Of a stretch of DNA of 64,000 nt, positions 1 to 64,000 are shown piece after piece. Positions within the stretch are counted from its first letter, which is position 1; each line of letters opens with the position of its first letter. The stretch lies in the NCBI RefSeq assembly GCF_900104815.1, contig NZ_FNTD01000004.1, positions 3,550,501 through 3,614,500 of the forward strand. Reading direction: 5' to 3'. Under the pieces are notes generated by a model. The model saw only the letters and a program-made list of their open reading frames with translations. It ran no database searches and was not told where the DNA came from. The position numbers were made by a program, and so were the translations under genes. Origin of the DNA: Streptomyces misionensis. Its GTDB lineage: Bacteria > Actinomycetota > Actinomycetes > Streptomycetales > Streptomycetaceae.

Positions 1-1
1 C

Positions 2-526
2 ACCCGCCGGGTCAACGACCACGGTATGGAGATCTTTAGGCAAACGCTGAAGCTTCTCGAAGACTGCCCAGCGAACTGCCATGAGTCCTGCTACCGCTGT
101 CTGCGCAGCTTCCGCAATCGGTTCGAACACAACCTCCTTGACCGCCACGTCGGGGCCAGTCTCCTGCGCTATCTGATCGACGACACGCCACCTGCCCTTG
201 ACGAAGCACGACTCGCGCGGTCGACCGACAAGCTCTTCGAGGATCTCGATAGCCGAGAGCTCGGTATCACGTTCAAGCGAAACGTCAAAACCGACGTCGA
301 AGGTGTCGGGCCGGTCACTGCGCCCATCTTGGCTAGGGAGAGTGACCGTCAATGGATCATCGGTGTTCACAGCCCTCTGACTCCGGGTGTAGCACCGAAC
401 GACCGGTTGCAGCATGTCCAGGCAAGTTCCGGGAAGAGCAAAGTTTCGGTCCATCTGGTTGACGATTTGGTGATTTCCCAGAACTTGCCATTCGCGACCC
501 AAACCGTTCTGAAGACTCTGACATGA
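2..526 (+). CDS. C-terminal end of DUF1998 (MZB-type) protein, likely DruE-like helicase; 5' truncated by window
   Basis: The frame is open from the window edge, so only about the last 174 residues are visible. The visible part carries the Cys cluster and following motif typical of DUF1998/MZB domains: CPANCHESCYRCL, then R-N-R and LLDRHVG. This domain ends large superfamily-2 helicases such as Druantia DruE, MrfA and DISARM DrmB. The DUF4338 gene about 5 kb downstream favours a DruE-like assignment. The helicase motor would lie upstream and cannot be seen, so the family call is inference. A strong hairpin terminator follows the stop codon. Confidence 0.7.
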   Translation, partial: TRRVNDHGMEIFRQTLKLLEDCPANCHESCYRCLRSFRNRFEHNLLDRHVGASLLRYLIDDTPPALDEARLARSTDKLFEDLDSRELGITFKRNVKTDVEGVGPVTAPILARESDRQWIIGVHSPLTPGVAPNDRLQHVQASSGKSKVSVHLVDDLVISQNLPFATQTVLKTLT

Positions 527-624
527 GCCAGAACAGGACGCAAGTGACGACATTGAGGCTTGGGGTTGACCGGATTAGCCTCCATTGCCTCTCCTGCTCG
601 CACGGCAAGGGTATATAGCCCACC

Positions 625-662
625 GGGCGGCGGCCCGCATATTGCTATGCGGGCCGCCGCCC
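625..662. terminator. Strong rho-independent-type hairpin
   Basis: A perfect 17-bp stem (GGGCGGCGGCCCGCATA and its complement) with a 4-nt TTGC loop lies 99 bases after the DUF1998 stop. No U-tract follows, as is common in Streptomyces. It probably separates the helicase transcript from the DUF4365 gene. The rest of the 527-803 gap shows no gene. Confidence 0.8.
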
Positions 663-803
663 GTGCTGAAATAACGAAGAAGCCTAGCGTCACTCTACAC
701 AAAGATAGACGGAAGCACCACAAGTAAGAACCTTCTACCCTGAGCGTTACCCCTTCCTTTGTGAATCGCTAGGGCAATCGATGAAAGATACCAAAGGGGC
801 AGA

Positions 804-1370
804 ATGGCCGAAGGTGGCACTGGTGAGGAGATGGGCGAACAAGACCTTGCGGAGGGTCAGATACCCATCACGGCACTACAGGAGCACTTCAGCGTGTCGT
901 TCACGCGGATGATTGCTTATGCGGCTGGATGCTCTATAAAAACTCACGAGACCGATTTTGAGGGCGTTGACATCACTATTGTTTCTTCGACGGAGTACCG
1001 CGGTTTCTATGGGCCGCAGTTCGAGCTTCAATTGAAGTGCACCTACCAAGAGAGCTTGCTTAAAGATGACAGCATGACATGGAAAATGAAGGCAAAACCG
1101 TTTCGAAAACTAACTCGCGCGAAGCGGTATATCCCCGCCTACCTTGGTGTCCTCCTTATTCCACGCGAGCCGGAACCCTGGCTTCACATAAATGAATACG
1201 GCTTGTATACGCGTAGCCGCATGTTCTGGGAGTCTGCGGATAACCTTAGATACGACGGCCCGATCAATGATTACCACACGGTACATCTACCACGCCGGAA
1301 CCTTTTCACGGGTGAGCAGCTTCTGGGCATCATGAAGTCAATCGGCGATGCAGAGAGGGGCCTGAGGTGA
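804..1370 (+). CDS. DUF4365 domain protein
   Basis: This 188-aa protein matches the DUF4365 pattern: an N-terminal helix resembling ALQEHFSVSFTRMIAYAAG, then DFEGVDITI, then FELQLKCT. The D...D...QxK spacing resembles a PD-(D/E)XK nuclease-like core, so a nuclease-related role is possible but unproven. The end, HLPRRNLFTGEQLLGIM, is also typical. The ATG has AAAGGGG seven bases upstream. Its stop overlaps the next GTG by 4 bp, so the two are translationally coupled. GC is visibly lower than in the core genes, consistent with transfer. DUF4365 genes often sit in defence islands. Confidence 0.72.
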   Translation: MAEGGTGEEMGEQDLAEGQIPITALQEHFSVSFTRMIAYAAGCSIKTHETDFEGVDITIVSSTEYRGFYGPQFELQLKCTYQESLLKDDSMTWKMKAKPFRKLTRAKRYIPAYLGVLLIPREPEPWLHINEYGLYTRSRMFWESADNLRYDGPINDYHTVHLPRRNLFTGEQLLGIMKSIGDAERGLR

Positions 1371-2560
1371 GCCGAGCGGTGTTTGACAGCTACCGTGAAA
1401 TTGCATCCGCGCTGACTCCTCCTGCGGTCTCTCAGTTCCTGGCTTATCACGACTGGGAGCTGGAACAGAAGCAGCCGCAGGTTCGCGAGGTTTGGCGCTA
1501 CCGGTCAGGCTCATTGGCCACCGCGCCCCGTGTCATGGTCCCGCTAGCCACAGATTACGCAGATTTCACACCACGCTTCGCGGACGCGTTGGAGTCACTC
1601 GGGCATATTCACGACTGGGATGCCGGGCAACTACTGGAACACATCATCGCCACACGAGCGGACTTGTTCTTTGTCCGTCTCGATCAAGAAATGATCGACG
1701 GGACAATCCCTTTCCAGCAGGCCGAAAAGACGCTACAAGCGGTCCTCAAGTTGATGAAGTCAGCAGCGACTACTGCAGCCGATCCCAATCATCCAAACAA
1801 GGGACGGAGGCCGACAGCGGTCAACGAGTTCCTGGAAGAGGATGCAAGACTGGGGCACACGAAGCGTGGAAGTTTTGTCTTCACTGTAGTATCCCGTCTA
1901 GGCGAGGCTAATCCGCAGCCAGCCCATGGCCACGAACAACCTGCTATGCCTTTTCCACGTCAAGTCATGGAGACATTGGCCAGAGGCCTTGAGACCACAA
2001 AACGTCTGACACAGTCCTGGGACGAAGAGGTTTTCTCATCTCCAAGCAGCCTAGGGCTTAGTGCGGGGCTAGTGGAGTCGCTCGAAGAGATGTCCCAGTC
2101 ACAGCGCCTTCGCTCACTGGACTTGTCTTTCGAGTGGGCAGCGGCTGAGCGCAGGCCAGACGTTGGCCTAGCAACGATTACGCTAGACCGACAAACGATT
2201 GTTGAGCTTCCACGTGTTCGGGAGCAACTCATACGAAGGGAAGATCCCGTCCGGCGAGAAAGGCTAGTCGGTCTCGTTAAGTCGCTTATACGGGAAGGCT
2301 CGACGCCCAATGGCGAAGAGGCAGGAACAGCCATTATCGTGGCGGAGGTAAAACGAAGGACTTTGCGAGTTCATGTTCCACTGACAGGAGCGGATCACAG
2401 CTGGGCGATCATGGCCTATGAACGCCAACTTCCCTTTACGGTGACGGGCGACCTGTCCTACGAGCGCCGCACTTGGCGCCTAAGCGGCCGTATCGAGGTC
2501 GACTCGAGCTTCCTACGCCACTTTACAGGTTCAGAAAATTCCGACTCGGGCAGTTCCTAA
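1367..2560 (+). CDS. Conserved hypothetical protein, coupled to DUF4365 gene
   Basis: This 397-aa soluble protein has no domain I recognise. It has no signal peptide and no membrane segment, and is charged throughout. A mid-region with K-G-R-R-P-T and a C-terminal beta-rich part (IIVAEVKRRTLRVHVPL) suggest two domains. The GTG start overlaps the preceding TGA by 4 bp, so it is co-translated with the DUF4365 protein and probably works with it. The TAA stop is also the left copy of the insertion sequence's target duplication, so the IS landed exactly behind the gene and left the protein intact. Confidence 0.65.
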   Translation: MSRAVFDSYREIASALTPPAVSQFLAYHDWELEQKQPQVREVWRYRSGSLATAPRVMVPLATDYADFTPRFADALESLGHIHDWDAGQLLEHIIATRADLFFVRLDQEMIDGTIPFQQAEKTLQAVLKLMKSAATTAADPNHPNKGRRPTAVNEFLEEDARLGHTKRGSFVFTVVSRLGEANPQPAHGHEQPAMPFPRQVMETLARGLETTKRLTQSWDEEVFSSPSSLGLSAGLVESLEEMSQSQRLRSLDLSFEWAAAERRPDVGLATITLDRQTIVELPRVREQLIRREDPVRRERLVGLVKSLIREGSTPNGEEAGTAIIVAEVKRRTLRVHVPLTGADHSWAIMAYERQLPFTVTGDLSYERRTWRLSGRIEVDSSFLRHFTGSENSDSGSS

Positions 2561-2577
2561 GAGCTCGTAACACGATC
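2561..2577 (+). repeat. Left terminal inverted repeat of the IS
   Basis: 17 bp, one mismatch to the right end; preceded by the TAA target copy at 2558-2560. Confidence 0.85.
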
Positions 2578-2634
2578 TTGTGGATGTGTGCTGGCCGACC
2601 GTGACCAGCACGACGATTCTGCTGTTCGTGAGGT

Positions 2635-3453
2635 GTGGGGAACCGGCCGTGGATCGTGGAAAACGACTTGTGGGCGCTGATCGAGCCGCTGCTGCCGCCC
2701 TGGCCGCAGAAGGCGCCCGGCCCGAAGCCGGTGGACGACCGGCTGTGCCTGCAGGGCATCCTGTACGTGCTCTACAACGACGTCAGCTGGCAACTGCTGC
2801 CATTGGAGCTGGGGTTCGGCTCCGGCCAGACCTGCTGGCGCCGACTGGGCCGGTGGCATGAGGCCGGCGTCTTCGACCAGTTGCACCGTCTCCTGCTCGC
2901 CGAGCTGCACGCAGCCGACGAGCTGGACTGGTCCCGGGCCTGCGTGGATGCCTCCCACATCCGCGCGAAAAAGGGGGCGAAGCAACCGGCCCGTCACCGG
3001 TCGACCGCGGGAAGAGGGGCAGTAAGCACCGTCTGATCTGCGACGGCAGAGGCACCCCGTTCAAGGTCATCACCACCGCGGCCAACGTCAACGACGTCAC
3101 ACAGACGCTGGCCCTGGTCGACGGCATCCCGCCGGTGGCCGGCAAGCCCGGCCGCCCGCGGCGCCGGCCGGACGCCGTGCTCGGCGACAAGGGCTACGAC
3201 AGCAACTCCAACCGCCGTGAACTCGCAGGCGCCGGATCCTGCCGGTGATCTCCCGCAAGGGCGCCCCGAACATCCACGGCCTGGGAAAGCTCCGCTACGT
3301 CGTCGAGCAGACCTTCTCGCTCCTGCACCACTTCAAGCGCCTGGCCGTCTGCTGGGAACGACGCCTCGAACTGCACGACGCCCTCGTCTCCCTGGCCTGC
3401 GGCCTCATCTGCTGGAGACGCCTCAAGCCCGACCATGATCGTGTTACTAGCTC
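2635..3453 (+). pseudogene. IS5-family DDE transposase, two frameshifts
   Basis: The frame starting at 2635 gives the N-terminal DUF4096-type part (WALIEPLLPP, WQLLPLELG, WRRLGRWHEAGVFDQL, CVDASHIRA with the first catalytic Asp). At the A5G5 tract (2968-2977) the continuation moves to the -1 frame, which carries DRGKRGSKH and AVLGDKGYDS with the second Asp. Near 3222 one base is missing and the end (SRKGAPNIHGLGKLRYVVEQ, with the E region) is in the third frame. The first shift lies on a slippery-type heptamer (A AAG GGG) and could be programmed. The second looks like true decay, so the enzyme is probably inactive. Confidence 0.82.
3437..3453 (-). repeat. Right terminal inverted repeat of the IS
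   Basis: 17 bp complementary to the left end except at one base; followed by the TAA target copy at 3454-3456. Confidence 0.85.
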
Positions 3454-3647
3454 TAAGGAGCGGCACTTCGTCGGCACCCTACAGCGGATGAAGCAGTGGC
3501 GCCCATTCGCCTGCCGGGTATGCGCTGGGACGACATCGAGGCGAGCAGTTGTCGGGCTTTGGACGCGATCGCAGCCGCCCTAAGCTGACATTTATGACGC
3601 CTGTGCCGCCCCTCATGCCCCGCACTCGACGAAGGGACATCTCCCGG

Positions 3648-5624
3648 CTACGTGAACATGGGCAGCATTCCTTGGTCGATCGGCGGCATCCCGTCTCCAG
3701 TAGACAACGGTACCCGTGCACCATGCCGGACTGGGCGGACCAGCCGATGGGAACGCATGGACTCAAGGACATCCTGGCGTGCGGCCCTCTGCCGACACCA
3801 GCGTTCAAGCCACCAGTTGGCGACCCTGTCGTCTGCTTCAGGCAGATCGGGATTGAGTAGGTACTCCGGCTCCTCAACGATGCCGAGTGAGTAGTCCCGC
3901 AGGTTTTCGACCAACGGAACGCCGTAGAGGATGCGTTCGCGGCCATGCCTGAGCAGTTCGTTGGCGGGCCACCCAAGTGCGGCGATACCTAGCCTCACCT
4001 TCCGTAGACGGGGGCTGACTCCTTCACCGAACAGATTGTTGACTCGTACGAGCGATCCGCGTAGGGCCGAGAGTCGAACAAGGGCTTCGACGGTCTCACC
4101 GGAGAAGTGAGAGGTTCCAAAGGAGCGTGACCGTCCAAGTTCGTGGAATCCCATCCGGGCGCTGCTCTTTCCTCCCATCACTTCAGCCGGCCAGAACAAC
4201 CGGTTGTACTGGCTTGAACCAGTTCCATAGAGCGACGTCGTTCCGATGAAAGAAAGGCGAGGCTCGCGCAGGATTGGCCGGCCGGCCATCGCAGAGGCGA
4301 TCTCACTGGGGCGTGCGTACTTCTCGCGGTAAGCAGTCAGCACCCTCGGTGAGACGGCCAGAGCCCCCACGAGCTTGCCTGCCACCAGCGCGTTATAAGG
4401 TGCCACGGCGCCGCAGACGGTGAGGTCGGCGATGACGGTACCGACCCGCTCTCCGCGTGCGCGGCGTACCACGCGACGCATCTGTGCCCGCGCCTTGGAG
4501 TCCGAGAAAGCTTTGGTAAGTCCTTCGGCCGTGGGTGGAGAGAGATAGGCTCCCAAGAGGGTGACTATCTCCAGAGTCTCGGCGAGCGCCGCTGAACGCT
4601 TACTGCGAAACAGATCTGTCGTGGCCCGATCTACCCACGCATCACGTTCAATGTTGCGGACCTCGCGGATTGTGCTCGCCTGGTGGTGGCGCTGGCGGTG
4701 CCGTTCAGCGTCAGCCCGCAGTCGGGCGATCACTTCCGAGGTAGGCGCCGTCAGGTCGGTCGGTTGAAGGATCCCGTCGCGGAGCAGATCATCAACGTAG
4801 ATCTCCTCCTGCTGAATCTTGATCCGTCGGGCCAGCCAATGGGCGATGTCAGCAGTGGGCTCAGCTCGCACTTGTTCAAGAAACTGATCAGTTTCCCAGC
4901 CCATCCAGCGGTCGCGCTCGGCGATCTGGACAACCGGACTGGAGATCGCCGCCAGCCCAATGACGGTGTGGAATGCAGTGGCCGCGTCCCGGATCAAGAT
5001 TGGCATCGAGCGGCCGGGCACGGTTGCGTAGGCGTTAGACCAGGTGTGACGGAAGTAACGCCATATGTCATGCAGTTTGAACCCCGTCAGCTCGCAGGTC
5101 GAGCTGTCGACAATCTGAACGTACGGTCTGATGACGTCTGTGGATGCACCGGCAGTCTCTAGTGCGTCCGCCAGCTCCCGGCCGTCGCGCATTAGGTCGA
5201 AGATAGAGACCAGTCGACCGCCGTACTGATGAGTGCGCTCCATACTCTCGACGAAGCGCCGAACGCTGCTCTGCCTGAGTTGCTCGTCCCGACGCAGATG
5301 CTCTTGGCGGCGGACCCGGGCTTTCTCCGCCTGTCGGTCACCACTCGCCAACGGGGGCGTGAAGACATGCCCGGACTTACCAGTCTGGATCGTCCAGCCC
5401 TGATCTACCAGATCGATGGCGGTATGAGCAGCTGCCGCAAGCAGCGGCTGCTCATACAGGTTCCTGATCTTGGCTGCCTGAATCCAGTGAGCGTGAGTGT
5501 TCACATCCGTGCAACCGGGGGGAGTGCTCGCTAGCAGGGTGCAGAGACGAGCGAATGCCTGCTTCTCCTGGCGGGAAGCGTCGGCGGGGAGGCTGAGGGT
5601 AACCGGCTTGGCCTCTTCTTTCAT
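3648..5624 (-). CDS. DUF4338 protein, Druantia DruA-like
   Basis: This 658-aa protein has a C-terminal half matching DUF4338, the family of Druantia DruA. Visible motifs are PYNALVAGKL (about residues 409-418), LAVSPRVLTAYREKYARP, and GTTSLYGTGSSQYNRL (461-476). The N-terminal part is Arg-rich and helical and is not recognised. I place the start at the ATG overlapping the TGA of the ATPase gene (ATGA), 12 codons inside the longest frame, because that overlap implies translational coupling. In Druantia, DruA acts with the DruE helicase against phage, but its biochemical role is unresolved. The gene is convergent with the DUF4365 pair; the IS lies between them. Confidence 0.75.
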   Translation of the reverse strand: MKEEAKPVTLSLPADASRQEKQAFARLCTLLASTPPGCTDVNTHAHWIQAAKIRNLYEQPLLAAAAHTAIDLVDQGWTIQTGKSGHVFTPPLASGDRQAEKARVRRQEHLRRDEQLRQSSVRRFVESMERTHQYGGRLVSIFDLMRDGRELADALETAGASTDVIRPYVQIVDSSTCELTGFKLHDIWRYFRHTWSNAYATVPGRSMPILIRDAATAFHTVIGLAAISSPVVQIAERDRWMGWETDQFLEQVRAEPTADIAHWLARRIKIQQEEIYVDDLLRDGILQPTDLTAPTSEVIARLRADAERHRQRHHQASTIREVRNIERDAWVDRATTDLFRSKRSAALAETLEIVTLLGAYLSPPTAEGLTKAFSDSKARAQMRRVVRRARGERVGTVIADLTVCGAVAPYNALVAGKLVGALAVSPRVLTAYREKYARPSEIASAMAGRPILREPRLSFIGTTSLYGTGSSQYNRLFWPAEVMGGKSSARMGFHELGRSRSFGTSHFSGETVEALVRLSALRGSLVRVNNLFGEGVSPRLRKVRLGIAALGWPANELLRHGRERILYGVPLVENLRDYSLGIVEEPEYLLNPDLPEADDRVANWWLERWCRQRAARQDVLESMRSHRLVRPVRHGARVPLSTGDGMPPIDQGMLPMFT

Positions 5625-7078
5625 GACTTCTGAAGCATCCGTCCGTAGGTTTTGCTCCATACTCGCAGGAGGTCGTCGCAGTCGTGACCATCGCGGACTA
5701 GGAGGGTCGTGGTGCGGGCAAAGGATAGGAGGAACAGTTCAAGTGCAGTGCGTAGATCTCTACCCGCCTCGTCGCTCAGTGCCTGCAGGGGTCGGTACAA
5801 CGCTGCGAAGGCTGGATGATCAACGTTCAGTGTGACGTCGAGCGTGCGCCGCTTCAGGACCGACGTGAACATCGTCTCGATCGGCAGTTGCTCGGACCCG
5901 ATTCGATAGCTCAGAGCGCCCGAGCTCCTTCCGGTCGACCGGATAACGGGCAGGTCGGCGTCCACGGCCTCCGCTATACGGCACGATGTTTCTGTTGCCG
6001 CTAGGAACTTGACCTCCTCAAAGGCTTGGCGTACGCGCGAGTTCAGCAGCCGAGCGATCGACTCCAGCTCGGGCCCAAGAGCCTCTTGAAGTTCCCGAGA
6101 CGGCCGAATGCCCTGTTTGTTCACCGTGATCCCGAAGTGCTCATCAAGGATGGGATCGAAGTCGATCTCACATCGCCACCAGTCATCGTAATTTTCCTTG
6201 CGCTTCGCCCCCATGAGATGCCAGCCACTCGCGATCTCACGGCCGGCACGCAGGATGGATACGCCGGCTCCGCCGACGATGCCCATGCGCCGTTTGGTCA
6301 CATTGTCCAGGTGATGCCATTGCTGAACCGGAAGCATCGCGAACCGGACCGTGACGAAGGCGGTCTTGCCCGATGAGGTGGCAAGTTCATAGCGGATTGA
6401 CTCGAAAGCCAGCCGTGCACTACGGCCCTCGATCCTGGTTGTAAGGAGCATGGGATCGACTGAGTCGACTTGCTTCCCGTTGATGGTCAAGACAAGTTCG
6501 CCGCTGCTCAGAAAGCGTCGGTACAGGCGTCCGAGGTCACGACGCAGGGCCCGCTCCAGCCAGGCGAGGCGGCGATACTCGATGCGGTCGCAGTTTCGCC
6601 AGACCACCCGGCACCCCGAGCCTGCAGTACTGCCAGGTTGGCGGCGCGCACGAAGGTCAACTGGGGCCCCGGCAGCGACAGCATCAACGTCCAAAGAGAC
6701 CTGGTGCGCGCTCCGGCCGTTCTGCCAAGAGATCACCTCGATCCGTCGAGCCTGGCTAAGCGATGCGGCAGGCAGTCCCATGCCGAAGCGACCGAACGAT
6801 TTCCGCTCGTCGAAGCGTGACGAACCACCGAAGCGGAGGCACGCCTCAATCTCGGAACGCGACATCCCGTGACCGTTGTCCTCGACAGAGATCTCCGGAT
6901 CATCGTCTGCTTTGGTCCGCACGACCGTGATCGCGACCTCGGTTGCTGCCGCCTGGAGGGAGTTGTCGATGAGTTCTGCGAGAGCGGTCGAGAGGCTGAC
7001 GTAGCCCGACTCCCGGATCGCTCGGATGAAGTTGGAGGAGACCAGGAGGTCATCCTTCCGGTGCGTCTGCTGGCCCAT
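5621..7078 (-). CDS. GHKL (Hsp90/MORC-like) ATPase
   Basis: This 485-aa protein shows the Bergerat ATP-binding fold at its N-terminus. The N-box is ELIDNS (E35, D38, N39), motif G1 is DNGHGM (67-72), and G2 is GRFGMGLP (96-103). The remainder resembles the transducer-type domain of MORC/Hsp90-like proteins, ending in an unrecognised helical part. It is cytoplasmic, with no membrane segment. The start at 7078 has GGGAG five bases upstream; upstream ATGs at 7090 and 7126 are possible. It is operonic with the DUF4338 gene (4-bp overlap) and the 127-aa gene. Hsp90-like ATPases recur in defence islands; a role as an ATP-driven switch or clamp is inference. Confidence 0.8.
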   Translation of the reverse strand: MGQQTHRKDDLLVSSNFIRAIRESGYVSLSTALAELIDNSLQAAATEVAITVVRTKADDDPEISVEDNGHGMSRSEIEACLRFGGSSRFDERKSFGRFGMGLPAASLSQARRIEVISWQNGRSAHQVSLDVDAVAAGAPVDLRARRQPGSTAGSGCRVVWRNCDRIEYRRLAWLERALRRDLGRLYRRFLSSGELVLTINGKQVDSVDPMLLTTRIEGRSARLAFESIRYELATSSGKTAFVTVRFAMLPVQQWHHLDNVTKRRMGIVGGAGVSILRAGREIASGWHLMGAKRKENYDDWWRCEIDFDPILDEHFGITVNKQGIRPSRELQEALGPELESIARLLNSRVRQAFEEVKFLAATETSCRIAEAVDADLPVIRSTGRSSGALSYRIGSEQLPIETMFTSVLKRRTLDVTLNVDHPAFAALYRPLQALSDEAGRDLRTALELFLLSFARTTTLLVRDGHDCDDLLRVWSKTYGRMLQKS

Positions 7079-7169
7079 CGCCACTCCCATGACTTGCCCG
7101 TATCTCTGCGTCGAGAGTAGCTGCATCGACGCGGCCCTGGGAAGTAGATCATTTTTGGTGCGGCAGGGG

Positions 7170-7553
7170 TCAGGCGGGCCTGGTCGTGATCGTCACCGTG
7201 ATCCGCTTGGTCTTGGCTGGTTCGATCAAGTCCAGGCCCGTCCCATCCACCATCAGAAGACGGACGGTAGGGCGATTGGCCCCGGCGGCGAACCGATAGG
7301 GCTCGGCGGACTCAAGAAGGATCACCCGACCGGTGCGCTGCAGATCGAACGAGATGACATGGCTCGTCGTGTCGACGCGAAGGATGCGATCGACGACATC
7401 TGCCGCGGTCACCACCTCCCCCGCTAGCGCCTCTGGAGGTGGCGAAAGCGTCTTCAGCGAGTTGATGCCGAGCACCTGGAGTGCGGCGATCTTCTGCCCC
7501 GTGAGGGGTTCCAGCAGAGACTCGATCTCTGCTGCTGACTGGATGGTACCCAT
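7170..7553 (-). CDS. Hypothetical 127-aa protein, first gene of the DruA/GHKL operon
   Basis: The protein is not recognised. The N-terminal half has a helix-hairpin-helix-like stretch (LTGQKIAALQVLGINSLKTL), suggesting nucleic-acid or protein docking. The C-terminal half is beta-rich (VISFDLQ, RVILLES, TVRLLMVDG). The frame is open further upstream, but codon use is poor there. The ATG at 7553 begins the well-behaved part, although I see no strong ribosome site. It lies 91 bases before the ATPase start in the same direction, so it is probably part of the same unit. Confidence 0.5.
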   Translation of the reverse strand: MGTIQSAAEIESLLEPLTGQKIAALQVLGINSLKTLSPPPEALAGEVVTAADVVDRILRVDTTSHVISFDLQRTGRVILLESAEPYRFAAGANRPTVRLLMVDGTGLDLIEPAKTKRITVTITTRPA

Positions 7554-8012
7554 GCGAGCATGATGACTGATGGAAGAGCAAGGCAGGCACCGGGTCGACC
7601 GGCTGCTTCCTCCGTGAGTGTGGTGCGGAACGTCTCCGTGAGGGAAATTCGCAGTTTCACGATGGTTCGCTGGGCGACCGCTGAGCCGCGCGGTGCTGGA
7701 CGCCGTCCGGCCGGTCCCGGGCCCTCGGGCCGGTGCCCGGGTCGAGTGGGAGATCTTATAGAGACGGATCCGATCCAAGCCCTGGAGTCGCTCCCTGCGG
7801 AGGAGACGGAGGGAGCCAAGGACGAGAGCACGGCGGGCGAACCGGCAACCTCCCAGAGGCGTTGGCCGCACTCCACAGCTTGCCCCGCCTCCGCCCGGCG
7901 AGCCACAGGCTCCACGACGGTATAGAAGCTGCCCGAGCGCGCCTCCGGCCGAGGGGACCGGACGAAGCAGATCCCGAAGCTCCCCTGTGACGCAGCCCCG
8001 GAGGCCATCTCA
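7554..8012. other. Gene-poor stretch
   Basis: About 460 bases upstream of the 127-aa gene. Frames are open on both strands but have neither Streptomyces third-position GC bias nor recognisable motifs. The promoter of the minus-strand operon should lie near 7560-7650. I see nothing else convincing. Confidence 0.4.
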
Positions 8013-8040
8013 AGGAGGAACCGCCGGGCCGCTTCCTCCT
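8013..8040 (-). terminator. Hairpin at the end of a small minus-strand frame
   Basis: AGGAGGAA pairs with TTCCTCCT around a GC-rich loop, directly at the stop codon of the small frame 8039-8200. It could terminate that gene, or be a structured remnant. Confidence 0.4.
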
Positions 8041-8200
8041 ACAGTTCCTCCTCTGTGACAGCGTCGGCCCACGGCAACTTGCAGAAGTCACTGATCATTC
8101 GGTCCTGAGCAGGGTGGCGTGGCAGCAGCCCAGCCCAGCATGCAAGGGGCTTCCACGAAGCCTGGTCCTCCCGGGTGAGATGACCAGTGCCTGTAGTCAT
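8039..8200 (-). CDS. Possible 53-aa protein or gene remnant
   Basis: A short frame ending MISDFCKLPWADAVTEEEL has a plausible composition and is followed at once by a hairpin. There is no ribosome site upstream of its ATG. The reading continues upstream in another frame, so this may be the tail of a decayed gene. No family is recognised. Confidence 0.25.
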   Translation of the reverse strand: MTTGTGHLTREDQASWKPLACWAGLLPRHPAQDRMISDFCKLPWADAVTEEEL

Positions 8201-8483
8201 GGGCGACTTTAGCCATCGCGCTCCGTCGCGGGTTGCGCTGAGCTCCGGACGGGCCCAGTGCAACCGGCTGGAGCATGGAGATGCCGGCGGCAATGAACTC
8301 ACTCAGCAGAGCGCACGGTCGGTGGGAAGCCCGCTTGGGGCGTTGAGCGCTGCGCTCCCCAGTCCACGGCAGGCGCTCCTCTGGGCGGGCTGCCTTCCCC
8401 ATTCCCCCAGGTGAGTCGCTACCTACGGGCACCACAGTGGGTAACTGCGCACCTCATGACCTCAGGCGCTTCAACCATGTTGG

Positions 8484-8507
8484 AGACAACGTGAGTTGTT
8501 GTTGTCT
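8484..8507. promoter_or_regulatory. Candidate operator upstream of the coiled-coil/wHTH gene
   Basis: A perfect 7-bp inverted repeat, AGACAAC and GTTGTCT, with a 10-bp spacer lies 63-86 bases before the GTG at 8570. A TATGCT follows at 8507-8512 and could be a -10 box. It may be bound by the product of the following gene (autoregulation), which is inference. The surrounding 8201-8569 stretch shows no gene. Confidence 0.4.
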
Positions 8508-8569
8508 ATGCTGTCGCCGCGGATCATGAGAACCGCGCCAACCGGTATGCGACATGGGGGAGACGCGCA

Positions 8570-9043
8570 GTGCACGACATCAGCGCGTCTACCCGTAGCT
8601 TCCTCTCCGACCTGAGCAGCAGCACGGAAGAGCTGAAGCGCGAGATCGAAGCCGCTCGTCGTGAACGCGAGGAGATTGCCGCGCGGATCGCGACGCTCGA
8701 GATGCGTCTGGCGGAGAACACCGCGACTCTGCGCGCCATGCAGGCTTACGCCAGTGAGGCCGACGGGACACGCAACGACGAGGAGAAAGCCCGTACGGCT
8801 GCGTCCGCATCGGACCAGAGCAGCCTGACGATCGAGGAGTGCATCCTCCACGTTCTGTGCGGACGGGGAGGTCTGCTCCCGCTGGAGATCACGCGCAAGG
8901 CGGAGGCGATGGGCGTGACGAGTTCCGCCTCCAGCATCCGCGCCCGGCTGACCAAGCTGCACAAGGAAGGCACCGTGGTTCGCGACAGCCAGTCCCGGTA
9001 CTGGCTCGCTGCTGCGGGAACGGAGGCCACCAGGGACGGATAA
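8570..9043 (+). CDS. Coiled-coil plus winged-helix protein
   Basis: This 157-aa protein has two parts. Residues about 10-65 form a heptad-rich coiled coil (STEELKREIEAARREREEI). Residues about 88-150 look like a winged helix-turn-helix (ECILHVLCGRGG, SSIRARLTKLHKEGTVVRD, YWLAAA), resembling HARE-HTH/wHTH domains. The GTG start has GGGGGA upstream. It is probably a dimeric DNA-binding regulator or adaptor. It is the first of four genes reading towards tRNA-Arg, and an inverted repeat lies just upstream. Confidence 0.6.
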   Translation: MHDISASTRSFLSDLSSSTEELKREIEAARREREEIAARIATLEMRLAENTATLRAMQAYASEADGTRNDEEKARTAASASDQSSLTIEECILHVLCGRGGLLPLEITRKAEAMGVTSSASSIRARLTKLHKEGTVVRDSQSRYWLAAAGTEATRDG

Positions 9044-9220
9044 GGACTCACGCAAGCAGATCGGCCGCCGCAAGTGTCGAGCCCACGGCGGCCGTTGGCG
9101 CATCCCTGCAAATAAGGACTCACGCACCGGTGGCCAGCTTAGGCCATGCGGTCCGTTCAGCGTGAGCCCTTCCGGAAACCGCCGATCTCTTCGGCGACGA
9201 ACGGACCAAGGACCCACGAA

Positions 9221-10003
9221 ATGAAAGCCTCCTCGTCCGGCACGGCCGGACGCTCCCGCCACCGGGGCACCTCCCACTACGCCACGGCCGACACGGCGTC
9301 CAGCACGGGTGGCAAGACGGTCTCCTACCGCATGCCACCCGTCACCATCTCCGCCGACCGGCAGATGGATCTCCTCGCCGCCGCCGTCACCACCTGCGCG
9401 ACAGGGCGGTCCGCCGCCAAGATCCGCGACCTCGTCCGCGAGACTGGCCTCAACCGCGATGTCACTGCGTCCCTGCGTTTCCTGACTGACACCGGACTGC
9501 TGACCTCCGGCCCGGCCGGTTGGACCCCGACCGTTGCCGGGGCCCGCGTCGGCCGGACATGGCCCACCGACAGGGAAGCGACACGCACCCTGTTCGGGGA
9601 AGTCTGGCGCGACTCCTGGGTGTATCAGTTGCTGGTCGCCTCCGTCCCCGCGGAGACCTCGCTCAGCACCGAGGATGTCGCCAAGGCGATGCGGCCCTAC
9701 CCCACGTCCCGGCTGACCCCATGGGTCCACTTGGTGGACTGGCTGGAACTCGCCCGCTACATGGAGCGGGCCGACGATGGAACTCTGCGCCTGTCCAACA
9801 CTGTGGACAGGGACACCCGCCACTCACGTCCGAGCGACCCCGAACCGCCAGAGCCCAGCGCCGCCACCGAACCCGGTCCACAGCTCGGCCTGGTGCTGCC
9901 GTTGAGCATGAAACAGTTGGAACAGTTGAACGCGGAGGACTACGGCGCCGTCATGCGATCACTCGCCACGATCTACGACGTCCTGTCCCGCCAGCGGGCC
10001 TGA
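9221..10003 (+). CDS. Winged-helix DNA-binding protein (hypothetical)
   Basis: This 260-aa protein has a Ser/Thr/His-rich disordered N-terminus (about 1-45). It then has a helix-turn-helix-like block (AAKIRDLVRETGLNRDVTAS, RFLTDTGLL) and a second similar block near 150-210 (STEDVAKAMRP, WVHLVDWLELARYME). The C-terminus is Pro/Glu-rich and ends in a helix. I chose the ATG at 9221 because AAGGA lies 8 bases upstream; the longer frame from 9146 lacks a site. The family is unknown. It is followed by a hairpin and then the recombinase-like gene. A DNA-binding partner role is inference. Confidence 0.55.
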   Translation: MKASSSGTAGRSRHRGTSHYATADTASSTGGKTVSYRMPPVTISADRQMDLLAAAVTTCATGRSAAKIRDLVRETGLNRDVTASLRFLTDTGLLTSGPAGWTPTVAGARVGRTWPTDREATRTLFGEVWRDSWVYQLLVASVPAETSLSTEDVAKAMRPYPTSRLTPWVHLVDWLELARYMERADDGTLRLSNTVDRDTRHSRPSDPEPPEPSAATEPGPQLGLVLPLSMKQLEQLNAEDYGAVMRSLATIYDVLSRQRA

Positions 10004-10017
10004 CCACGGAGTTTTCG

Positions 10018-10039
10018 CGCCGGCGGCTGGCCGCCGGCG
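10018..10039 (+). terminator. Short GC hairpin
   Basis: CGCCGGCGGC pairs with GCCGCCGGCG around a 2-nt loop, 14 bases after the stop of the winged-helix gene. It may end or attenuate that transcript. Confidence 0.5.
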
Positions 10040-10124
10040 TCACCTCTTTGCGCGCCAGCGCTTGCACGGACGTCTTCACCTTTCCACAGTGGTGTGAACT
10101 TGCACCATCTTGGGGAGGTTCGCC

Positions 10125-11132
10125 ATGCCAGTGCCGCGCGCGCCACTACCTGACCGAGCCCTGCCCGACGACACCCGCACGCCCGCATGCCCCGCTGCGG
10201 ACACGACGTTGGAGCATGCCGTCGCGCAGGCCGTCACCCATTGGAACGAGATGACTTCCCAGGGACAGATGTCTCCCCAGACCCATCGAGCCTTCCAGCA
10301 ACTGCTGGAGCGATACGTGCGCTACAGCCAAAACCGCGGCGTAACCCTCCTCGCCGAGGCGACAGCCGACATCGCAGAGGACTTCGTCTACGCCCAGGGC
10401 CGCACCCGTCACGGCCGGATCGGCGATTGCGCCAACGCCACCCTCCACCAACGCCGCGCCGTGCTGCGCTCCTTCTACCGCACCCTGTACGACCTCGGCC
10501 TCAGCAAGGCTGACCCCACCCGCGGCATCTGCCTCCCCGAACGCACCCGCACCCGAGTCCGCCCCCTGGAGGAGGACGAGGCCATCGCTCTGCGCCAGGC
10601 CGCGGAGTACGTTACTAGGCCCAGCCGGCACGCAGCCGCAGCCGCCTTGGCGCTGTCCGGCGGACACACAGGGGAGATTGGTCACATCCGCGTCCGCGAC
10701 CTCGACGAACAGGCTGCCGTTGTCTGGATGCACGGCTCCACGCGAACTGACCCCCGCTGGTGCCCTCTCGATCCCTGGGCCCTGCGCGTCCTGAAGGCCA
10801 GGTCCGCCTTCGTCACCCGGCAGCAGTTGCGCGCCGAAGCAGCACCAGACGCCCGGCTCGCCGTCTCCTCGGCTCCGGCACCGGACGAACAGTTGCAGGC
10901 AAGGGCCTGCGTCGCCCTGGCCGATCTCCTCCGCCGAATCGGCCTGAATGCCGACCCGCACGTCAAGCCGGCCTCACTGACCGTGTACGCGGCGATGCGC
11001 CTCTACGCCGAGACCCGGAACATCGAGGACGTTGCCCGGCGGCTCGGGCTCCGCTCCCTCGACCGCGCCGCCGATCTGATCGGCCTCGACTGGACGACCC
11101 GTGGGCCGGAAGCGGGACCCGAGCATGCCTGA
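10125..11132 (+). CDS. Tyrosine-recombinase-like protein lacking the usual catalytic residues
   Basis: This 335-aa protein has the layout of a phage integrase/XerD. An N-terminal SAM-like core-binding domain (about 30-140: MSPQTHRAFQQLLERYVRYS, LRSFYRTLYDLGLSKADPTR) precedes a catalytic-like domain. The catalytic landmarks are altered. The box-I motif reads ALSGGHTGEIGHIRVRDL, with no Arg where TGLRxxEL has it. The HxxR region reads LTVYAAMRLY, and no terminal nucleophilic Tyr is visible. It is probably a DNA-binding relative rather than an active recombinase. The ATG at 10125 has GGGGAGG upstream. It overlaps the transposase-like gene by 8 bp, implying joint function. Confidence 0.65.
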   Translation: MPVPRAPLPDRALPDDTRTPACPAADTTLEHAVAQAVTHWNEMTSQGQMSPQTHRAFQQLLERYVRYSQNRGVTLLAEATADIAEDFVYAQGRTRHGRIGDCANATLHQRRAVLRSFYRTLYDLGLSKADPTRGICLPERTRTRVRPLEEDEAIALRQAAEYVTRPSRHAAAAALALSGGHTGEIGHIRVRDLDEQAAVVWMHGSTRTDPRWCPLDPWALRVLKARSAFVTRQQLRAEAAPDARLAVSSAPAPDEQLQARACVALADLLRRIGLNADPHVKPASLTVYAAMRLYAETRNIEDVARRLGLRSLDRAADLIGLDWTTRGPEAGPEHA

Positions 11133-12549
11133 TGACATCTTCCAGGACGCCCTCCCGCCGGCCCAGCGCACACCGCGCAAGCGTGCTTTCACCGAACGAG
11201 ACCGCCGCACGGTCCACGAGCGCCTCACCGACTGCGCCCACAACCCCGACCTGTATGACCTTGCCGAAGCTCTCCCGCCACCCGGCAGGGTCGGCCGGCG
11301 CCGCGCCTACCCCGATGTTGCGTTCCTGTTCTTCCTCGCCGCTCGCAGCGTCCTCGCCTCCGCGCGCCGCACCGCCGCACACCTAGAAGACCCTGAGATA
11401 TGGAAGATCTTCCGGGAAGGAGTACGCAGTGAACTCGGCGCCGAAGCCGCCCTGCTCCTCCCCGAGACCGGACCGACCCGCTCCCAGTGGCTGCACGCTC
11501 AGCGCCGCCTGCGGGACCACGCGGACGACCTGTGGGACCTGTACCGCATACTCGCACTGGACCAGGCACTTGAGCAGGGAATTTTCCCAAAAGACGAAAC
11601 TCGCTCTTGGAGCAACCCAGGGCGCCACCAGCTCATAGCCGCCGACGGAACGGTCCTCAAATCCCCAACCCTCGCCCGGGCCCACCGCAGCATTGACATG
11701 AGAACCGGAGAAATCCGCTACCACCGCATCGACCCCGCATCCACCCCACAGCGAGAGGGAGGTGGAAACGAAGCATACGGCCCCAAATACGTATTCTTCT
11801 CCGCACGGAAAGACGAAAACTATCTCTCCCAAGTCTTCCTTGACTCCCGCTACGTGCCCCATCAGCACCCAGGTGGGGAAGCCGCCATCGCCGTCGACGG
11901 CATCCTCGACATTATGGGCAGAGCCCCCGGATGTATGGGCGTCCTCTACGACGGCGCCTTCCAGGGCACCCACCGAGACGCCATCGCCCGGCGCGGCGGC
12001 CTCGTAATCAACAAACAGCACAAAGGAAACGAACCGCAATTCTACGAGACGCTCCGGCCGGGACGCTGCATTCATGAATTGTGGGCCGCTAACGGCCGTA
12101 TCGCGGAAAAGGTGTCCTTCGCCGACGGTACGACGGAACTGGTCCCGGTGCCAATCAGAAGACTGGAAAGACGAGGCACCCGCACCTACCGCTGGTACCA
12201 CGTCCTGGAAATCCCCTGCCGCCGTGGGTCCCATATCCGCCGCCTCGCCGTCGGCACCACCAGCCGTGCCGGTGAACGCCCGCCCGGCGAAAGCGACGAG
12301 GAACGCGGATTCCACCGCGCCGAGCACCTGATCCCCGAGTTCACCCGCACTCACCAACTCGTCTACCCCTACCGCAGCGACGCCGAGTCGGGTCACTCGC
12401 AACTCGACGCCTCACTGTGGAACGGGCGCCTGATCTCCTACGGCGTCGAGGCGCAGAAGCTACTCACCCTCGGCTTCGTCCTCGCCCAGAACTCAACCAG
12501 CCGCGCCCTCCACGACGAAGTGTCACCCTTGCTGAGCCCCACCGCCTGA
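11125..12549 (+). CDS. DDE-transposase-like protein (IS4-like fold)
   Basis: This 474-aa protein has an RNase H-fold signature. LIAADGTVLKSP gives the first Asp, GVLYDGAFQGTHRD the second, and a late YRSDAESGHSQLD supplies the Glu. An N-terminal helical region contains RRRAYPDVAFLFFLAARSVL and WLHAQRRLRDHADDLW. I see no terminal inverted repeats flanking the gene, and it overlaps a recombinase-like gene by 8 bp. It may therefore be a domesticated transposase or part of a composite element. The start at 11125 is favoured by the overlap and by GGAAGCGGGA upstream; 11101 is an alternative. Confidence 0.65.
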   Translation: MPDDIFQDALPPAQRTPRKRAFTERDRRTVHERLTDCAHNPDLYDLAEALPPPGRVGRRRAYPDVAFLFFLAARSVLASARRTAAHLEDPEIWKIFREGVRSELGAEAALLLPETGPTRSQWLHAQRRLRDHADDLWDLYRILALDQALEQGIFPKDETRSWSNPGRHQLIAADGTVLKSPTLARAHRSIDMRTGEIRYHRIDPASTPQREGGGNEAYGPKYVFFSARKDENYLSQVFLDSRYVPHQHPGGEAAIAVDGILDIMGRAPGCMGVLYDGAFQGTHRDAIARRGGLVINKQHKGNEPQFYETLRPGRCIHELWAANGRIAEKVSFADGTTELVPVPIRRLERRGTRTYRWYHVLEIPCRRGSHIRRLAVGTTSRAGERPPGESDEERGFHRAEHLIPEFTRTHQLVYPYRSDAESGHSQLDASLWNGRLISYGVEAQKLLTLGFVLAQNSTSRALHDEVSPLLSPTA

Positions 12550-12694
12550 CCACCCGACCACCAACCCGCCCACACCAGCACCCGCCCGAGCCTCGATCCG
12601 GTACCCTGTGGATCGAGCGCCCCGGCGGGCGCTGCGGCATGACACCAGGCCCAGCCTGCCACGCCGCAGCGGTCGCCCCCAGGACGCCCAGGGC

Positions 12695-12722
12695 TTGACA
12701 GACAGACCTGGTCAGGTGTGGT
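12695..12722 (+). promoter_or_regulatory. Candidate promoter of tRNA-Arg
   Basis: TTGACA (12695-12700) and TGTGGT (12717-12722), 16 bp apart, lie 37 bases before the mature tRNA. This fits a housekeeping (HrdB-type) promoter, inferred from pattern only. Confidence 0.5.
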
Positions 12723-12758
12723 CTCACCACATTCCGAGCAAGGTTTCAATCAAGCCCC

Positions 12759-12834
12759 GCCTTCGTAGCTCAGGGGATAGAGCACCGCTCTCCTAAAGCG
12801 GGTGTCGCAGGTTCGAATCCTGCCGGGGGCACCA
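12759..12834 (+). tRNA. tRNA-Arg (anticodon CCT)
   Basis: The 76-nt cloverleaf folds fully: acceptor GCCTTCG/CGGGGGC with two G-U pairs, D stem GCTC/GAGC, anticodon stem CCGCT/AGCGG, loop CTCCTAA with anticodon CCT at 12792-12794, and T arm GCAGG-TTCGAAT-CCTGC. The discriminator A and CCA are encoded. It reads AGG codons. It sits at the right border of the four-gene cluster; tRNA genes are common integration targets. Confidence 0.95.
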
Positions 12835-12838
12835 GCGC

Positions 12839-12872
12839 AAAGGCCCCGGACCGACCTTGGTCCGGAGCCTTT
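12839..12872 (+). terminator. Terminator of the tRNA gene
   Basis: AAAGGC-CCCGGACC pairs with GGTCCGG-A-GCCTTT around a short loop, starting 5 bases after CCA. Confidence 0.75.
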
Positions 12873-12953
12873 GGCATCTACCTCCGACAACAATGGGGTC
12901 GGTCACAGACGGCCTAAGCTGCATGGGTCGTCGATGTCCGCACATCAGCAAGA

Positions 12954-13253
12954 CTCACGATCAGGGACCGCCAGGGCGAACGGCACGTCGTTGTCATCAC
13001 GCCATCCAAGCGCCATGAAGTGGTCGCGTAGAGAAGCATCGGCTGCGGCCAGGGCCGCCCATGGGCCATCGCTGCTCTGCGCTCCACGAGACGGTCAGCA
13101 TCGCGCAAGCGCACTTCCTCGACGATGTCGTCGCGGCTCGCCTGGGTGTGGAGGGCAACCCATGGGGTGACCGCGTCTGGGCTGACGTCATCGAGCCGCA
13201 CCTGAGGTCCAGCGCTGAAGTCCGCCGCACCACAGGCGCACCAGACCGAAGCT
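12954..13253 (-). pseudogene. Decayed small gene
   Basis: On the minus strand one frame gives coding-like text (RDDIVEEVRLRDADRLVERR). A second frame continues it (ADASLRDHFMALGWRDDNDV, FALAVPDRES). The two join only through a frameshift near 13050. No intact start-to-stop frame contains both. The family is not recognised. Confidence 0.35.
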
Positions 13254-13298
13254 GACCGGCACGCGTTGCCTCTCACTGCCGCGTGAGAACCTCCGGCT

Positions 13299-13655
13299 AT
13301 GAGCTATGACTTGGCCGTGTGGGAGGGCGACCACCCGGTTGACGACAAGGACGCCAGGCGGACTTTCAGGGTCCTCTGTGACCGCTACGTCAACACGGAG
13401 GTAGAGCACCCGCCAACTGAACGCATAGCGGCCTACGTCGCTGCGCTCCTGGAGCGGTGGTGCGACTTGACTGAGGACGTGGACGAGACCTCCCCTTGGT
13501 CGACTGGACCCTTGATCGGAGAGGCCAGCGGCCCGTTCGTCTACTTCCCGATGCAGTGGAGCAGAGCCGAGGAGGCATCCGCCTATGCGGCGACCCTTGC
13601 GGACTCCATGGGGCTTGTCTGCTTCGACCCTCAACAGAACCGGCTCAGGCCGTGA
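13299..13655 (+). CDS. Small conserved hypothetical protein
   Basis: This 118-aa soluble protein begins MSYDLAVWEGDHPVDDKDA, a start I associate with a family of small Streptomyces proteins of unknown function. It is acidic, Trp-rich and has no signal peptide. The ATG is well placed, though no strong ribosome site is visible. The gene stands alone beyond the tRNA, in a region of small accessory genes. A toxin-immunity or orphan immunity role is a guess only. Confidence 0.6.
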   Translation: MSYDLAVWEGDHPVDDKDARRTFRVLCDRYVNTEVEHPPTERIAAYVAALLERWCDLTEDVDETSPWSTGPLIGEASGPFVYFPMQWSRAEEASAYAATLADSMGLVCFDPQQNRLRP

Positions 13656-13948
13656 AGCCGAGGAAGCGCCGCCGTCTCGACTTCCGTCTTGTTCGCCGCG
13701 TCCCCGGCCCTTCAGCCGAGACCCTCAAGCCATCCCCGCGTCAGTGACCAGCCAGCCAGAACACAGGTGACGCCCTGCACGTGGCCCAGTGGGGCACCAA
13801 CAGACTTGGGAAGCGCGCGCCTGCCCATGCCCATGCGAAAGAGGTTGTGCGCGGCCGGCGCTGGCAGGTTGCCTCCTGGCCATCGACAAAGCCCGACCGT
13901 CGGATAGGTCCCGGACGAATCTCCGGGCCGCCCCCGGACAGATCGGGG

Positions 13949-14473
13949 ATGCTGCCATTCCCTTCAGAGCTGGAACCCCCGGAAGCCGACCGCGCACTTG
14001 AGACCATAGGCGCAGGCACTGACAACGGGCCGCCATCGCCGTACTCGCTACTGCCATCCCTGGTCAGCGAAGACACGATCGGAGAGTGTGGGGGCATGCT
14101 GTTGCCGCTCGCCCATGGAAAGACCGAGCTCATCGAGGTCGTACGCATCACCGACCCCGTCAGACATCTCGGTTCGGAGGACCTGGCCGGCGACACTGCC
14201 GCGATCTGGGAGGGAGACCAAGCCCAGCAAGTCCTGTCCCTGATCGCCGACCTACCTGGAAGTGAGCTGTACCGCTGCTTCCTCCCGGGCTGGGGGATCC
14301 GGGCGCACAGCTCCACCGATCAGCTCTTCGAGATCGCCTTCTGCTTCCGCTGTCACGGTGCCCGTATCTGGGGGCCGGGTCTTCCTGTCGAACAACGAGG
14401 TCAGACCTTCGACGCAGAGAGCCCTGCCGCAGTGGAACTGCTCCACCTATTCCGTTCCTGTCTGCCGGACTGA
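13949..14473 (+). CDS. Hypothetical protein
   Basis: The protein has 174 aa from the ATG at 13949. A shorter start at 14096 (GGAGAGTGTGGGGGC before it) is equally possible and begins where the sequence becomes clearly protein-like (MLLPLAHGKTELIEVV). The rest (GDTAAIWEGDQAQQVLSL, LYRCFLPGWGIRAHSS, FCFRCHGARIWG) resembles small cytoplasmic Streptomyces proteins of unknown role. The C-x-x-C-H could bind metal. No operon partner is evident. Confidence 0.5.
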   Translation: MLPFPSELEPPEADRALETIGAGTDNGPPSPYSLLPSLVSEDTIGECGGMLLPLAHGKTELIEVVRITDPVRHLGSEDLAGDTAAIWEGDQAQQVLSLIADLPGSELYRCFLPGWGIRAHSSTDQLFEIAFCFRCHGARIWGPGLPVEQRGQTFDAESPAAVELLHLFRSCLPD

Positions 14474-14733
14474 GGTCTCAGCAGCGCACCTCATCCCACA
14501 GCAGATCGGCCACCCCCGCCATGCTGCCTGGCACCTCGACCCAGCGCACCGCCGTTCCCCTGCCCGAAAGCATAGGGGCCCCGGCATCATCCCAACGCTG
14601 CACCAACACAGTTGACAAGTGTGCAGGGCGACAGCTGCATACTCCCTCGCCGGTTGGCCGCAGTCCCCGTATGGTCACGCAGTCGGAACGAGTCACTGAA
14701 GCACGGCACGAGCGGGCCGGGATCAGGGGGACT

Positions 14734-14922
14734 GTGAGCAGGAGACGCTACGTGGCCCGGGGTGTGCCAGGTGGATATCGGATCTGGGACAACCGAGGAC
14801 GTCGATGGTGGGGTGATCTCTACGAGTTGTGTCCTGACGACCTCGTGACTGAACTCAACGGCCATGCGGACCAAGCCCGGATCACTGCCCTCATGAAGCG
14901 CTACAGGGCGCAGAGGCGATAG
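14734..14922 (+). CDS. Small basic hypothetical protein
   Basis: This 62-aa protein reads from a GTG preceded by GGGGG. The start MSRRRYVARGVPGGYRIWDN and the W-W-G-D-LYELCP core look folded and conserved. An ATG at 14671 in the same frame would add 21 residues of poorer composition. It is basic (Arg-rich ends). No family recognised. Confidence 0.45.
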   Translation: MSRRRYVARGVPGGYRIWDNRGRRWWGDLYELCPDDLVTELNGHADQARITALMKRYRAQRR

Positions 14923-15033
14923 GTGCCGTCGAAGTGGGGGCGACGCATACCCGCATCACAAGAGGGCCCGGCCGGCGTGGTTGGCAGCATTCCCGCAGGA
15001 CGAGGAGCGCGAGGGCGACCGGTAGCCGACCGC

Positions 15034-15609
15034 CTAACGCCGCGCATCCGGTGTCGTCGGGCGGGTGGATGCGCCGACGACGCCGTAGGCGCGGTCGGCG
15101 ATGGTGAACTCTCCCAGCGGGGTCATTCCGAAGCCGTCCACGTGGACCTTCCACGATGTCCGGTTGGCCAGTTCGATGAAGGCGACCATCACATCGGCTC
15201 GCCCCGAGGCTGCCTGGAGTGCCGTGTCGAACAGTCCCCGGGCCACTCCCTGCCCGCGGTAGTCGGTGGCGACCACCACGGGGCCGTAGAGCAGGAAGGG
15301 GGTGGAGCGGAGCGGGCGCCCCTGCCATTCCAGCGAGTCCTGCGCGGCCAGCAGTGCCCGGATCGGCGGGGGCGGGCTGGGCAGGTTCTCCGGGGAGGCC
15401 AGCCCGAGCAGGCCGGCCAGGCGTCCGCCGTCGTCCGCGACGAGCAGGCTGCCGTCCTCGGCCATCGAGCGCAGCGCGTCGGCATCGAGGCCCCCCTGTA
15501 CAAAGCCCTGCGTCTCCCGCTCTCGCTCCGTGAGGGCGTCATGGTGATGGGCCGCGAAGAGTTCGGCCATGGCCGGGGCATCGGCCGCAACGGCACGTCG
15601 GTAGTCCAT
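15034..15609 (-). CDS. GNAT-family N-acetyltransferase
   Basis: This 191-aa protein has the GNAT layout. DYRRAVAADAPAMAELFAAH is the first strand and helix. GPVVVATDYRGQGVARGLFD is motif A, with the acetyl-CoA loop YRGQGVARG. A substrate-side region FIELANRTSWKVHVDGFGM follows. It would transfer an acetyl group from acetyl-CoA to an unknown amine. Unusually, an extended middle segment (SPPPPIRALLAAQ) precedes motif A. It is a single gene at the left edge of the core chromosome, read towards the small hypothetical genes. Confidence 0.85.
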   Translation of the reverse strand: MDYRRAVAADAPAMAELFAAHHHDALTERERETQGFVQGGLDADALRSMAEDGSLLVADDGGRLAGLLGLASPENLPSPPPPIRALLAAQDSLEWQGRPLRSTPFLLYGPVVVATDYRGQGVARGLFDTALQAASGRADVMVAFIELANRTSWKVHVDGFGMTPLGEFTIADRAYGVVGASTRPTTPDARR

Positions 15610-15819
15610 GTCATCGATCCTGCCGGGTGCCGCGGCCCTTGCGCAGCCCCGGGCTCGCTCTACGGCGGCTCACGCGCGGGGTGCCGATCGATGAGCGGCC
15701 ACAACCGGCCGAAAGTACAAACGGCGGGCAGCGGGCAGCAGACGGTGCCGCTCGGGCCCGTTGTCCACAGGGGTGTGGACAACTTCGCGGAGTGTCGCCC
15801 GGCGGGCAGGCGGCGGTCG

Positions 15820-16698
15820 TCACTCGCGGCCGCGGACCACGGCGACCGGGCAGTGCGCGTGCTGGAGCAGGGCCTGGCTGACCGAGCCGAGCAGCAGGCC
15901 GCCGAAGCCGCCGCGGCCGCGCGCGCCGGCCACGACCAGCTGCGCGTCGCGGCTCGCCTCGATCAGCGCCGGGCGGATCCGGGACCGCACCAGGCGCTGT
16001 TCCACCGCGACCCGGGGGTAGCGCGTGCGCCACGGGGACAGGGTCTCGTCCAGCAGCCGCTGCTCCTCCTCGCGGAGCCGGTCGACGTCGACCACGATCC
16101 GCAGCTGGTCGTCCGGCCCCTCGGGCACCCGCTCGCTCCAGGCGTTCCACACGTGCAGGGCCAGCAGGTCCGCGCCGCGCACCGACGCCTCGGCGAAGGC
16201 GAACTCGACGGCGCGTTCGCCCGCCGGCGAGCCGTCCACCGCCAGCAACACCGGACCGGCCGGGTCCGGTCTGCCCCGCACCACCAGCACCGGGCAACGG
16301 CCGTAGGCGGCCAGATGTACGGCGGTGGAGCCGAGGAGCAGGCCGCCGAACCCGCCCAGCCCGCGGCTGCCCACCACGACGAGCGAGGCGGTACGGGACT
16401 CGATCTCCAGCACCACCACCGGTTCGCCGACGGTGACCTCTCGGTGGATGTCGGTGTCCGGCGCGATCCGGTGCGCCCGTAGTTCGGCCTCGACCAGCGT
16501 GCCGTCCACCAGCTCGCGCACCCCCGCCTCGGCCCGGTTCCAGGTCGGCCCACCGTGCGGGGGATGGATCGACGACCACCCGAAGGCATGCACCAGCCGC
16601 AGCCCGACCCCGCTCAGCGCCGCCTCGTGCGCCGCCGTCTCGACCGCCTCCAGGCTGGACGGTGAACCATCGACCCCCACGACGACCGGTTTCGCCAT
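15820..16698 (-). CDS. Tandem universal stress protein
   Basis: This 292-aa protein has two UspA domains (about 1-140 and 150-292). Each starts with a VGVDGSPSS/AVDGSPAGE strand-loop. Each ends with the ATP-binding glycine motif (GSRGLGGFGGLLLGSTAVHL; GARGRGGFGGLLLGSVSQAL), so nucleotide binding is likely for both. The start at 16698 has a perfect AGGAGG seven bases upstream; the frame is open much further but without a site. Such proteins in Streptomyces respond to stress or hypoxia. It is divergent from the following membrane-helix gene. Confidence 0.9.
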   Translation of the reverse strand: MAKPVVVGVDGSPSSLEAVETAAHEAALSGVGLRLVHAFGWSSIHPPHGGPTWNRAEAGVRELVDGTLVEAELRAHRIAPDTDIHREVTVGEPVVVLEIESRTASLVVVGSRGLGGFGGLLLGSTAVHLAAYGRCPVLVVRGRPDPAGPVLLAVDGSPAGERAVEFAFAEASVRGADLLALHVWNAWSERVPEGPDDQLRIVVDVDRLREEEQRLLDETLSPWRTRYPRVAVEQRLVRSRIRPALIEASRDAQLVVAGARGRGGFGGLLLGSVSQALLQHAHCPVAVVRGRE

Positions 16699-16858
16699 AC
16701 CGCGCCTCCTCACCATGTCGGCCCGACCGCATGGCACCAGTCCATCGTCCGGCACCGGGCCGCGCGGCGCAGCGGACCGGGGGCAGTGCCGAACACGGAC
16801 ACGCGCACCTTCCTCGCGGAGCGTGTTTGCCGCCCGCGCGAGCGGCAACGCGAAGTCC

Positions 16859-17287
16859 ATGAGCCAAGCGAAGAGCGGCACGAATCGAGATTCCGCAAAC
16901 AACGGGAGTACGTCCGCCAAGGCCCGGCAGGCCACGGCCAAGGTGACCGCCCCCGCGTCGCAGGCGGCGGACAAGGCGGCCGAGAAGTCCGGTGACGTGG
17001 CGTCGGCGGCTCGTGGCGCGGGCGAGCGCACGGCCGAGGCGGGCAGCGCGGTGGTACGGGGCACGGCCGAGCGGGTCCAGGCCGGCCGCCAGGCCGTCGT
17101 CGCCGCCTCGGGGCAGGCCGTGACCCTCGCCCGGACGGCATGGACGGTGATCGCCCAGCGCAAGCTGCTCGCCGCCGGGGTGGGTGCGGGCCTGTCCGCG
17201 CTGGGTGCCACGTCGTACCTGGCGGGTCACCGTGCGGGGCGCCGCACGCACGGCCCGATCACCCGTCTGACCGGCGGGCGGATCTGA
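16859..17287 (+). CDS. Ala-rich helical protein with C-terminal membrane anchor
   Basis: This 142-aa protein is almost all Ala, Lys, Thr and Glu in long amphipathic repeats (AKARQATAKVTAPASQAADK, AARGAGERTAEAGSAVVRG). A single membrane segment (AAGVGAGLSALGATSYLAG) follows, then a basic tail. The composition resembles phasin- or apolipoprotein-like helices. It probably associates with a membrane. It is divergent from the universal stress gene and convergent with the collagen-like gene, with a strong hairpin between them. No precise function. Confidence 0.6.
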   Translation: MSQAKSGTNRDSANNGSTSAKARQATAKVTAPASQAADKAAEKSGDVASAARGAGERTAEAGSAVVRGTAERVQAGRQAVVAASGQAVTLARTAWTVIAQRKLLAAGVGAGLSALGATSYLAGHRAGRRTHGPITRLTGGRI

Positions 17288-17305
17288 GAGGCCGGGCGTA
17301 CGGAC

Positions 17306-17336
17306 GGCGCGCCCGCCCTGTGGGGGCGGGCGCGCC
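17306..17336. terminator. Bidirectional hairpin terminator
   Basis: GGCGCGCCCGCCC pairs perfectly with GGGCGGGCGCGCC around a short loop, between two convergent genes. A shorter outer stem (CGGAC/GTCCG) extends it. Confidence 0.8.
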
Positions 17337-17344
17337 GGAGTCCG

Positions 17345-18223
17345 TCAGAAGCGGGGGAACTGGCAGCTGACCCAGACGCGCACCTCGGCGTCGGTGGTGC
17401 CGGGGTTGCTGAACAGCACCTCGGACGGCCGCTGGTACCAGGGGAAGAGGTTGGTGCCGGTCTCGTGGACGCCCGAGTTCGGGTCGCGGGCGGCTCCGCC
17501 GATGGCGGCCATGCCTTCCGGCCAGGGGCACGTCGGCACCTGGACCGCGTAGTTGTCCGCCCCCGCGGGGACGGTGGCGAAGTTCTCGAAGACCTCGTAG
17601 TAGGGCAGTGAGCCCGGTCCGGGAGGGCCGGGCTCGCCCTGTGGTCCGGGAGGACCGGGTTCACCCTGCGGGCCCGGGTCGCCCTGCTCGCCCCGCTCGC
17701 CCTGAGGGCCGGGGACACCCTGCTCGCCCCGCTCACCTTGAGGACCGGGAAAACCCTGCTCGCCCTGCGGGCCGGCGGGGCCCGGCAGGCCCTGCTCGCC
17801 CTGCGGGCCGGCGGGGCCGGGAAGGCCCTGCTCGCCCTGGGGGCCCGTGGGTCCGGCCGGGCCTGCCGGTCCCGCCGGGCCTGCCGGCCCTGCGGGGCCG
17901 GGCGGGCCGGGGGGACCGGGCGTGCCACCGCCCCCGGTTCCGCCCCCCGTTCCGCCACCGTGGCCGTAGCCGTTGCCGTAGCCGCCGTTGCCGCTGCCTC
18001 CGTGACCCCCGGGCCTGTAGCCGCCGGTTCCGTGGCCGCCGCCGGGCTTGCCGGCCGCGGCGGCCGGTGCGGCCGGTGTGGCGGCGGAGGCGGCCGGTGC
18101 GGCGGCGGAGGCGGTCTCGGCCGTCGCGAGGGTGGTGAGGGCGGCGAGCAGGACCGGGGCCGCCACGCTCAGGGCCAGGGCACCGCGCCCGCGCCGGGGG
18201 ATCCGCCCGGTTTGCCTTGTCAT
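17345..18223 (-). CDS. Exported collagen-like protein
   Basis: This 292-aa protein has a signal peptide (about 1-40; [20 protein letters not shown], then ALA-type cleavage). A Gly/His/Tyr-rich linker ([18 protein letters not shown]) follows. About 105 residues of uninterrupted Gly-X-Y triplets come next, then a C-terminal globular domain of about 85 residues ([24 protein letters not shown]) that may trimerise. Many triplets are GEQ/GPQ/GER, the charged type that stabilises bacterial triple helices lacking hydroxyproline. The ATG at 18223 has GAGGAG at good spacing. Confidence 0.9.
17607..17924 (-). repeat. Collagen Gly-X-Y repeat tract
   Basis: In-frame 9-nt periodicity encoding Gly-X-Y triplets. 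The unit [12 protein letters not shown] is repeated three times in near-identical form, implying expansion by slippage or recombination. Confidence 0.9.
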
Positions 18224-18516
18224 ATGTGCTCCTCTCACGGCGCACAGAATGCACTAAAGGCGGATCAAAATGGGCAAGGCTTGGCACAACACCGCATAAT
18301 ATGCGGCGGCCGAGTGAGCGGAGGGGACGGTCGAGCCCCGGTGAAGGTGGTCACCGTCCGAGCGTCACGGAAGGCACCCACCCCTCGCGGCCCATCGGAA
18401 GCCATATGAAGTCAGCCCCAAGCTCCCGGAGTTGAGTACCCGTCAGTACCGGCGCTGCGTGGCGGGCCGCTGCTCTATGATGTTGCGATTTCCATGCTCG
18501 AGACACAGGGGGAGCC

Positions 18517-18879
18517 ATGTTCGAGTCGGCCGAGGTCGTCGGTGCCGAGCGGAACGCCGGTATGGAGGGGCTCGACGTACTGGTGTCGCTCGACGGCACC
18601 CAACCCGCCCCCGGCTCGGGTGACATGGGCATCTTCGGCAACCGGGGCGAGGACACCTCGGTCCGGCGGATCCCCACCACGGTCCTGCGCGAGAACCTCC
18701 AGCGCACGGTGGACGCCCTGCAAGAGGTGCTCGCCAACCTCACCGTGCCCGAGAACGGCATGCGGCTCCAGCAGGCACAGGTCTCCTTCGAGATCACCGC
18801 GACCGGGGGCATCGCCGTCGTGGGAACCTCGGCGCAGGTCGGCGCCAAGGGCGCGATCACGCTGACCTTCGGCTCCTGA
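18517..18879 (+). CDS. Peptidase-co-occurring-type small protein (Pepco/Trypco-like)
   Basis: This 120-aa protein has a central amphipathic helix (TTVLRENLQRTVDALQEVL) and a C-terminal pair of beta strands rich in Gly (VSFEITATGGIAVVG, GAKGAITLTFGS). This layout matches the small domains that co-occur with trypsin- or caspase-like peptidases in NTP-dependent conflict systems. The family assignment is from memory and tentative. It ends 16 bases before the caspase/Hsp90 gene, which is almost certainly its partner. It may be the adaptor that links sensing to the protease. Confidence 0.55.
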   Translation: MFESAEVVGAERNAGMEGLDVLVSLDGTQPAPGSGDMGIFGNRGEDTSVRRIPTTVLRENLQRTVDALQEVLANLTVPENGMRLQQAQVSFEITATGGIAVVGTSAQVGAKGAITLTFGS

Positions 18880-18895
18880 CCCTCCGGAGAGCGCG

Positions 18896-21800
18896 ATGAA
18901 CGGCTCGTACCGTGCCTTGCTGATCGGGGTGCCGGCCTACCGCGACCCCGGCATCACCGATCTGCCCTTCGTCAAGGACGACATGGCGGAACTGGCGGAG
19001 GCGCTGGGCCCCGTCGGGTACCAGGTACACGTACACGACGTCGACGAGACCGACCGGGAGAGCATCGACGACGCCGTCGAGGCGTTCTTCCAGAGCGCCG
19101 CCGAGGGCCAGACGCTTCTGCTCTACCTCAGCGGTCACGGAATCCACCACGGCGGCAAGGACTACCTCGTCCCCAAGGGAGCGCGGCTGGCGTCCCACGA
19201 CTTCCGCGGCAAGTGCCTCTCGCTCGACTTCAGCCACTACGTCGAACGCAGCCACGCGGGTGACGTGATCGTGTTCGTCGACGCCTGCCGCGAGGGGGTC
19301 GACCAGGGCGCGATGTCGGTCGGCAACACCGTCGGCTGGTCCAACATGCGGGTCAGACGGGTCGGCGAGCGCCACTACTGCCATGTGTACGCCTGCTCGC
19401 CGGGGGAGCGCGCCCACTACACCCGTGCGGGCAACAGCACCTTCAGCGTCTTCTCCCGGGCCCTCAGCACCGTGGTGGCGGAGGAGGCGGGCCCGAGCAC
19501 GCTGCGCGAGCTCAGGGACCGGTTGCAGAGCGCGACGGACACACTGACGGCCGAGCACGGGCTGTTCCGCCAGCAGATCAGGGTGCGCACCGAGACGGAG
19601 ACCGACGACTTCGTGGTCTTCGTCCGCCCCGACCGCACCGCCCACGGGGCCGCGGGCGAGCACGGCTGGGTGAAGGCGGCCCGCAAGCATCCCGCGTGGC
19701 ACCAGGTCGGCGACGCCGACGGGGCCGAGGCCATGCACGCGGCCGCCATGGCACTCGTCGCCAGGATCGCCCGGCAGTCGGACCGGGACGAGGCCCTGCT
19801 GGCCGAGGACCCCTGGCGGCCGGCCGGCTTCGCCGAGCGGATGGCCGGTGGGGTGGGCTGGCTGCTGACGAAGGTCATCAATCCGGAGAAACTGGCCCTG
19901 TCCCCGGCCGAGGCCGTTCTGCTGGTCACCGTGCCCTATCTCTACGTGGCCTGCGCGAACCGCGCCGCGGTGCGGGCGCTGGAGGTCGGACCGACGAACC
20001 TCGGCCATGTCACCCATCCGAGCGCGGCCCGCGCGAGCTACGAGCAGTTCCTCCACAACCGGCAGCGGCTGACGCGTCGCGCCGTCCTCGCGGCCCGGCC
20101 GCCCGGCGGGGACGACCATGCGGCCGGCATCGCCTGGTGGCTGTTCCGCCGCTGGCTGACCCGCAAGCCCGGCGGATTCGAGGACGAGCTGCTGAACAGC
20201 CTGATCGGCCCGGTCGAGAACCTGCTGGAGGACGTCCCGGCCGACGACGACCGCGCGCTGATCGCCGAGCTGTTCGAGCTGGGCACCCTGCCGATGCTGC
20301 TGCGCTCGCTGCGCACCTCCTTCGACTCCACCACCATCCGGCCCAGGCGTCAGCTGGCCGGCGGCGCCGAGGTGGAACAGCAGGTCCGGGAGCAGTTGCT
20401 GGTCGTCCTGCTGACGGTGGCGCACCATCTGGCGATCGACCCGATCCTGCTGCCGGACGTCGTCGTGGAACACCTGGGCATCAGCTACTCGGTGGACATG
20501 GAGGAACTCCACCGGACCCTCAGGTCGGCGCGCTGGCACCAGCACGGCCGCACCCGGGTGCTCAACGCGGACTGCCACCATCCGGCGATCGGCCTGGCCC
20601 TGCGCCAGCAGGCCGCCGCCCTGGACGCGCTGCTCGGCGCGGTCGACATCCAGGCCGGCGGCGAACCCCAGCTGGAGCCGCTCCAGGACCTGCCCGCGCA
20701 CGCCACCGCCGACCAGGTGCGGCCGGCCGTCGACGCCGCGGGAAAGCCCGCGTACGAGTCGACCGATCTGCGCTTCCGGCTCGCCGACGACCGCATCCAG
20801 GAACTGCTCATGGGCGAGCAGTTGTACGGCGATCCGGCGCTGGCGGTCCGGGAGCTGTACCAGAACGCCCTGGACGCCTGCCGCTACCGGCAGGCCCGCA
20901 CCGCGTATCTGCGGCGGCGCCACCCCGAGCTGCCCGACTGGTCGGGGCGCATCACGTTCAGACAGGGTGTCGACGGCAGCGGGCGCGCGTACATCGAGTG
21001 CACGGACAACGGCATCGGGATGGGGGAACGCGAGCTGCGGGAGGTCTTCTCGCATGCCGGCATGAGCTTCGCCGACCTCCCCGAGTACCTCGACGAACAG
21101 GCCGAGTGGCGCAAGGCGGGCATCGAGATCCACCCCAACAGCCGGTTCGGCATCGGCGTGCTCAGCTACTTCATGATCGCCGACGACATCTCGGTGACCA
21201 CCTGCCGCATGGACTGCGAGGGTCACCCCGGCCGGCGCCTCCAGGTGGACATCGCCGGACCGGGGTCCCTCTTCCGCATCCGGGACCTGGGACGGGGGCA
21301 CGAGGCGCAGACGACCGTACGTCTGTACCTCCGCCCCTCCGCCACGGCGCCGTCGTGCACCGATCTGCTGCGGCGGCTGCTGTGGATCTCCGAGTACTCG
21401 GTGGTCGCCGAGGACGCGGAGACCCGGTACGAGTGGGAGCCGGACGTGCTGTCGCCGGTGGCGCCGCTGGGCGGCGACGATCCGCACGACGGCGACGCGT
21501 CGCGCTCCCGGGACGCCGTGGTGGACGCCGCGAGCCGTCCGGACGTGTGGTGGACGAACACACATGGCGGTGTCCTCGCGGACGGGGTGTGGATCGGTGT
21601 TCCGCTGTTCGGAGCCGTGGTCAACCTCACCGGGAAGCAGACGCCGAAGCTGACCGTCGACCGCAGACGCGCGCTGAGCGACGACACGGCGTATGTCATG
21701 CGACGCCTGACGGAGGAGATCCCGGCGCTGCTGCGGCCGGGGGGCACGGTCTTCGGTCACGACTGGTTGTCGGAGCTGGTCGGCCACCATCCCGCGCTTG

Positions 21801-23653
21801 CGGACGCGATCGCACAGGCCGCGGTGGCGTGCCGGTACGCCCCGTGGGAGATAGGCGGGCAGGAGCTGGACATCACCGCGGTGGGGTGCTTCCCGCCGGA
21901 CCCGAAGATCATGTCCGGCGCCATCTGGACGGAACGCGCCGTCGCGAATGTGCCGCGTTCCGTCGTCGAGTGGCGGGTCGGGGCCTGGGCCGCGGCGGGG
22001 GCGTTTCCCGGGGTGACGCCCACGGCCCCGGAGCCGGTGGTGCGCGCGAGGCCCACGGACACCGGTCTGCTGAGGCTCTCGGACGCCTCGGACGGCGGGG
22101 CACGCTTCGCAAGTGTGCGCTACTCGGCGGAGTGGCTCGATTCCGGAACACCCGTGCCCCTCGGGCATGTGCTGGAGTTCGCGCGCGTCGTGGGATGCCG
22201 TCCGCGCGAGGCGGCGGACAGGCTCGTGGAACTTGGCCTCCGGCTGCCCTCCGGTGTCGTGCTGCCCGACGAAGTCCTGACATCCGATCTGCTCATCCTC
22301 AGCCGCGATGTCGATGGGGAGCCGCCGTGGCTGGGGGCCGACCCGGTTCCCCTCGGGCATGTGGTGGCGGTGGCCGAGCGGACCAAGCGCCGCCCCGCCC
22401 AGGTCGCGGCCAGGCTCACGGAACTCGGGCTGCGGCTCGCCGACGGAGGCGTGCTGCCCGAGACCGCCGAAGCCGGTGACTCCCAGCTCCTCGACGACGC
22501 GCATACCCCGGGAAAGCCGCCGTGGCTGGGTCCGGGCGACCAGGTGCCCCTGGGACGCGTGCTGTCCGTGGCACAGACATGGGGGCGCCGGCCCGCGGAC
22601 GTGGTGGCCAGGCTCGCGGAACTCGGGCTGCGCCTTCAGGACGGGGTCGTGCCGCCCGAGTCCGTGGAGCCGGAAGACCTGGTCGTCCTGCGTCGCGGCG
22701 GCCACCCGAACGCCCCCAGGTGGTGGGACGGCAGCACGTCGGTACCCCTGGCGCACGTGCTCCTGGCCGCCCACACCCACGCCCTGGGGTGGACCACGCG
22801 GGAGGTGGCGGCCAGGCTGGTGCGGCTCGGCCTGCGTCTGCACGAGGGTGCCGTGGTGCCCGAGATCGTGGACCCCGGAGATCTCGACCTGCTCGACATC
22901 GACGGTTCCACCCGGGCGAGGGAATGGGTGAACCTCGCCGAGCCGGTTCCACCGGGGCATGTGCTGGCGGTGTCCGAGCGGACGAGGCGTCCTCCGGCGG
23001 AGGTCCTGGCCAGGCTCGGAGAACTCGGGCTGCGCCTTCCGGAGGGCATCACGCTGCCCGACGACATCGAGTCCGACGATCTCTTGATCCTCAGCGTCAG
23101 GTTCGACCGGGACCCGCCGTGGCTCGACGGCACCGGGCCGGTGGCGCTGGGGCACGTGCTGGCGGCGGCCGAGCGGGTCAAGCGACGCCCCCGGGAAGTG
23201 GTGGCCCGGCTCGCCCGGTTCGGTCTGCAACTCGCCGCGGGCACGGTGGTGCCCGAGGCCGTCGGAGTGGACGATTCGGCCATCCTCAGTCGCGACGTCG
23301 ACCGGGTGGCGCCCTGGCTGGACGACGCCGAACCGGTGCCGCTGAGCCATGTGCTCGAAGCGGCCGACCAGTTGCGTCGTCGCCCCGCGCAGGTGACGTC
23401 CCGGTTCGAGGCACTCGGCCTGCGGGTGGCGGACGGCACGGACCCGCTCGCCCAGATCGAGTACGAGGACCTGCGGATCCTCAGGGACAACGAAGAGGGG
23501 TACCGGTGGCTGGACGACGAGACGTCGGTCGACCTGTACCGCGTCTTCCAGACCGCCGTCCTCAACGAACGCCCCCTGCCCGAGGTCGCCCACCGCTTCC
23601 GCGAACTCGGGCTCCCCTTGGCCGGGGACGCGGTCTACGACCGCGACCAGTGA
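18896..23653 (+). CDS. Caspase-like peptidase / Hsp90-like ATPase / wHTH-repeat protein
   Basis: This 1585-aa protein has three parts. Residues 1-260 are a caspase-type (C14) peptidase, with His81 in YLSGHG and Cys131 in VDACREG. Residues about 640-960 are an Hsp90-like GHKL ATPase, with RELYQNALDA as N-box, CTDNGIGMGE near 703 and SRFGIGVLSYF near 750. Residues about 1075-1580 hold eight repeats of roughly 65 aa, each with V-P-L-G-H-V, R-P-x-x-V-x-x-R-L-x-x-L-G-L-R-L and an acidic end, fitting the wHTH type seen behind Hsp90-like ATPases. The middle (260-640) is helical. GGAG precedes the ATG. It is probably an abortive-infection or cell-suicide protease switched by ATPase state; the role is inference. 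Confidence 0.85.
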   Translation: MNGSYRALLIGVPAYRDPGITDLPFVKDDMAELAEALGPVGYQVHVHDVDETDRESIDDAVEAFFQSAAEGQTLLLYLSGHGIHHGGKDYLVPKGARLASHDFRGKCLSLDFSHYVERSHAGDVIVFVDACREGVDQGAMSVGNTVGWSNMRVRRVGERHYCHVYACSPGERAHYTRAGNSTFSVFSRALSTVVAEEAGPSTLRELRDRLQSATDTLTAEHGLFRQQIRVRTETETDDFVVFVRPDRTAHGAAGEHGWVKAARKHPAWHQVGDADGAEAMHAAAMALVARIARQSDRDEALLAEDPWRPAGFAERMAGGVGWLLTKVINPEKLALSPAEAVLLVTVPYLYVACANRAAVRALEVGPTNLGHVTHPSAARASYEQFLHNRQRLTRRAVLAARPPGGDDHAAGIAWWLFRRWLTRKPGGFEDELLNSLIGPVENLLEDVPADDDRALIAELFELGTLPMLLRSLRTSFDSTTIRPRRQLAGGAEVEQQVREQLLVVLLTVAHHLAIDPILLPDVVVEHLGISYSVDMEELHRTLRSARWHQHGRTRVLNADCHHPAIGLALRQQAAALDALLGAVDIQAGGEPQLEPLQDLPAHATADQVRPAVDAAGKPAYESTDLRFRLADDRIQELLMGEQLYGDPALAVRELYQNALDACRYRQARTAYLRRRHPELPDWSGRITFRQGVDGSGRAYIECTDNGIGMGERELREVFSHAGMSFADLPEYLDEQAEWRKAGIEIHPNSRFGIGVLSYFMIADDISVTTCRMDCEGHPGRRLQVDIAGPGSLFRIRDLGRGHEAQTTVRLYLRPSATAPSCTDLLRRLLWISEYSVVAEDAETRYEWEPDVLSPVAPLGGDDPHDGDASRSRDAVVDAASRPDVWWTNTHGGVLADGVWIGVPLFGAVVNLTGKQTPKLTVDRRRALSDDTAYVMRRLTEEIPALLRPGGTVFGHDWLSELVGHHPALADAIAQAAVACRYAPWEIGGQELDITAVGCFPPDPKIMSGAIWTERAVANVPRSVVEWRVGAWAAAGAFPGVTPTAPEPVVRARPTDTGLLRLSDASDGGARFASVRYSAEWLDSGTPVPLGHVLEFARVVGCRPREAADRLVELGLRLPSGVVLPDEVLTSDLLILSRDVDGEPPWLGADPVPLGHVVAVAERTKRRPAQVAARLTELGLRLADGGVLPETAEAGDSQLLDDAHTPGKPPWLGPGDQVPLGRVLSVAQTWGRRPADVVARLAELGLRLQDGVVPPESVEPEDLVVLRRGGHPNAPRWWDGSTSVPLAHVLLAAHTHALGWTTREVAARLVRLGLRLHEGAVVPEIVDPGDLDLLDIDGSTRAREWVNLAEPVPPGHVLAVSERTRRPPAEVLARLGELGLRLPEGITLPDDIESDDLLILSVRFDRDPPWLDGTGPVALGHVLAAAERVKRRPREVVARLARFGLQLAAGTVVPEAVGVDDSAILSRDVDRVAPWLDDAEPVPLSHVLEAADQLRRRPAQVTSRFEALGLRVADGTDPLAQIEYEDLRILRDNEEGYRWLDDETSVDLYRVFQTAVLNERPLPEVAHRFRELGLPLAGDAVYDRDQ
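22129..23620 (+). repeat. Eight tandem protein repeats (wHTH-like), about 195 bp each
   Basis: Units start near 22156, 22347, 22540, 22741, 22948, 23140, 23336 and 23530 with VPLGHV-like segments. The last is the most divergent (VDLYRVF). The period is nearly constant, and neighbouring units share DNA blocks. Confidence 0.8.
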
Positions 23654-23656
23654 CCC

Positions 23657-24295
23657 TCAGTACCGCTCCGCCTTCGCCACCACCGCCGTCAGCCGTGGCT
23701 CCGGGGGCTGGTGGCTGATGGCGTAGGGGTGGACCGTCTGGCCGGCGCGGACGTTCTCCGCGCCGACGTAGCGGGTCTCCACGACCTTGCCCTGCGCGTC
23801 GCGGAAGTCGATCTGGACGGCGAAGTTCGCGGTGTGGTCCGAGGAGTTGTGGATGTTGACGTGGGCGGCCTGGAGGTCGCCGACCTGGGAGCGGGGGATG
23901 CCGCTGAGGGAGACGTCGGAGGCGGCGTTGCCCCGGCCCTGTACCTTCGCGAGCCGCTGGTGTGCCTTCTGGTTCGCCTGTTCGGTGCGGGCGGCGACCG
24001 AGGCCTCGAACTCGTCGGCCCGTGCCGACGCGGAGGCGGCCGCGGCCGAGGCCGACGCGCGGGCCGAGGCGATGGCGGAGGAGGCGGCCGAGGACAGCGG
24101 GGAGGGCGGGGTGCCCGTGAAGGACTCGGTGGCGGGGGCCGTGGGGCGGGGGGTGAAGGTCGCGCCGCCGCCCTGGTTGTTGCCGCCGCCACAGGCCGCC
24201 AGCGTCAGGGTGCCCGCGGTGGCCAGTACCGCCGCGGCAGCGCTCGCGCCCCGGTACCGCAGCCGTCGTCCGCCCCTCGGCACGCCGCTACCCAT
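23657..24295 (-). CDS. Exported lipoprotein
   Basis: This 212-aa protein has a signal peptide with a lipobox (TLTLAAC, Cys about residue 35). An Ala/Ser-rich stalk (ASARASASAAAASASARADE) and a C-terminal beta domain (AHVNIHNSSDHTANFAVQID, VETRYVGAENVRAGQTVHPY) follow. The C-terminal domain resembles FxLYD-type domains that follow lipoprotein stalks. The start at 24295 is preceded by GGAAGGG; the frame is open further upstream without a site. It is convergent with the caspase gene (3 bases between stops) and divergent from the permease fusion. Cell-surface role unknown. Confidence 0.8.
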   Translation of the reverse strand: MGSGVPRGGRRLRYRGASAAAAVLATAGTLTLAACGGGNNQGGGATFTPRPTAPATESFTGTPPSPLSSAASSAIASARASASAAAASASARADEFEASVAARTEQANQKAHQRLAKVQGRGNAASDVSLSGIPRSQVGDLQAAHVNIHNSSDHTANFAVQIDFRDAQGKVVETRYVGAENVRAGQTVHPYAISHQPPEPRLTAVVAKAERY

Positions 24296-24480
24296 GGCAT
24301 CCGTTCCCTTCCGCCAACCCGTCGATGTCCGGTTGATCCGTGATCGCCTCACTATCGGCAGGTTCATGCTGCCCCACGTGGTCCGCTCCCGCGACCGGGG
24401 CGGGGAGGGCGGGGGACCGGACGGGGACGGCGCCGCCCCTGTGTATTTGCACCGCCGTCGGCCCCGCGTTGGAATCGAAT

Positions 24481-27117
24481 GTGAGGCTTTTCGGGAGCGG
24501 TGCCGTGTCCGGGAGCCGGCCCGCTCCGGGGTCCGAGGCCGGACGGAAGGGGCTGCGCGGAAACTCCCTGGGGATGTTCTCCTCGGTCGCCATGGCGCTG
24601 GCGTCGGCCGGACCGGCGTACAGCCTCGCGGCCACGCTGGGGATCATCGTGGCGAGGGTCGGGCCGCAGGCGCCGGTCGTGACCATGCTGGCGTTCGTGC
24701 CGATGCTGCTGATCGCGTACGCCTTCCGGGAGCTGAACGCCGGCAACGCGGACTGCGGCACCACCTTCACCTGGGCGACCAGGGCCTTCGGGCCGCGCAC
24801 CGGGTGGATGGGCGGGTGGGGGCTGATCGTCGCCAACATCATCGTCATGGCGAACCTGGCCACGGTCGCCGGTGCCTACGGATACCGGCTGGTGGGCCTG
24901 CGGGAACTCGGCGCGAGCCGGCTGTGGGTCACCGTCGCCGGGATCGTGTGGATCGGTGTGCTCACCGGGATCTGCTACGTCGGCATCCACGTCTCCGCCG
25001 TCGTACAGCGCTGGCTGCTGTGCCTGGAGGTCGCCGTGCTGCTGCTGTTCGCCGTCGCCGCACTGGTGCGGGTGTACGGTGATCCGCCGCCGACCGCGAT
25101 CCATGTCTCCGCCTCCTGGTTCAACCCCTTCGAGGTGTCCTCCGCCCGCGCCCTGACCTCGGGGCTGCTCGCGGGCGTCTTCATCTACTGGGGCTGGGAC
25201 ACCGCCGTGTCGGTCAACGAGGAGACCGTGGACAGCACCCGCGTCCCCGGGCGCGCCGCGGTCCTGTCCCCCATGCTGCTGCTGGTCCTGTACGGGCTGG
25301 TCGCCACCTCGGCGCAGGCGTTCGCGGGCGTCGGTTCCACCGGCATCGGGCTCGGCAACGCGGACCGTTCGGACGATGTGCTCTCGGGGCTCGGCGAGGC
25401 CGTCTTCGGCAGTCACGACGCGGGGCTGCTGCTGGCCCGGCTGCTGATTTTGATGGTGCTGACCTCGGCGCTGGCCTCCGCACAGACCACCATCCTGCCG
25501 ATGGCCAGGACCGTTTTCTCGATGGCGGTGCACAAGGCGGTGCCGGCCCGGTTCGCGCGGGTGCACCGCCGGTTCCTCACCCCCACCTGGGCCACGCTCG
25601 GCATGGGCGCCGCCTCCGTCGCGCTGCTGGTGCTGCTGACGTCGTTCAGTCACCACGTGCTCGCCGACACGGTCGACTCGGTGGGCCTCGCGATCGCGTT
25701 CCAGTACGGGCTGACCGGGTTCGCCTGCCTCTGGCACCACCGCAAGGTCCTCACCCGCAGCCCCCGGGACCTGATCTGCAAGGGCCTGATGCCGGGGCTC
25801 GGCGGGCTGATCATGGCCGCGCTGTTCCTGTACGCCGCCTTCGGCGTGTACGCCCGGCCGGGATACGGCGCCGGCACCGTCGACCTGCCGCTGATCGGGC
25901 CGACCGGCGGGGTGACCGTCCTCGGGCTCGGCGCGCTGCTGGTCGGCTTCCTGCTGCTGCCGGTGGTCACCCGGGGCCACAGCGCAGCCCTCAAGCTCCA
26001 GCGCAGCCTGCTGCCGGGCAGGCTGCTGCCGCAGACGGGCTGCGACACGGCGAGCCGCTATCTGCCCGCCGACAACGGCTCGGGGGTGGGCGGCGACTGG
26101 TACGACGTGATCCCGCTGTCCGGCGCCCGGGTGGGGCTGGTCGTCGGGGACGTGCTCGGGCACGGGCTGCCCGCCGCCGCCACCATGGGCCGGCTGCGCA
26201 CCGGCCTGCGGGTCCTCGCCCGGCTCGACCTGTCCCCGGACGAGGTCCTCACCCGGCTGGACGACCTCGCCGAGCAGAGCGCACGCGAACGCGCCCCCGC
26301 GCCGGGGCACGTCCCGGGCCGCACCCCGCCGCCCGCCGACGAGTCCATGGTGACCTGCCTGTACGCGGTGTACGACCCCGTCTCCGGCTGGTGCAGCATG
26401 GCGCGGGCGGGCGGTCCGCCGCCGGTGGCCGTGGACGGGGACACGGGGGTGGCCCGGGGCCTCGACGTGCCGCCGGGGCCGCCGCTCGGCGTCGGCGGCC
26501 TGCCGTACCGGACCACCGAGCTGCGGCTCGCCCCGGGCACCCTGCTGGCCCTGTACACCGGCGGCCTGCTCCAGGCGGCCGACCGGCAGGACGCGGGGGT
26601 ACGGCGGCTCGCCGACGTCCTCGCCGACCGGCGGGTGCCGCTGGACCAGTTGTGCGAGCGGGCGGTGGGCGCCCTGCTGCCGGGGGCGGTGGACGAGGAC
26701 GCGACGCTGCTCCTGGCCCGTACCCGGCTGCTCGACCGCACCCGGCTCGCCCAGTGGGAGCCGGCCGCCGATCCCGCCGCGGTGGCCGCGCTGCGCGGCA
26801 GTGTGAGCAAGCAGCTGGACGACTGGGGCCTGGCCGAGCTGGCGTTCACCACCGAGCTCATCGTCAGCGAACTCGTCACCAACGCCATCCGTTACGTCGG
26901 CGGCCCCATCCAGGTGCGCCTGATCCGCGACCGCACCCTGACCTGCGAGGTCTCCGACACCGGGCACACCACCCCGAACCTGCGGCACGCGGCGAGCGAC
27001 GACGAGGGGGGCCGGGGGCTGTACATCATCGCCCAGATGACCCACCGCTGGGGCACCCGCTACACGCCCACCGGCAAGGTCATCTGGGCCGAGCAGTCGC
27101 TGCCGCCGCCCGCATAG
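24481..27117 (+). CDS. APC-type permease fused to SpoIIE phosphatase and anti-sigma-type ATPase
   Basis: This 878-aa protein has three modules. Residues about 30-500 are a polytopic amino-acid/polyamine permease of the APC superfamily, with roughly 12 hydrophobic segments and GNSLGMFSSVAMALASAGPA at the first. Residues about 507-750 are a PP2C-like SpoIIE phosphatase (LQRSLLPG, GGDWYDVI, GDVLGHGLPAAATMG). Residues about 763-873 are a HATPase_c domain of RsbW type (LIVSELVTNAIRY, GRGLYIIAQM). The GTG at 24481 is my choice; the frame is open 47 codons further. Ligand binding could set phosphatase activity on an anti-anti-sigma factor. The 3' end overlaps the convergent MFS gene by 38 bp. Confidence 0.85.
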   Translation: MRLFGSGAVSGSRPAPGSEAGRKGLRGNSLGMFSSVAMALASAGPAYSLAATLGIIVARVGPQAPVVTMLAFVPMLLIAYAFRELNAGNADCGTTFTWATRAFGPRTGWMGGWGLIVANIIVMANLATVAGAYGYRLVGLRELGASRLWVTVAGIVWIGVLTGICYVGIHVSAVVQRWLLCLEVAVLLLFAVAALVRVYGDPPPTAIHVSASWFNPFEVSSARALTSGLLAGVFIYWGWDTAVSVNEETVDSTRVPGRAAVLSPMLLLVLYGLVATSAQAFAGVGSTGIGLGNADRSDDVLSGLGEAVFGSHDAGLLLARLLILMVLTSALASAQTTILPMARTVFSMAVHKAVPARFARVHRRFLTPTWATLGMGAASVALLVLLTSFSHHVLADTVDSVGLAIAFQYGLTGFACLWHHRKVLTRSPRDLICKGLMPGLGGLIMAALFLYAAFGVYARPGYGAGTVDLPLIGPTGGVTVLGLGALLVGFLLLPVVTRGHSAALKLQRSLLPGRLLPQTGCDTASRYLPADNGSGVGGDWYDVIPLSGARVGLVVGDVLGHGLPAAATMGRLRTGLRVLARLDLSPDEVLTRLDDLAEQSARERAPAPGHVPGRTPPPADESMVTCLYAVYDPVSGWCSMARAGGPPPVAVDGDTGVARGLDVPPGPPLGVGGLPYRTTELRLAPGTLLALYTGGLLQAADRQDAGVRRLADVLADRRVPLDQLCERAVGALLPGAVDEDATLLLARTRLLDRTRLAQWEPAADPAAVAALRGSVSKQLDDWGLAELAFTTELIVSELVTNAIRYVGGPIQVRLIRDRTLTCEVSDTGHTTPNLRHAASDDEGGRGLYIIAQMTHRWGTRYTPTGKVIWAEQSLPPPA

Positions 27118-28285
27118 GCGCGTCCAGGCGGGTACGGCGGCCCGCCGCGGCCAGCGCCAGTGTCACGCACACCGAGCCCGCCGCCATCACCGCCATCCCG
27201 GTGGCGGGCGAGGTCAGCTGCGCCACCGCGCCGGCCAGGGCCGCGCTCACGCCCTGCATGGTCAGCATCCCGGAGGAGTGCAGCCCGAGTGCCTGCCCGG
27301 CGAGTTCGCCCGGGGTCAGCTCCATCAGCAGCTCCTGCTGCACGAGGCTCGCGCCGAAGCCGACGGAGGCGATGGTCACGCACACCGCCGCGACCGGCGG
27401 CGAGGGGTGCGCGCCGAACGCCAGGTACGGCACCGCGAGGACGAGCAGCAGCGGCGTGGCGAGCCCGCGCCGCACCCGGGGCGGCAGCAGCCGGCCCACC
27501 GTCACGTCCCCGGCGAACATCCCGAACGCCCCGCAGGCGAACAGGGTCCCGGCGGCGTGCGGGGCGTACGACACGTACAGGGACTCGCAGCCGACCACCA
27601 GGCCGTTGGGAATCCACAGGCCCAGATAGGTGAGGCGGCGCGAACGGGACGACCACAGCTCGGTGTTGGCGCGCCAGGTGGCCGCGGCGGACGGGCGGCC
27701 CGCGGTGCGGGGCGGGCGGGCGGAGAGGCCGAGGCGCTGGACGGCCGCCGCCGCCAGGTACAGGGCCGCCGACAGGAGGAGGCACACGCGGGGCGAAAGC
27801 GCGGCCAGCAGCGCGCCGCCGGTGGCGAACCCGGCGATCTGCGTCAGGCCGCCCATCATGTTGAACAGCGAACGCCCGGGCAGATAGCCGTCCTTGGTGA
27901 GGATCTCGTTGAGCAGTCCCCAGCGGACCCCGCCGCCCAGCGAGGCCACCAGGCCCAGCACCAGCAGCAGCGCGAAGACCGCGCCGACCGGCAGTCCCGG
28001 CAGCGCCTGGAGCGCCGTGCCGGCCGCGAAGACGAGCGCGATCGCCGACAGGGCCGTACGCGGCGGCAGCCGGTCGGCGCCGGACAACAGGACGGTGGCG
28101 CCGAGGACTTGGGCGAGCGAGGGGCCGAACATGCTCACCGCCGACAGCAGCGGGGAGCCGGTGGCCCGGTAGACGAGGGTGCCGAGGGCGAGCCCGCCGA
28201 CGGTCTGGGCGGCAGTCTGCGCGGCCGTACCGAGGAAGAGCGGGGTGAACTCCGGGGTGCGGAACAGGGATCTGTAGCTGGGCAT
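27080..28285 (-). CDS. MFS transporter
   Basis: This 401-aa protein has about 12 membrane segments and the MFS_3 layout of drug exporters (FLGTAAQTAAQTVGGLALGT, LLSGADRLPPRTALS). It probably exports a small compound. It is divergent from an ArsR-type regulator 84 bases away, which likely controls it. Its 3' end overlaps the permease-phosphatase gene by 38 bp in convergent orientation. The C-terminus is short and basic. Confidence 0.82.
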   Translation of the reverse strand: MPSYRSLFRTPEFTPLFLGTAAQTAAQTVGGLALGTLVYRATGSPLLSAVSMFGPSLAQVLGATVLLSGADRLPPRTALSAIALVFAAGTALQALPGLPVGAVFALLLVLGLVASLGGGVRWGLLNEILTKDGYLPGRSLFNMMGGLTQIAGFATGGALLAALSPRVCLLLSAALYLAAAAVQRLGLSARPPRTAGRPSAAATWRANTELWSSRSRRLTYLGLWIPNGLVVGCESLYVSYAPHAAGTLFACGAFGMFAGDVTVGRLLPPRVRRGLATPLLLVLAVPYLAFGAHPSPPVAAVCVTIASVGFGASLVQQELLMELTPGELAGQALGLHSSGMLTMQGVSAALAGAVAQLTSPATGMAVMAAGSVCVTLALAAAGRRTRLDAPMRAAAATARPR

Positions 28286-28369
28286 ACCGGGAGTCTCGGG
28301 CGGGCGGGCGCGGGCCGGTTAGTGTTTCGCGGCAGCGCGAAAGGCCGACGACAGGCACCGGGGGGGACC

Positions 28370-29365
28370 GTGGGCTGGTGGCAACTCAACGCGGACACGC
28401 TCGCGCGCAGCAGGTTCGTCATCTCGCCGCTCGCGGAGACGTTCGCGCGGCTGAAGCTGCTGCACGCGGGCGACGCGGCTCATCCCGGGGAGCGGGAGTG
28501 GCTGCGCGAGCACCTGCCCGGCTACCGCGCCCTGCTGGCGGCCGAGCCGGTGACGGGCCGGCTGGTGCGGGCGGGGCTGGGCCGGGAGTGGATCGCGGAC
28601 TTCCTGACGCCGACGCCGCGCGCGGGCGAGGAGTTCGCGCGCGAGGTGGCCCGGGTGCGTTCGGTCGCGCCGGAGCTGGCCCGGGCGCATCTGCGGACCG
28701 CCCTCGCCGGGCCGCTGCCCGCCGCGCTGGACCGCGACGACCTGCCCGAGCGGGCGGCCGCCCTGCTGGAGTGGGTGTGGGAGGAGACCGTACGGCCGTG
28801 CTGGGCGCGGCAGCGGCGGGTGCTGGAGGCGGACGTGCTGGCGCGGACGGCGCAGGCCGGCCGGGCCGGCTGGGCGAGCGTGCTGGACTCGCTGCGGCCG
28901 GGCCGCACCCGGTGGCTCGGGCAGAACCGGTTCCAGATCAATCCGCACGAATACCCGCCCCGCGAGATATCCGGCGCCGAGATGGTCTTCGTCCCGGTGA
29001 CCCCGCAGCGGCACGGCTGGGTGTCCTGGGACGACGGCGAGCGGTACGCGGTGATCTACCCCTGCGCCGGGGTGCTCGCCGGCACCGGCGACCGGGCCGT
29101 CCCGGCGGGCCTCGGCGCGCTCCTCGGGCCGGCCCGCGCGGGCGTCCTGGTGCTCCTCGACTCCCCGCTGACCACCACCCAGCTGACGGCGTTGACCGGG
29201 CAGGGGCTGGGCTCGGTGGGCCGCCATCTGAAGGTGCTGCGCGAGGCGGGGCTGGTGACGCGGCGGCGGGCCGGGCGGGCGGTGCTGTACGGCCGTACGG
29301 CGGCGGGGGACGTGCTGGTGGACGCCGCCGCTTCGGGCGCGGGGCGCATACCATCACGCCCATGA
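28370..29365 (+). CDS. ArsR-family winged-helix regulator with large N-terminal domain
   Basis: This 331-aa protein has its DNA-binding wHTH at the C-terminus (about 260-320: LTTTQLTALTGQGLGSVGRH, LKVLREAGLVTRRRAGRAVL). This is the usual layout of a Streptomyces ArsR-like group. The N-terminal 250 residues form a helical domain that may sense a ligand. The GTG start has GGGGGG just upstream. It is divergent from the MFS gene, its probable target. Its stop overlaps the glutathione peroxidase start (ATGA). Confidence 0.8.
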   Translation: MGWWQLNADTLARSRFVISPLAETFARLKLLHAGDAAHPGEREWLREHLPGYRALLAAEPVTGRLVRAGLGREWIADFLTPTPRAGEEFAREVARVRSVAPELARAHLRTALAGPLPAALDRDDLPERAAALLEWVWEETVRPCWARQRRVLEADVLARTAQAGRAGWASVLDSLRPGRTRWLGQNRFQINPHEYPPREISGAEMVFVPVTPQRHGWVSWDDGERYAVIYPCAGVLAGTGDRAVPAGLGALLGPARAGVLVLLDSPLTTTQLTALTGQGLGSVGRHLKVLREAGLVTRRRAGRAVLYGRTAAGDVLVDAAASGAGRIPSRP

Positions 29366-29862
29366 CGACTGCTGACCACACCGTGCTCGATGTCGAGATC
29401 GGCGCCCTCACCGGCGGCGCCGCGAACCTGCCGCAGTACGCGGGCAAGGCCGTGCTGATCGTGAACGTGGCCTCCAAGTGCGGCCTGACCCCGCAGTACA
29501 CCGGCCTGGAGAAGCTCCAGGAGCGGTACGCCGAACGCGGCTTCACCGTGCTCGGCGTGCCGTGCAACCAGTTCCTCGGGCAGGAGCCCGGCACGGCCGA
29601 GGAGATCGCCGAGTTCTGTTCGGCGACGTACGGCGTGACCTTCCCGCTCACCGAGAAGGTGGAGGTGAACGGCGAGGGCCGGCACCCGCTGTACCAGCGC
29701 CTCGTCGGCTTCGCGGACGCCGAGGGCCACAGCGGCGACATCCGCTGGAACTTCGAGAAGTTCCTGATCGGCCGGGACGGCGAGGTCGTCGCCCGGTTCT
29801 CGCCGCAGACCGAGCCGGAGTCGGCGGAGGTCGTCGCCGCGATCGAGGCGCAGCTCGGCTGA
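29362..29862 (+). CDS. Glutathione peroxidase family (thioredoxin-type peroxidase)
   Basis: This 166-aa protein is full length for the family. NVASKCGLTPQY holds the peroxidatic Cys, GVPCNQFLGQEPG the Gln loop with a second Cys, and DIRWNFEKFLI the Trp-Asn. The enzyme reduces peroxides. Actinobacteria lack glutathione, so thioredoxin or mycothiol systems are the likely donors. The ATG overlaps the regulator's TGA by 4 bp, so it is translated with it. Confidence 0.92.
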   Translation: MTTADHTVLDVEIGALTGGAANLPQYAGKAVLIVNVASKCGLTPQYTGLEKLQERYAERGFTVLGVPCNQFLGQEPGTAEEIAEFCSATYGVTFPLTEKVEVNGEGRHPLYQRLVGFADAEGHSGDIRWNFEKFLIGRDGEVVARFSPQTEPESAEVVAAIEAQLG

Positions 29863-29869
29863 CCGCCCC

Positions 29870-29892
29870 TTGACCTTGCCCCTGGGGCAGGG
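29870..29892 (+). promoter_or_regulatory. MerR-type operator/promoter
   Basis: TTGACC (-35) runs into a near-perfect palindrome CCTTGCCCC-T-GGGGCAGGG (29874-29892). This is the placement seen at promoters autoregulated by MerR-family activators, and it lies 58 bases before the MerR gene. Confidence 0.75.
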
Positions 29893-29949
29893 CGGAGCGT
29901 CCCTGTCGCCGGGCGGGAAGGAACCCGCCCGGCGACGGAGGATGACACG

Positions 29950-30804
29950 GTGCACGAGGAACCGCTCACCATCGGTGCGTTCGCCGCGCGGGCCCGGCTG
30001 TCCGCGAAGGCCCTGCGGCTGTACGACCGGCTCGGTCTGCTCGCCCCGGCGTACGTCGACGAGGCGAGCGGCTACCGCTACTACCGCGCCGACCAGGTCG
30101 AACGCGCGCGGCTGGTAGCCCTGTTGCGGCAGCTGGACATGCCGCTGGCCCGGATCGCCGAGGTGGTCGGGGCCGAGGGCGCCGAGGCGGCCGGGCTGCT
30201 GGCCGCCTACTGGGCGGACGTGGAGTCCCGGGTGGCCGGGCAGCGGACCCTCGTCGAGTACCTCCGTGGACGACTGTCGGGGAGGAGCTCCGAGATGTAC
30301 GGGAAGTTCGTGATCGAGACGGTGGACGTGCCGGCGCAGGTGGTGATCACCGAGACGCGGCACACGCTGGCGGACGAGCTGCCGGCCTGGATCGGCGCCT
30401 CGCTGGGCCGGCTGGAGGCGGCCGCCCGGGAGTGCGGGGGTGTCGCCGGGGCGCCGTTCGTCGTCTACCACGCCGAGGTGTCGATGGAGAGCGACGGGCC
30501 CGCCGAGACCTGTGTGCCGGTGGCCGACGAGGCGGCGGCGCGGGCCTGGGTGGAGCGGCGGGGCCGGGCCCGGGAGACCCGGGTGCGGGTGGAGCCGGCG
30601 GCCCGGCTGGCGTACACCCGGATCACCAAGGCGCAGGTGGCGCATCCGCAGATCCTCGCCGCGTTCGAGGCGGTCGAGGAGTGGCTGGCCCGGGAGGGCC
30701 TGGAGACGGCCGGCTCCTGCCGCGAGGTCTACTTCGCGGACTGGGCGGCGGCGGGACCCGAGGACCCGGTGTGTGACGTGGCGTTCCCGGTGCGGGCCCG
30801 CTGA
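29950..30804 (+). CDS. MerR-family regulator with effector-binding domain
   Basis: This 284-aa protein has an N-terminal MerR winged helix (about 6-75: LTIGAFAARARLSAKALRLY, DEASGYRYYRADQ). A coiled dimerisation helix follows, then a C-terminal GyrI/BmrR-like domain (about 120-280: VIETVDVPAQVVITETRHTL, PFVVYHAEV). Such proteins bind hydrophobic drugs and activate efflux genes. The GTG start has GGAGG upstream. The palindrome in its own promoter points to autoregulation. A hairpin ends the unit. Confidence 0.88.
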   Translation: MHEEPLTIGAFAARARLSAKALRLYDRLGLLAPAYVDEASGYRYYRADQVERARLVALLRQLDMPLARIAEVVGAEGAEAAGLLAAYWADVESRVAGQRTLVEYLRGRLSGRSSEMYGKFVIETVDVPAQVVITETRHTLADELPAWIGASLGRLEAAARECGGVAGAPFVVYHAEVSMESDGPAETCVPVADEAAARAWVERRGRARETRVRVEPAARLAYTRITKAQVAHPQILAAFEAVEEWLAREGLETAGSCREVYFADWAAAGPEDPVCDVAFPVRAR

Positions 30805-30818
30805 GCCGGAGCACGAGC

Positions 30819-30858
30819 GAGCCCTCTCGGCAAGGACGGCGACTGGTCGAGAGGGCTC
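30819..30858. terminator. Hairpin terminator
   Basis: GAGCCCTCTCG pairs perfectly with CGAGAGGGCTC around an 18-nt loop, followed by TTGGGT; it lies between two convergent genes. Confidence 0.75.
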
Positions 30859-30914
30859 TTGGGTGGTGCATGTGCGGTTGTCGTGCTCGGCAGCGAGGGT
30901 CAGGGGCGAGCCCC

Positions 30915-31106
30915 TTACGCCTTCACCGAGGCCACGAAGGCGTTCCACGCGTCGGCGGGGAAGGCCAGGACCGGGCCCTCGGTGACCTTGGAGTCGCGGA
31001 CGGCGAGCTCGGCCGTGGCGGGCGACTTGACCTCCACGCAGGCGCCGTTGCCCGCGGAGTAGGAGGACTTCATCCACGTCTCGGAAGCGCCCTGAATCAA
31101 TGCCAT
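30915..31106 (-). CDS. DUF397 domain protein
   Basis: This 63-aa protein has the DUF397 signature (WMKSSYSAGNGACVEVKS, VRDSKVTEGPVLAFPADAWN). DUF397 proteins pair with XRE/DUF5753 regulators throughout Streptomyces and act in developmental or stress switches. The XRE gene lies 188 bases upstream in the same direction. The ATG at 31106 has AGGAGTGG at good spacing; the frame is open further upstream without a site. Confidence 0.9.
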   Translation of the reverse strand: MALIQGASETWMKSSYSAGNGACVEVKSPATAELAVRDSKVTEGPVLAFPADAWNAFVASVKA

Positions 31107-31294
31107 GTCCACTCCTGTGTGCGAGTTGCGTAGTGCGGTTCGCGCCAACCGCGATGACCGATTGGCGTGATCGACGCTACCGGGCAACTCCCGGGACGGG
31201 AGGGGCCGTTCACTCGACCGGATGGCATATTCCAGTGCTTCCTTCCACACAGGCGCACTCACCGTGTAGGATCACGCGCCCTCCGTGGCGGGGG

Positions 31295-32152
31295 CTACTG
31301 CGCGTACTCCTTCGCCATCCTGTCGATGAGCTGCCGGGACGCCTCCACGTTGAGGGACTGCGCCCGCAGGTGCTCGTACATCACCGCGTACTTCTGCACG
31401 TCCTGCGCCTTCTCCAGATAGAGGTCGCTGGTGACGCCCTCCAGGTAGACCCCGCTGGAGTCGGCCGTGTCGGTGAACTCCAAGATCGCGTACTGGCCGT
31501 TGAGTCCCGGGTGGGCGCCCACCTCGAACGGCAGCACCTGCACGGTGACATGGGGCAGGTCCGCCAGTTCCAGCAGCCGCTCCAGCTGTTCGCGCATCAC
31601 CAGCCTGCTGCCGACGACCCGGTGCAGCGCCGCCTCGTCCAGCACCACCCACAGGCGCAGCGGGTTGGCGGGGTCCTTGATCCGGTCCTGGCGGCGCATG
31701 CGCACCCGGACGCGCTTCTCGATCTCCGCGCTCGACGTCTCCGGCAGCGCGCCGCGCACCAGCGCCTCGGCGTAGGCCGGGGTCTGCAACAGGCCGGTCA
31801 CGATCTGGGGTTCGTAGACCCGCAGCGACTCGGCGTCGGTCTCCAGGCCGATGTAGACGCTGTACGGGATGTCCCCGAAGGTGTGCCACCAGCCCTGCTG
31901 CCGGGAGTCCCGGGCCATCTCCATCAGCGAGTCGACGATCCGCTGGTCCTCGACCTCGTAGACCCCGCACAGATCGCGCACGTCGCGCTGGCTGATGCTG
32001 CGGCGGCCGTTCTCCAGGCGGCTGATCTTCGACTGCGACACGAGCAGGCGCTCGGCGACCTCCTCGGCCGTCATGCCCTTCTGCTCGCGCAGTCTGCGCA
32101 GCTCCTGGCCCAGCCGGCGCCGCCTGACGGTGGGATTGACATTGGACGCCAC
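31295..32152 (-). CDS. XRE-family regulator (HTH + DUF5753)
   Basis: This 285-aa protein has an N-terminal Cro/CI-type HTH (about 12-70: LGQELRRLREQKGMTAEEVA, SQSKISRLENGRRSISQRDV). A DUF5753 domain follows (PQIVTGLLQTPAYAEALVRG, RLWVVLDEAALHRVVGS, VLPFEVGAHPGLNG). It is the standard partner of DUF397 proteins. The GTG at 32152 has GGAGGTG upstream; earlier codons in the frame lack a site. Confidence 0.9.
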   Translation of the reverse strand: MASNVNPTVRRRRLGQELRRLREQKGMTAEEVAERLLVSQSKISRLENGRRSISQRDVRDLCGVYEVEDQRIVDSLMEMARDSRQQGWWHTFGDIPYSVYIGLETDAESLRVYEPQIVTGLLQTPAYAEALVRGALPETSSAEIEKRVRVRMRRQDRIKDPANPLRLWVVLDEAALHRVVGSRLVMREQLERLLELADLPHVTVQVLPFEVGAHPGLNGQYAILEFTDTADSSGVYLEGVTSDLYLEKAQDVQKYAVMYEHLRAQSLNVEASRQLIDRMAKEYAQ

Positions 32153-32406
32153 AGGACGTGCACCTCCGGCTGCTGCCTGTACTGACACTTTCCGTATCTG
32201 CTGCTGAGCAGATTGCCACCAACGCGCTTGCCATCGCTGGGAAATGCTGGATATGCGGCACGTGTACGCGTCGGTTCGGGCGTCAGTTCGCGAGGTGCGC
32301 CGGGGACGGGATCGCGGCCGGGCGGGGGACGGGACCACAGGGGTCCCGCCACCCCGCCCGGCCGGGCGGCTCCCGAACCGGGTTCGTGGGCGCGGGCGTT
32401 ACGGCC

Positions 32407-33162
32407 TCAGTGCGCCACGGCGCGCGCCATGGAACCGTGGCGCGGCTGCATCGGCACCCCGTGCGCGGGTTCGGGCGCGGAGCGGGCACCGGGCGCGGCC
32501 GGCCGGCCCGGTGCGACCGGGCCGCGGCGCGGCGGCGCGGCCGCGCCGTTCTGCACGTCCATCACGGCGTGCGCGACGAGCCCGCCCATCGGGTCGTGCC
32601 GGATCAGGTCCCGCAGCCGGGAGCGGGACGATCGGCCCTCGTTCCCCGGGTACAGGTGCTTGCCCAGCCCGACGGCGTGCGCCAGGGCGGCGAGCGCCGC
32701 GGTCCGCGGGTCCGGCGGTACGCCGGTGCGGATCGCGGAGTCCAGCCGGGCACGGATCTCCCGGCTGATGGCGGTGTCGGTCGCCTGGTACCGCGTCGTC
32801 GGCAGCACCCCGCACATCTGGCCGGGCACGGCGGCGACCATGCCGCACCGCTCCAGGTGCGAGAGGTACGTCTGGCGCAGCCCCAGCCGGGGCCCGCCGA
32901 TCCAGTGGACGGCGCGTACCGGAGCGCCGCGCCTTCGCAGCAACTCCAACGCGCAGTCCAGAGTTGGATCTCCTGTCGGCCGTGGCACCACCACGGCGAT
33001 ACGATCCCCGTCTGGGGCTATCCGTCCGGCCAGCGCCAGCTCCACTAGCTGTGCACCGGCCAGACCGAGGTCGAGCGACTGCGGCTGCGCAGTGGTACCC
33101 GTGGCCGGGTCCAGTGCCAGCAGCAGAAGCTCCTCCGGAAGTGTTCTGCGGCTCCTGCCCAT
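32407..33162 (-). CDS. GPP34 (GOLPH3/Vps74-like) family protein
   Basis: This 251-aa protein matches the actinobacterial GPP34 family: LPEELLLLALDPATG, LAGAQLVELALAGRI, and a basic region with KHLYPGNEGRSSRSRLRDLI. Eukaryotic relatives bind phosphoinositides; the bacterial role is unknown. The C-terminal 40 residues are Pro/Ala/Arg-rich and probably disordered. It is divergent from the D,D-carboxypeptidase gene. Confidence 0.85.
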   Translation of the reverse strand: MGRSRRTLPEELLLLALDPATGTTAQPQSLDLGLAGAQLVELALAGRIAPDGDRIAVVVPRPTGDPTLDCALELLRRRGAPVRAVHWIGGPRLGLRQTYLSHLERCGMVAAVPGQMCGVLPTTRYQATDTAISREIRARLDSAIRTGVPPDPRTAALAALAHAVGLGKHLYPGNEGRSSRSRLRDLIRHDPMGGLVAHAVMDVQNGAAAPPRRGPVAPGRPAAPGARSAPEPAHGVPMQPRHGSMARAVAH

Positions 33163-33358
33163 CCATGCCTCCCCGCGTGGATGAATGACAGGGTGACCCC
33201 TCTCACATTGGTCTGTCGAGGGTGCGTGACCGGTTCGTGAGGGAACCGGTAGGTATGTCGTTCTCGTCTACCACAGGGGCCAAGCCCTCACACAGGACAC
33301 TGGTACATGGTTCGGACAGGGCGCGCGCGTAGGCGTGCGGCGCATGGAGGAGGCATCG
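33163..33358. promoter_or_regulatory. Divergent promoter region, GPP34 and carboxypeptidase genes
   Basis: About 196 bases without a gene. It must hold the promoters of both divergent genes. I see no certain -10/-35 pair and no clear operator. Confidence 0.4.
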
Positions 33359-35908
33359 GTGGCGGGCGAGTCCCCCGACAGGTCGAAGCAGCGTCAGTCG
33401 TCGGCAGGAGCGACGTCGGGGAGCGCGGGTTCGGTTCCCGAGGCGCGTGATCCGCGCCTCGCGGTCGCCCGGGAAGCCGGAGAAGCCCGAGAAAAGGATT
33501 CCTCGAACGGCAGCGCGGACACCGCGACGAAGATCCTCTCGGTCCGCGCCGCCGAGCCGCTCGAAGAGGACACCGCGCTGAACCGCGCGGTCTCCTCGTG
33601 GGTCCGGGACGCGGACGGGGCCGGGGAGGACGCGGGCGCGGGCGCGCAGGGCGCGGACGAGGCGGAAGCGTCCGGGAAGGACGCGGACGAGGCTGCCGCC
33701 AAGGACGCGGACGAGGCCGCGGAGGACGGGAAGGGGTCCGGGAAGGACACCGACGGGCCCCAGGAAGCCGAGGGTGCGGCGCAGGCGGGCGCCGGGGCCG
33801 AGGACGACGACGCGGAGGCGGACGCCGGCCAGAAGGGCGCGACGGCTCCGAGTGCCGGGGCCGCGAAGGACGCTGACGCCGCGTCGGAGGAGGACGCGGG
33901 CGACGAGTCCGGCGCGGAGGCCGAGGCCGGGGCCGAGGCGGAGTCCAAGGACGCGACGGACTCGAAGGACGCGAAGGACCCGAAGGACGCGAAGGACGCG
34001 AAGGACGCGAAGCCCGTCGGTGGCCAGGAGGCCGAGCACGGCGACGGGAAGGCGGCAGAGGCGGACGCGGCGGGCACTGCCGAGGACGACGACGCGGACG
34101 TGAAGGCGAGCACCGACGCCGACGCCGACGCCGACGCGAAGAACGACGCCGCGAAGGCCGGCGCGGACGCGGACACCGCCGCCGACACCAAGAGCGGCGC
34201 CAAGAGCGGCGCCCAGGACGACGACGCGGACGCGGGCGCCGAGGCGAGCCCCGCCGAGGCCGAGGACGACGCCGACTCCGACGGTGACGGCGACGACGAC
34301 GGCGGCAAGGAGCCGCAGAAGCCGGCCGCGGGCGGTGCGGGCGCGAAGCAGGCCGAGGCCGCCGCCAAGGCCGCGCCCGCCCCCGCCGCGGGCGTCGACC
34401 AGCCGACCACCGCCTTCAAGGCCGTCAAGCCGAAGCCGGGCCAGGTCGACCAGCCCACCACCATGCTCAAGGTCGGCGGCAAGGACCGGCCCGCCGAGAC
34501 CGACGCCGAGCGCACCAGCAAGTTCGTCGCGCTGAGGGACGACGTCAAGGCGAAGGCGAAGCCCGCCGACGAGAAGACCACCGCCGTCCCCCAGGTCGGC
34601 CCCGAGCGCACCACCCAGCAGCCGCTGCCCCCGAAGCCGCCGCTGGACCTCCTCGCCGAGCTGACCAACACGCCGCCGCCTCCGGAGACCCCGGTCCGCA
34701 CCCTCCTGCGGAGGGTCAAGATCTGGACCCCGCTGGTGCTGCTGCTGGTGATCATCTTCGCGGTCGTACAGACCCTGCGCCCGCTCCCGTCCCCGACCCT
34801 CGCGCTCACCGGGAAGGACAGCTACACCTTCGACGGCGGCCGGGTGAACCTGCCGTGGCCGAACGAGGGCCAGGGCTGGATGGACGTGGACGGCCTCGGC
34901 ACCATGGGCGACTTCGGCAAGCAGACGCCCGTCGCCATCGGCTCGGTCGCCAAGACCATGACCGCGTACATCATCCTGCGCGACCACCCGCTCAAGCCGG
35001 GCCAGGAGGGCCCGAAGATCAAGGTGGACCCGACGGCGGAGAAGGAGGGCGGCTACAACAAGAGCGGCGAGTCCACCCTCAACACCGTCAAGGCCGGTGA
35101 CTCCCTCACCGAGAAGCAGGCCCTGTCGGCCGTCATGATCCCCTCCGCCAACAACATCGCCCGGCTGCTGGCCCGCTGGGACGCGGGCTCGGAGGCGGCG
35201 TTCGTGAAGAAGATGAACGCCACCGCCAAGGAGCTGGGGATGACCGGTACGACGTACACCGACCCCTCGGGCCTGAAGGAGACCACCGTCTCCACCGCCC
35301 ACGACCAGGTGCGGCTCGGCCGCGCGGTGGTCAAGCAGCCGGCCCTGGTCGCCATCACCAGCGCCGCCAGCTGGACCGACCCGACCGGTCACAACTGGCC
35401 GAACTACAACTCGCTGCCCTACTGGGTCGGCGCGATCGGCATCAAGACCGGCACCACCACCGCGGCCGGCGGCAACCTGCTGTTCGCCGCCCGCAAGAAG
35501 GTCGGCGGGCAGACGGTCACCGTCGTCGGCGCGATCCTCGGCCAGCACAAGCCCTCGATCCTGGACACGGTCAACGAGGTCAGCAAGACGGCGCTGCTGG
35601 GCGCCGAGCACGCGCTGACCTCGGCGCAGATCCTGAAGAAGGGCGACGTGGTCGGCTACGTGGACGACCGGCTCGGCGGCCACACCCCGATCGTGGTCAC
35701 CCGGGACGTCACCGCGGTCGGCTGGTCCGGCCTGAAGGTCAACCTGTCCTTCAGCTCCGGCACCGTCCCGCACACGGCGAAGGCCGGCACCGAGGTCGGC
35801 ACGCTCACCGTGGGCGACGGCACGACGGCCGGGGTGAAGGTCCCGGTGGCCCTCGCCCGGGACCTGACCGAGCCGGGCTTCGGCGCGAAGCTCACCCGTC
35901 TGAGCTGA
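33359..35908 (+). CDS. D-alanyl-D-alanine carboxypeptidase with long acidic N-terminus
   Basis: This 849-aa protein has a C-terminal DacA-like serine peptidase (about 490-840) with all three motifs: SVAK (AIGSVAKTM), SAN (IPSANNIA) and KTG (GIKTGTTTAAGG). It trims the terminal D-Ala from peptidoglycan stem peptides outside the membrane. A single membrane segment (WTPLVLLLVIIFAVVQTL, near 460) anchors it. The first 440 residues are an acidic, disordered cytoplasmic tail of Asp/Glu/Ala/Lys, including a KDAKDPKDAKDAKDAK run, several times longer than in classical DacA. The GTG at 33359 follows GGAGG. Confidence 0.88.
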   Translation: MAGESPDRSKQRQSSAGATSGSAGSVPEARDPRLAVAREAGEAREKDSSNGSADTATKILSVRAAEPLEEDTALNRAVSSWVRDADGAGEDAGAGAQGADEAEASGKDADEAAAKDADEAAEDGKGSGKDTDGPQEAEGAAQAGAGAEDDDAEADAGQKGATAPSAGAAKDADAASEEDAGDESGAEAEAGAEAESKDATDSKDAKDPKDAKDAKDAKPVGGQEAEHGDGKAAEADAAGTAEDDDADVKASTDADADADAKNDAAKAGADADTAADTKSGAKSGAQDDDADAGAEASPAEAEDDADSDGDGDDDGGKEPQKPAAGGAGAKQAEAAAKAAPAPAAGVDQPTTAFKAVKPKPGQVDQPTTMLKVGGKDRPAETDAERTSKFVALRDDVKAKAKPADEKTTAVPQVGPERTTQQPLPPKPPLDLLAELTNTPPPPETPVRTLLRRVKIWTPLVLLLVIIFAVVQTLRPLPSPTLALTGKDSYTFDGGRVNLPWPNEGQGWMDVDGLGTMGDFGKQTPVAIGSVAKTMTAYIILRDHPLKPGQEGPKIKVDPTAEKEGGYNKSGESTLNTVKAGDSLTEKQALSAVMIPSANNIARLLARWDAGSEAAFVKKMNATAKELGMTGTTYTDPSGLKETTVSTAHDQVRLGRAVVKQPALVAITSAASWTDPTGHNWPNYNSLPYWVGAIGIKTGTTTAAGGNLLFAARKKVGGQTVTVVGAILGQHKPSILDTVNEVSKTALLGAEHALTSAQILKKGDVVGYVDDRLGGHTPIVVTRDVTAVGWSGLKVNLSFSSGTVPHTAKAGTEVGTLTVGDGTTAGVKVPVALARDLTEPGFGAKLTRLS

Positions 35909-36114
35909 GCACGCCACCGCACCACCCCACAACCCGCCCACGCACCCCGTCACGGCGCCCCACCCGGGAGCCCCGTGGCGGGGTGCGTGCTAGCGTCACG
36001 AATCGGGGCAGGTCGCCGGTTCCCGGGACAGGGCCGCGAACTGGACGAGAAGCGGCCGGGGACACCGAAGGAAACGGCCGAGAACAGAAGACGGGACACG
36101 GGGAGTGCCTTCAG

Positions 36115-38091
36115 GTGGCCACTGCGGAGCCGACACGCGCCGACGACGCCGAACCGGGCCCGGGATCCGGCCCACGAATACGCCTGTCCACGCCTGACGC
36201 GGACACCGGCGCGCACAGACGTGACCGGGCGCGGGACCGCACCGGAGCGGACGCCCGTGCCGGAGCGGACGGCGGCACGGGCCCCGGCACGGGCAAGGAC
36301 GGCGGTACGGGCGCGGACGGCGGCGCCGGAGCGCCCTCGAACGGCGCCACCCGGCCGGGGAGCGCCCTCGCGCGCCTCCTCGCACCCCTGGACCCCCTGC
36401 GCGCCCGTATGCTGCGCCACCCGGTCCTGTGGGTCACCGCGCTCGCGGGCGTCCTGCACATCGTCTGGTTCTTCACGTTCGCGAACAGCGGCGGCGATCT
36501 CGCGGCGCAGGACGCCTGGGCGGAGTTCGTCGGCCGGCACCCGGACTCGGCGTACAACCTCGCCTGGTACGGGGGCATGCACCCGGTGTCGTACAGCGTG
36601 GTCTCGCCGTACCTGATGGCCGTCCTCGGCGTCCGTACGACGATGATGATCTCCGGGACGGTGTCGGCGGGCCTGCTGACGCTGATCCTGATCCGCAGCC
36701 GGGCGGTGCGGAACCCGCTGTGGGCCTCGCTCGCCGGGGTCTTCGCGCTGCTGTGCAACGCGATGTCGGGCCGGGTGACGTTCGGGCTCGGCACGATGTT
36801 CGCGCTCGGCGCGGTGGCGGCCGTGTTCTGCTGGCCGTACCGGTGGCGGCACAAACGCTGGGCGAAGGCCGCGGTGGCCGCCCCGCTGGCCGGCCTGTCC
36901 ACCATGGCCTCGCCGGTCTCCGGCCTGTTCGTCGGCCTGGTCGCGGTCGCGCTGTTCCTCCAGAAGCGGCGGCCTGGCGCGTGGGCGCTGGGGCTCGCTC
37001 CCGCGGCGGTGGTGGCCGCGTCGTACTTCCTCTTCCCCTTCTCCGGCACCCAGCCGATGACCATCGGCTCGGTGAGCCTGCCGCTGCTGTACGGCCTGCT
37101 GTGCCTGTTCCTGGTGCCGCGGAAGTGGATCACCGTCCGGCTGACGGCGGCCGTCTACAGCGTCTCGGTCGTGGCGGTGTGGGTGGTCAGCTCGCAGATC
37201 GGCTCGAACATCTCGCGGCTGCCGATGCTGTTCGCGGGTGCGACGCTGATCGCGGCGCTGCCGTTCACGGTGCCGAGGTCGCGCAAGTGGTACGCGACCG
37301 TGGTGGCCTTCCTCGGCTTCGTCGGCTGGATCGGCTACAAGTCGGTGGACGACATGATCCACACGACCCCGGCCGCGTCCTGGGCCCACGAGCTGGCCCC
37401 GCTGGTCAACCAACTCCAGAAGGTCGGCGCCGAGCGGGGCCGCGTCGAGGTGGTCCCGGCGCGCTCGCACCGCGAGGCCTCCGCGCTCGCGCCGTACGTC
37501 AACCTGGCGCGCGGCTGGAACCGGCAGGCCGACATGGAGCGCAACCCGCTCTTCTACGACGACACCCTCAACTCGGCGAACTACCACGAGTGGCTCCAGC
37601 GGTGGGCCGTGCACTTCGTGGTGCTGCCCCGGGACAACCCGGACGGCGACGGCGGCGAGCGCGAGCGGGAGCTGCTGCGGCGCGGGATGCCGTATCTGAC
37701 GCAGATCTGGGGCGACGCCAACTGGCAGCTGTTCCGGGTGACCGACCCGACGCCGCTGGCCGAGCCGAACGCGGTGGTGGACCGGGCCGAGCAGGGCGAG
37801 ATGACGCTGGAGGTGCGCGAGGCCGGGCGGATCCTGATCCGGATCCCCTACTCGCCCTGGCTCAGCGTGGTCGACGCCCACGGCAAGAGCCTGAAGGCCC
37901 CGCAGGCGGTCCCCTCGGCGCCGGGCGCGGAGAAGAAGTACCGCAACGTCAACGGCTGTCTGATGGAGACCCCCGAGGACGCCAACGGCGACAAGTGGAC
38001 CATGCTGATCGCCCCGCACCCGGGCACGTACCACCTGGCGGCCCCGTACCAGCTGCCACGCGGCACGCCGTGCCCCGATGCCCTGAAGTGA
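36115..38091 (+). CDS. Polytopic membrane protein with C-terminal soluble domain
   Basis: This 658-aa protein has a charged, Pro/Gly/Asp-rich N-terminal tail (about 1-85). About 11-12 membrane segments follow (90-440), then a periplasmic-facing domain (about 445-658; LNSANYHEWLQRWAVHFVVL, GRILIRIPYSPWLSVVD). The layout suits a GT-C or YfhO-like envelope glycosyltransferase: an early D-A-W in a loop, many segments and a beta-rich end. It could equally be an MFS-like protein. GGGGAG precedes the GTG. It follows the carboxypeptidase, suggesting an envelope function. Confidence 0.65.
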   Translation: MATAEPTRADDAEPGPGSGPRIRLSTPDADTGAHRRDRARDRTGADARAGADGGTGPGTGKDGGTGADGGAGAPSNGATRPGSALARLLAPLDPLRARMLRHPVLWVTALAGVLHIVWFFTFANSGGDLAAQDAWAEFVGRHPDSAYNLAWYGGMHPVSYSVVSPYLMAVLGVRTTMMISGTVSAGLLTLILIRSRAVRNPLWASLAGVFALLCNAMSGRVTFGLGTMFALGAVAAVFCWPYRWRHKRWAKAAVAAPLAGLSTMASPVSGLFVGLVAVALFLQKRRPGAWALGLAPAAVVAASYFLFPFSGTQPMTIGSVSLPLLYGLLCLFLVPRKWITVRLTAAVYSVSVVAVWVVSSQIGSNISRLPMLFAGATLIAALPFTVPRSRKWYATVVAFLGFVGWIGYKSVDDMIHTTPAASWAHELAPLVNQLQKVGAERGRVEVVPARSHREASALAPYVNLARGWNRQADMERNPLFYDDTLNSANYHEWLQRWAVHFVVLPRDNPDGDGGERERELLRRGMPYLTQIWGDANWQLFRVTDPTPLAEPNAVVDRAEQGEMTLEVREAGRILIRIPYSPWLSVVDAHGKSLKAPQAVPSAPGAEKKYRNVNGCLMETPEDANGDKWTMLIAPHPGTYHLAAPYQLPRGTPCPDALK

Positions 38092-38106
38092 CGCGGGCCG
38101 CCGGGG

Positions 38107-39219
38107 CTATCGCGGGTACCGCGCGAGCCACCCCGGCGACGACCCGGCGGGCCCGTGCAGGGCGGGTCCCTGGGTCATCTCCATGGCGAAGTCGTCGGCG
38201 AGTTCGAGGAGCGTGGGGCGGCCCTCCAGCTCGGCGAGCCAGGCCGGGGGGAGGGCGGTCTCGCCGTGCAGGGCGCCGAGGAGGCCGCCGGTGAGGGCGC
38301 CGGCCGCGGCGGAGGGGCCGCTCTGGTTGACCGCGAGGCACAGGCCGTGCCGTACGTCCTCGCCGACCAGGGCGCAGTAGACGGCGGCCGCGAGCAGCCC
38401 GTCCGCGGTGCCCTCGCCCGTCAGCTCCTCCACCCGCGCCGGGTTCGGCATCCCCTGCCGCACCGTGCCGAGCGCGTGCTGGAGGGCGTCGGAGACCGGC
38501 TGGTGGCCGGGGCGGACGGCGAGCAGGGCGAGGGCCTGCTGGACGGCGCCGTCCAGGCTCTCGCCGCGGGCGAGGCCGTGCACGATCACGGCGTACGCGC
38601 CCGCGGACAGACAGGCGACGGGGTGGCCGTGGGTCTGCGCCGCGCACTCCACGGCGAGCTGGACGACGAGTTGGGGCTCCCAGCCGACCAGCAGCCCGAA
38701 GGGCGCCGAGCGGGCCACGGCCTCCGGCCCCTGCGCACCGGGGTTCTTGGGCCGCTCCAGCGTGCCCATCCGGTCGTCGCCGAAGCCGATGAGCAGCGGC
38801 CGGGTCGGCCCGCGGCGGGCGTACAGCCACTCCTCGCGCGCCAGCCAGCCGTCCTCCTCGCGACGCTCGTCGGGGCCCCAGTCCCGCTGGGTGGCGGCCC
38901 AGCGCAGATACGCGCGGTGCAGATCGGTCGGCGGGTGCCAGGCGCCGGTGTCGCGGCGCACCTGGGCCCGGATCAGGCCGTCCACGGTGAACAGGGTCAG
39001 CTGGGTGTGGTGGGTGACCGTACCGCGCCGGCCGTGCCCCACGGTGAGGTCGAGCAGGCCCTCAGGGCCGTGCGCGGCGCGGATCTCCTCCAGCGTGAGC
39101 GTGTCGACGGGACCGCCCAGCGCGTCGCCCACCGCGGCGCCCAGCAGGGTGCCGCGCACCCGGCTGCGGAAGTCCTGCTGCTCGGCGCGGCCCCAGACGG
39201 CACCGGTCGTCGTCGCCAC
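38107..39219 (-). CDS. ADP-ribosylglycohydrolase family protein
   Basis: This 370-aa protein opens with RVRGTLLGAAVGDALGGPVD, the N-terminal metal-site motif of DraG/ARH proteins. It continues with VTHHTQLTLFTVDGL (the usual T-D-D-T is replaced by H-T-Q), an internal A-Y-A region, and VNQSGPSAAAGALTGGLLGA, where the usual G-D-x-D-x metal site reads NQSGPS. It would remove ADP-ribose from proteins or small molecules, but the altered metal ligands suggest changed or lost activity. It is convergent with the membrane gene. Confidence 0.82.
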   Translation of the reverse strand: MATTTGAVWGRAEQQDFRSRVRGTLLGAAVGDALGGPVDTLTLEEIRAAHGPEGLLDLTVGHGRRGTVTHHTQLTLFTVDGLIRAQVRRDTGAWHPPTDLHRAYLRWAATQRDWGPDERREEDGWLAREEWLYARRGPTRPLLIGFGDDRMGTLERPKNPGAQGPEAVARSAPFGLLVGWEPQLVVQLAVECAAQTHGHPVACLSAGAYAVIVHGLARGESLDGAVQQALALLAVRPGHQPVSDALQHALGTVRQGMPNPARVEELTGEGTADGLLAAAVYCALVGEDVRHGLCLAVNQSGPSAAAGALTGGLLGALHGETALPPAWLAELEGRPTLLELADDFAMEMTQGPALHGPAGSSPGWLARYPR

Positions 39220-39313
39220 CCAGACCCTCCTCCGGCACCGCCCGCCCGTACGACGGTGGCACTCTAATCGACCGGGTACGGCCCGCTCAGCGACTCAAAG
39301 CGACCCTCACGGG

Positions 39314-40057
39314 TCATTCACGCCCGTCGATGACCGCTTCCACCCCGTCCAGAATCCGATCGAGCCCGAATTCGAGCGGATCGATGCCGTCCGGCTGGAA
39401 CGCACCCTCGGCGATCACCTTGGTGAGGGCCGGGAACCGGTCGGCGTGGCGGGCGAGGAGGCCGACGGAGAGGCGGTCCCACTCGGCGTCCTGCTCCGCC
39501 TCGTAGTCGCCGCGCTGCTGCGCGACATTGCGGACGAGCCCGATCAGCAGCAGGAAGGTGTGGTGCCGCCGGATGCCGTCAAGCCCGGTCGGCTCCAGTA
39601 CGGCGAGTGCCGCGTCCAGCCAGCCCAGCTGGCCGGGGCCGAGGAGCCGGCGGCGCATCGCGGTGGCGGCGAGCAGCCAGGGATGGGCGTCGTAGACGCG
39701 CGCGCACTGGCGGGTCCACTCCCGGACGCCGGCCCGCCAGTCCCCCTCCCGGACCCCCGACAGATCGGGCCCCTCCCCCAGCACCGACTCCACCATCAGC
39801 TCGACCAGTTCGGTCTTGCCGGGGACGTACCGGTACAGGGCCATGGCGGAGACGCCGAACCCGGCGGCGACCCTGTTCATGGAGACGGCGTCCAGCCCCT
39901 CGCGATCGGCCAGTTCGGCCGCGGCGGCGGCGATGCGCCGCGGGTTCAGCTTCGGCTTCGGCCCGCGGGTGGGCTGCTCCTGCTCGCCCCACAGCAGCGC
40001 GAGCGTCACCCGGGGGTCGCGCTCCCCGTCCGGCTGCTCCTTGCTCCGTACGACCAC
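39314..40057 (-). CDS. TetR-family regulator
   Basis: This 247-aa protein has the HTH at about 36-85 (RRIAAAAAELADREGLDAVS, VAAGFGVSAMALYRYVPGKT) and a TetR_C_1-type ligand domain (HPWLLAATAMRRRLLGPGQL). It is divergent from an alpha/beta hydrolase 110 bases away and probably represses it. Inverted half-sites lie in the shared promoter. Confidence 0.9.
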   Translation of the reverse strand: MVVRSKEQPDGERDPRVTLALLWGEQEQPTRGPKPKLNPRRIAAAAAELADREGLDAVSMNRVAAGFGVSAMALYRYVPGKTELVELMVESVLGEGPDLSGVREGDWRAGVREWTRQCARVYDAHPWLLAATAMRRRLLGPGQLGWLDAALAVLEPTGLDGIRRHHTFLLLIGLVRNVAQQRGDYEAEQDAEWDRLSVGLLARHADRFPALTKVIAEGAFQPDGIDPLEFGLDRILDGVEAVIDGRE

Positions 40058-40105
40058 GAAACCCTCCGCATCCCTTGCCCGCCAAGGCGGTTGACCCCGC
40101 CCGCC

Positions 40106-40154
40106 AACTGTATATACCGTAAACCCACCGCAACAGCTGATGGCATAAACAGTT
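40106..40154. promoter_or_regulatory. Candidate TetR operator half-sites
   Basis: AACTGTATA (40106-40114) and TAAACAGTT (40146-40154) are inverted with 8 of 9 matches, 31 bp apart, in the AT-rich middle of the divergent promoter. TATATA at 40110-40115 could be part of a -10 box on either strand. Confidence 0.45.
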
Positions 40155-40167
40155 TAGGGGGAACACT

Positions 40168-41217
40168 GTGCTGCTGACCTATCGCGCCCTCAGGCGCCGC
40201 GCCCTCGCCAAGACCCTGCGCATCACCACCCCGCACGGCATCGACGAATCCTCGTTCGTCCCCATCGGCGGCATCGACCAGTGGGTCTCGGTCCGCGGCG
40301 AGGACCGGTCCAACCCGGTGATCCTGGAGATCCACGGCGGCCCCGGCGCCTCCAACCTGATCCACATCCCGCGCACCCGCGCCTGGGAACGCCACTTCAC
40401 GATCGTCCGCTGGGACATGCGCGGCGCCGGCAAGACCTTCTCGGCCCACGGCCCGTCAGGCCAGGGCGAGTTGACCCTGTCCCGCCTCTACGCGGACGCC
40501 CTCGAACTCACCGACCACATCCGCGCCCGCCTCGGCGTGCCGAAGGTGCTGCTGCTCGCCAACAGCTTCGGCACCGTCACCGGCCTCCGCCTGGCCCGGG
40601 ACCACCCCGAGCGCTACTCGGCGTACGTCGGCACGGACCAGAACATCATCGCGGGCGGCCGGGACAGTTCCGCCTACGACGCCCTGCTCACCCGCCTGCG
40701 CCGGTCGGGCAGGCGCAAGCCGCTGTCCCGGCTCACCGCGCTCGGCCCGGACCGCACCACCTGGTCCCCCGAGGAGTGGTCCCGCTACGCGAAGACCGTG
40801 GTCACGACCGACCCGCTGACCTACGACACCATGAAGACGGTCGTCGTCCGCTCCCTCTGGTTCTCCCCCCTCCACACCCTGCGCGACCTGCGCGCCTACC
40901 TGAAGGGCATGACCTTCTCCGAACAACTCGGCCCGCAGGCCATGCCGTTGGACGAATACGCCGAGGGCACCGCGTTCGACCTCCCCGTCTTCCTCTTCCA
41001 GGGCGCCGACGACGTCCTCACCCCACCGGCCCCGGCCCGCCGCTTCCACGACGCCCTCACCGCCCCGGTCAAGGACTTCGCCCTCATCCCCGATGCCTCC
41101 CACTTCGCCTCCTTCCGCCACCCGGACCACTTCCTCGACCTGCTGCTGACGAGGGTGCGGCCGGTGGTGACGGGGGAAGCCGGAAGCGTGGGGGCCGTCG
41201 GCCACGGGCGAAGGTGA
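40168..41217 (+). CDS. Alpha/beta hydrolase (proline iminopeptidase-like)
   Basis: This 349-aa protein has the fold's signatures. LEIHGGPGAS is the oxyanion motif, WDMRGAGKTFSAHG the S33-type loop, and LLLANSFGTVTGLRLARDHP holds the nucleophile Ser in A-N-S-F-G (the usual first Gly is Ala). FLFQGADDVLTPPAPARRF supplies the acid Asp and DASHFASF the catalytic His. It hydrolyses an amide or ester; the substrate is unknown. The GTG follows AGGGGGA. It is divergent from its likely repressor. Confidence 0.85.
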   Translation: MLLTYRALRRRALAKTLRITTPHGIDESSFVPIGGIDQWVSVRGEDRSNPVILEIHGGPGASNLIHIPRTRAWERHFTIVRWDMRGAGKTFSAHGPSGQGELTLSRLYADALELTDHIRARLGVPKVLLLANSFGTVTGLRLARDHPERYSAYVGTDQNIIAGGRDSSAYDALLTRLRRSGRRKPLSRLTALGPDRTTWSPEEWSRYAKTVVTTDPLTYDTMKTVVVRSLWFSPLHTLRDLRAYLKGMTFSEQLGPQAMPLDEYAEGTAFDLPVFLFQGADDVLTPPAPARRFHDALTAPVKDFALIPDASHFASFRHPDHFLDLLLTRVRPVVTGEAGSVGAVGHGRR

Positions 41218-41235
41218 GCGGTACGGCGACGGCCA

Positions 41236-42243
41236 CTACAGACGCGCCCTCATGCTCTCGCAGACCCCGTGCACGTCCTTGATCTCGAAGTCGCCGTCCG
41301 TGCCGCGCAGTACGCCGCGGTAACGGCCGAAGAGCTGGTAGTAGTCGATGGCGAAGAGGCCGAGGTCGTGTTTCACCGACTTGCGGCCCTCCGGCTGGAA
41401 GACGACGTCGAGGCGGCCGTCCCGGGAGGTGATGTGCCAGGCGGCCGACGAGTCGGTGGAGTCGGGCCGGAAGGACACGTCGCCGAGGGGTTCGCACCGG
41501 CCCGGTGTCCACAGGGCGGACTCCTCGGGCTCACCGGGCAGTTCCGGCCGGGCCGCGAAGTTGGCCCCGACCGGGCCGGCGTCGGTGGGGGTCGCGAAGG
41601 TGCCCCAGAGCCATCGGGTCCGGTACGGCAGCAGTGAGCGGTGCTCGTCGAGTACCGCCAGGTCGCGGGCCGGGTCGAAGACGATCTGCGCGTCCCCGAC
41701 GCGCAGGACGCCGCGGGCGGGGAACGCGGCCTTGTACGTGTACATGCTGCCGCCCGGCAGCCGGGAGCTCACCGAGAGCGGTGCCGTGGCCGCCCCGGCG
41801 TCGAGTTCCAGTTCGCCGCGGATGGCAGGGGCCTTCGGTGTCGCTGCGATGTCCACCTCGATCCGGTGCCGCGCGGACGGCGCGTGGAAGGCGTAGACGA
41901 TCCGGTAGCCGTCCCGTTCGAAACGGCAGACGCCGTCCAGGAGTTCGGCGGGCAGCGTCGGGCTGCCGCCCGGCGCGTTGGCCGCGTGCTGGTGGAGCAC
42001 TCCGCCCGCCCGGTCGTAGGCGTAGATCTCGGAGCCGGCGAGGTAGTGCGCGTCCTGGACGATCAGGGAGGAGTACCAGTCGGGATGCAGCAGCGTGAAG
42101 CCGACCCATTCCTTGAGCCGCAGGCGCTTCAGGCGGCGGGTGAGACCCGTGTACGCGGCGAGCGGGTCGGCGACGACGGGCCGCTTTGGCAGGCGGCCCC
42201 AGCGGCGGACACCGTCCTCGACGAGACGGTGGGGGCTGGACAT
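41236..42243 (-). CDS. DUF2804 family protein
   Basis: This 335-aa beta-rich protein has the DUF2804 features: RLKEWVGFTLLHPDWYSSLI near the start, SSRLPGGSMYTYKAAFPARG, YRTRWLWGTFATP and SRDGRLDVVFQPEGRKSVKH. The family is related to lipid- or carotenoid-modifying beta proteins but has no set function. The ATG at 42243 begins the conserved part; a TTG 12 codons upstream is possible. It is convergent with the hydrolase gene. Confidence 0.75.
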   Translation of the reverse strand: MSSPHRLVEDGVRRWGRLPKRPVVADPLAAYTGLTRRLKRLRLKEWVGFTLLHPDWYSSLIVQDAHYLAGSEIYAYDRAGGVLHQHAANAPGGSPTLPAELLDGVCRFERDGYRIVYAFHAPSARHRIEVDIAATPKAPAIRGELELDAGAATAPLSVSSRLPGGSMYTYKAAFPARGVLRVGDAQIVFDPARDLAVLDEHRSLLPYRTRWLWGTFATPTDAGPVGANFAARPELPGEPEESALWTPGRCEPLGDVSFRPDSTDSSAAWHITSRDGRLDVVFQPEGRKSVKHDLGLFAIDYYQLFGRYRGVLRGTDGDFEIKDVHGVCESMRARL

Positions 42244-42363
42244 GCCGGGTAGTTTGCCGAGGGCGTGGTCAGGGGTCAACCGTCGGGCGGCGGCGGGTCA
42301 CCCGGCTCCATTCTGGCTCAATGCGTATAGGAGAGCGTCGAGTTCGTCGGGGAGAATCCAGCC

Positions 42364-42876
42364 ATGATCACCACTGACAACACCCGGCACTCCGGCCTCA
42401 GACTGGCGGCCGGTGTACTCACCGGGATACTCGCGCTCTACATCACCCTCGTCGCGTTCGGCAACATCACGGACTTCGGGACGAACCAGCAGTTCGTGCG
42501 GCATGTGCTGGCGATGGATTCGACGTTCAAGGACCACGATCTGATGTGGCGCGCGATCACCAGCAGCGCGCTCCAGGACACCGCGTACGTCCTGATCATC
42601 GCGTGGGAGACGGTGGCCGCGCTGGTCCTGATCTGGGGGACGTACCTGTGGGCGGCGCGGCGCGACGACGCGTTCGCGCGGCGCATCTCGACGTACGGGC
42701 TGCTGATGCTGCTGCTGCTCTTCGGCGCCGGGTTCATCGCGATCGGCGGCGAGTGGTTCGCGATGTGGCAGGCGAAGGCGTGGAACGGGGAGGATTCCGC
42801 CACCCGCGTCTTCCTGCTCAGCGGGGTGGCGTTGATCGTCAACCATCTGCCGGGCGGGAAGGAGTCCGCCGCCTGA
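42364..42876 (+). CDS. DUF2165 small membrane protein
   Basis: This 170-aa protein has four membrane segments (LAAGVLTGILALYITLVAFG; AYVLIIAWETVAALVLIWGT; YGLLMLLLLFGAGFIAIGG; a shorter last one). The DUF2165 loop FVRHVLAMDSTF and EWFAMWQAKAWNG are also present. Function unknown. It is a single gene, convergent with the L,D-transpeptidase-like gene 4 bases after its stop. Confidence 0.85.
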   Translation: MITTDNTRHSGLRLAAGVLTGILALYITLVAFGNITDFGTNQQFVRHVLAMDSTFKDHDLMWRAITSSALQDTAYVLIIAWETVAALVLIWGTYLWAARRDDAFARRISTYGLLMLLLLFGAGFIAIGGEWFAMWQAKAWNGEDSATRVFLLSGVALIVNHLPGGKESAA

Positions 42877-42880
42877 CCGG

Positions 42881-43447
42881 CTACTTGACGACCGTCACGC
42901 TCGTGCCCTGATCCCCGAAGGCCCACAGGGCGGCGCCGTCCTCCTTGTGCATGCGGATGCCGCCCAGCTTCTGGCCGTTGGCCGGGGGCGGCGAGGCGCC
43001 GTCCAGGGCGTTGGAGAAGGCTATGTTCACGCCCTCCACCTTGGTGAAGTACATGACGTGCTCGATCTGGACGCCGTCCGAGCCCTTGATGGACTGGGTG
43101 CGCAGTGTGATCGAGTAGCGGCCGGGCTCGGGGTTCACCGTGCCCGGCCACACCGCGAAGCTGCGGCCCGCCCTGCCGGTCGCGTCGACCAGCCACACCC
43201 GCTTCTCCGTGAGCGAGTACACGATCCGGCGGCCCTGCCCCGACTCGTCCGGCAGCGCGGGCGGGCCCGCCGGAGGCTTCGGCTTGGCCGAGCCGTGGGT
43301 GCTCGCCGACGCCGTGGTGCTCGGCTTGACGGTCGCGGCCGTGGGGTGCGGCCCGTGGTCCGCCTGTACGGCGAGCGCGACGACGGCCACGGTCGCCCCC
43401 ACCGTCAGACCGGTGACCCAGGCCCAGGAGGGCAGTCGGGCAGCCAC
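42881..43447 (-). CDS. L,D-transpeptidase-like (YkuD fold) protein without the catalytic Cys
   Basis: This 188-aa protein has an N-terminal anchor (WVTGLTVGATVAVVALAV), a Ser/Thr/Pro linker and a C-terminal YkuD-like domain (RRIVYSLTEKRVWLVDATG, FAVWPGTVNPEPGRYSI). The active-site region, normally SxGCIRM, reads KLGGIRMHKEDG, so Gly replaces the Cys nucleophile. It is therefore probably a binding or structural protein at the cell wall. The GTG has GGAG upstream. Confidence 0.75.
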   Translation of the reverse strand: MAARLPSWAWVTGLTVGATVAVVALAVQADHGPHPTAATVKPSTTASASTHGSAKPKPPAGPPALPDESGQGRRIVYSLTEKRVWLVDATGRAGRSFAVWPGTVNPEPGRYSITLRTQSIKGSDGVQIEHVMYFTKVEGVNIAFSNALDGASPPPANGQKLGGIRMHKEDGAALWAFGDQGTSVTVVK

Positions 43448-43536
43448 GGGTACGCATCTCCTCCGCTATGGGTCCCCCACTCGGACCGGGGGTCGGATCA
43501 TCGTACTCAGTCCGCCCCCGGCCGAGTACCGGCAGC

Positions 43537-46122
43537 TCAGTCGAGCACCGGCAGCAGCTCCGGGAGGTGGCCGTCGGAGGCCGCCGCCGCGCGTCGGCGC
43601 TCCTCGGGCACCTCGCCGTAGAGCGTGTCGCGGGGCTTCGCCGGGCGGCCGGCCGCCTCGGCCACGGCCACCAGGTCACGGACCGACTTGTACGAGCCGT
43701 ACGACGAGCCCGCCATCCGCGAGATCGTCTCCTCCATCAGGGTGCCGCCCAGGTCGTTGGCGCCGGAGCGGAGCATCTCCGCCGCCCCCTCGGTGCCCAG
43801 TTTCACCCAGCTTGTCTGGATGTTGGGGATCCAGGGGTGCAGCAGCAGGCGAGCCATGGCCGTGACCGCCCGGTTGTCGCGGGTGGTCGGGCCGGGGCGG
43901 GCGATGCCGGCCAGGTAGACGGGCGCGTTGGTGTGGATGAAGGGCAGGGTGACGAACTCGGTGAAGCCGCCGGTCTCCCGCTGGATGCCGGCCAGGGTGC
44001 GCAGGTGGCCGAGCCAGTGCCGGGGCTGGTCGACATGGCCGTACATCATCGTGGAGGAGGAACGGATGCCCAGTTCGTGGGCGGTCTTCACGACCTCGAT
44101 CCAGGTGGCCGTCGGCAGCTTGCCCTTGGTGAGGACCCAGCGGACCTCGTCGTCCAGGATCTCGGCGGCGGTGCCGGGGATGGTGTCCAGACCCGCCTCC
44201 TTGGCCGCCGTCAGCCACTCCCGGACGGACATGCCGGTGCGGGTGGCGCCGTTCACGACCTCCATCGGGGAGAAGGCGTGCACATGCATGCCGGGGACGC
44301 GCTCCTTGACCGCCTTCGCGATGTCGAAGTACGCCGTACCGGGCAGGTCGGGGTGGATGCCGCCCTGCATGCACACCTCGACCGCGCCGACGTCCCACGC
44401 CTGCTGGGCGCGGTCGGCCACCTGCTCCAGGGAGAGGGTGTAGGCGTCGGCGTCGGTGCGGCGCTGCGCGAAGGCGCAGAAGCGGCAGCCGGTGTAGCAG
44501 ACGTTGGTGAAGTTGATGTTGCGGGTGACGATGTACGTCACGTCGTCGCCGACCGCCGACCTGCGCACGTCGTCGGCGATCCGGCACAGCGCGTCCAGCG
44601 CCCGCCCGTCCGCGTGCAGCAGCGCCAGCGCCTCGGCGTCGGTCAGCCGGGTCGGGTCGTCGGCGGCCGTGCGCAGCGCCTGCCGCACGTCGGTGTCGAT
44701 GCGCTCCGGCGCCATGCCGGGGGCCGCCGCCTCGCGCAGCGCCTCCCAGTCGCCGTACACCTCGTCGTAGTCCTCGCGGCGGTCGGCCGTCCGGCCCTCG
44801 GTGTCGATGGTGCGGTGCAGATCGGTACGGCCCGTGGGCGTGAAGGTGTCCTCCGGCTCCTGCCACGGCAGCCCCGCGGGCAGCGCGTCGGGGAGGGCGA
44901 GCCCGGTCTCCGGGTCGGCCAGCGCGGCGACGTGCGGGCGCAGCCGCGGGTCCAGCCAGGGCTCGCCGCGCCGGACGAACTCCGGGTAGACGCAGAGGCG
45001 TTCGCGCAGTTCGAAGCCGGCCGCCCGGGAGCGCTCGGCCAGCTCCTCGATCTGCGGCCAGGGGCGCTCGGGGTTGACGTGGTCGATGGTCAGCGGGGAG
45101 ACCCCGCCCCAGTCGTCGATGCCGGCGCCGATCAGCCGCTCGTACTCGGAGTCGACCAGGTTCGGCGGGGCCTGGAGACAGGCAGCGGGGCCCATGATGT
45201 GCCGGGCGACGGCCACCGTGGCGACCAGCTCGTCCAGTTCGGCGTCCGGCATGCCGCGCATCGCCGTGTCCGGCTTGGCGCGGAAGTTCTGGATGATCAG
45301 TTCCTGGATGCCGTGGTAGGCGCGGGAGACCTTGCGCAGCGCGAAGAGCGACTCCGCGCGCTCCTCGTACGTCTCCCCGATGCCGATCAGCAGCCCGGAG
45401 GTGAAGGGCACCGACGAGCGGCCCGCGTCCTCCAGGACCCGCAGCCGTACGGCCGGTTCCTTGTCGGGGGAGCCGTGGTGCGGGCCGCCGGGCTCGGACC
45501 ACAGGCGGGTCGCGGTGGTCTCCAGCATCATGCCCATGCTCGGCGCGACCGGCTTCAGCCGCTGGAAGTCGGTCCAGCTCATGACGCCCGGATTGAGGTG
45601 GGGCAGCAGTCCGGTCTCCTCCAGGATGCGGATGGAGATGGCGCGGACGTAGGCGATGGTGTCGTCGTAGCCGTGCGCGTCCAGCCACTCGCGCGCCTCC
45701 GGCCAGCGGTCCTCCGGCTTGTCGCCGAGGGTGATCAGGGCTTCCTTGCAGCCGAGGGCCGCGCCCTTGCGGGCGATGTCCAGCACCTCGTCCGGGGACA
45801 TGAACATGCCGTGCCCGGCGCGGCGCAGCTTGCCGGGGACGGTGACGAAGGTGCAGTAGTGGCACTTGTCCCGGCACAGCCGGGTGAGGGGGATGAAGAC
45901 GCTCTTCGAGTACGTGATGACACCGGGCCGGCCCGCTTGTTCGAGCCCCGCGTCGCGCACCCGGGCGGCGGACGCGGCGAGGTCGGTCAGCGCCTCGCCG
46001 CGCGCCTGGAGCAGCACCGCCGCCTCGGCGACGTCGAGGGCGACGCCGTCCCGGGCGCGTTTGAGGGCGCGACGCATGGAGTTCTCGGTGGGGCCGGTTC
46101 CGGAGGTCGCGGAAGTCGTCAT
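43537..46122 (-). CDS. fbiC: FO synthase (CofG-CofH fusion)
   Basis: This 861-aa protein has two radical-SAM domains. The N-terminal CofG half carries [10 protein letters not shown] (about residue 80). The C-terminal CofH half carries [10 protein letters not shown] (about 545). Together they make 7,8-didemethyl-8-hydroxy-5-deazariboflavin (FO), the chromophore of coenzyme F420, from tyrosine and a pyrimidine. The length equals that of other actinobacterial FbiC proteins. It lies 40 bases downstream of an LLM oxidoreductase in the same direction, and a Ddn-type F420 protein is nearby. Confidence 0.97.
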
Positions 46123-46162
46123 ATCTCCACGATACGTTCGCGGTGATCACCGGTGGCCGGGG

Positions 46163-47008
46163 CTACAGGAAGCTCGCGTGCTCGTCCAGCGTCCGCAGCA
46201 CCTCCCGCTCCCCCGCCGACGGCAGTTGCGCCACCACCTCGCGGACGCCCAGTGAGGCGAACCGCTCCAGTTTGCCCGCGGTCGGCAGGACGGCGTACGG
46301 CACGACCTGGAGGGCGGCCGGGTCGCGGCCCGCGTCGGCCCAGACGGCGCGCAGCCGCGGCAGGGCCTCGGCCAGGCCCCGGCCGCCGATGGGCAGCCAG
46401 CCGTCGGCGTACTCGGCGAGCTGCGCGAACACCGTGGCCGAGGGCACCCCGCCGAGCAGGGTGCGCGGGCCGGTGACCGGTCCGCGCGGCGGCTGGGCCG
46501 GCTTGGGGTGGGCGAAGCTGGCGCGCACGCTCCCGTACGTCCCCCGGTACGCCGTCGGCTCCCGCTCCCACAGCGCCCGCATCAGCGCCAGCCGGTCGCG
46601 GACCAGCTCCCTGCGGGTGCGCCACTCGACGCCGTGGTCCGCCGCCTCCTCCACGTTCCAGCCGTAGCCGAGGCCGAGGGTGAAGCGGCCGCCGCAGAGG
46701 TGGTCCAGGGTGGCGATCCGCTTGGCCAGCGCGATCGGATCGTGCTGGGCGAGAAGCGTGACCCCGGTGCCGAGGCCGAGCCGCTCGGTGACGGCGGCGG
46801 CCTGGGCGAGCGCGACGAAGGGGTCGAGGGTACGGCCGTAGGCGCGCGGCAGCTCGCCGCCGGAGGGGTTGGGGGTGGTGCGCTCCACGGGGATGTGGGT
46901 GTGCTCGGGGAGGTAGAGGCCGGCGAACCCGCGCTGTTCGAGTTCGCGGGCGAGTCGGACCGGGGTGACGGTCTCGTCGGTGAGGAAGATCGTGACGGAG
47001 AGGCGCAT
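46163..47008 (-). CDS. LLM-class F420-dependent oxidoreductase
   Basis: This 281-aa protein has the luciferase-like barrel. Visible parts are LARELEQRGFAGLYLPEHTH, RLGLGTGVTLLAQHDPIALA, GRFTLGLGYGWNVEEAADHG and an ending with DEHASFL. Members of this size in actinobacteria use F420 rather than FMN. The ATG at 47008 starts the conserved MRLSVTIFL. It is probably operonic with the FO synthase, so cofactor and user are made together. Substrate unknown. Confidence 0.88.
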   Translation of the reverse strand: MRLSVTIFLTDETVTPVRLARELEQRGFAGLYLPEHTHIPVERTTPNPSGGELPRAYGRTLDPFVALAQAAAVTERLGLGTGVTLLAQHDPIALAKRIATLDHLCGGRFTLGLGYGWNVEEAADHGVEWRTRRELVRDRLALMRALWEREPTAYRGTYGSVRASFAHPKPAQPPRGPVTGPRTLLGGVPSATVFAQLAEYADGWLPIGGRGLAEALPRLRAVWADAGRDPAALQVVPYAVLPTAGKLERFASLGVREVVAQLPSAGEREVLRTLDEHASFL

Positions 47009-47090
47009 GTCCCATCCGTACCGAGCCGGGACTGCTGCCAACCCCCTTGTTTTCCAACGCAGTTCACCAGTGGACCGGAGAATGGGCGCC

Positions 47091-48632
47091 ATGTGTGACG
47101 ACACGCACGATCAGGCCCGGGGGCTCGGCAGGCGCGCGTTGTTCGTGACGGGTGCCGCCGCTGCCCTTACGTTGGGACCCGTGAGCTTCGCAGCGGCGGA
47201 CGGCGGGCGCCAGGAGACCCGGACGGTACGCGGCACCCTGCCGCCCGGCTCCCCCGACTACGTGTACGTGCCGGTGGAAGTCCCCGCCGGAGTACGCGAG
47301 TTCAAGGTCTCCTACACCTACGACAGACCCTCGGTCCCGGCCGGCACCCCGGGCAACGCGCTCGACATCGGCCTCTTCGACCAGCACGGCACCGAGCTGG
47401 GCGGCCGGGGCTTCAGGGGCTGGTCGGGCGGCGCCCGCACGGAGTTCTTCGTGCGCGCCGACGACGCGACCCCCGGCTACCTCCCCGGCCCGGTGCGCGA
47501 GGGCACCTGGCACATCGCGCTCGGCCCCTACACGGTGGCGCCCCAGGGGCTGTCGTACGAGCTGACGATCACGCTGGCCTACGGCGAGCCCGGCACGACC
47601 CCCCGGCCGGTGTACCCGCCCTCCCGGGCGCGGGGCCGGGGCCGGGACTGGTACCGGGGCGACTGCCACCTGCACTCCTGGTACTCCGACGGCCGCCGGA
47701 CCCCGGCCGAGATCGCGGCCCTCGCGCGCGCCGCGGGCCTGGACTTCATCAACTCCTCCGACCACAACACGCACTCGGCCCACCCGCACTGGGCGGACCA
47801 GGCGGGCGACGACCTGCTGATCATGCTCGGCGAGGAGATCACCACCCGCAACGGGCACGTGCTCGCGCTCGGTACCGACCCCGGCACGTTCGTCGACTGG
47901 CGCTACCGGGCCCGGGACAACCGCTGGGCCCGCTTCGCCCGTGACATCCGCCGCGCCGGCGGCCTGGTGGTGCCCGCGCACCCGCACGCCACCTGCGTCG
48001 GCTGCGGCTGGAAGTTCGGCTTCGCCGAGGCGGACGCCGTGGAGGTGTGGAACGGCCCGTACACGCCGGACGACGAGGTGACGCTGGCGGAGTGGGACAA
48101 CCAGCTGGTCGCCTCGGTGCGCGCGGGCCGGGACTGGCTCCCGGCGATGGGCAACAGCGACGCCCACCGCGACCCGGACTCGGTCGGCCTGCCCCAGACG
48201 GTCGTGCTCGCCGACGACCTGACCCGCGAGGCCGTCCAGGAGGGCATCCGGGCGGGCCGCTCCTACGTGGCCGAGTCCCGGCACGTCACCGTCTCCCTCA
48301 CGGCGACGGGCGGCCGCGGTCTGCGGGCCGGCCTCGGCGAGCGCCTGCCGGTGCCCGCCGACACCCCGGTCACCGTCCGCCTCGACGTCTCCGGCGCACC
48401 CCGCTGCTCGCTGCGCCTCGTCACCGACCAGGGCACCCTCTTCACCAGCGATCCCCTGCCGGTGTCGGGCACGGGCTCGGTGGAGTGGCGCACCACGCCC
48501 GCCTACGCGGCCTACGTGCGCGCCGAGGTCCGCCACGAGACGGCGCTCGGCCCGGTGCCGGGGGCGCTGGCGGCGTTCACGAATCCGATCTTCCTGGGCG
48601 AGGGCGGCGGGCGGCCCGGCGCAGGCCGATGA
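47091..48632 (+). CDS. Exported PHP-domain metallohydrolase (CehA/McbA-like)
   Basis: This 513-aa protein has a Tat-like signal (GLGRRALFVTGAAAALTLGP). A beta domain (about 45-175) follows. The PHP metal site includes GDCHLHSWYSDG (about 192), NSSDHNTHS, PAHPHATCVGCG and GNSDAHRD. The C-terminus is beta-rich. It is a phosphodiesterase or amidohydrolase acting outside the cell. The ATG at 47091 has GGAG ten bases upstream; 47082 is an alternative. The 3' end overlaps the convergent gene by 56 bp. Confidence 0.85.
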   Translation: MCDDTHDQARGLGRRALFVTGAAAALTLGPVSFAAADGGRQETRTVRGTLPPGSPDYVYVPVEVPAGVREFKVSYTYDRPSVPAGTPGNALDIGLFDQHGTELGGRGFRGWSGGARTEFFVRADDATPGYLPGPVREGTWHIALGPYTVAPQGLSYELTITLAYGEPGTTPRPVYPPSRARGRGRDWYRGDCHLHSWYSDGRRTPAEIAALARAAGLDFINSSDHNTHSAHPHWADQAGDDLLIMLGEEITTRNGHVLALGTDPGTFVDWRYRARDNRWARFARDIRRAGGLVVPAHPHATCVGCGWKFGFAEADAVEVWNGPYTPDDEVTLAEWDNQLVASVRAGRDWLPAMGNSDAHRDPDSVGLPQTVVLADDLTREAVQEGIRAGRSYVAESRHVTVSLTATGGRGLRAGLGERLPVPADTPVTVRLDVSGAPRCSLRLVTDQGTLFTSDPLPVSGTGSVEWRTTPAYAAYVRAEVRHETALGPVPGALAAFTNPIFLGEGGGRPGAGR

Positions 48633-48987
48633 TCTCGGCGACCGCGGCCAGCCAGCGGGCGGCCCAGGACTCGGCCTCCGGGCCGGTCGCGGTCCCCGCG
48701 GCCCCGGCCAGCCACTCCCGCACCAGGCGGGCCGCCTCCGGGTCCGGCAACGGCTCGGGCAGCGCGGCGGCGTAGGCGAGGCCGCCGGAGCGGACGATCT
48801 CGGCGAGGAACACCAGCGAGCGCGGCGGCACCCCGAGCCGGTCGAGGGCGACCGCGGCGGCGATGGCCCCGTCGCCGAACAGCGTCGCCCGCAGGGCCTC
48901 CTGGTCCAGGCCGTAGCGCAGCAGCACGGCGACGTCGGTCGCGGCCAGGACCTCGTCGTCGGTGCGGCTTTCGGGTGTCGGGGACAT
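48577..48987 (-). CDS. Hypothetical protein at end of type VII-like operon
   Basis: This 136-aa protein is helical and acidic, with no signal peptide (VLAATDVAVLLRYGLDQEAL, FLAEIVRSGGLAYAAAL). The family is not recognised. It starts 31 bases after the chagasin-like gene in the same direction, and its end overlaps the PHP gene by 56 bp. It could be a chaperone- or immunity-like partner of the upstream genes; this is inference from position only. Confidence 0.6.
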   Translation of the reverse strand: MSPTPESRTDDEVLAATDVAVLLRYGLDQEALRATLFGDGAIAAAVALDRLGVPPRSLVFLAEIVRSGGLAYAAALPEPLPDPEAARLVREWLAGAAGTATGPEAESWAARWLAAVAEIIGLRRAARRPRPGRSDS

Positions 48988-49018
48988 GGGGCCTCGGTTC
49001 CGGTCCGGGTGGTCCGGG

Positions 49019-49591
49019 TCAGCGGACGGTGACGGTGAAGACGTAGTAGCCGGCCTGGGCGCGCGGGCGGGCGGTCAGGGTGGGGTAGGGCGACGGGGAG
49101 GCGGACGGGGCGCCGCTGGGCGACAAAGTGGAGCGGTCGTCCGGGCCGGGGCCGGTGCAGGTGTACAGGGGGCAGTAGAGGAGGCGTACCGAGGTCCTGC
49201 CCTCGGCGCGGGCGGTGAAGTCGAAGGACTGGGTGCCGCTCGTGCTGCCGATGACGTCGCTGTCGCCGCCCGAGGCGCGCGTGCCCCGGTAGGTCAGCAC
49301 GGCCGCGTCCGGTTCCGGGCGGGCGAGGTACCAGTGCCGGCCGAGGGTCGCGGCCGACGGGACGGTGAGGGTGAACTCCCCGCCCGGTGCCACGGTGACG
49401 GCCGGGTGGTCGAGGCCGTACCGGGCGGCCTCGGAACTCGCGGTGGGCTCGCGGGTGGGCTGGGTGGTGGCCGGCGGGCTGGGCGTGGCGACCGAGCCGG
49501 TGCCGCCGTCCCCGCCGCCGCAGCCGGTGAGGGCGAGCAGCAGGGTGGCGGCCGTGCCGAGGAGCGGTACACGTGCTGTCGTCGGTCGCAA
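49019..49591 (-). CDS. Chagasin-like (I42) protease-inhibitor lipoprotein
   Basis: This 190-aa protein has a lipoprotein signal (LLGTAATLLLALTGC, Cys near residue 20) and a Thr/Pro/Ser-rich linker. The beta domain resembles inhibitor family I42: VAPGGEFTLTVPSAATLGRH, then SFDFTARAEGRTSVRLLYC, ending YYVFTVTV. The usual N-P-T-T-G-Y loop is changed to A-A-T-L-G-R. Chagasins block papain-like cysteine peptidases, and a papain-fold protein is encoded 5 bases upstream. The likely start is TTG, because no ATG/GTG precedes the signal. Confidence 0.65.
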   Translation of the reverse strand: MRPTTARVPLLGTAATLLLALTGCGGGDGGTGSVATPSPPATTQPTREPTASSEAARYGLDHPAVTVAPGGEFTLTVPSAATLGRHWYLARPEPDAAVLTYRGTRASGGDSDVIGSTSGTQSFDFTARAEGRTSVRLLYCPLYTCTGPGPDDRSTLSPSGAPSASPSPYPTLTARPRAQAGYYVFTVTVR

Positions 49592-49596
49592 TGTTC

Positions 49597-51231
49597 TCAG
49601 TCCTGTGGCAGATGGACGGCGTAGGCGTCGGGAAATCGGTTGTCGCCGGCCTTCGCCATGCCGCCGTTGACGAAGTCGTCCTCGCTCACCCATGTGGTCT
49701 GGCCCCACGGGTTGTAGATCTCCAGCTTGTCGCCCTCCTGGCCGACGATCATCATGGAGTGGCCGTTCCATGTGCCGTCCGGCTCCCGCCCCTGGGCGTC
49801 GAAGGGCACCGGCTTGCCCTCCGCCACCGACTTCTCGATCCGCGGCAGGATGTCGCGCCGGGAGGCCGTGTCCCCGACCTGGTGCAGCGTGTAGGAGCTT
49901 CCGGTCTCCGGACTGATCTCCTTGTTGGAGATGTCGGTCTGGCCCTTCAGGCTCATGCCGTTCCAGTTGGGGTCGCCGTGACCCTCGACGTGCATCCGGT
50001 GCTGTTCGGCGACCAGGCGCTGCCGGAAGGCCGCCGGGTCGTCCTCCTGTCCGCCGGGGCCGCCGGTGAGCGACAGGGCGTAGACGGGATCGACCAGGGC
50101 GCGTGCGGCGACCGTGGTGGAGGCGACGCAGGTGCCGTCCTGGCCGTCGCCGCCCTGCGCCCACTGCTGTCCGTCGAAGCTCTGCAGTTGCGTGTTCATG
50201 TTGGAGCCTCTGACCGGGTCCGTCCCCTCGTCCTTCATGCTCCCCGCCGGGTTGACGATCGGCGTCAAGTGCCGCTGCAGCCACGCCGCGTCCTTGCCGT
50301 GGATCTTGCCGGCGAACGTCTGGACGTCGTCCACGTCGTGGCCCGCGGCGAGGGCCTTCATCAGGTACGCCTTCTCCTGCGGGGTCTTCGCGTCCGCCAG
50401 CAGCCGGTCCATGCGGGCCCGGTCGGCCGCCGACAGGCGGTCCATGGCCCGGCCGGAGCGCTCCAGGTCGTTGGCCGTGAGGATCTCGTTGAGGTCGGCC
50501 GGGCCGGACGCGCCGCCTGCGTCGGCGAGCATCAGCCGGTCCACCGCGGTCAGTCCGCCGGTGTGCAGCTTGCCCGCGCGGGCCTCGGCGGCCCACTTGT
50601 TCAGGTCGCGGACCGCGGCGCGCACCGCGTCGTCCGCGGTCACGGCCGCCCGGTGCATCAGGTCGGCCCCGTCCGCGGCGAGGGCCCGGCCCGCGGTGAG
50701 GGCGGCCTCGCGCTCCTCCTCGGTCTCCAGCAGGCGGGTCAGGTCGAAGAAGTCGTCCCGCGGGCCGAGCCGCTGCTGGGCCTGGTGCATCTTGGCGCGG
50801 CCGTCGGCGTCCTGCCGGCGGGCGGTGCCGAGCGAGTCGGCCAGCGCGTGCAGCGCCTTGGCGCCGCCCTGGAACGCCTCGGCCATCCGCGTCGCGTCGC
50901 GGGCCACGGCGGCCACCGCAGCGGAGGCGAGGACCCTGGTGTCGCCGACCCAGACCTCGGGCAGGCCCTTCCTGGCCACCTTGTCCGCCCGGTCGTGCAC
51001 GTCACCGGCCTGGTCGACCTGGTCGCGGTAGACCTTGCCGAGCGCTTCGAGGGTGGCCGTGTCGCCGACCGGCGCGTGCACGAGGAGGGCGGCGTCGATC
51101 TGGTCCAGCAGGTCGTCCTTGCTCGCGGCCTTGGCGATGCTCGTACACAGTCCGGCCAGCCAGGAGCGGCGGCCGGACGGGGTGCCGAGCGGAGCGAGGA
51201 AGTCGGCGGGCATGCCCAGGATTCCGGTCAC
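49597..51231 (-). CDS. Papain-fold cysteine-peptidase-like protein, candidate secreted effector
   Basis: This 544-aa protein is mostly helical to about residue 350, like the trafficking parts of type VII (LXG/WXG) substrates. A peptidase domain follows with Cys368 (GQDGTCVASTTVAARALV), His491 (WNGHSMMIVG) and Asn507 (EIYNPWGQTTW), a complete papain/C39-like triad. It has no Sec signal, so export would need the small Esx-like partner encoded 10 bases upstream. A chagasin-like lipoprotein follows after 5 bases and may protect the producer. The effector role is inference. Confidence 0.7.
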   Translation of the reverse strand: MTGILGMPADFLAPLGTPSGRRSWLAGLCTSIAKAASKDDLLDQIDAALLVHAPVGDTATLEALGKVYRDQVDQAGDVHDRADKVARKGLPEVWVGDTRVLASAAVAAVARDATRMAEAFQGGAKALHALADSLGTARRQDADGRAKMHQAQQRLGPRDDFFDLTRLLETEEEREAALTAGRALAADGADLMHRAAVTADDAVRAAVRDLNKWAAEARAGKLHTGGLTAVDRLMLADAGGASGPADLNEILTANDLERSGRAMDRLSAADRARMDRLLADAKTPQEKAYLMKALAAGHDVDDVQTFAGKIHGKDAAWLQRHLTPIVNPAGSMKDEGTDPVRGSNMNTQLQSFDGQQWAQGGDGQDGTCVASTTVAARALVDPVYALSLTGGPGGQEDDPAAFRQRLVAEQHRMHVEGHGDPNWNGMSLKGQTDISNKEISPETGSSYTLHQVGDTASRRDILPRIEKSVAEGKPVPFDAQGREPDGTWNGHSMMIVGQEGDKLEIYNPWGQTTWVSEDDFVNGGMAKAGDNRFPDAYAVHLPQD

Positions 51232-51241
51232 CGGGCCGCCC

Positions 51242-51580
51242 TCAGTAGCCCGTCAGGGCCGACGGACGGCCGACGGTCACGCTCGCGGCGCGCTCCGCCG
51301 CCGTGTGGTCGCCGCCGTGGTACGCCCGCTTGGCCAGCCGTACCTTGTCGGCCAGTTCGCGCAGCGCGGACTCCAGCGTGGCGGCCTCGTCCAGCCAGGC
51401 CGCGGCGAACGCGTCGAACGCCGCGGCGGCTTCGGGCCCGCCGAGGGTGTCCTGGGTGTAGCACATGGCGGGCTGGACGGCCCGGTGGATGCGCCCGGCC
51501 TCGTCGCCCGCGTCGTCCAGCGCGCCCGCCTGCCCGGACATGCCGGATCTGACCGTGTAGCCGTCCGAAGACGCGCCCAT
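51242..51580 (-). CDS. Esx/EspC-like small helical protein
   Basis: This 112-aa protein has two long helices separated by a turn (AGALDDAGDEAGRIHRAVQP; AAAAFDAFAAAWLDEAATLE, then LRELADKVRLAKRAYHGGDH). This is the hairpin of WXG100/EspC-type secretion partners, though the W-x-G itself is not present. GGGGGAGCGGG precedes the ATG. It is first in a tightly spaced operon with the peptidase-like protein and its putative inhibitor. Confidence 0.65.
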   Translation of the reverse strand: MGASSDGYTVRSGMSGQAGALDDAGDEAGRIHRAVQPAMCYTQDTLGGPEAAAAFDAFAAAWLDEAATLESALRELADKVRLAKRAYHGGDHTAAERAASVTVGRPSALTGY

Positions 51581-51734
51581 CCCGCTCCCCCGTTGCGAAG
51601 ACCCTGATCGCGGGGGAGGCTAACACGCGGCGGCCACACGGCAGTCGGGCCGCCACCGGGGCGTCACGGGCCCCGCACGGGGCCGACACACCGGCGTCGC
51701 CCGGACGACCGCCGGGAACAGGAGGAGGACGCGG

Positions 51735-52130
51735 ATGCCAGGAACCGCGGGACGCAAGCAGCGCCTCGTCACCCGCTTCCAGCGGTACGTCGCCAACCCG
51801 GTCAACCGGCGGCTGCCGTTCCAGACGCTGCTGGAGACCACCGGGCGGGTCTCCGGGAAGCCCCGGCGGACACCGGTCGGAGGACGGCGGGTCGGGGGGT
51901 CGTTCTGGCTGGTCTCCGAGTACGGGTACGGGTCGCAGTACGTCCGGAACATCCAGGCCGACCCCCGGGTGCGGGTGCGCGTCGGCGGGCGCTGGCACCG
52001 GGGCGTCGCCCGGCTGCTGCCCGACGACGACCCCCGCGCCCGGCTGCGTTCCCTGCCCCGGTTCAACAGCGCGGCGGTGCGGGCGTTCGGCACGGATCTG
52101 CTGACCGTGCGGGTGGATCTGGAGGACTGA
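51735..52130 (+). CDS. Deazaflavin (F420)-dependent nitroreductase-family protein (Ddn-like)
   Basis: This 131-aa split-barrel protein has the Ddn pattern: LLETTGRVSGKPRRTPVGG, YGYGSQYVRNIQADPRVRVR and GRWHRGVARLL. The family uses F420H2 to reduce nitro compounds, quinones or other substrates. The ATG follows GGAGGAGG. An FO synthase gene lies about 6 kb away. It is divergent from the type VII-like operon. Confidence 0.88.
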   Translation: MPGTAGRKQRLVTRFQRYVANPVNRRLPFQTLLETTGRVSGKPRRTPVGGRRVGGSFWLVSEYGYGSQYVRNIQADPRVRVRVGGRWHRGVARLLPDDDPRARLRSLPRFNSAAVRAFGTDLLTVRVDLED

Positions 52131-52367
52131 TCACCAGGCCGGGCGATGACCTGCGCCTCGCCGTACGCGCACAGGGCGCGCACGCCCACCGGGACGCCGT
52201 CTGACACACCGTCAACCGCCCGGCGGGGTCACGCGCGTGCGAAGAGCGTGTGAGAGGTTTGTGGACTGCCGTGCGGCGGCCTGTGATCGGCGTCTCCCAC
52301 GGCTGACGCAACCACCCGGAACAAGGCAAACTGACGGGGTTGTCTGTGATGCCGAGGGGGCGAACGC
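52131..52367. promoter_or_regulatory. afsR upstream region
   Basis: About 237 bases with no gene on either strand that I can support. It should hold the afsR promoter. I see no convincing box pair. Confidence 0.4.
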
Positions 52368-55334
52368 ATGGACGGTCGGCCGCGAGTACCCGAGCAGCGG
52401 CGACCCGGCTCCGCGACAGGTGCGGAGCCGGTGGCGCTGAGGTTCGGCGTGCTCGGTCCGGTGCGGGCCTGGCGCGGTGAGGAAGCCCTGAGCACGGGCT
52501 CCCCCCAGCAGCGGGCCCTGCTGGCCGCCCTGCTGCTGCGCGAGGGCCGTACGGCCACGGCGGCGGAGCTGATCGACGCGCTGTGGGGCCCCGAACCGCC
52601 GTCCCAGGCGCTGGCTGCGGTCCGCACGTACGCGTCCCGGCTGCGCAAGGTGCTGGGCTCCGGCGTCCTGGTCACCGAGTCCGGCGGTTACGCGGTGCGC
52701 GGGCTCGGCGAGGGCGCGCTGGACCTCGTACGGGCGCAGGACCTCGGCGCGGAGGCGGAGAAGGCGCGCGGCACCGGCGATCTCGCCCGGGCCCGTGCCC
52801 TGCTCAACGAGGCGCTGGACCTGTGGGACGGCGAGCCCCTCGCGGGCGTGCCCGGCCCCTACGCCGAGACGCAGCGCGTCCGCCTGGAGGAGTGGCGGCT
52901 CGGACTGCTGGAGTCCCGCCTGGACATGGACCTGGAGCAGGGCTGCCACGCGGAGGCGGTCTCCGAGCTGACCGCGCTCACCGCCGCGCACCCCCTGCGG
53001 GAGCGGCTGCGCGAGCTGCTGATGCTGGCGCTGTACCGCAGCGGCCGGCAGGCCGAGGCGCTGGCGGTGTACGCCGACACGCGCCGCCTGCTCGCCGAGG
53101 AACTGGGCGTGGACCCGCGCCCCGGACTGCGCGAGCTCCAGCAGCGCATCCTCCAGGCCGACCCGGCGCTCGCGGAGCCCTCCGCGCCGGTCGCCGAGCC
53201 GCCCGCGGCGCCCGTGCGCCCGGCCCAACTCCCTGCCTCGGTCCCGGACTTCACCGGCCGGGCCGCCTTCGTGGACGAGCTGAGCGCGGTGCTGGCGTCG
53301 GCCACCGAGACGGAGGGCAGCGTCATGGCGGTCTCCGCGATGGCCGGCATCGGCGGCGTCGGCAAGACCACGCTCGCGGTGCACGTGGCCCACCGGGCCC
53401 GCTCCTCCTTCCCGGACGGGCAGCTCTACGTCGACCTCCAGGGCGCCGGCCACCGCCCGGCGGAACCGGAGACCGTCCTCGGCTCCTTCCTGCGCGCGCT
53501 GGGCACGGCGGACTCCGCGATCCCGGACTCGCTGGAGGAACGCGCGGCCCTCTACCGCTCGGTGCTGGACGGCCGCCGCGTCCTGGTCCTCCTGGACAAC
53601 GCCAAGGACGCGGCACAGGTGCGCCCGCTGCTGCCCGGCACGGAGGGCTGCGCGGCCCTCGTGACGTCCCGGATGCGGATGGTGGGGCTGGCCGGGGCGC
53701 ACCTGGTCGACCTGGACGTCATGTCCCCCGACGAGGCGCTGGCCCTGTTCACCCGGATCGTCGGCGCGGAGCGGGTGACGCCCGAGCGGGAGGCCGCCCT
53801 CGACGTGGTCGCCGCCTGCGGTTTCCTCCCCCTCGCCATCCGCATCGCCGCGTCCCGCCTCGCGGCCCGGCGCACCTGGACGGTCTCGGTCCTCGCCGCC
53901 AAGCTCGCCGACGAGCGCCGCCGGCTGGACGAGTTGCAGGCCGGGGACCTGGCGGTGAAGGCCACCTTCGAACTCGGCTACGGCCAGCTCGACCCGGCCC
54001 AGGCCCGTGCCTTCCGCCTGCTGGGCCTGGCCGACGGCCCCGACATCTCCCTGCCGGCCGCGGCCGCGGTCCTGGACCTGCCGCCGGAGGACACGGAAGA
54101 CCTCCTGGAGTCCCTGGTCGACACCTCCCTCCTGGAATCCGCCGCCCCCGGCCGCTACCGCTTCCACGACCTGGTCCGCCTCTACGCCCGCGCGTGCGCC
54201 GAACGCGACGAGCAGCCGGCGAGCGGGAGGGGGGCGGCGATGTCGCGGTTGCTGGACTTCTATCTGGCGACGGCGGCGCAGGTGTACGCGATGGAGCGGC
54301 CCGGGGACCGGGTGGTGGACCACCTGCGGCCGACGGAGTACCCCGGACTGCGGTTCCGGGACCGGCACCAGGCGCAGGACTGGCTGTACGCCGAGGCGGT
54401 CTCGCTGCTGGCGTGCGTGCGCCAGTTCGCGCGGGCGGACACCCTGCCGCGCGCCATCGACCTGCTGTGGACCGCCGTCGACCTGACCGAGTCCGGCGCC
54501 AACTCACGGGAGTACGACGCCGCCGCCCTCGCTCTGCTCGACGCGGCCCGGGCGAGCGGGGACGGCGCCGCGCAGGTGCGGGCGTCGGTCGTCCTGGCCA
54601 ACGCGCACCAGCTGTCCGGCCGGTTCACGGAGGCCGACGAGTCGGCGCAGGAGTCACTGCGCCTCGGTGCCTCCTGCAGCGACCCGCTGGCCCGCTGCTG
54701 GGCAGCCAACATCCGTGGCGCCATGGCCTTTTACCGCCGTCGGTACGACGACGCGGAAACGCACCTCAAGCAGGCGCTCACGGACTTCCGGAACTGTGAG
54801 GACCGCGCCGGTGAGGCCAGCGTCCTGTGCAACCTCTCCCGCATCCACGTGGTGACCGGCCGGCCCCAGAGCGCGGTGGAACTGGCCCAGCAGGGCGTCG
54901 ACATGTACGAGGCCCTGGGCCATGCCGTCAAGAGTGCCAACGGCCGCTACGCCCTCGGCATGGCCCTCACCCAGAACGGCCGCCACCTGGAGGCCGCCGA
55001 GCGGCTGCAGGAAGCACTGGAGGTCTTCCGGGAGAGCCGCCAGCGGCTGTGGGAGGGCATGACGCTGTTCCGGCTCGCGGAACTCGACCTCACGGCCGAG
55101 CGGCCCGCCCAGGCCTCGGCCAACGCCGAAGCCGCGCTGACCGTCCTGCGGGGGATCGGCGGCGAGTGGCGACGGGGCAACGTACTCACCGTGCTGGGCC
55201 GGGCACTTGACGGTATAGGGCAGTCGGGGCGCGCCCGGGTGTGCTGGCAGGAGGCCCTGTCCATCCACGAGTCGCTCGGTACGCCGGAGGCCGACTCGGT
55301 CCGGTCGCTGCTGGAAGGAACGACGGTGGCGTGA
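52368..55334 (+). CDS. afsR: AfsR-type SARP regulator
   Basis: This 988-aa protein has the AfsR layout and length. An OmpR-like DNA-binding domain (about 25-115; RFGVLGPVRAWRGEEALSTG) is followed by a BTAD (about 120-270; LDLWDGEPLAGV, RLLAEELGVDPRPGLRELQQ). An NB-ARC ATPase (Walker A GIGGVGKTTLAVHVA near 327; VLVLLDNAKDA) and C-terminal TPR repeats (about 700-985) complete it. In S. coelicolor AfsK phosphorylates AfsR, which activates afsS and antibiotic production. Here the afsS-like gene follows at once and the kinase is 1.2 kb away. The ATG follows GAGGGGGCG. Confidence 0.92.
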   Translation: MDGRPRVPEQRRPGSATGAEPVALRFGVLGPVRAWRGEEALSTGSPQQRALLAALLLREGRTATAAELIDALWGPEPPSQALAAVRTYASRLRKVLGSGVLVTESGGYAVRGLGEGALDLVRAQDLGAEAEKARGTGDLARARALLNEALDLWDGEPLAGVPGPYAETQRVRLEEWRLGLLESRLDMDLEQGCHAEAVSELTALTAAHPLRERLRELLMLALYRSGRQAEALAVYADTRRLLAEELGVDPRPGLRELQQRILQADPALAEPSAPVAEPPAAPVRPAQLPASVPDFTGRAAFVDELSAVLASATETEGSVMAVSAMAGIGGVGKTTLAVHVAHRARSSFPDGQLYVDLQGAGHRPAEPETVLGSFLRALGTADSAIPDSLEERAALYRSVLDGRRVLVLLDNAKDAAQVRPLLPGTEGCAALVTSRMRMVGLAGAHLVDLDVMSPDEALALFTRIVGAERVTPEREAALDVVAACGFLPLAIRIAASRLAARRTWTVSVLAAKLADERRRLDELQAGDLAVKATFELGYGQLDPAQARAFRLLGLADGPDISLPAAAAVLDLPPEDTEDLLESLVDTSLLESAAPGRYRFHDLVRLYARACAERDEQPASGRGAAMSRLLDFYLATAAQVYAMERPGDRVVDHLRPTEYPGLRFRDRHQAQDWLYAEAVSLLACVRQFARADTLPRAIDLLWTAVDLTESGANSREYDAAALALLDAARASGDGAAQVRASVVLANAHQLSGRFTEADESAQESLRLGASCSDPLARCWAANIRGAMAFYRRRYDDAETHLKQALTDFRNCEDRAGEASVLCNLSRIHVVTGRPQSAVELAQQGVDMYEALGHAVKSANGRYALGMALTQNGRHLEAAERLQEALEVFRESRQRLWEGMTLFRLAELDLTAERPAQASANAEAALTVLRGIGGEWRRGNVLTVLGRALDGIGQSGRARVCWQEALSIHESLGTPEADSVRSLLEGTTVA

Positions 55335-55356
55335 GCCGGGGCCGTCCGGCCGGGGC

Positions 55357-55377
55357 GTTCATCGTTCGTTTATCGCC
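55357..55377 (+). promoter_or_regulatory. AfsR/PhoP-type direct repeats upstream of afsS
   Basis: GTTCATC-GTTCGTT-TATCGCC gives consecutive 7-bp units resembling the GTTCAYC half-sites bound by AfsR and PhoP at the S. coelicolor afsS promoter. It lies 23 bases after afsR and 180 before the small gene. Confidence 0.55.
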
Positions 55378-55556
55378 CTGCGGCACTCTCGTTCTGTCGA
55401 TCCGTCGCGTCGGGGGGCAGGCGGACCGCCGGTGAGATCGCCCACAGGACCGATCTAGGGTTGGGCGATCAGTGAGCTCGTCCGGCCGTTGTTTCAACGG
55501 GGGACGGCCGGGCGAGCTCCGCAAAACGAGTCCAGCACCACTGGGGAGGAAGCACC

Positions 55557-55775
55557 ATGAGCGACGCCACGAAGGACGAGAACACCGTCGCCCCGGACGG
55601 GAACGTCCACATCACGGACGCCAAGGACAACACCGCGGTCCCGGCCGGCAACGTCCACATCACCGACGCCAAGGCCAACACCATGACTCCGGCCGGCAAC
55701 GTCCACATCACCGACGCCGAGAACGACGGCACCTTCAGCCCGGACAACGTGCACATCACGTCCGAGCCGGCCTGA
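55557..55775 (+). CDS. afsS: AfsS-position small repeat protein
   Basis: This 72-aa protein consists of four copies of a unit ending N-V-H-I-T (PDGNVHITDAKDN, PAGNVHITDAKAN, PAGNVHITDAEND, PDNVHITSEPA). It has no signal peptide and is acidic. In S. coelicolor the gene in this place encodes AfsS, a 63-aa sigma-like protein with D-N-H-A-T-type repeats that triggers antibiotic production. Position, size and repeat style match, but the motif differs (NVHIT), so orthology is likely but not proven. GGGAGGA precedes the ATG. Confidence 0.7.
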   Translation: MSDATKDENTVAPDGNVHITDAKDNTAVPAGNVHITDAKANTMTPAGNVHITDAENDGTFSPDNVHITSEPA

Positions 55776-55822
55776 CGACAGACCACGGGGGGACCGGCCC
55801 GACGGGGGCCGCACAGGGGGAT

Positions 55823-55859
55823 CGGCCGCGGCGGCGCGGAGGGGGAGCCGTCGCGGCCG
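55823..55859. terminator. Hairpin between convergent genes
   Basis: CGGCCGCG pairs with CGCGGCCG around a long GC-rich loop, 48 bases after the small repeat gene. Confidence 0.55.
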
Positions 55860-55883
55860 ACGTGTGTCGCGCCCCGCTACGCC

Positions 55884-56441
55884 TCAGTCCGCGGGATACG
55901 CGTCCGGCTGGGCCTCGCAGTGGTCGAGTGCGTGGAGGTCGGCGTCCTCGCCGAAGGGGACCTCGACGGTCTTCGTGCCCCGCGCGGGGACCGGGACGTC
56001 CGTGCTGCCGAAGGAGATCGTGAGGTCGTCGTCGGCCACGAAGTTCACCCGCGCCGTGAAGGTGTCCTCGTGGTCGGTCGGGTTGGTGACCTCGACCGTC
56101 GCATAGGGCTTCTTCGCGGTGGCGCAGCTCACCAGTTCCACCATGCCGTACCCGAGCACCGCGTTGGTGCTCGCGTCGGGCGTCGGCGTCGCGTCGGCGC
56201 CCGTTCCGCTGCCGTCATCCCCGGCGCCGAAGTCCTCATCGTCGTCGTCGTAGTCGGACTGGTCCCCGTCGTGGTCCTGGCGCGAGCTGCTGCACCCGCC
56301 GCCGCCACCGCCCGAGTGGTCGCCGTGACCGTAGTTGTGGCCGGTGTAGTGCCCCCCTCGGGAGAAACCGGTGAGGCCGAGGACCACGAAGGCGACCACG
56401 GCCGTGAACTTCAGGGTGCGCGTCCGTGCAGGCATGGGCAT
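55884..56441 (-). CDS. Exported acidic Gly/Asp-rich protein
   Basis: This 185-aa protein has a signal segment (LKFTAVVAFVVLGLTGFSRG). A His/Gly-rich stretch and an extreme acidic linker (QSDYDDDDEDFGAGDD) follow. The C-terminal beta domain (YATVEVTNPTDHEDTFTARV, ISFGSTDVPVPARGTKTVEV) resembles the small extracellular domains of other Streptomyces surface proteins. Two Cys in the C-terminal domain may form a disulfide. The ATG at 56441 has AAGG eight bases upstream. It lies between afsS and afsK, with unknown function. Confidence 0.75.
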   Translation of the reverse strand: MPMPARTRTLKFTAVVAFVVLGLTGFSRGGHYTGHNYGHGDHSGGGGGGCSSSRQDHDGDQSDYDDDDEDFGAGDDGSGTGADATPTPDASTNAVLGYGMVELVSCATAKKPYATVEVTNPTDHEDTFTARVNFVADDDLTISFGSTDVPVPARGTKTVEVPFGEDADLHALDHCEAQPDAYPAD

Positions 56442-56573
56442 GCCGGCCACCTTATCCAGCGGCGTTCACCGCGTGGCGGGGTTCCGGCACCCCGGGTAGC
56501 GTCGGCCCTGGGACGGCCGCCGTCCGGAGCCCTTCCGTGACAACCGGTGCGACGGCCGTCGCACGACCCGCCG

Positions 56574-58955
56574 TCACGCCGTACGAGCCGTCCCCGTGCC
56601 CTTCTCCGCGTCCAGCGCGTACACGCAGCGGTCCTTGCTGCACGCGTACACCACCCCGTCCTTGACCACCGGGGAGCCGGTGATCTCGCCGCCGGTGGCC
56701 AGCTTCCAGCGCAGCCGGCCGTCGTCGGCCTTGAGGGTGTAGAGCAGGTGGTCGGTGGAGCCGAAGTGGATCCGGCCCTCCGCCACCGCCGGGGCGCCCA
56801 CCACGTCGCCGCCCGCCTGGAAGCGCCACTTGGGGGTGCCGGTGACCGCGTCCAGGGTGTAGAGGCCCTTGCCGCTGCCGACGTGCACGTGCCCGGCGGC
56901 CACCAGGACCGGTTCGACGGAGGTACGGGCCTCGGTCGCGATGCGCCAGCGGTCGCGGCCGTCGGCGGCGTCGAGTGCGTAGACCGTGCCGAGGTAGTCG
57001 GCGAGGTAGACGCCGCCGCCGGTGACGGCCGGTCCGGGGGCGAAGGCGGGCGGGCTGAGGAAGACCGCGGGGGCCTCGAAGTGCCAGCGCACCCGGCCGC
57101 CGGCCGCCTCGACGGCGAGGACGCGGCTGCCCGCGGCGATGTAGACGTGGCCGTCGGGGGCCGGGGTCAGCCGCACCGGGACGCCGCCGCAGGAGGCCGC
57201 GTCGCCGATCGGGTACGACCAGCGCTCCTCGCCGGTACGGGCGTCCAGGGCGCGCAGCCGGGCGTCCTGCCAGACGTAGACCGTGCCGTCGTGGACGAGC
57301 GGGCCGGCCTCCGGGGACTCGAAGTCGGTCTGGCAGCCGGCGATCTCCCAGAGCTTCTGCCCGGTCGCCGCCTCCCATGCCTGGACGCCGCCGCCCCGGG
57401 TGCCGGTGACGACGGTGCCGCGGTCGGCCCTGAGCGAGTACACCCAGGCGTCCGTGGACAGCCGCCACAGATCGGTGCCGCCCCGGGCGTCCAGCGCGAA
57501 CAGGGTGGGGCCGTCGGAGGCGTGCACCCGGCCGTCCGCGACCGCCATGGACCAGGCCACGTCCCGCGTCTTGAACCGGCGCCGGCCGGTGGCCACGTCG
57601 AGGGCGTGCACCTCGAAGGAGGTGACGTAGACGAGGTCGCCGTCGACGGACGGGGTGCCCCAGACGTCGTTGGACATCCGGAACCGCCAGGGGCGCCAGC
57701 CGCTCGGCTCCGGGGGGCCGGGCGGGGCGGCCGGCACGGCGGGGTCGGCGCCGGCCGGTCCGGGGCGCGGGCGGGTCCAGTTGGCGACCAGTCCGGCCTC
57801 CGGCGGGGGCGCCTTGACGGCGGCGGCGCGGGCGTCGGCGACCCGGGGGCCGGGGCCGATCGGCACCGGGGCGCCGGCCAGCCGCACCGGACCGGTGTCG
57901 GGGGCGGCGGCCGGGGCGGCGAAGGAGGCGGGGCCCTGGGCCGGCGCGACGGAGGGGGCCGGGGGGACCGGGGGGTCGTACGGGGGCGGCGGCGGAACGG
58001 TCGGGCGGACGGCGGCGCGCGGCCCGGCGCCGGTCGTCGCCGGGGCGGGCTTGGCGGCGGGGCGTCCGCCGCGGCGCGCCTCGATCAGGGCCACGGCCTT
58101 CTCGGGCAGCCAGGCGGAGGCGGTGCCGCTGTCGTCGGAACCGGAGCCGTACAGATGGGGTGCGAGCTGGGCCTGGAGATCCGCCGGGGTGGGCCGGGCG
58201 GACGCGTCCATCTGCATGCACAGCTCGATGAGCGGGCGCAGCTCGTCGGGCAGACCGGTGAGGTCCGGGCCCTCGCGCAGCAGCATGAAGACGGTCTCGA
58301 CCGGGTTGGCGCCGTGGAAGGGCGGGTGGCCCGTGGCCGCGAAGACCAGCATGGAGCCGAGGGAGAAGACGTCGCTGGCGCCGGTGACGCTGCGGGAGTC
58401 CTTGGCCTGCTCGGGGGACATGTAGGCGGGGGTGCCGACGGCGACGTTCGTCATCGTCAGACGGGTGTTCGAGACGCCGGAGGCGATGCCGAAGTCGATC
58501 ACCCGGGGGCCGTCCTCGACCACCAGCACGTTGGACGGCTTGAGGTCGCGGTGGACCAGCCCGGCGCCGTGGATCGACTGGAGGGCCTCGGCGACGCCCG
58601 CGGCGAGCCAGCGCACGGCCTGCGCCGGCAGCGGCCCGCAGTCGTTCACTATCTCCTCGAGGGAGGGCGCGGGGACGTACGCGGTGGCCAGCCAGGGCAC
58701 CGCGGCGCGCGGATCGGCGTCGACCACGGCCGCCGTGTAGAAGCCGGAGACCGCGCGGGCCGCCTCCACCTCACGGGTGAAGCGGACCCGGAAGAGCTGG
58801 TCCTCGGCCAGCTCGGTGCGCACCGTCTTGATCGCCACCCGCCGGCCGGACGCCGAGCGCGCGAGATAGACCAGCCCCATGCCGCCGGCACCCAGCCGGC
58901 CCAGCACCTCGAACGGCCCGATCCGCCGCGGATCGTGCTGCGTCAGCTGATCCAC
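56574..58955 (-). CDS. afsK: AfsK-type Ser/Thr protein kinase with PQQ-propeller
   Basis: This 793-aa protein has an N-terminal Hanks-type kinase (about 12-275) with [23 protein letters not shown] (near 133) and DFGIAS. A Pro/Ala-rich linker (about 290-415) follows, then a beta-propeller of PQQ-like repeats (about 420-785; [20 protein letters not shown] and repeats ending in G-x-x-x-W). This matches AfsK of S. coelicolor in domains, length and place next to afsS/afsR. It should phosphorylate AfsR. The GTG at 58955 follows GGAGGTGG. Confidence 0.9.
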
Positions 58956-59154
58956 TTGCCTGCCACCTCCCCGTACTGGCCGTGCCACCCCATTGGTACG
59001 CGACCGCAGCGCAGCGTCTCACCACCGCACCGCCACGGCGGTCGCACCCCGATTCTTCCTGGCCGGACGGCCGGTTGCGAACCCGGCGACAAATCGGGAT
59101 GTCTCCTTTCCATCACGGACACTCCAGGATCATTTCCGGAGCAACCGGCTCCGC

Positions 59155-60138
59155 TCACCGTCGCAGCAGCGCGAACGACGCCCCTTGATTGTCGGTGACG
59201 ACGGCCACCCGCCCGTACGACGTCTCGAACGGCGCCGCCTGCACCCGGCCGCCGAGCCGCCGTACGGCGGCGAGCGCGTCGTCGAGGCCGGTGACCCGGA
59301 AGTGGGTGAGGACGTGCGGGGGCATCTCGGCGGGGAAGACGTCGGTGACGTCGGCGCGGCCGAAGTCGGGCTCGGCGCCGGGGGCGAACAGGGCGTGGTG
59401 GAAGAGGCCGCCGTAGAAGGTGTTGGCGCCGGTGGTGTCGCGGGTGTACAGCTCGGCCCAGGCGAAGGTGCCCGGCTCGTGGCGGCGGCCGAAGCCGGGG
59501 TGCCGGCGGGCCTGCCAGAGCCCGAACACCGCGCCCTCGGGGTCGGCGGCGAGCGCGGCCCGGCCGAGGTCGCCCACCGGGTAGGGGGCCACGACCAGTT
59601 GCCCGCCGGCCGCGACGATCCGCCGGCCGAGGGTCTGGGCGTCCGGGGTGGCGAAGTAGACCGTCCACACGGTGGGCATCCGCCCGTCCGTCTTGCGCTC
59701 CAGCGCGGCGACCGGCTCCCCGCCGAGCCGCGCCCACACCGAGCCGCCGTGCCCCTCCTCGAAGCTCCATCCGAACAGCTCCCCGTAGAAGCGCTTGCCC
59801 GCTTCGAGGTCCGGCAGCTGGGCCTCGATCCAGCAGGGGGTGCCCTCCCGGTAGGGGGCCGGGGCGGCCGGCTGCGCGGCGGGCGGCGGCTGCCGGGGGC
59901 CGGTGCCCGCGCGCGGGATCTCCTCCGTGTCGGGCCGCGGCATCTCCTGGGTGTCGGCGAGCCGGTCCCCTTCCGCGGACTCTTCGGAAGAAGGGGCCCC
60001 TGCGGTGGGTGCCCCGGGCGACTTCCCGGTGTCCGGCTCCTGGCGTCCCGCCTCCGGTCCGGGGTGCTCCCGGCCCTTTGGTACGCCGCTGTGACCCCCG
60101 TGTGGCTCTTCGTTCGCGGATGCCCTGTTTTCGGCCAT
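59155..60138 (-). CDS. VOC-family (glyoxalase-like) protein with disordered N-terminus
   Basis: This 327-aa protein has about 95 residues of Pro/Glu/Gly-rich disorder. Two VOC domains follow (about 98-210, starting CWIEAQLPDLEAGKRFYGEL; about 220-325, with FAWAELYTRDTTGANTFYGG). Paired VOC modules usually make one metal or ligand site; no substrate is known. The ATG at 60138 is chosen because the frame before it lacks a ribosome site. It is divergent from a TetR gene 123 bases away. Confidence 0.85.
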   Translation of the reverse strand: MAENRASANEEPHGGHSGVPKGREHPGPEAGRQEPDTGKSPGAPTAGAPSSEESAEGDRLADTQEMPRPDTEEIPRAGTGPRQPPPAAQPAAPAPYREGTPCWIEAQLPDLEAGKRFYGELFGWSFEEGHGGSVWARLGGEPVAALERKTDGRMPTVWTVYFATPDAQTLGRRIVAAGGQLVVAPYPVGDLGRAALAADPEGAVFGLWQARRHPGFGRRHEPGTFAWAELYTRDTTGANTFYGGLFHHALFAPGAEPDFGRADVTDVFPAEMPPHVLTHFRVTGLDDALAAVRRLGGRVQAAPFETSYGRVAVVTDNQGASFALLRR

Positions 60139-60260
60139 GTCGTCAAAGTAACCGGGCGGCGCGCACCGCGCAGACCAGGCACAGCGCCCCCGATACACCC
60201 GTGCACCCCATTTGCACTCGGCCGAATCGCGCTCCCAGCCCCCCTCGGTAAGCTGACGGC

Positions 60261-60908
60261 ATGACAGGACAAGTGCGTACCGTCGACGGCCGCGTGGCCG
60301 GTCGGCGTGGGCAGGCGACCCGGCAGAAGCTGCTCGACTGCCTCAGCGAGATGCTCAGCTCCTCCCCGTACCGGGACGTCAAGGTCATCGATGTCGCTCG
60401 GAAGGCGGGCACTTCGCCCGCGACCTTCTACCAGTACTTCCCGGACGTCGAGGGCGCCGTCCTGGAGATCGCCGAGCAAATGGCGGCCGAGGGCGCCGGA
60501 TTGACCGAGCTGCTCGAAGGGCGGTCCTGGGCCGGCAGGTCCGGATGGCAGACCTCGCAGGAACTCGTGGACGGCTTCCTGGACTTCTGGAAGAAGCACG
60601 ACGCGATCCTGCGCGTGGTCGACCTCGGCGCCGCCGAAGGGGACAAACGGTTCTACAAGATCCGCATGAAGATCCTCAACTCGGTGAACAGCTCCCTCGC
60701 GGACTCGATCACGGAGCTCCAGACCAAGGGCCGCGTCGACAAGGACGTGAACCCCGCGGCGGTGGCCGGTTCGCTCGTCGCGATGCTCGCCGCGGTGGCC
60801 GCCCACCAGAAGGGCTTCTCCTCCTGGGGCGTGAAGCAGGCCGAACTCAAGCCCAATCTCGCCCTGTTGGTCCACCTGGGCGTGACCGGCCGCAAGCCCT
60901 CGAAATAG
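60261..60908 (+). CDS. TetR-family regulator
   Basis: This 215-aa protein has the HTH at about 20-65 (RQKLLDCLSEMLSSSPYRDV, VARKAGTSPATFYQYFPDVE) and a helical ligand domain. It is divergent from the VOC gene, a possible target. It ends at a strong hairpin. In S. coelicolor a TetR gene sits in the same neighbourhood of afsK (from memory). Confidence 0.9.
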   Translation: MTGQVRTVDGRVAGRRGQATRQKLLDCLSEMLSSSPYRDVKVIDVARKAGTSPATFYQYFPDVEGAVLEIAEQMAAEGAGLTELLEGRSWAGRSGWQTSQELVDGFLDFWKKHDAILRVVDLGAAEGDKRFYKIRMKILNSVNSSLADSITELQTKGRVDKDVNPAAVAGSLVAMLAAVAAHQKGFSSWGVKQAELKPNLALLVHLGVTGRKPSK

Positions 60909-60980
60909 CCCGCTCCTCTTCCCCTCGGTAGGTACCGGTACGTTCCCTTATCTCCTGCACTGCACCAAGTCCTGTCTCGC

Positions 60981-61013
60981 GGGCGGTGGTTCACCTCGGG
61001 TGAGCCGCCGCCC
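60981..61013. terminator. Bidirectional hairpin terminator
   Basis: GGGCGGTGGTTCACC pairs with GGTGAGCCGCCGCCC (two G-T pairs) around a short loop between convergent TetR and Lrp genes. Confidence 0.75.
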
Positions 61014-61032
61014 GCCGTGCTTGCCGCAGGCG

Positions 61033-61485
61033 TCAGGAGGGCAGCGGACGGTCCCGTACGACGTGCTTCATCACCAGCGTGGAGGTCAGCCGCTGCACGC
61101 CCGGCAGGGTCGCGAGCCGGTCGTCGTACAGCCGCTGGAAGGCGGCGAGGTCGGCCGTGGCGACCCGCAGCAGGTAGTCCGGTTCGCCGAACAGCCGCTG
61201 GGCGTCCAGGACGTGGTCGAGTTCGCCGACGGCCCGCTCGAACTCGGCGATGGTGGCGCGGTCCTCCTGGCGCATGGACACGAAGACCAACGCCTCGAAG
61301 TTCAGCCCGAGCGCCGTCGCGTCCACCACCGCCCGGTAGCCCTGGATGGCACCGGAACGCTCCAGCTCACGCAGCCGCCGGTGGCAGGGCGAGACGCTGA
61401 GCCGCACCCGCGCGGCCAGCTCGGTCACGGTCAGCCGCCCGTCCTGTTGCAGCTCGGCAAGGATCTTCCGGTCCACGTCGTCCAT
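61033..61485 (-). CDS. Lrp/AsnC-family regulator
   Basis: This 150-aa protein has the HTH (DRKILAELQQDGRLTVTELA, RVRLSVSPCHRRLRELERSG) and a RAM domain (FVSMRQEDRATIAEFERAVG, GEPDYLLRVATADLAAFQRL). It binds an amino acid and controls transport or metabolism genes. The ATG at 61485 begins MDDVDRK. It is divergent from the LysE exporter 82 bases away, its likely target. Confidence 0.93.
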   Translation of the reverse strand: MDDVDRKILAELQQDGRLTVTELAARVRLSVSPCHRRLRELERSGAIQGYRAVVDATALGLNFEALVFVSMRQEDRATIAEFERAVGELDHVLDAQRLFGEPDYLLRVATADLAAFQRLYDDRLATLPGVQRLTSTLVMKHVVRDRPLPS

Positions 61486-61567
61486 GAAGAAGATTCTTGC
61501 TCGCGATGGCGGATCAAGGGCAATTTTCAGGAACACTTTCGGGCCGATCGCGCCTAATGTCCCCTTC
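61486..61567. promoter_or_regulatory. Divergent Lrp/LysE promoter region
   Basis: This AT-richer 82-bp gap holds AAGATTCTT (imperfect palindrome, 61489-61497) and CAATTTTCAGGAA near 61530, plausible Lrp-type sites. No exact operator can be fixed. Confidence 0.45.
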
Positions 61568-62185
61568 ATGGACTCGGGACTGCTCTTCTCCTTCCTCGTC
61601 GTGGACCTGCTGCTGGTGTGCGTGCCGGGCGCCGACTGGGCGTACGTCATCGCGACCGCCCTGCGCGGCGCCCGGGTGCCGCGCGCGGTGGCGGGCCTGG
61701 TCTGCGGATACGCGCTGCACACGGCCCTGGCGACGGCCGGTCTCGCGGTCCTGGTGGCGAGTTCGCCGACGCTGCTGACGGCGCTGACGGTGGCGGGCGC
61801 GGGCTATCTGCTCTGGCTGGGCTGGGGCGTGCTGCGCCGCCCGGCGACCCCGGCGGCGGGCGCGGCGGCGCCGGCCGAGGGGCGGCCCTTTCTGCGCGGG
61901 GCCACGATCAGCGGCCTGAACCCGAAGGGTCTGCTGCTCTACCTCTCCGTGCTGCCCCAGTTCCTCACCCTGCGCGGCGCCCATCTGCCCGTCCCCGCGC
62001 AGACGGCGACGCTCGGCGTGCTGCACATGGCGTGCTGCGCGGTCGTCTACCTCGCCGTGGGTGCGCTCGCCCGCGTCCTGCTCGCCGCCCGCCCGGCGGC
62101 GGCCCGCGCGGTCGCCCGCACCTCGGGGGCGGCCATGCTGGGCATCGGCGCGCTCCTCCTGGTGGAGCGGCTGGCGACCCTCTAG
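61568..62185 (+). CDS. LysE-family amino-acid exporter
   Basis: This 205-aa protein has six hydrophobic segments. The LysE/RhtB start is LLFSFLVVDLLLVCVPGADW, with the P-G-A-D/N loop near residue 20, and SGLNPKGLLLYLSVLPQFL is characteristic. It exports an amino acid or similar compound. It is divergent from the Lrp regulator. Confidence 0.9.
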   Translation: MDSGLLFSFLVVDLLLVCVPGADWAYVIATALRGARVPRAVAGLVCGYALHTALATAGLAVLVASSPTLLTALTVAGAGYLLWLGWGVLRRPATPAAGAAAPAEGRPFLRGATISGLNPKGLLLYLSVLPQFLTLRGAHLPVPAQTATLGVLHMACCAVVYLAVGALARVLLAARPAAARAVARTSGAAMLGIGALLLVERLATL

Positions 62186-62300
62186 GGGAGAGCGCTCGGG
62201 GGCTGTGTCGCGTCTCAGGGGGACGGTGGCGCCCGGCCGGGCGGGGACGCGTGCTCCGGGCCGGCTGTGAGCGCGGCGGCACGGATGTGACGATGGGGGA

Positions 62301-62966
62301 ATGGGAACTGATCTCCCGGCGCTGCTGAGGTCGCTGCGGGTGTGGGACGCGGGCACGACGACGCTGCCCGCCTTCGACCCCGAGACCGCCCCGCCCACCC
62401 CGCTGCCGCTGTTCACCGACTGGTTCGCGCAGGCCGTGACGGCGGGACAGCCGGAGCCGCACACCATGTCGCTGGCCACGGTGGACGAGGAGGGGCGGCC
62501 GGACGTGCGGATCGTGATGCTGCACGGCGCCGACCCGGACGGCTGGTCCTTCGCCACGCACGCCACCAGCCGCAAGGGCCGGGCGCTGGAGGCGCGCCCG
62601 TACGCCGCCCTGGCCTTCTACTGGCCGGTGCTGGGCCGGCAGGTGCGGGTGCGCGGGCCGGTGGCGCCCGCGCCGTACGAGGAGAGCCAGGCGGATCTGC
62701 ACGCCCGGTCGACGGGCGCGCTGGCGGCGGCCCTGACCGGGCGGCAGAGCGAGGAGCTGGCCTCGGCGGACGAGCTGCGCGACGCCTCGGCCGCCGCGTG
62801 GACCAGGGCCCGGGAGAACCCGTCCGAGCCCGCCCCCACCTGGACCCTCTACCGTCTGCGCCCGGACACCGTCGAGTTCTTCCAGGGCGCCGCCGACCGC
62901 GCGCACATCCGCCTGGAGTACCGCAGCACGGGGTTCGGCTGGAGCAGGGCGCTGCTGTGGCCGTAG
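62301..62966 (+). CDS. Pyridoxamine-phosphate-oxidase-like (PdxH) protein
   Basis: This 221-aa protein has the PdxH fold: SLATVDEEGRPDVRIVMLHG, FATHATSRKGRALEARPYAA, FYWPVLGRQVRVRGPV. The C-terminal WTLYRLRPDTVEFFQGAADR fits the oxidase C-terminal domain. It would use FMN to oxidise pyridoxamine phosphate or a related amine. Actinobacteria hold several paralogues, so the substrate is uncertain. GGGGGA abuts the ATG, so the true start may differ. A long inverted repeat starts at its stop. Confidence 0.82.
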   Translation: MGTDLPALLRSLRVWDAGTTTLPAFDPETAPPTPLPLFTDWFAQAVTAGQPEPHTMSLATVDEEGRPDVRIVMLHGADPDGWSFATHATSRKGRALEARPYAALAFYWPVLGRQVRVRGPVAPAPYEESQADLHARSTGALAAALTGRQSEELASADELRDASAAAWTRARENPSEPAPTWTLYRLRPDTVEFFQGAADRAHIRLEYRSTGFGWSRALLWP

Positions 62967-63044
62967 GGCCTCTCGTTTGGATCTTGCCGGGCTCGCGGGC
63001 CCTGGCACCGCGCCCTGATCCGGCCCGATCCAAACGAAAGACCC
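62966..63044. repeat. Long inverted repeat, probable bidirectional terminator
   Basis: The arms are GGGCCTCTCGTTTGGATC (62966-62983) and GATCCAAACGAAAGACCC (63027-63044), matching at 16 of 18 positions. Between them is a further GC-rich foldable segment (GCCGGG, CCGGCCC). It separates two convergent genes. I recall the CGTTTGGATC arm as a recurrent element between Streptomyces genes. Confidence 0.75.
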
Positions 63045-63072
63045 TAGGGGAACGCCCCTGCGGCCGGCCCGT

Positions 63073-63936
63073 TCACGCCCCGAAGCCCCACACCGTGAAG
63101 TCCGCGACCTCGCGGTAGCCGAGCCGCTGGTAGAGGGCGTTGCTGGTGGGGTTCGCCAGGTCGGTGAAGAGGAGCACCTCGGCGGCCCCGGCGGCCCGCG
63201 CGGCCCGGCTCACCTCGGCGGTGACCGCCCCGGCGTATCCGCGTCCGCGCAGCCCGGGCGGGGTGTAGACGGGGGCGACGCGCACCTGCCCGGCGATCTC
63301 CCGGGTCGCCCCGGCCATCGCGAGCGGCGTGCCGTCGGCGGCCTCCCACAGGGTGACACCGCCGTAGGAGAGGCGGCCGTCGGCCCACGCCCCCGCGTCC
63401 CGGCCCGCGCCCTCGCCGATGGCCCGCGCGAACTCCCCGTACCAGCGGATCAGCAGGTCCCGGTCCGCGGGTCCGGCGACCCTCGGGCGGCCGCGCGGCG
63501 CGGGGCTCGGCGGGGTCGGTTCCCCGAGGCGGTACAGCCGTTCGCGACGGCGCACCCGCGCGGTGACGCCGGTCCGCCGCTGCCACGCCCGGGCGAACTC
63601 CGCCGCCGAGTCCCGCTCGGCGCACGCCTCCGGGAGCCGGTGGCCGAGGCCGGCCAGTCGCTCGGCCAGCGCGTCGGCCTGCCGGGCGGTGACCGGGGTG
63701 AGGTAGAGGCCGGAGGGCGGCGTCCAAAACAGTGCCGCGACCACCGTGCCGTCCGCCGCCGTCAGGGTGCCGAAGAGGGGTGCGTCGGCGCCGTGGAAGC
63801 GCTGCCCGTGTCTGCGGAGCGTGTCGGTCACCGTCAGCGGCACGGTGTGCAACGCGGGGCGGGAGCGCAGGAATCCGCCCGCACGGGCGAGAAAGTCGTC
63901 GAGGTCGTCGGTCAGTTGCCAGGACTCGGGGTGCAT
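63073..63936 (-). CDS. GNAT-family N-acetyltransferase
   Basis: This 287-aa protein has its GNAT core at the C-terminus (about 165-285): VRVAPVYTPPGLRGRGYAGA holds motif A (R-G-R-G-Y-A) and LFTDLANPTSNALYQRLGYR holds motif B. The N-terminal 150 residues form a second, degenerate GNAT-like or substrate domain (LHTVPLTVTDTLRRHG). The ATG at 63936 lies 64 bases from the window edge. Substrate unknown. Confidence 0.88.
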   Translation of the reverse strand: MHPESWQLTDDLDDFLARAGGFLRSRPALHTVPLTVTDTLRRHGQRFHGADAPLFGTLTAADGTVVAALFWTPPSGLYLTPVTARQADALAERLAGLGHRLPEACAERDSAAEFARAWQRRTGVTARVRRRERLYRLGEPTPPSPAPRGRPRVAGPADRDLLIRWYGEFARAIGEGAGRDAGAWADGRLSYGGVTLWEAADGTPLAMAGATREIAGQVRVAPVYTPPGLRGRGYAGAVTAEVSRAARAAGAAEVLLFTDLANPTSNALYQRLGYREVADFTVWGFGA

Positions 63937-64000
63937 GGCCCCATGCTCGGCGCAACCGGCCGACAGGAGAACCGGACAACCCCGCTCGCTCCATCCGGTC
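63937..64000. other. Window end, no gene seen
   Basis: 64 bases upstream of the GNAT gene. They probably hold its promoter; no coding frame can be judged here. Confidence 0.3.

Follow-up and report, generated by a model that had tools for sequence, protein, structure and literature searches.

A predicted GHKL ATPase-containing variant of Druantia type I in Streptomyces misionensis

Results

The window, a 64,000-nucleotide stretch of contig NZ_FNTD01000004.1 of Streptomyces misionensis, opens within the 3′-end of a druE gene and continues through a cluster of a DUF4365 gene, a 397-aa gene, an insertion sequence, druA, a GHKL ATPase gene and a p126 gene, all at the positions read in the first-pass annotation. 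Two further genes lie left of the window. Positions are those of the window unless prefixed G000:C4.

druE 3′-end: 1..526, + strand; the full gene, G000:C4:3545426-3551026, encodes an 1866-aa YprA-family SF2 helicase, DruE1
druD: G000:C4:3544371-3545462, left of the window, upstream of druE
963-aa gene: G000:C4:3541483-3544374, left of the window, upstream of druE
PDC-M02A: 804..1370, + strand; DUF4365 protein, 188 aa
PDC-M02B: 1367..2560, + strand; 397 aa
IS5-family insertion sequence: 2550..3464, no strand assigned; transposase frame interrupted, no part of the system
druA, long form: 3648..5624, − strand; 658 aa if translation begins at the overlapping start, 670 aa if it begins at the 5660 ATG
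GHKL ATPase: 5621..7126, − strand; 501 aa, MutL/MORC/topoisomerase VI-B type
p126: 7170..7553, − strand; 127 aa, apparently related to the N-terminal domain of Fpg/Nei enzymes but lacking the catalytic N-terminus

The low GC content noted earlier is borne out, at ~0.55-0.68 in the cluster and 0.65-0.69 in its shoulders against mostly 0.70-0.76 farther away. The insertion sequence had also been pointed out as a sign of mobility; an IS5-family element is indeed present, with inverted repeats at 2550-2580 and 3434-3464, but it is not conserved, being missing from an otherwise ~94% identical locus (L002), and it was rejected as a component of the system. In a search for an empty site at tRNA-Arg, relatives kept the tRNA and differed in the flank.

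The DUF1998/MZB tail of DruE (2-526) alone scored 0.0012 in Pfam, under the cut-off, and 1.4e-28 against the PADLOC DruE1 profile, which upholds its reading as DruE-like. Extending the sequence leftwards yielded the helicase motor that had been anticipated there: the complete 1866-aa DruE carries DEAD, Helicase_C and MZB domains and scores 2020 bits against DruE1 in a scan of 1853 aa, ruling out a non-helicase upstream part. Type I DruE has a C-terminal nuclease domain that is inactive by published prediction, and Druantia types I and II are described as carrying an inactivated CnuB homologue (PMC12458937). DruD matched DruD1 at 4.8e-110 on a 289-aa piece and at 1.5e-132 for the whole gene in the genome search. 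Neither the 963-aa protein nor ten window proteins matched DruB or DruC profiles. Profile comparison of the 963-aa family with DruB and DruC of P. putida found no similarity and leaves a DruB-DruC fusion unsupported, although single-sequence targets make this a weak test. A search of the genome with the DruB profile PDLC00004 also found nothing, a weak result because control genomes likewise yielded no match.

The first-pass domain assignments held in HMM searches: DUF4338 in the druA frame 3648-5660 (2.2e-24; 952 bits for PADLOC DruA1, PDLC00001), DUF4365 at 804-1370 (2.2e-9) and GHKL at 5621-7126 (HATPase_c_3, 1.2e-26). The ATGA overlap of the GHKL stop with druA (5624-5621), which gives the 658-aa reading of DruA, is real, and a start-like triplet lies over the GHKL stop in every one of the 24 loci compared below (21 ATGA, 2 GTGA and 1 TTGA). 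The ATP-binding motifs of the GHKL protein are invariant in 48 sequences (E51, D54, N55, D83, G85, G87, G112, G115 and G117), and, in a check for the S5 transducer domain and family-specific motif of MORC/paraMORC ATPases, its best PDB profile matches were confined to the GHKL part (MORC2, 2.6e-7). For DruA, a PDB search for relatives gave nothing useful, and tblastn against phages gave no match; PMC12774648 reports that six Synechococcus phages have a structure resembling DruA.

The p126 family, present in 20 of the 24 loci and missing from 4, was aligned from 20 members of about 124-128 aa. PF01149 matched 12 of these at a permissive limit of 10 (best 1.7e-6), with the window's own copy unmatched, and three members searched singly at E 0.01 gave no PF01149 match. 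Of the four Fpg/Nei proteins in the genome, one matched the p126 profile at 1.1e-14 (four targets), with 42.6 bits where 2000 shuffles reached at most 8.8; values for the other three were 0.17-0.66. Profile-profile comparison with Fpg/Nei gave a probability of 19.6%, controls giving 0.1%. Alignment of the 20 members with the genome's own glycosylases located neither the catalytic Pro-Glu N-terminus nor the C-terminal half of the enzyme. By sequence, p126 thus resembles a fragment related to the N-domain of Fpg/Nei DNA glycosylases.

The slot 3′ to druE is exchangeable, holding PDC-M02A/B in 14 of the 24 loci, PDDEXK_1 in 8 and neither in 2. Here both PDC-M02 profiles matched (1.4e-82 for A, 6.8e-175 for B); PDC-M02B has no Pfam domain, and PDC-M02A has a D...QLK pattern that we tentatively liken to PD-(D/E)XK sites. 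The pair is optional and already catalogued, and the alternative PD-(D/E)XK slot protein is RecB/Cas4-like. Six Streptomyces loci have a suggestive, possibly decayed PD-(D/E)XK stub downstream of druE, which we do not claim because the matching stretch largely overlaps the druE end.

The comparison set comprised 24 loci (the locus itself, L002-L020, L047, L051, L053 and L056) after removal of duplicates, with identical contigs counted once (L046 = L012, L052 = L003, L054 = L002, L055 = L008 and L057 = L018). DruA had been used to select 19 loci, and protein searches covered the best 120 of 2309, the best 120 of 1924 and the best 120 of 776 matches. Outside the set were L048-L050, L060, which gave no match, and two loci, L058 and L059, whose divergent DruA is accompanied by SspF-like genes. 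The 963-aa gene, DruD, DruE, DruA and GHKL occurred together in 24/24 loci, some clipped by the sequence end, which confirms that the ATPase goes with the Druantia set. The two halves are convergent in 23/24 loci, and L047, from a distant actinobacterium, has one predicted operon, GHKL-DruA-955-aa-DruD-DruE-PDDEXK_1. Among 392 Streptomyces genomes 7 had DruD1, as did 3 among 396 genomes of the phylum; in these two samples, searched both ways, the DruD1 genomes were the same as those with a strong long DruA. In all 9 distinct genomes with both, GHKL adjoins DruA. A class sample searched with DruA gave 3 strong and 3 weak matches in 394 genomes. Pairwise distances correlated at r 0.98 for GHKL-DruA and 0.86 for GHKL-DruE, values equalled by 0 of 2000 permutations, and at 0.92-0.98 within halves and 0.86-0.91 between them; because no host-tree control was used, shared host history may be a partial cause of these correlations. 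Co-occurrence, distance correlations and the L047 operon led us to reject GHKL as a chance neighbor.

Recurrence of the ATPase/DUF4338 pair away from any DUF1998 helicase had been named as evidence against the first-pass reading. DruE lies close by in the 24 actinobacterial loci and in Leisingera and Paracoccus, but the Roseivivax THAF30 plasmid has two GHKL genes and DruA with no DruE on the plasmid record; the pair is therefore partly independent. In genome G382, GHKL accompanies a short DruA with no DruE in the 16 kb covered, the contig ending 1.2 kb upstream.

Druantia type I has the gene order DruA-DruB-DruC-DruD-DruE, as in P. putida pKF715A. The Streptomyces cluster shares with it the DruA1, DruD1 and DruE1 families and the DruA-DruE linkage and is therefore a relative of type I specifically, a narrower placement than the general Druantia relationship first proposed. 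It differs in having the 963-aa family in place of DruB and DruC, neither of which was found, so that it lacks a component by which type I is defined, and in its long DruA, extra GHKL, p126 and slot genes, and convergent halves. A DNA search of E. coli genomes for Druantia I gave no match. The Druantia of Nitrosococcus pNWAT01 (410-aa DruA, 955-aa protein, DruD and DruE) is similar in DruD, DruE and the 963/955-aa family (27% identity, 1e-96), but its DruA is short and the 27 kb covered gave no GHKL or p126 profile match. MORC/paraMORC restriction operons, as described in PMC2292703, likewise combine a GHKL ATPase with a neighboring SF2 helicase and a nuclease of restriction fold, whereas in Streptomyces DruE is the helicase and DruA the partner whose gene overlaps that of the ATPase; the main text of PMC2292703 does not contain the words DUF1998, GNAT, acetyltransferase or glycosylase. 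The closest named GHKL family is MzaB of the MZA system, yet the Streptomyces protein scores far under its curated cut-off (103.2 versus 850 bits). Long DruA also stands beside SspF-like sequence in DndFGH/SspFGH-like loci, and is fused with it in Hymenobacter; several such loci have SspG-like and FtsK genes nearby, and, unlike the Streptomyces cluster, they give no GHKL profile match. Among such loci, DruE is present in three haloarchaeal records and missing from those of Halobaculum and Hymenobacter, as it is from the 20 kb covered in two Streptomyces.

Discussion

The identity of these genes and their co-occurrence are near certain; the set that sequence comparison shows to co-occur is (p126)-GHKL-long DruA with 963-aa-DruD-DruE, plus the 3′ gene slot. 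This differs from the six-gene unit of the first-pass annotation because the PDC-M02 genes (DUF4365 and 397-aa) are optional, and two genes left of the window, DruD and the 963-aa gene, belong to it. We consider the cluster probably to be a Druantia type I variant that contains a GHKL ATPase, with a predicted role in phage defense. A variant of this kind had been suggested to be undescribed, and among the matches listed we found no published description of it, nor of a GHKL ATPase with Druantia; the matches listed likewise included no mechanism for Druantia type I. The accompanying suggestion that the ATPase lies outside Druantia types I-III stands for type I, from whose gene list, in the relevant part of PMC7251935, it is missing.

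The cluster could instead be two adjoining systems in actinobacteria, with GHKL-DruA(-p126) a complete module beside a separate 963-aa-DruD-DruE Druantia module. The Roseivivax plasmid and G382 are consistent with this, as are the convergence of the halves, their greater coherence within than between, and the occurrence of long DruA, with a p126 relative in two Streptomyces, beside SspF-/FtsK-like genes. The two-sample search, however, yielded no genome with DruD1 and without strong long DruA, or vice versa, L047 has a single predicted operon, DruE is also downstream in Leisingera and Paracoccus, and DruA-DruE linkage extends to Druantia I of other phyla; we think two systems unlikely. That the locus is ordinary Druantia type I, with the GHKL protein a renamed DruB, is very improbable: the 501 aa of the protein are close to the 504 positions of one DruB profile, but it is unmatched by DruB profiles at E up to 1, and P. 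putida DruB matches those profiles and adjoins DruC. The empty PDLC00004 search points the same way, weakly given its empty controls.

How the proteins might divide the labor we can propose only tentatively. DruE would load onto and unwind invading DNA, on which the GHKL protein, as partner of DruA, would close as a dimeric clamp or loop gated by ATP, an activity proposed earlier for the MORC/paraMORC ATPases of restriction operons. DruA and p126 would serve in recognition or marking, p126 perhaps binding and hardly excising, and the slot protein would cut the DNA. A different scheme makes DruA a protein-acetylating effector that arrests growth, with DruE and GHKL as sensors. DUF4338 is interpreted as a GNAT domain in PMC10853773, which also considers DndF GNAT domains possible suicidal effectors that target proteins. 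Set against 30 GNAT proteins of this genome, however, the DruA profile gave probabilities of ≤0.4%, no better than control profiles in a comparison with no positive control, and we judge this scheme improbable. We are similarly doubtful that long DruA is a portable self-marking or base-modifying, GNAT-like enzyme whose mark p126 reads while the GHKL clamp and DruE restrict unmarked DNA, SspFGH-like genes restricting in place of DruE at other loci. The Mom protein of phage Mu provides a GNAT-like model for base modification. Were the self-marking reading true, Druantia type I would belong with the modification-restriction systems, using a mark other than methylation and an ATPase of the MORC type.

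The GHKL-containing variant adds parts with readable chemistry, namely a GHKL ATPase with intact motifs, a putatively glycosylase-derived domain and a slot filled in two unrelated ways, and these therefore offer testable handles on the role of DruA. It also ties Druantia to the MORC/paraMORC ATPases found in restriction operons, and the catalogued, unexplained PDC-M02 pair gains a genomic context.

Gene content and relation to known Druantia

With the DNA left of the window added, the gene at the window edge proved to be druE, whose 1866-aa product matches the PADLOC profile DruE1 at 2020 bits and carries DEAD, Helicase_C and MZB domains, so the first-pass annotation was right to expect a helicase motor upstream of the DUF1998 tail; its gene positions at the cluster were also correct. 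Outside the window, druE is preceded by a 363-aa DruD1 gene and, before it, by a 963-aa gene for which family matches were sought and none found. The left extension thus gives a plus-strand operon in the order 963-aa gene, druD, druE, DUF4365 gene, 397-aa gene, faced on the opposite strand by p126 (encoding a 126/127-aa protein), the GHKL ATPase gene and druA. Domain search within the window identified:

804-1370, plus strand: DUF4365 gene
3648-5660, minus strand: DruA (DUF4338) gene
5621-7126, minus strand: HATPase_c_3 (GHKL) gene

Searched singly, the 397-aa and 126/127-aa proteins gave no Pfam match. The window spans positions 3550501-3614500 of contig C4 in an 8.47-Mb genome. In the cluster PADLOC calls DruD1, DruE1 and DruA1 (952 bits for the window DruA), and its profiles assign the DUF4365 gene and the 397-aa gene to a catalogued candidate defence pair, PDC-M02A (1.4e-82) and PDC-M02B (6.8e-175).

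Druantia type I comprises druA-E, the functions of B, C and D being described as not known (PMC7251935). Here DruA, DruD and DruE were found whereas DruB and DruC were not, and we therefore do not call the cluster plain Druantia type I. The DruA branch is common (2309 matches in a protein search, of which the best 120 were examined) and covered by the DruA1 profile; its proteins are thus already known, and the undescribed part appears to be the composition of the set. No description of Druantia together with a GHKL ATPase was found in the open-access literature searched.

Co-occurrence of the set

A GHKL gene lies immediately before druA, with DruE and DruD beyond, in all 19 relatives that the DruA search brought up, of which 9 are Streptomyces and 10 come from elsewhere in the actinobacteria. 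The 963-aa gene is visible in 18 of them; the sequence of the remaining locus, L018, ends there, and L057, a longer stretch of the same contig, has the gene. Together with the window and four more distinct genomes this makes 24 loci, mostly picked by DruA, and all five genes (963-aa, DruD, DruE, DruA, GHKL) are present in every one. The six genes named in the first-pass annotation are not as such the unit: GHKL, DruA and DruE occur together throughout and p126 in 20/24 loci, but the PDC-M02 pair in only 14/24. In this L018/L057 locus, druA is broken into two frames with internal stops, and the remaining genes of the set are present.

Because the loci had mostly been chosen by DruA, the set was also approached from the other side. 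Among 392 Streptomyces genomes DruD1 matched 7, and among 396 from across the phylum it matched 3; in both samples these coincide with the genomes whose long-DruA match is strong. DruD1 was not found where DruA matched weakly (six more genomes, E 6e-4 to 1e-34), and GHKL adjoins druA in 9/9 distinct DruD1 genomes. The set is seen most clearly as a unit in L047, which belongs to another class of the phylum: there GHKL, druA, a 955-aa gene, druD, druE and a PD-(D/E)XK gene all run in the same direction, with four-base overlaps between the GHKL and druA frames and between the druE and nuclease frames (first-start ORFs); p126 is absent there. Pairwise distances, which ignore host kinship, correlate at 0.98 for GHKL-DruA and also for 963-aa-DruD, at 0.92 when DruE is compared with its own half and at 0.86-0.91 across halves, and the GHKL-DruE correlation was equalled in none of 2000 permutations.

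The ATP-binding residues of the GHKL protein are invariant in alignment, and in 24/24 loci its stop codon lies in a four-base overlap with a start-like triplet (ATG, GTG or TTG). Its nearest named family is MzaB, at 103 bits and far below the 850-bit cut-off, and a 48-sequence profile matched the solved structures of MORC2 (2.6e-7), PMS2/MutL and topoisomerase VI-B.

The slot after druE

The gene place 3′ of druE varies. PDC-M02A/B occupies it in 14/24 loci, from Streptomyces and Kitasatospora, a PDDEXK_1 reading frame roughly 411-439 aa long was found there by tblastn in 8/24 loci (Pfam PDDEXK_1 confirmed in 5/5 tested), and L016 and L017 have neither. Full PDC-M02A/B and full PDDEXK_1 never occur together (0/24). 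Six Streptomyces loci show short N-terminal matches to the PD-(D/E)XK gene downstream of druE, but a large share of the matched sequence coincides with the end of druE, and a decayed stub is no more than suggested. Read by eye, the window DUF4365 sequence has a D...QLK pattern resembling a PD-(D/E)XK site. The C-end nuclease domain of type I DruE is predicted to be inactive (PMC12458937), leaving a need that a slot nuclease acting in trans could meet by supplying the cut.

p126 and Fpg/Nei glycosylases

Profile comparison identifies p126 as a predicted relative of the Fpg/Nei N-terminal domain. At a permissive limit, 12 of 20 p126 members reached PF01149 (best 1.7e-6); the window's own p126 did not, and three members searched singly at E 0.01 gave no match. 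Against the genome's four Fpg/Nei proteins, the p126 profile matched one (1.1e-14 over four targets; 42.6 bits, with 2000 shuffles reaching 8.8 at most) and left the other three unmatched. The profile-profile probability was 19.6%, with controls at 0.1%. Since p126 has no counterpart of the Pro-Glu start seen in the genome's glycosylases and stops after the N-domain, it is probably a binder rather than a cutter.

DruA with other partners

The GHKL-DruA pair also occurs on alphaproteobacterial plasmids. The DUF1998 helicase that the first-pass annotation expected near every such pair is present as DruE in all 24 loci and downstream in Leisingera and Paracoccus, but was not found on the Roseivivax THAF30 record, where DruA stands with two GHKL genes; the search covered this plasmid record, one of a near-identical pair (THAF30 and THAF40). 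These two GHKL genes differ, precede DruA and adjoin a RES/Xre toxin-antitoxin-like pair (L028:3211-8762). In genome G382, GHKL accompanies a short DruA, and no DruE lies within the 16 kb examined, near a contig end. In Leisingera (L029:18069-20537), the genes after DruE encode a NERD-helicase-like protein and a product that matches DruD1 weakly (9.3e-4), which is another arrangement.

Long DruA without GHKL lies beside SspF-like sequence on four plasmids of haloarchaea (three of the records also have DruE), in Hymenobacter and in two Streptomyces. On the Hymenobacter plasmid, a single 1052-aa gene (L030:9167-12325) combines DruA and SspF-like parts, with an FtsK gene downstream; FtsK genes occur in several long-DruA loci, and SspG-like matches came from the haloarchaea and, at a weak level, from L058. 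In the two Streptomyces loci (L058:9657-12493 and L059:7335-17888) the long DruA is divergent and is accompanied by a p126 relative (38-39% identity), a weakly SspF-like gene and, in L059, an FtsK gene; DruA and p126 have other partners here. A Nitrosococcus plasmid has short DruA, a 955-aa gene, DruD and DruE, with no GHKL in the sequence examined, whereas Pseudomonas putida Druantia has the order DruA-B-C-D-E. Given these varied partners (GHKL, SspF-like, type I genes), DruA looks like a portable piece, and GHKL like the partner of long DruA in this branch.

Proposed mechanism

MORC/paraMORC ATPases adjoin SF2 helicases and restriction nucleases, and DNA looping has been proposed for them (PMC2292703). 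By analogy, we infer a division of roles in which DruE would be the motor on invading DNA, GHKL with DruA an ATP-gated clamp or loop former, p126 with DruA the part that recognises or marks, and the slot protein a nuclease; what is shown is the co-occurrence of the genes and the conservation of the ATPase motifs. One study interprets DUF4338 as a GNAT acetyltransferase domain (PMC10853773). In a profile comparison run without a positive control, such a similarity of DruA did not show, and no open-access paper tying Druantia to a GNAT acetyltransferase was found; among the 15 papers listed, of 937 matches, in a looser search none dealt with Druantia. Six Synechococcus phages reportedly have a DruA-like structure (PMC12774648), which would be compatible with DNA modification by DruA but is no proof of it.

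Mobility and flanking genes

The cluster is GC-poor, as noted in the first-pass annotation, and is shared with S. ardesiacus (locus L002) at about 94%. The similarity ends at window position 12872, just beyond a tRNA-Arg gene and after a tyrosine-recombinase-like gene, which would fit an element at the tRNA. A search for an empty site in relatives showed the tRNA conserved and the flank not, and gave no clear empty site. The flank contains:

9146-12549: three genes, of 285 aa, 340 aa (tyrosine-recombinase-like) and 474-482 aa, up to the tRNA
12759-12834: tRNA-Arg gene

The three genes are 91-94% identical in S. ardesiacus, and those of 285 and 474-482 aa have no Pfam match. At 8570-9043 lies a 157-aa protein with weak coiled-coil-type matches and 96% identity in L002. 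Directly left of the defence cluster, L022:13641-16505 and L021:788-2962 encode proteins with RHS repeats, of which one has a WXG100-like part.
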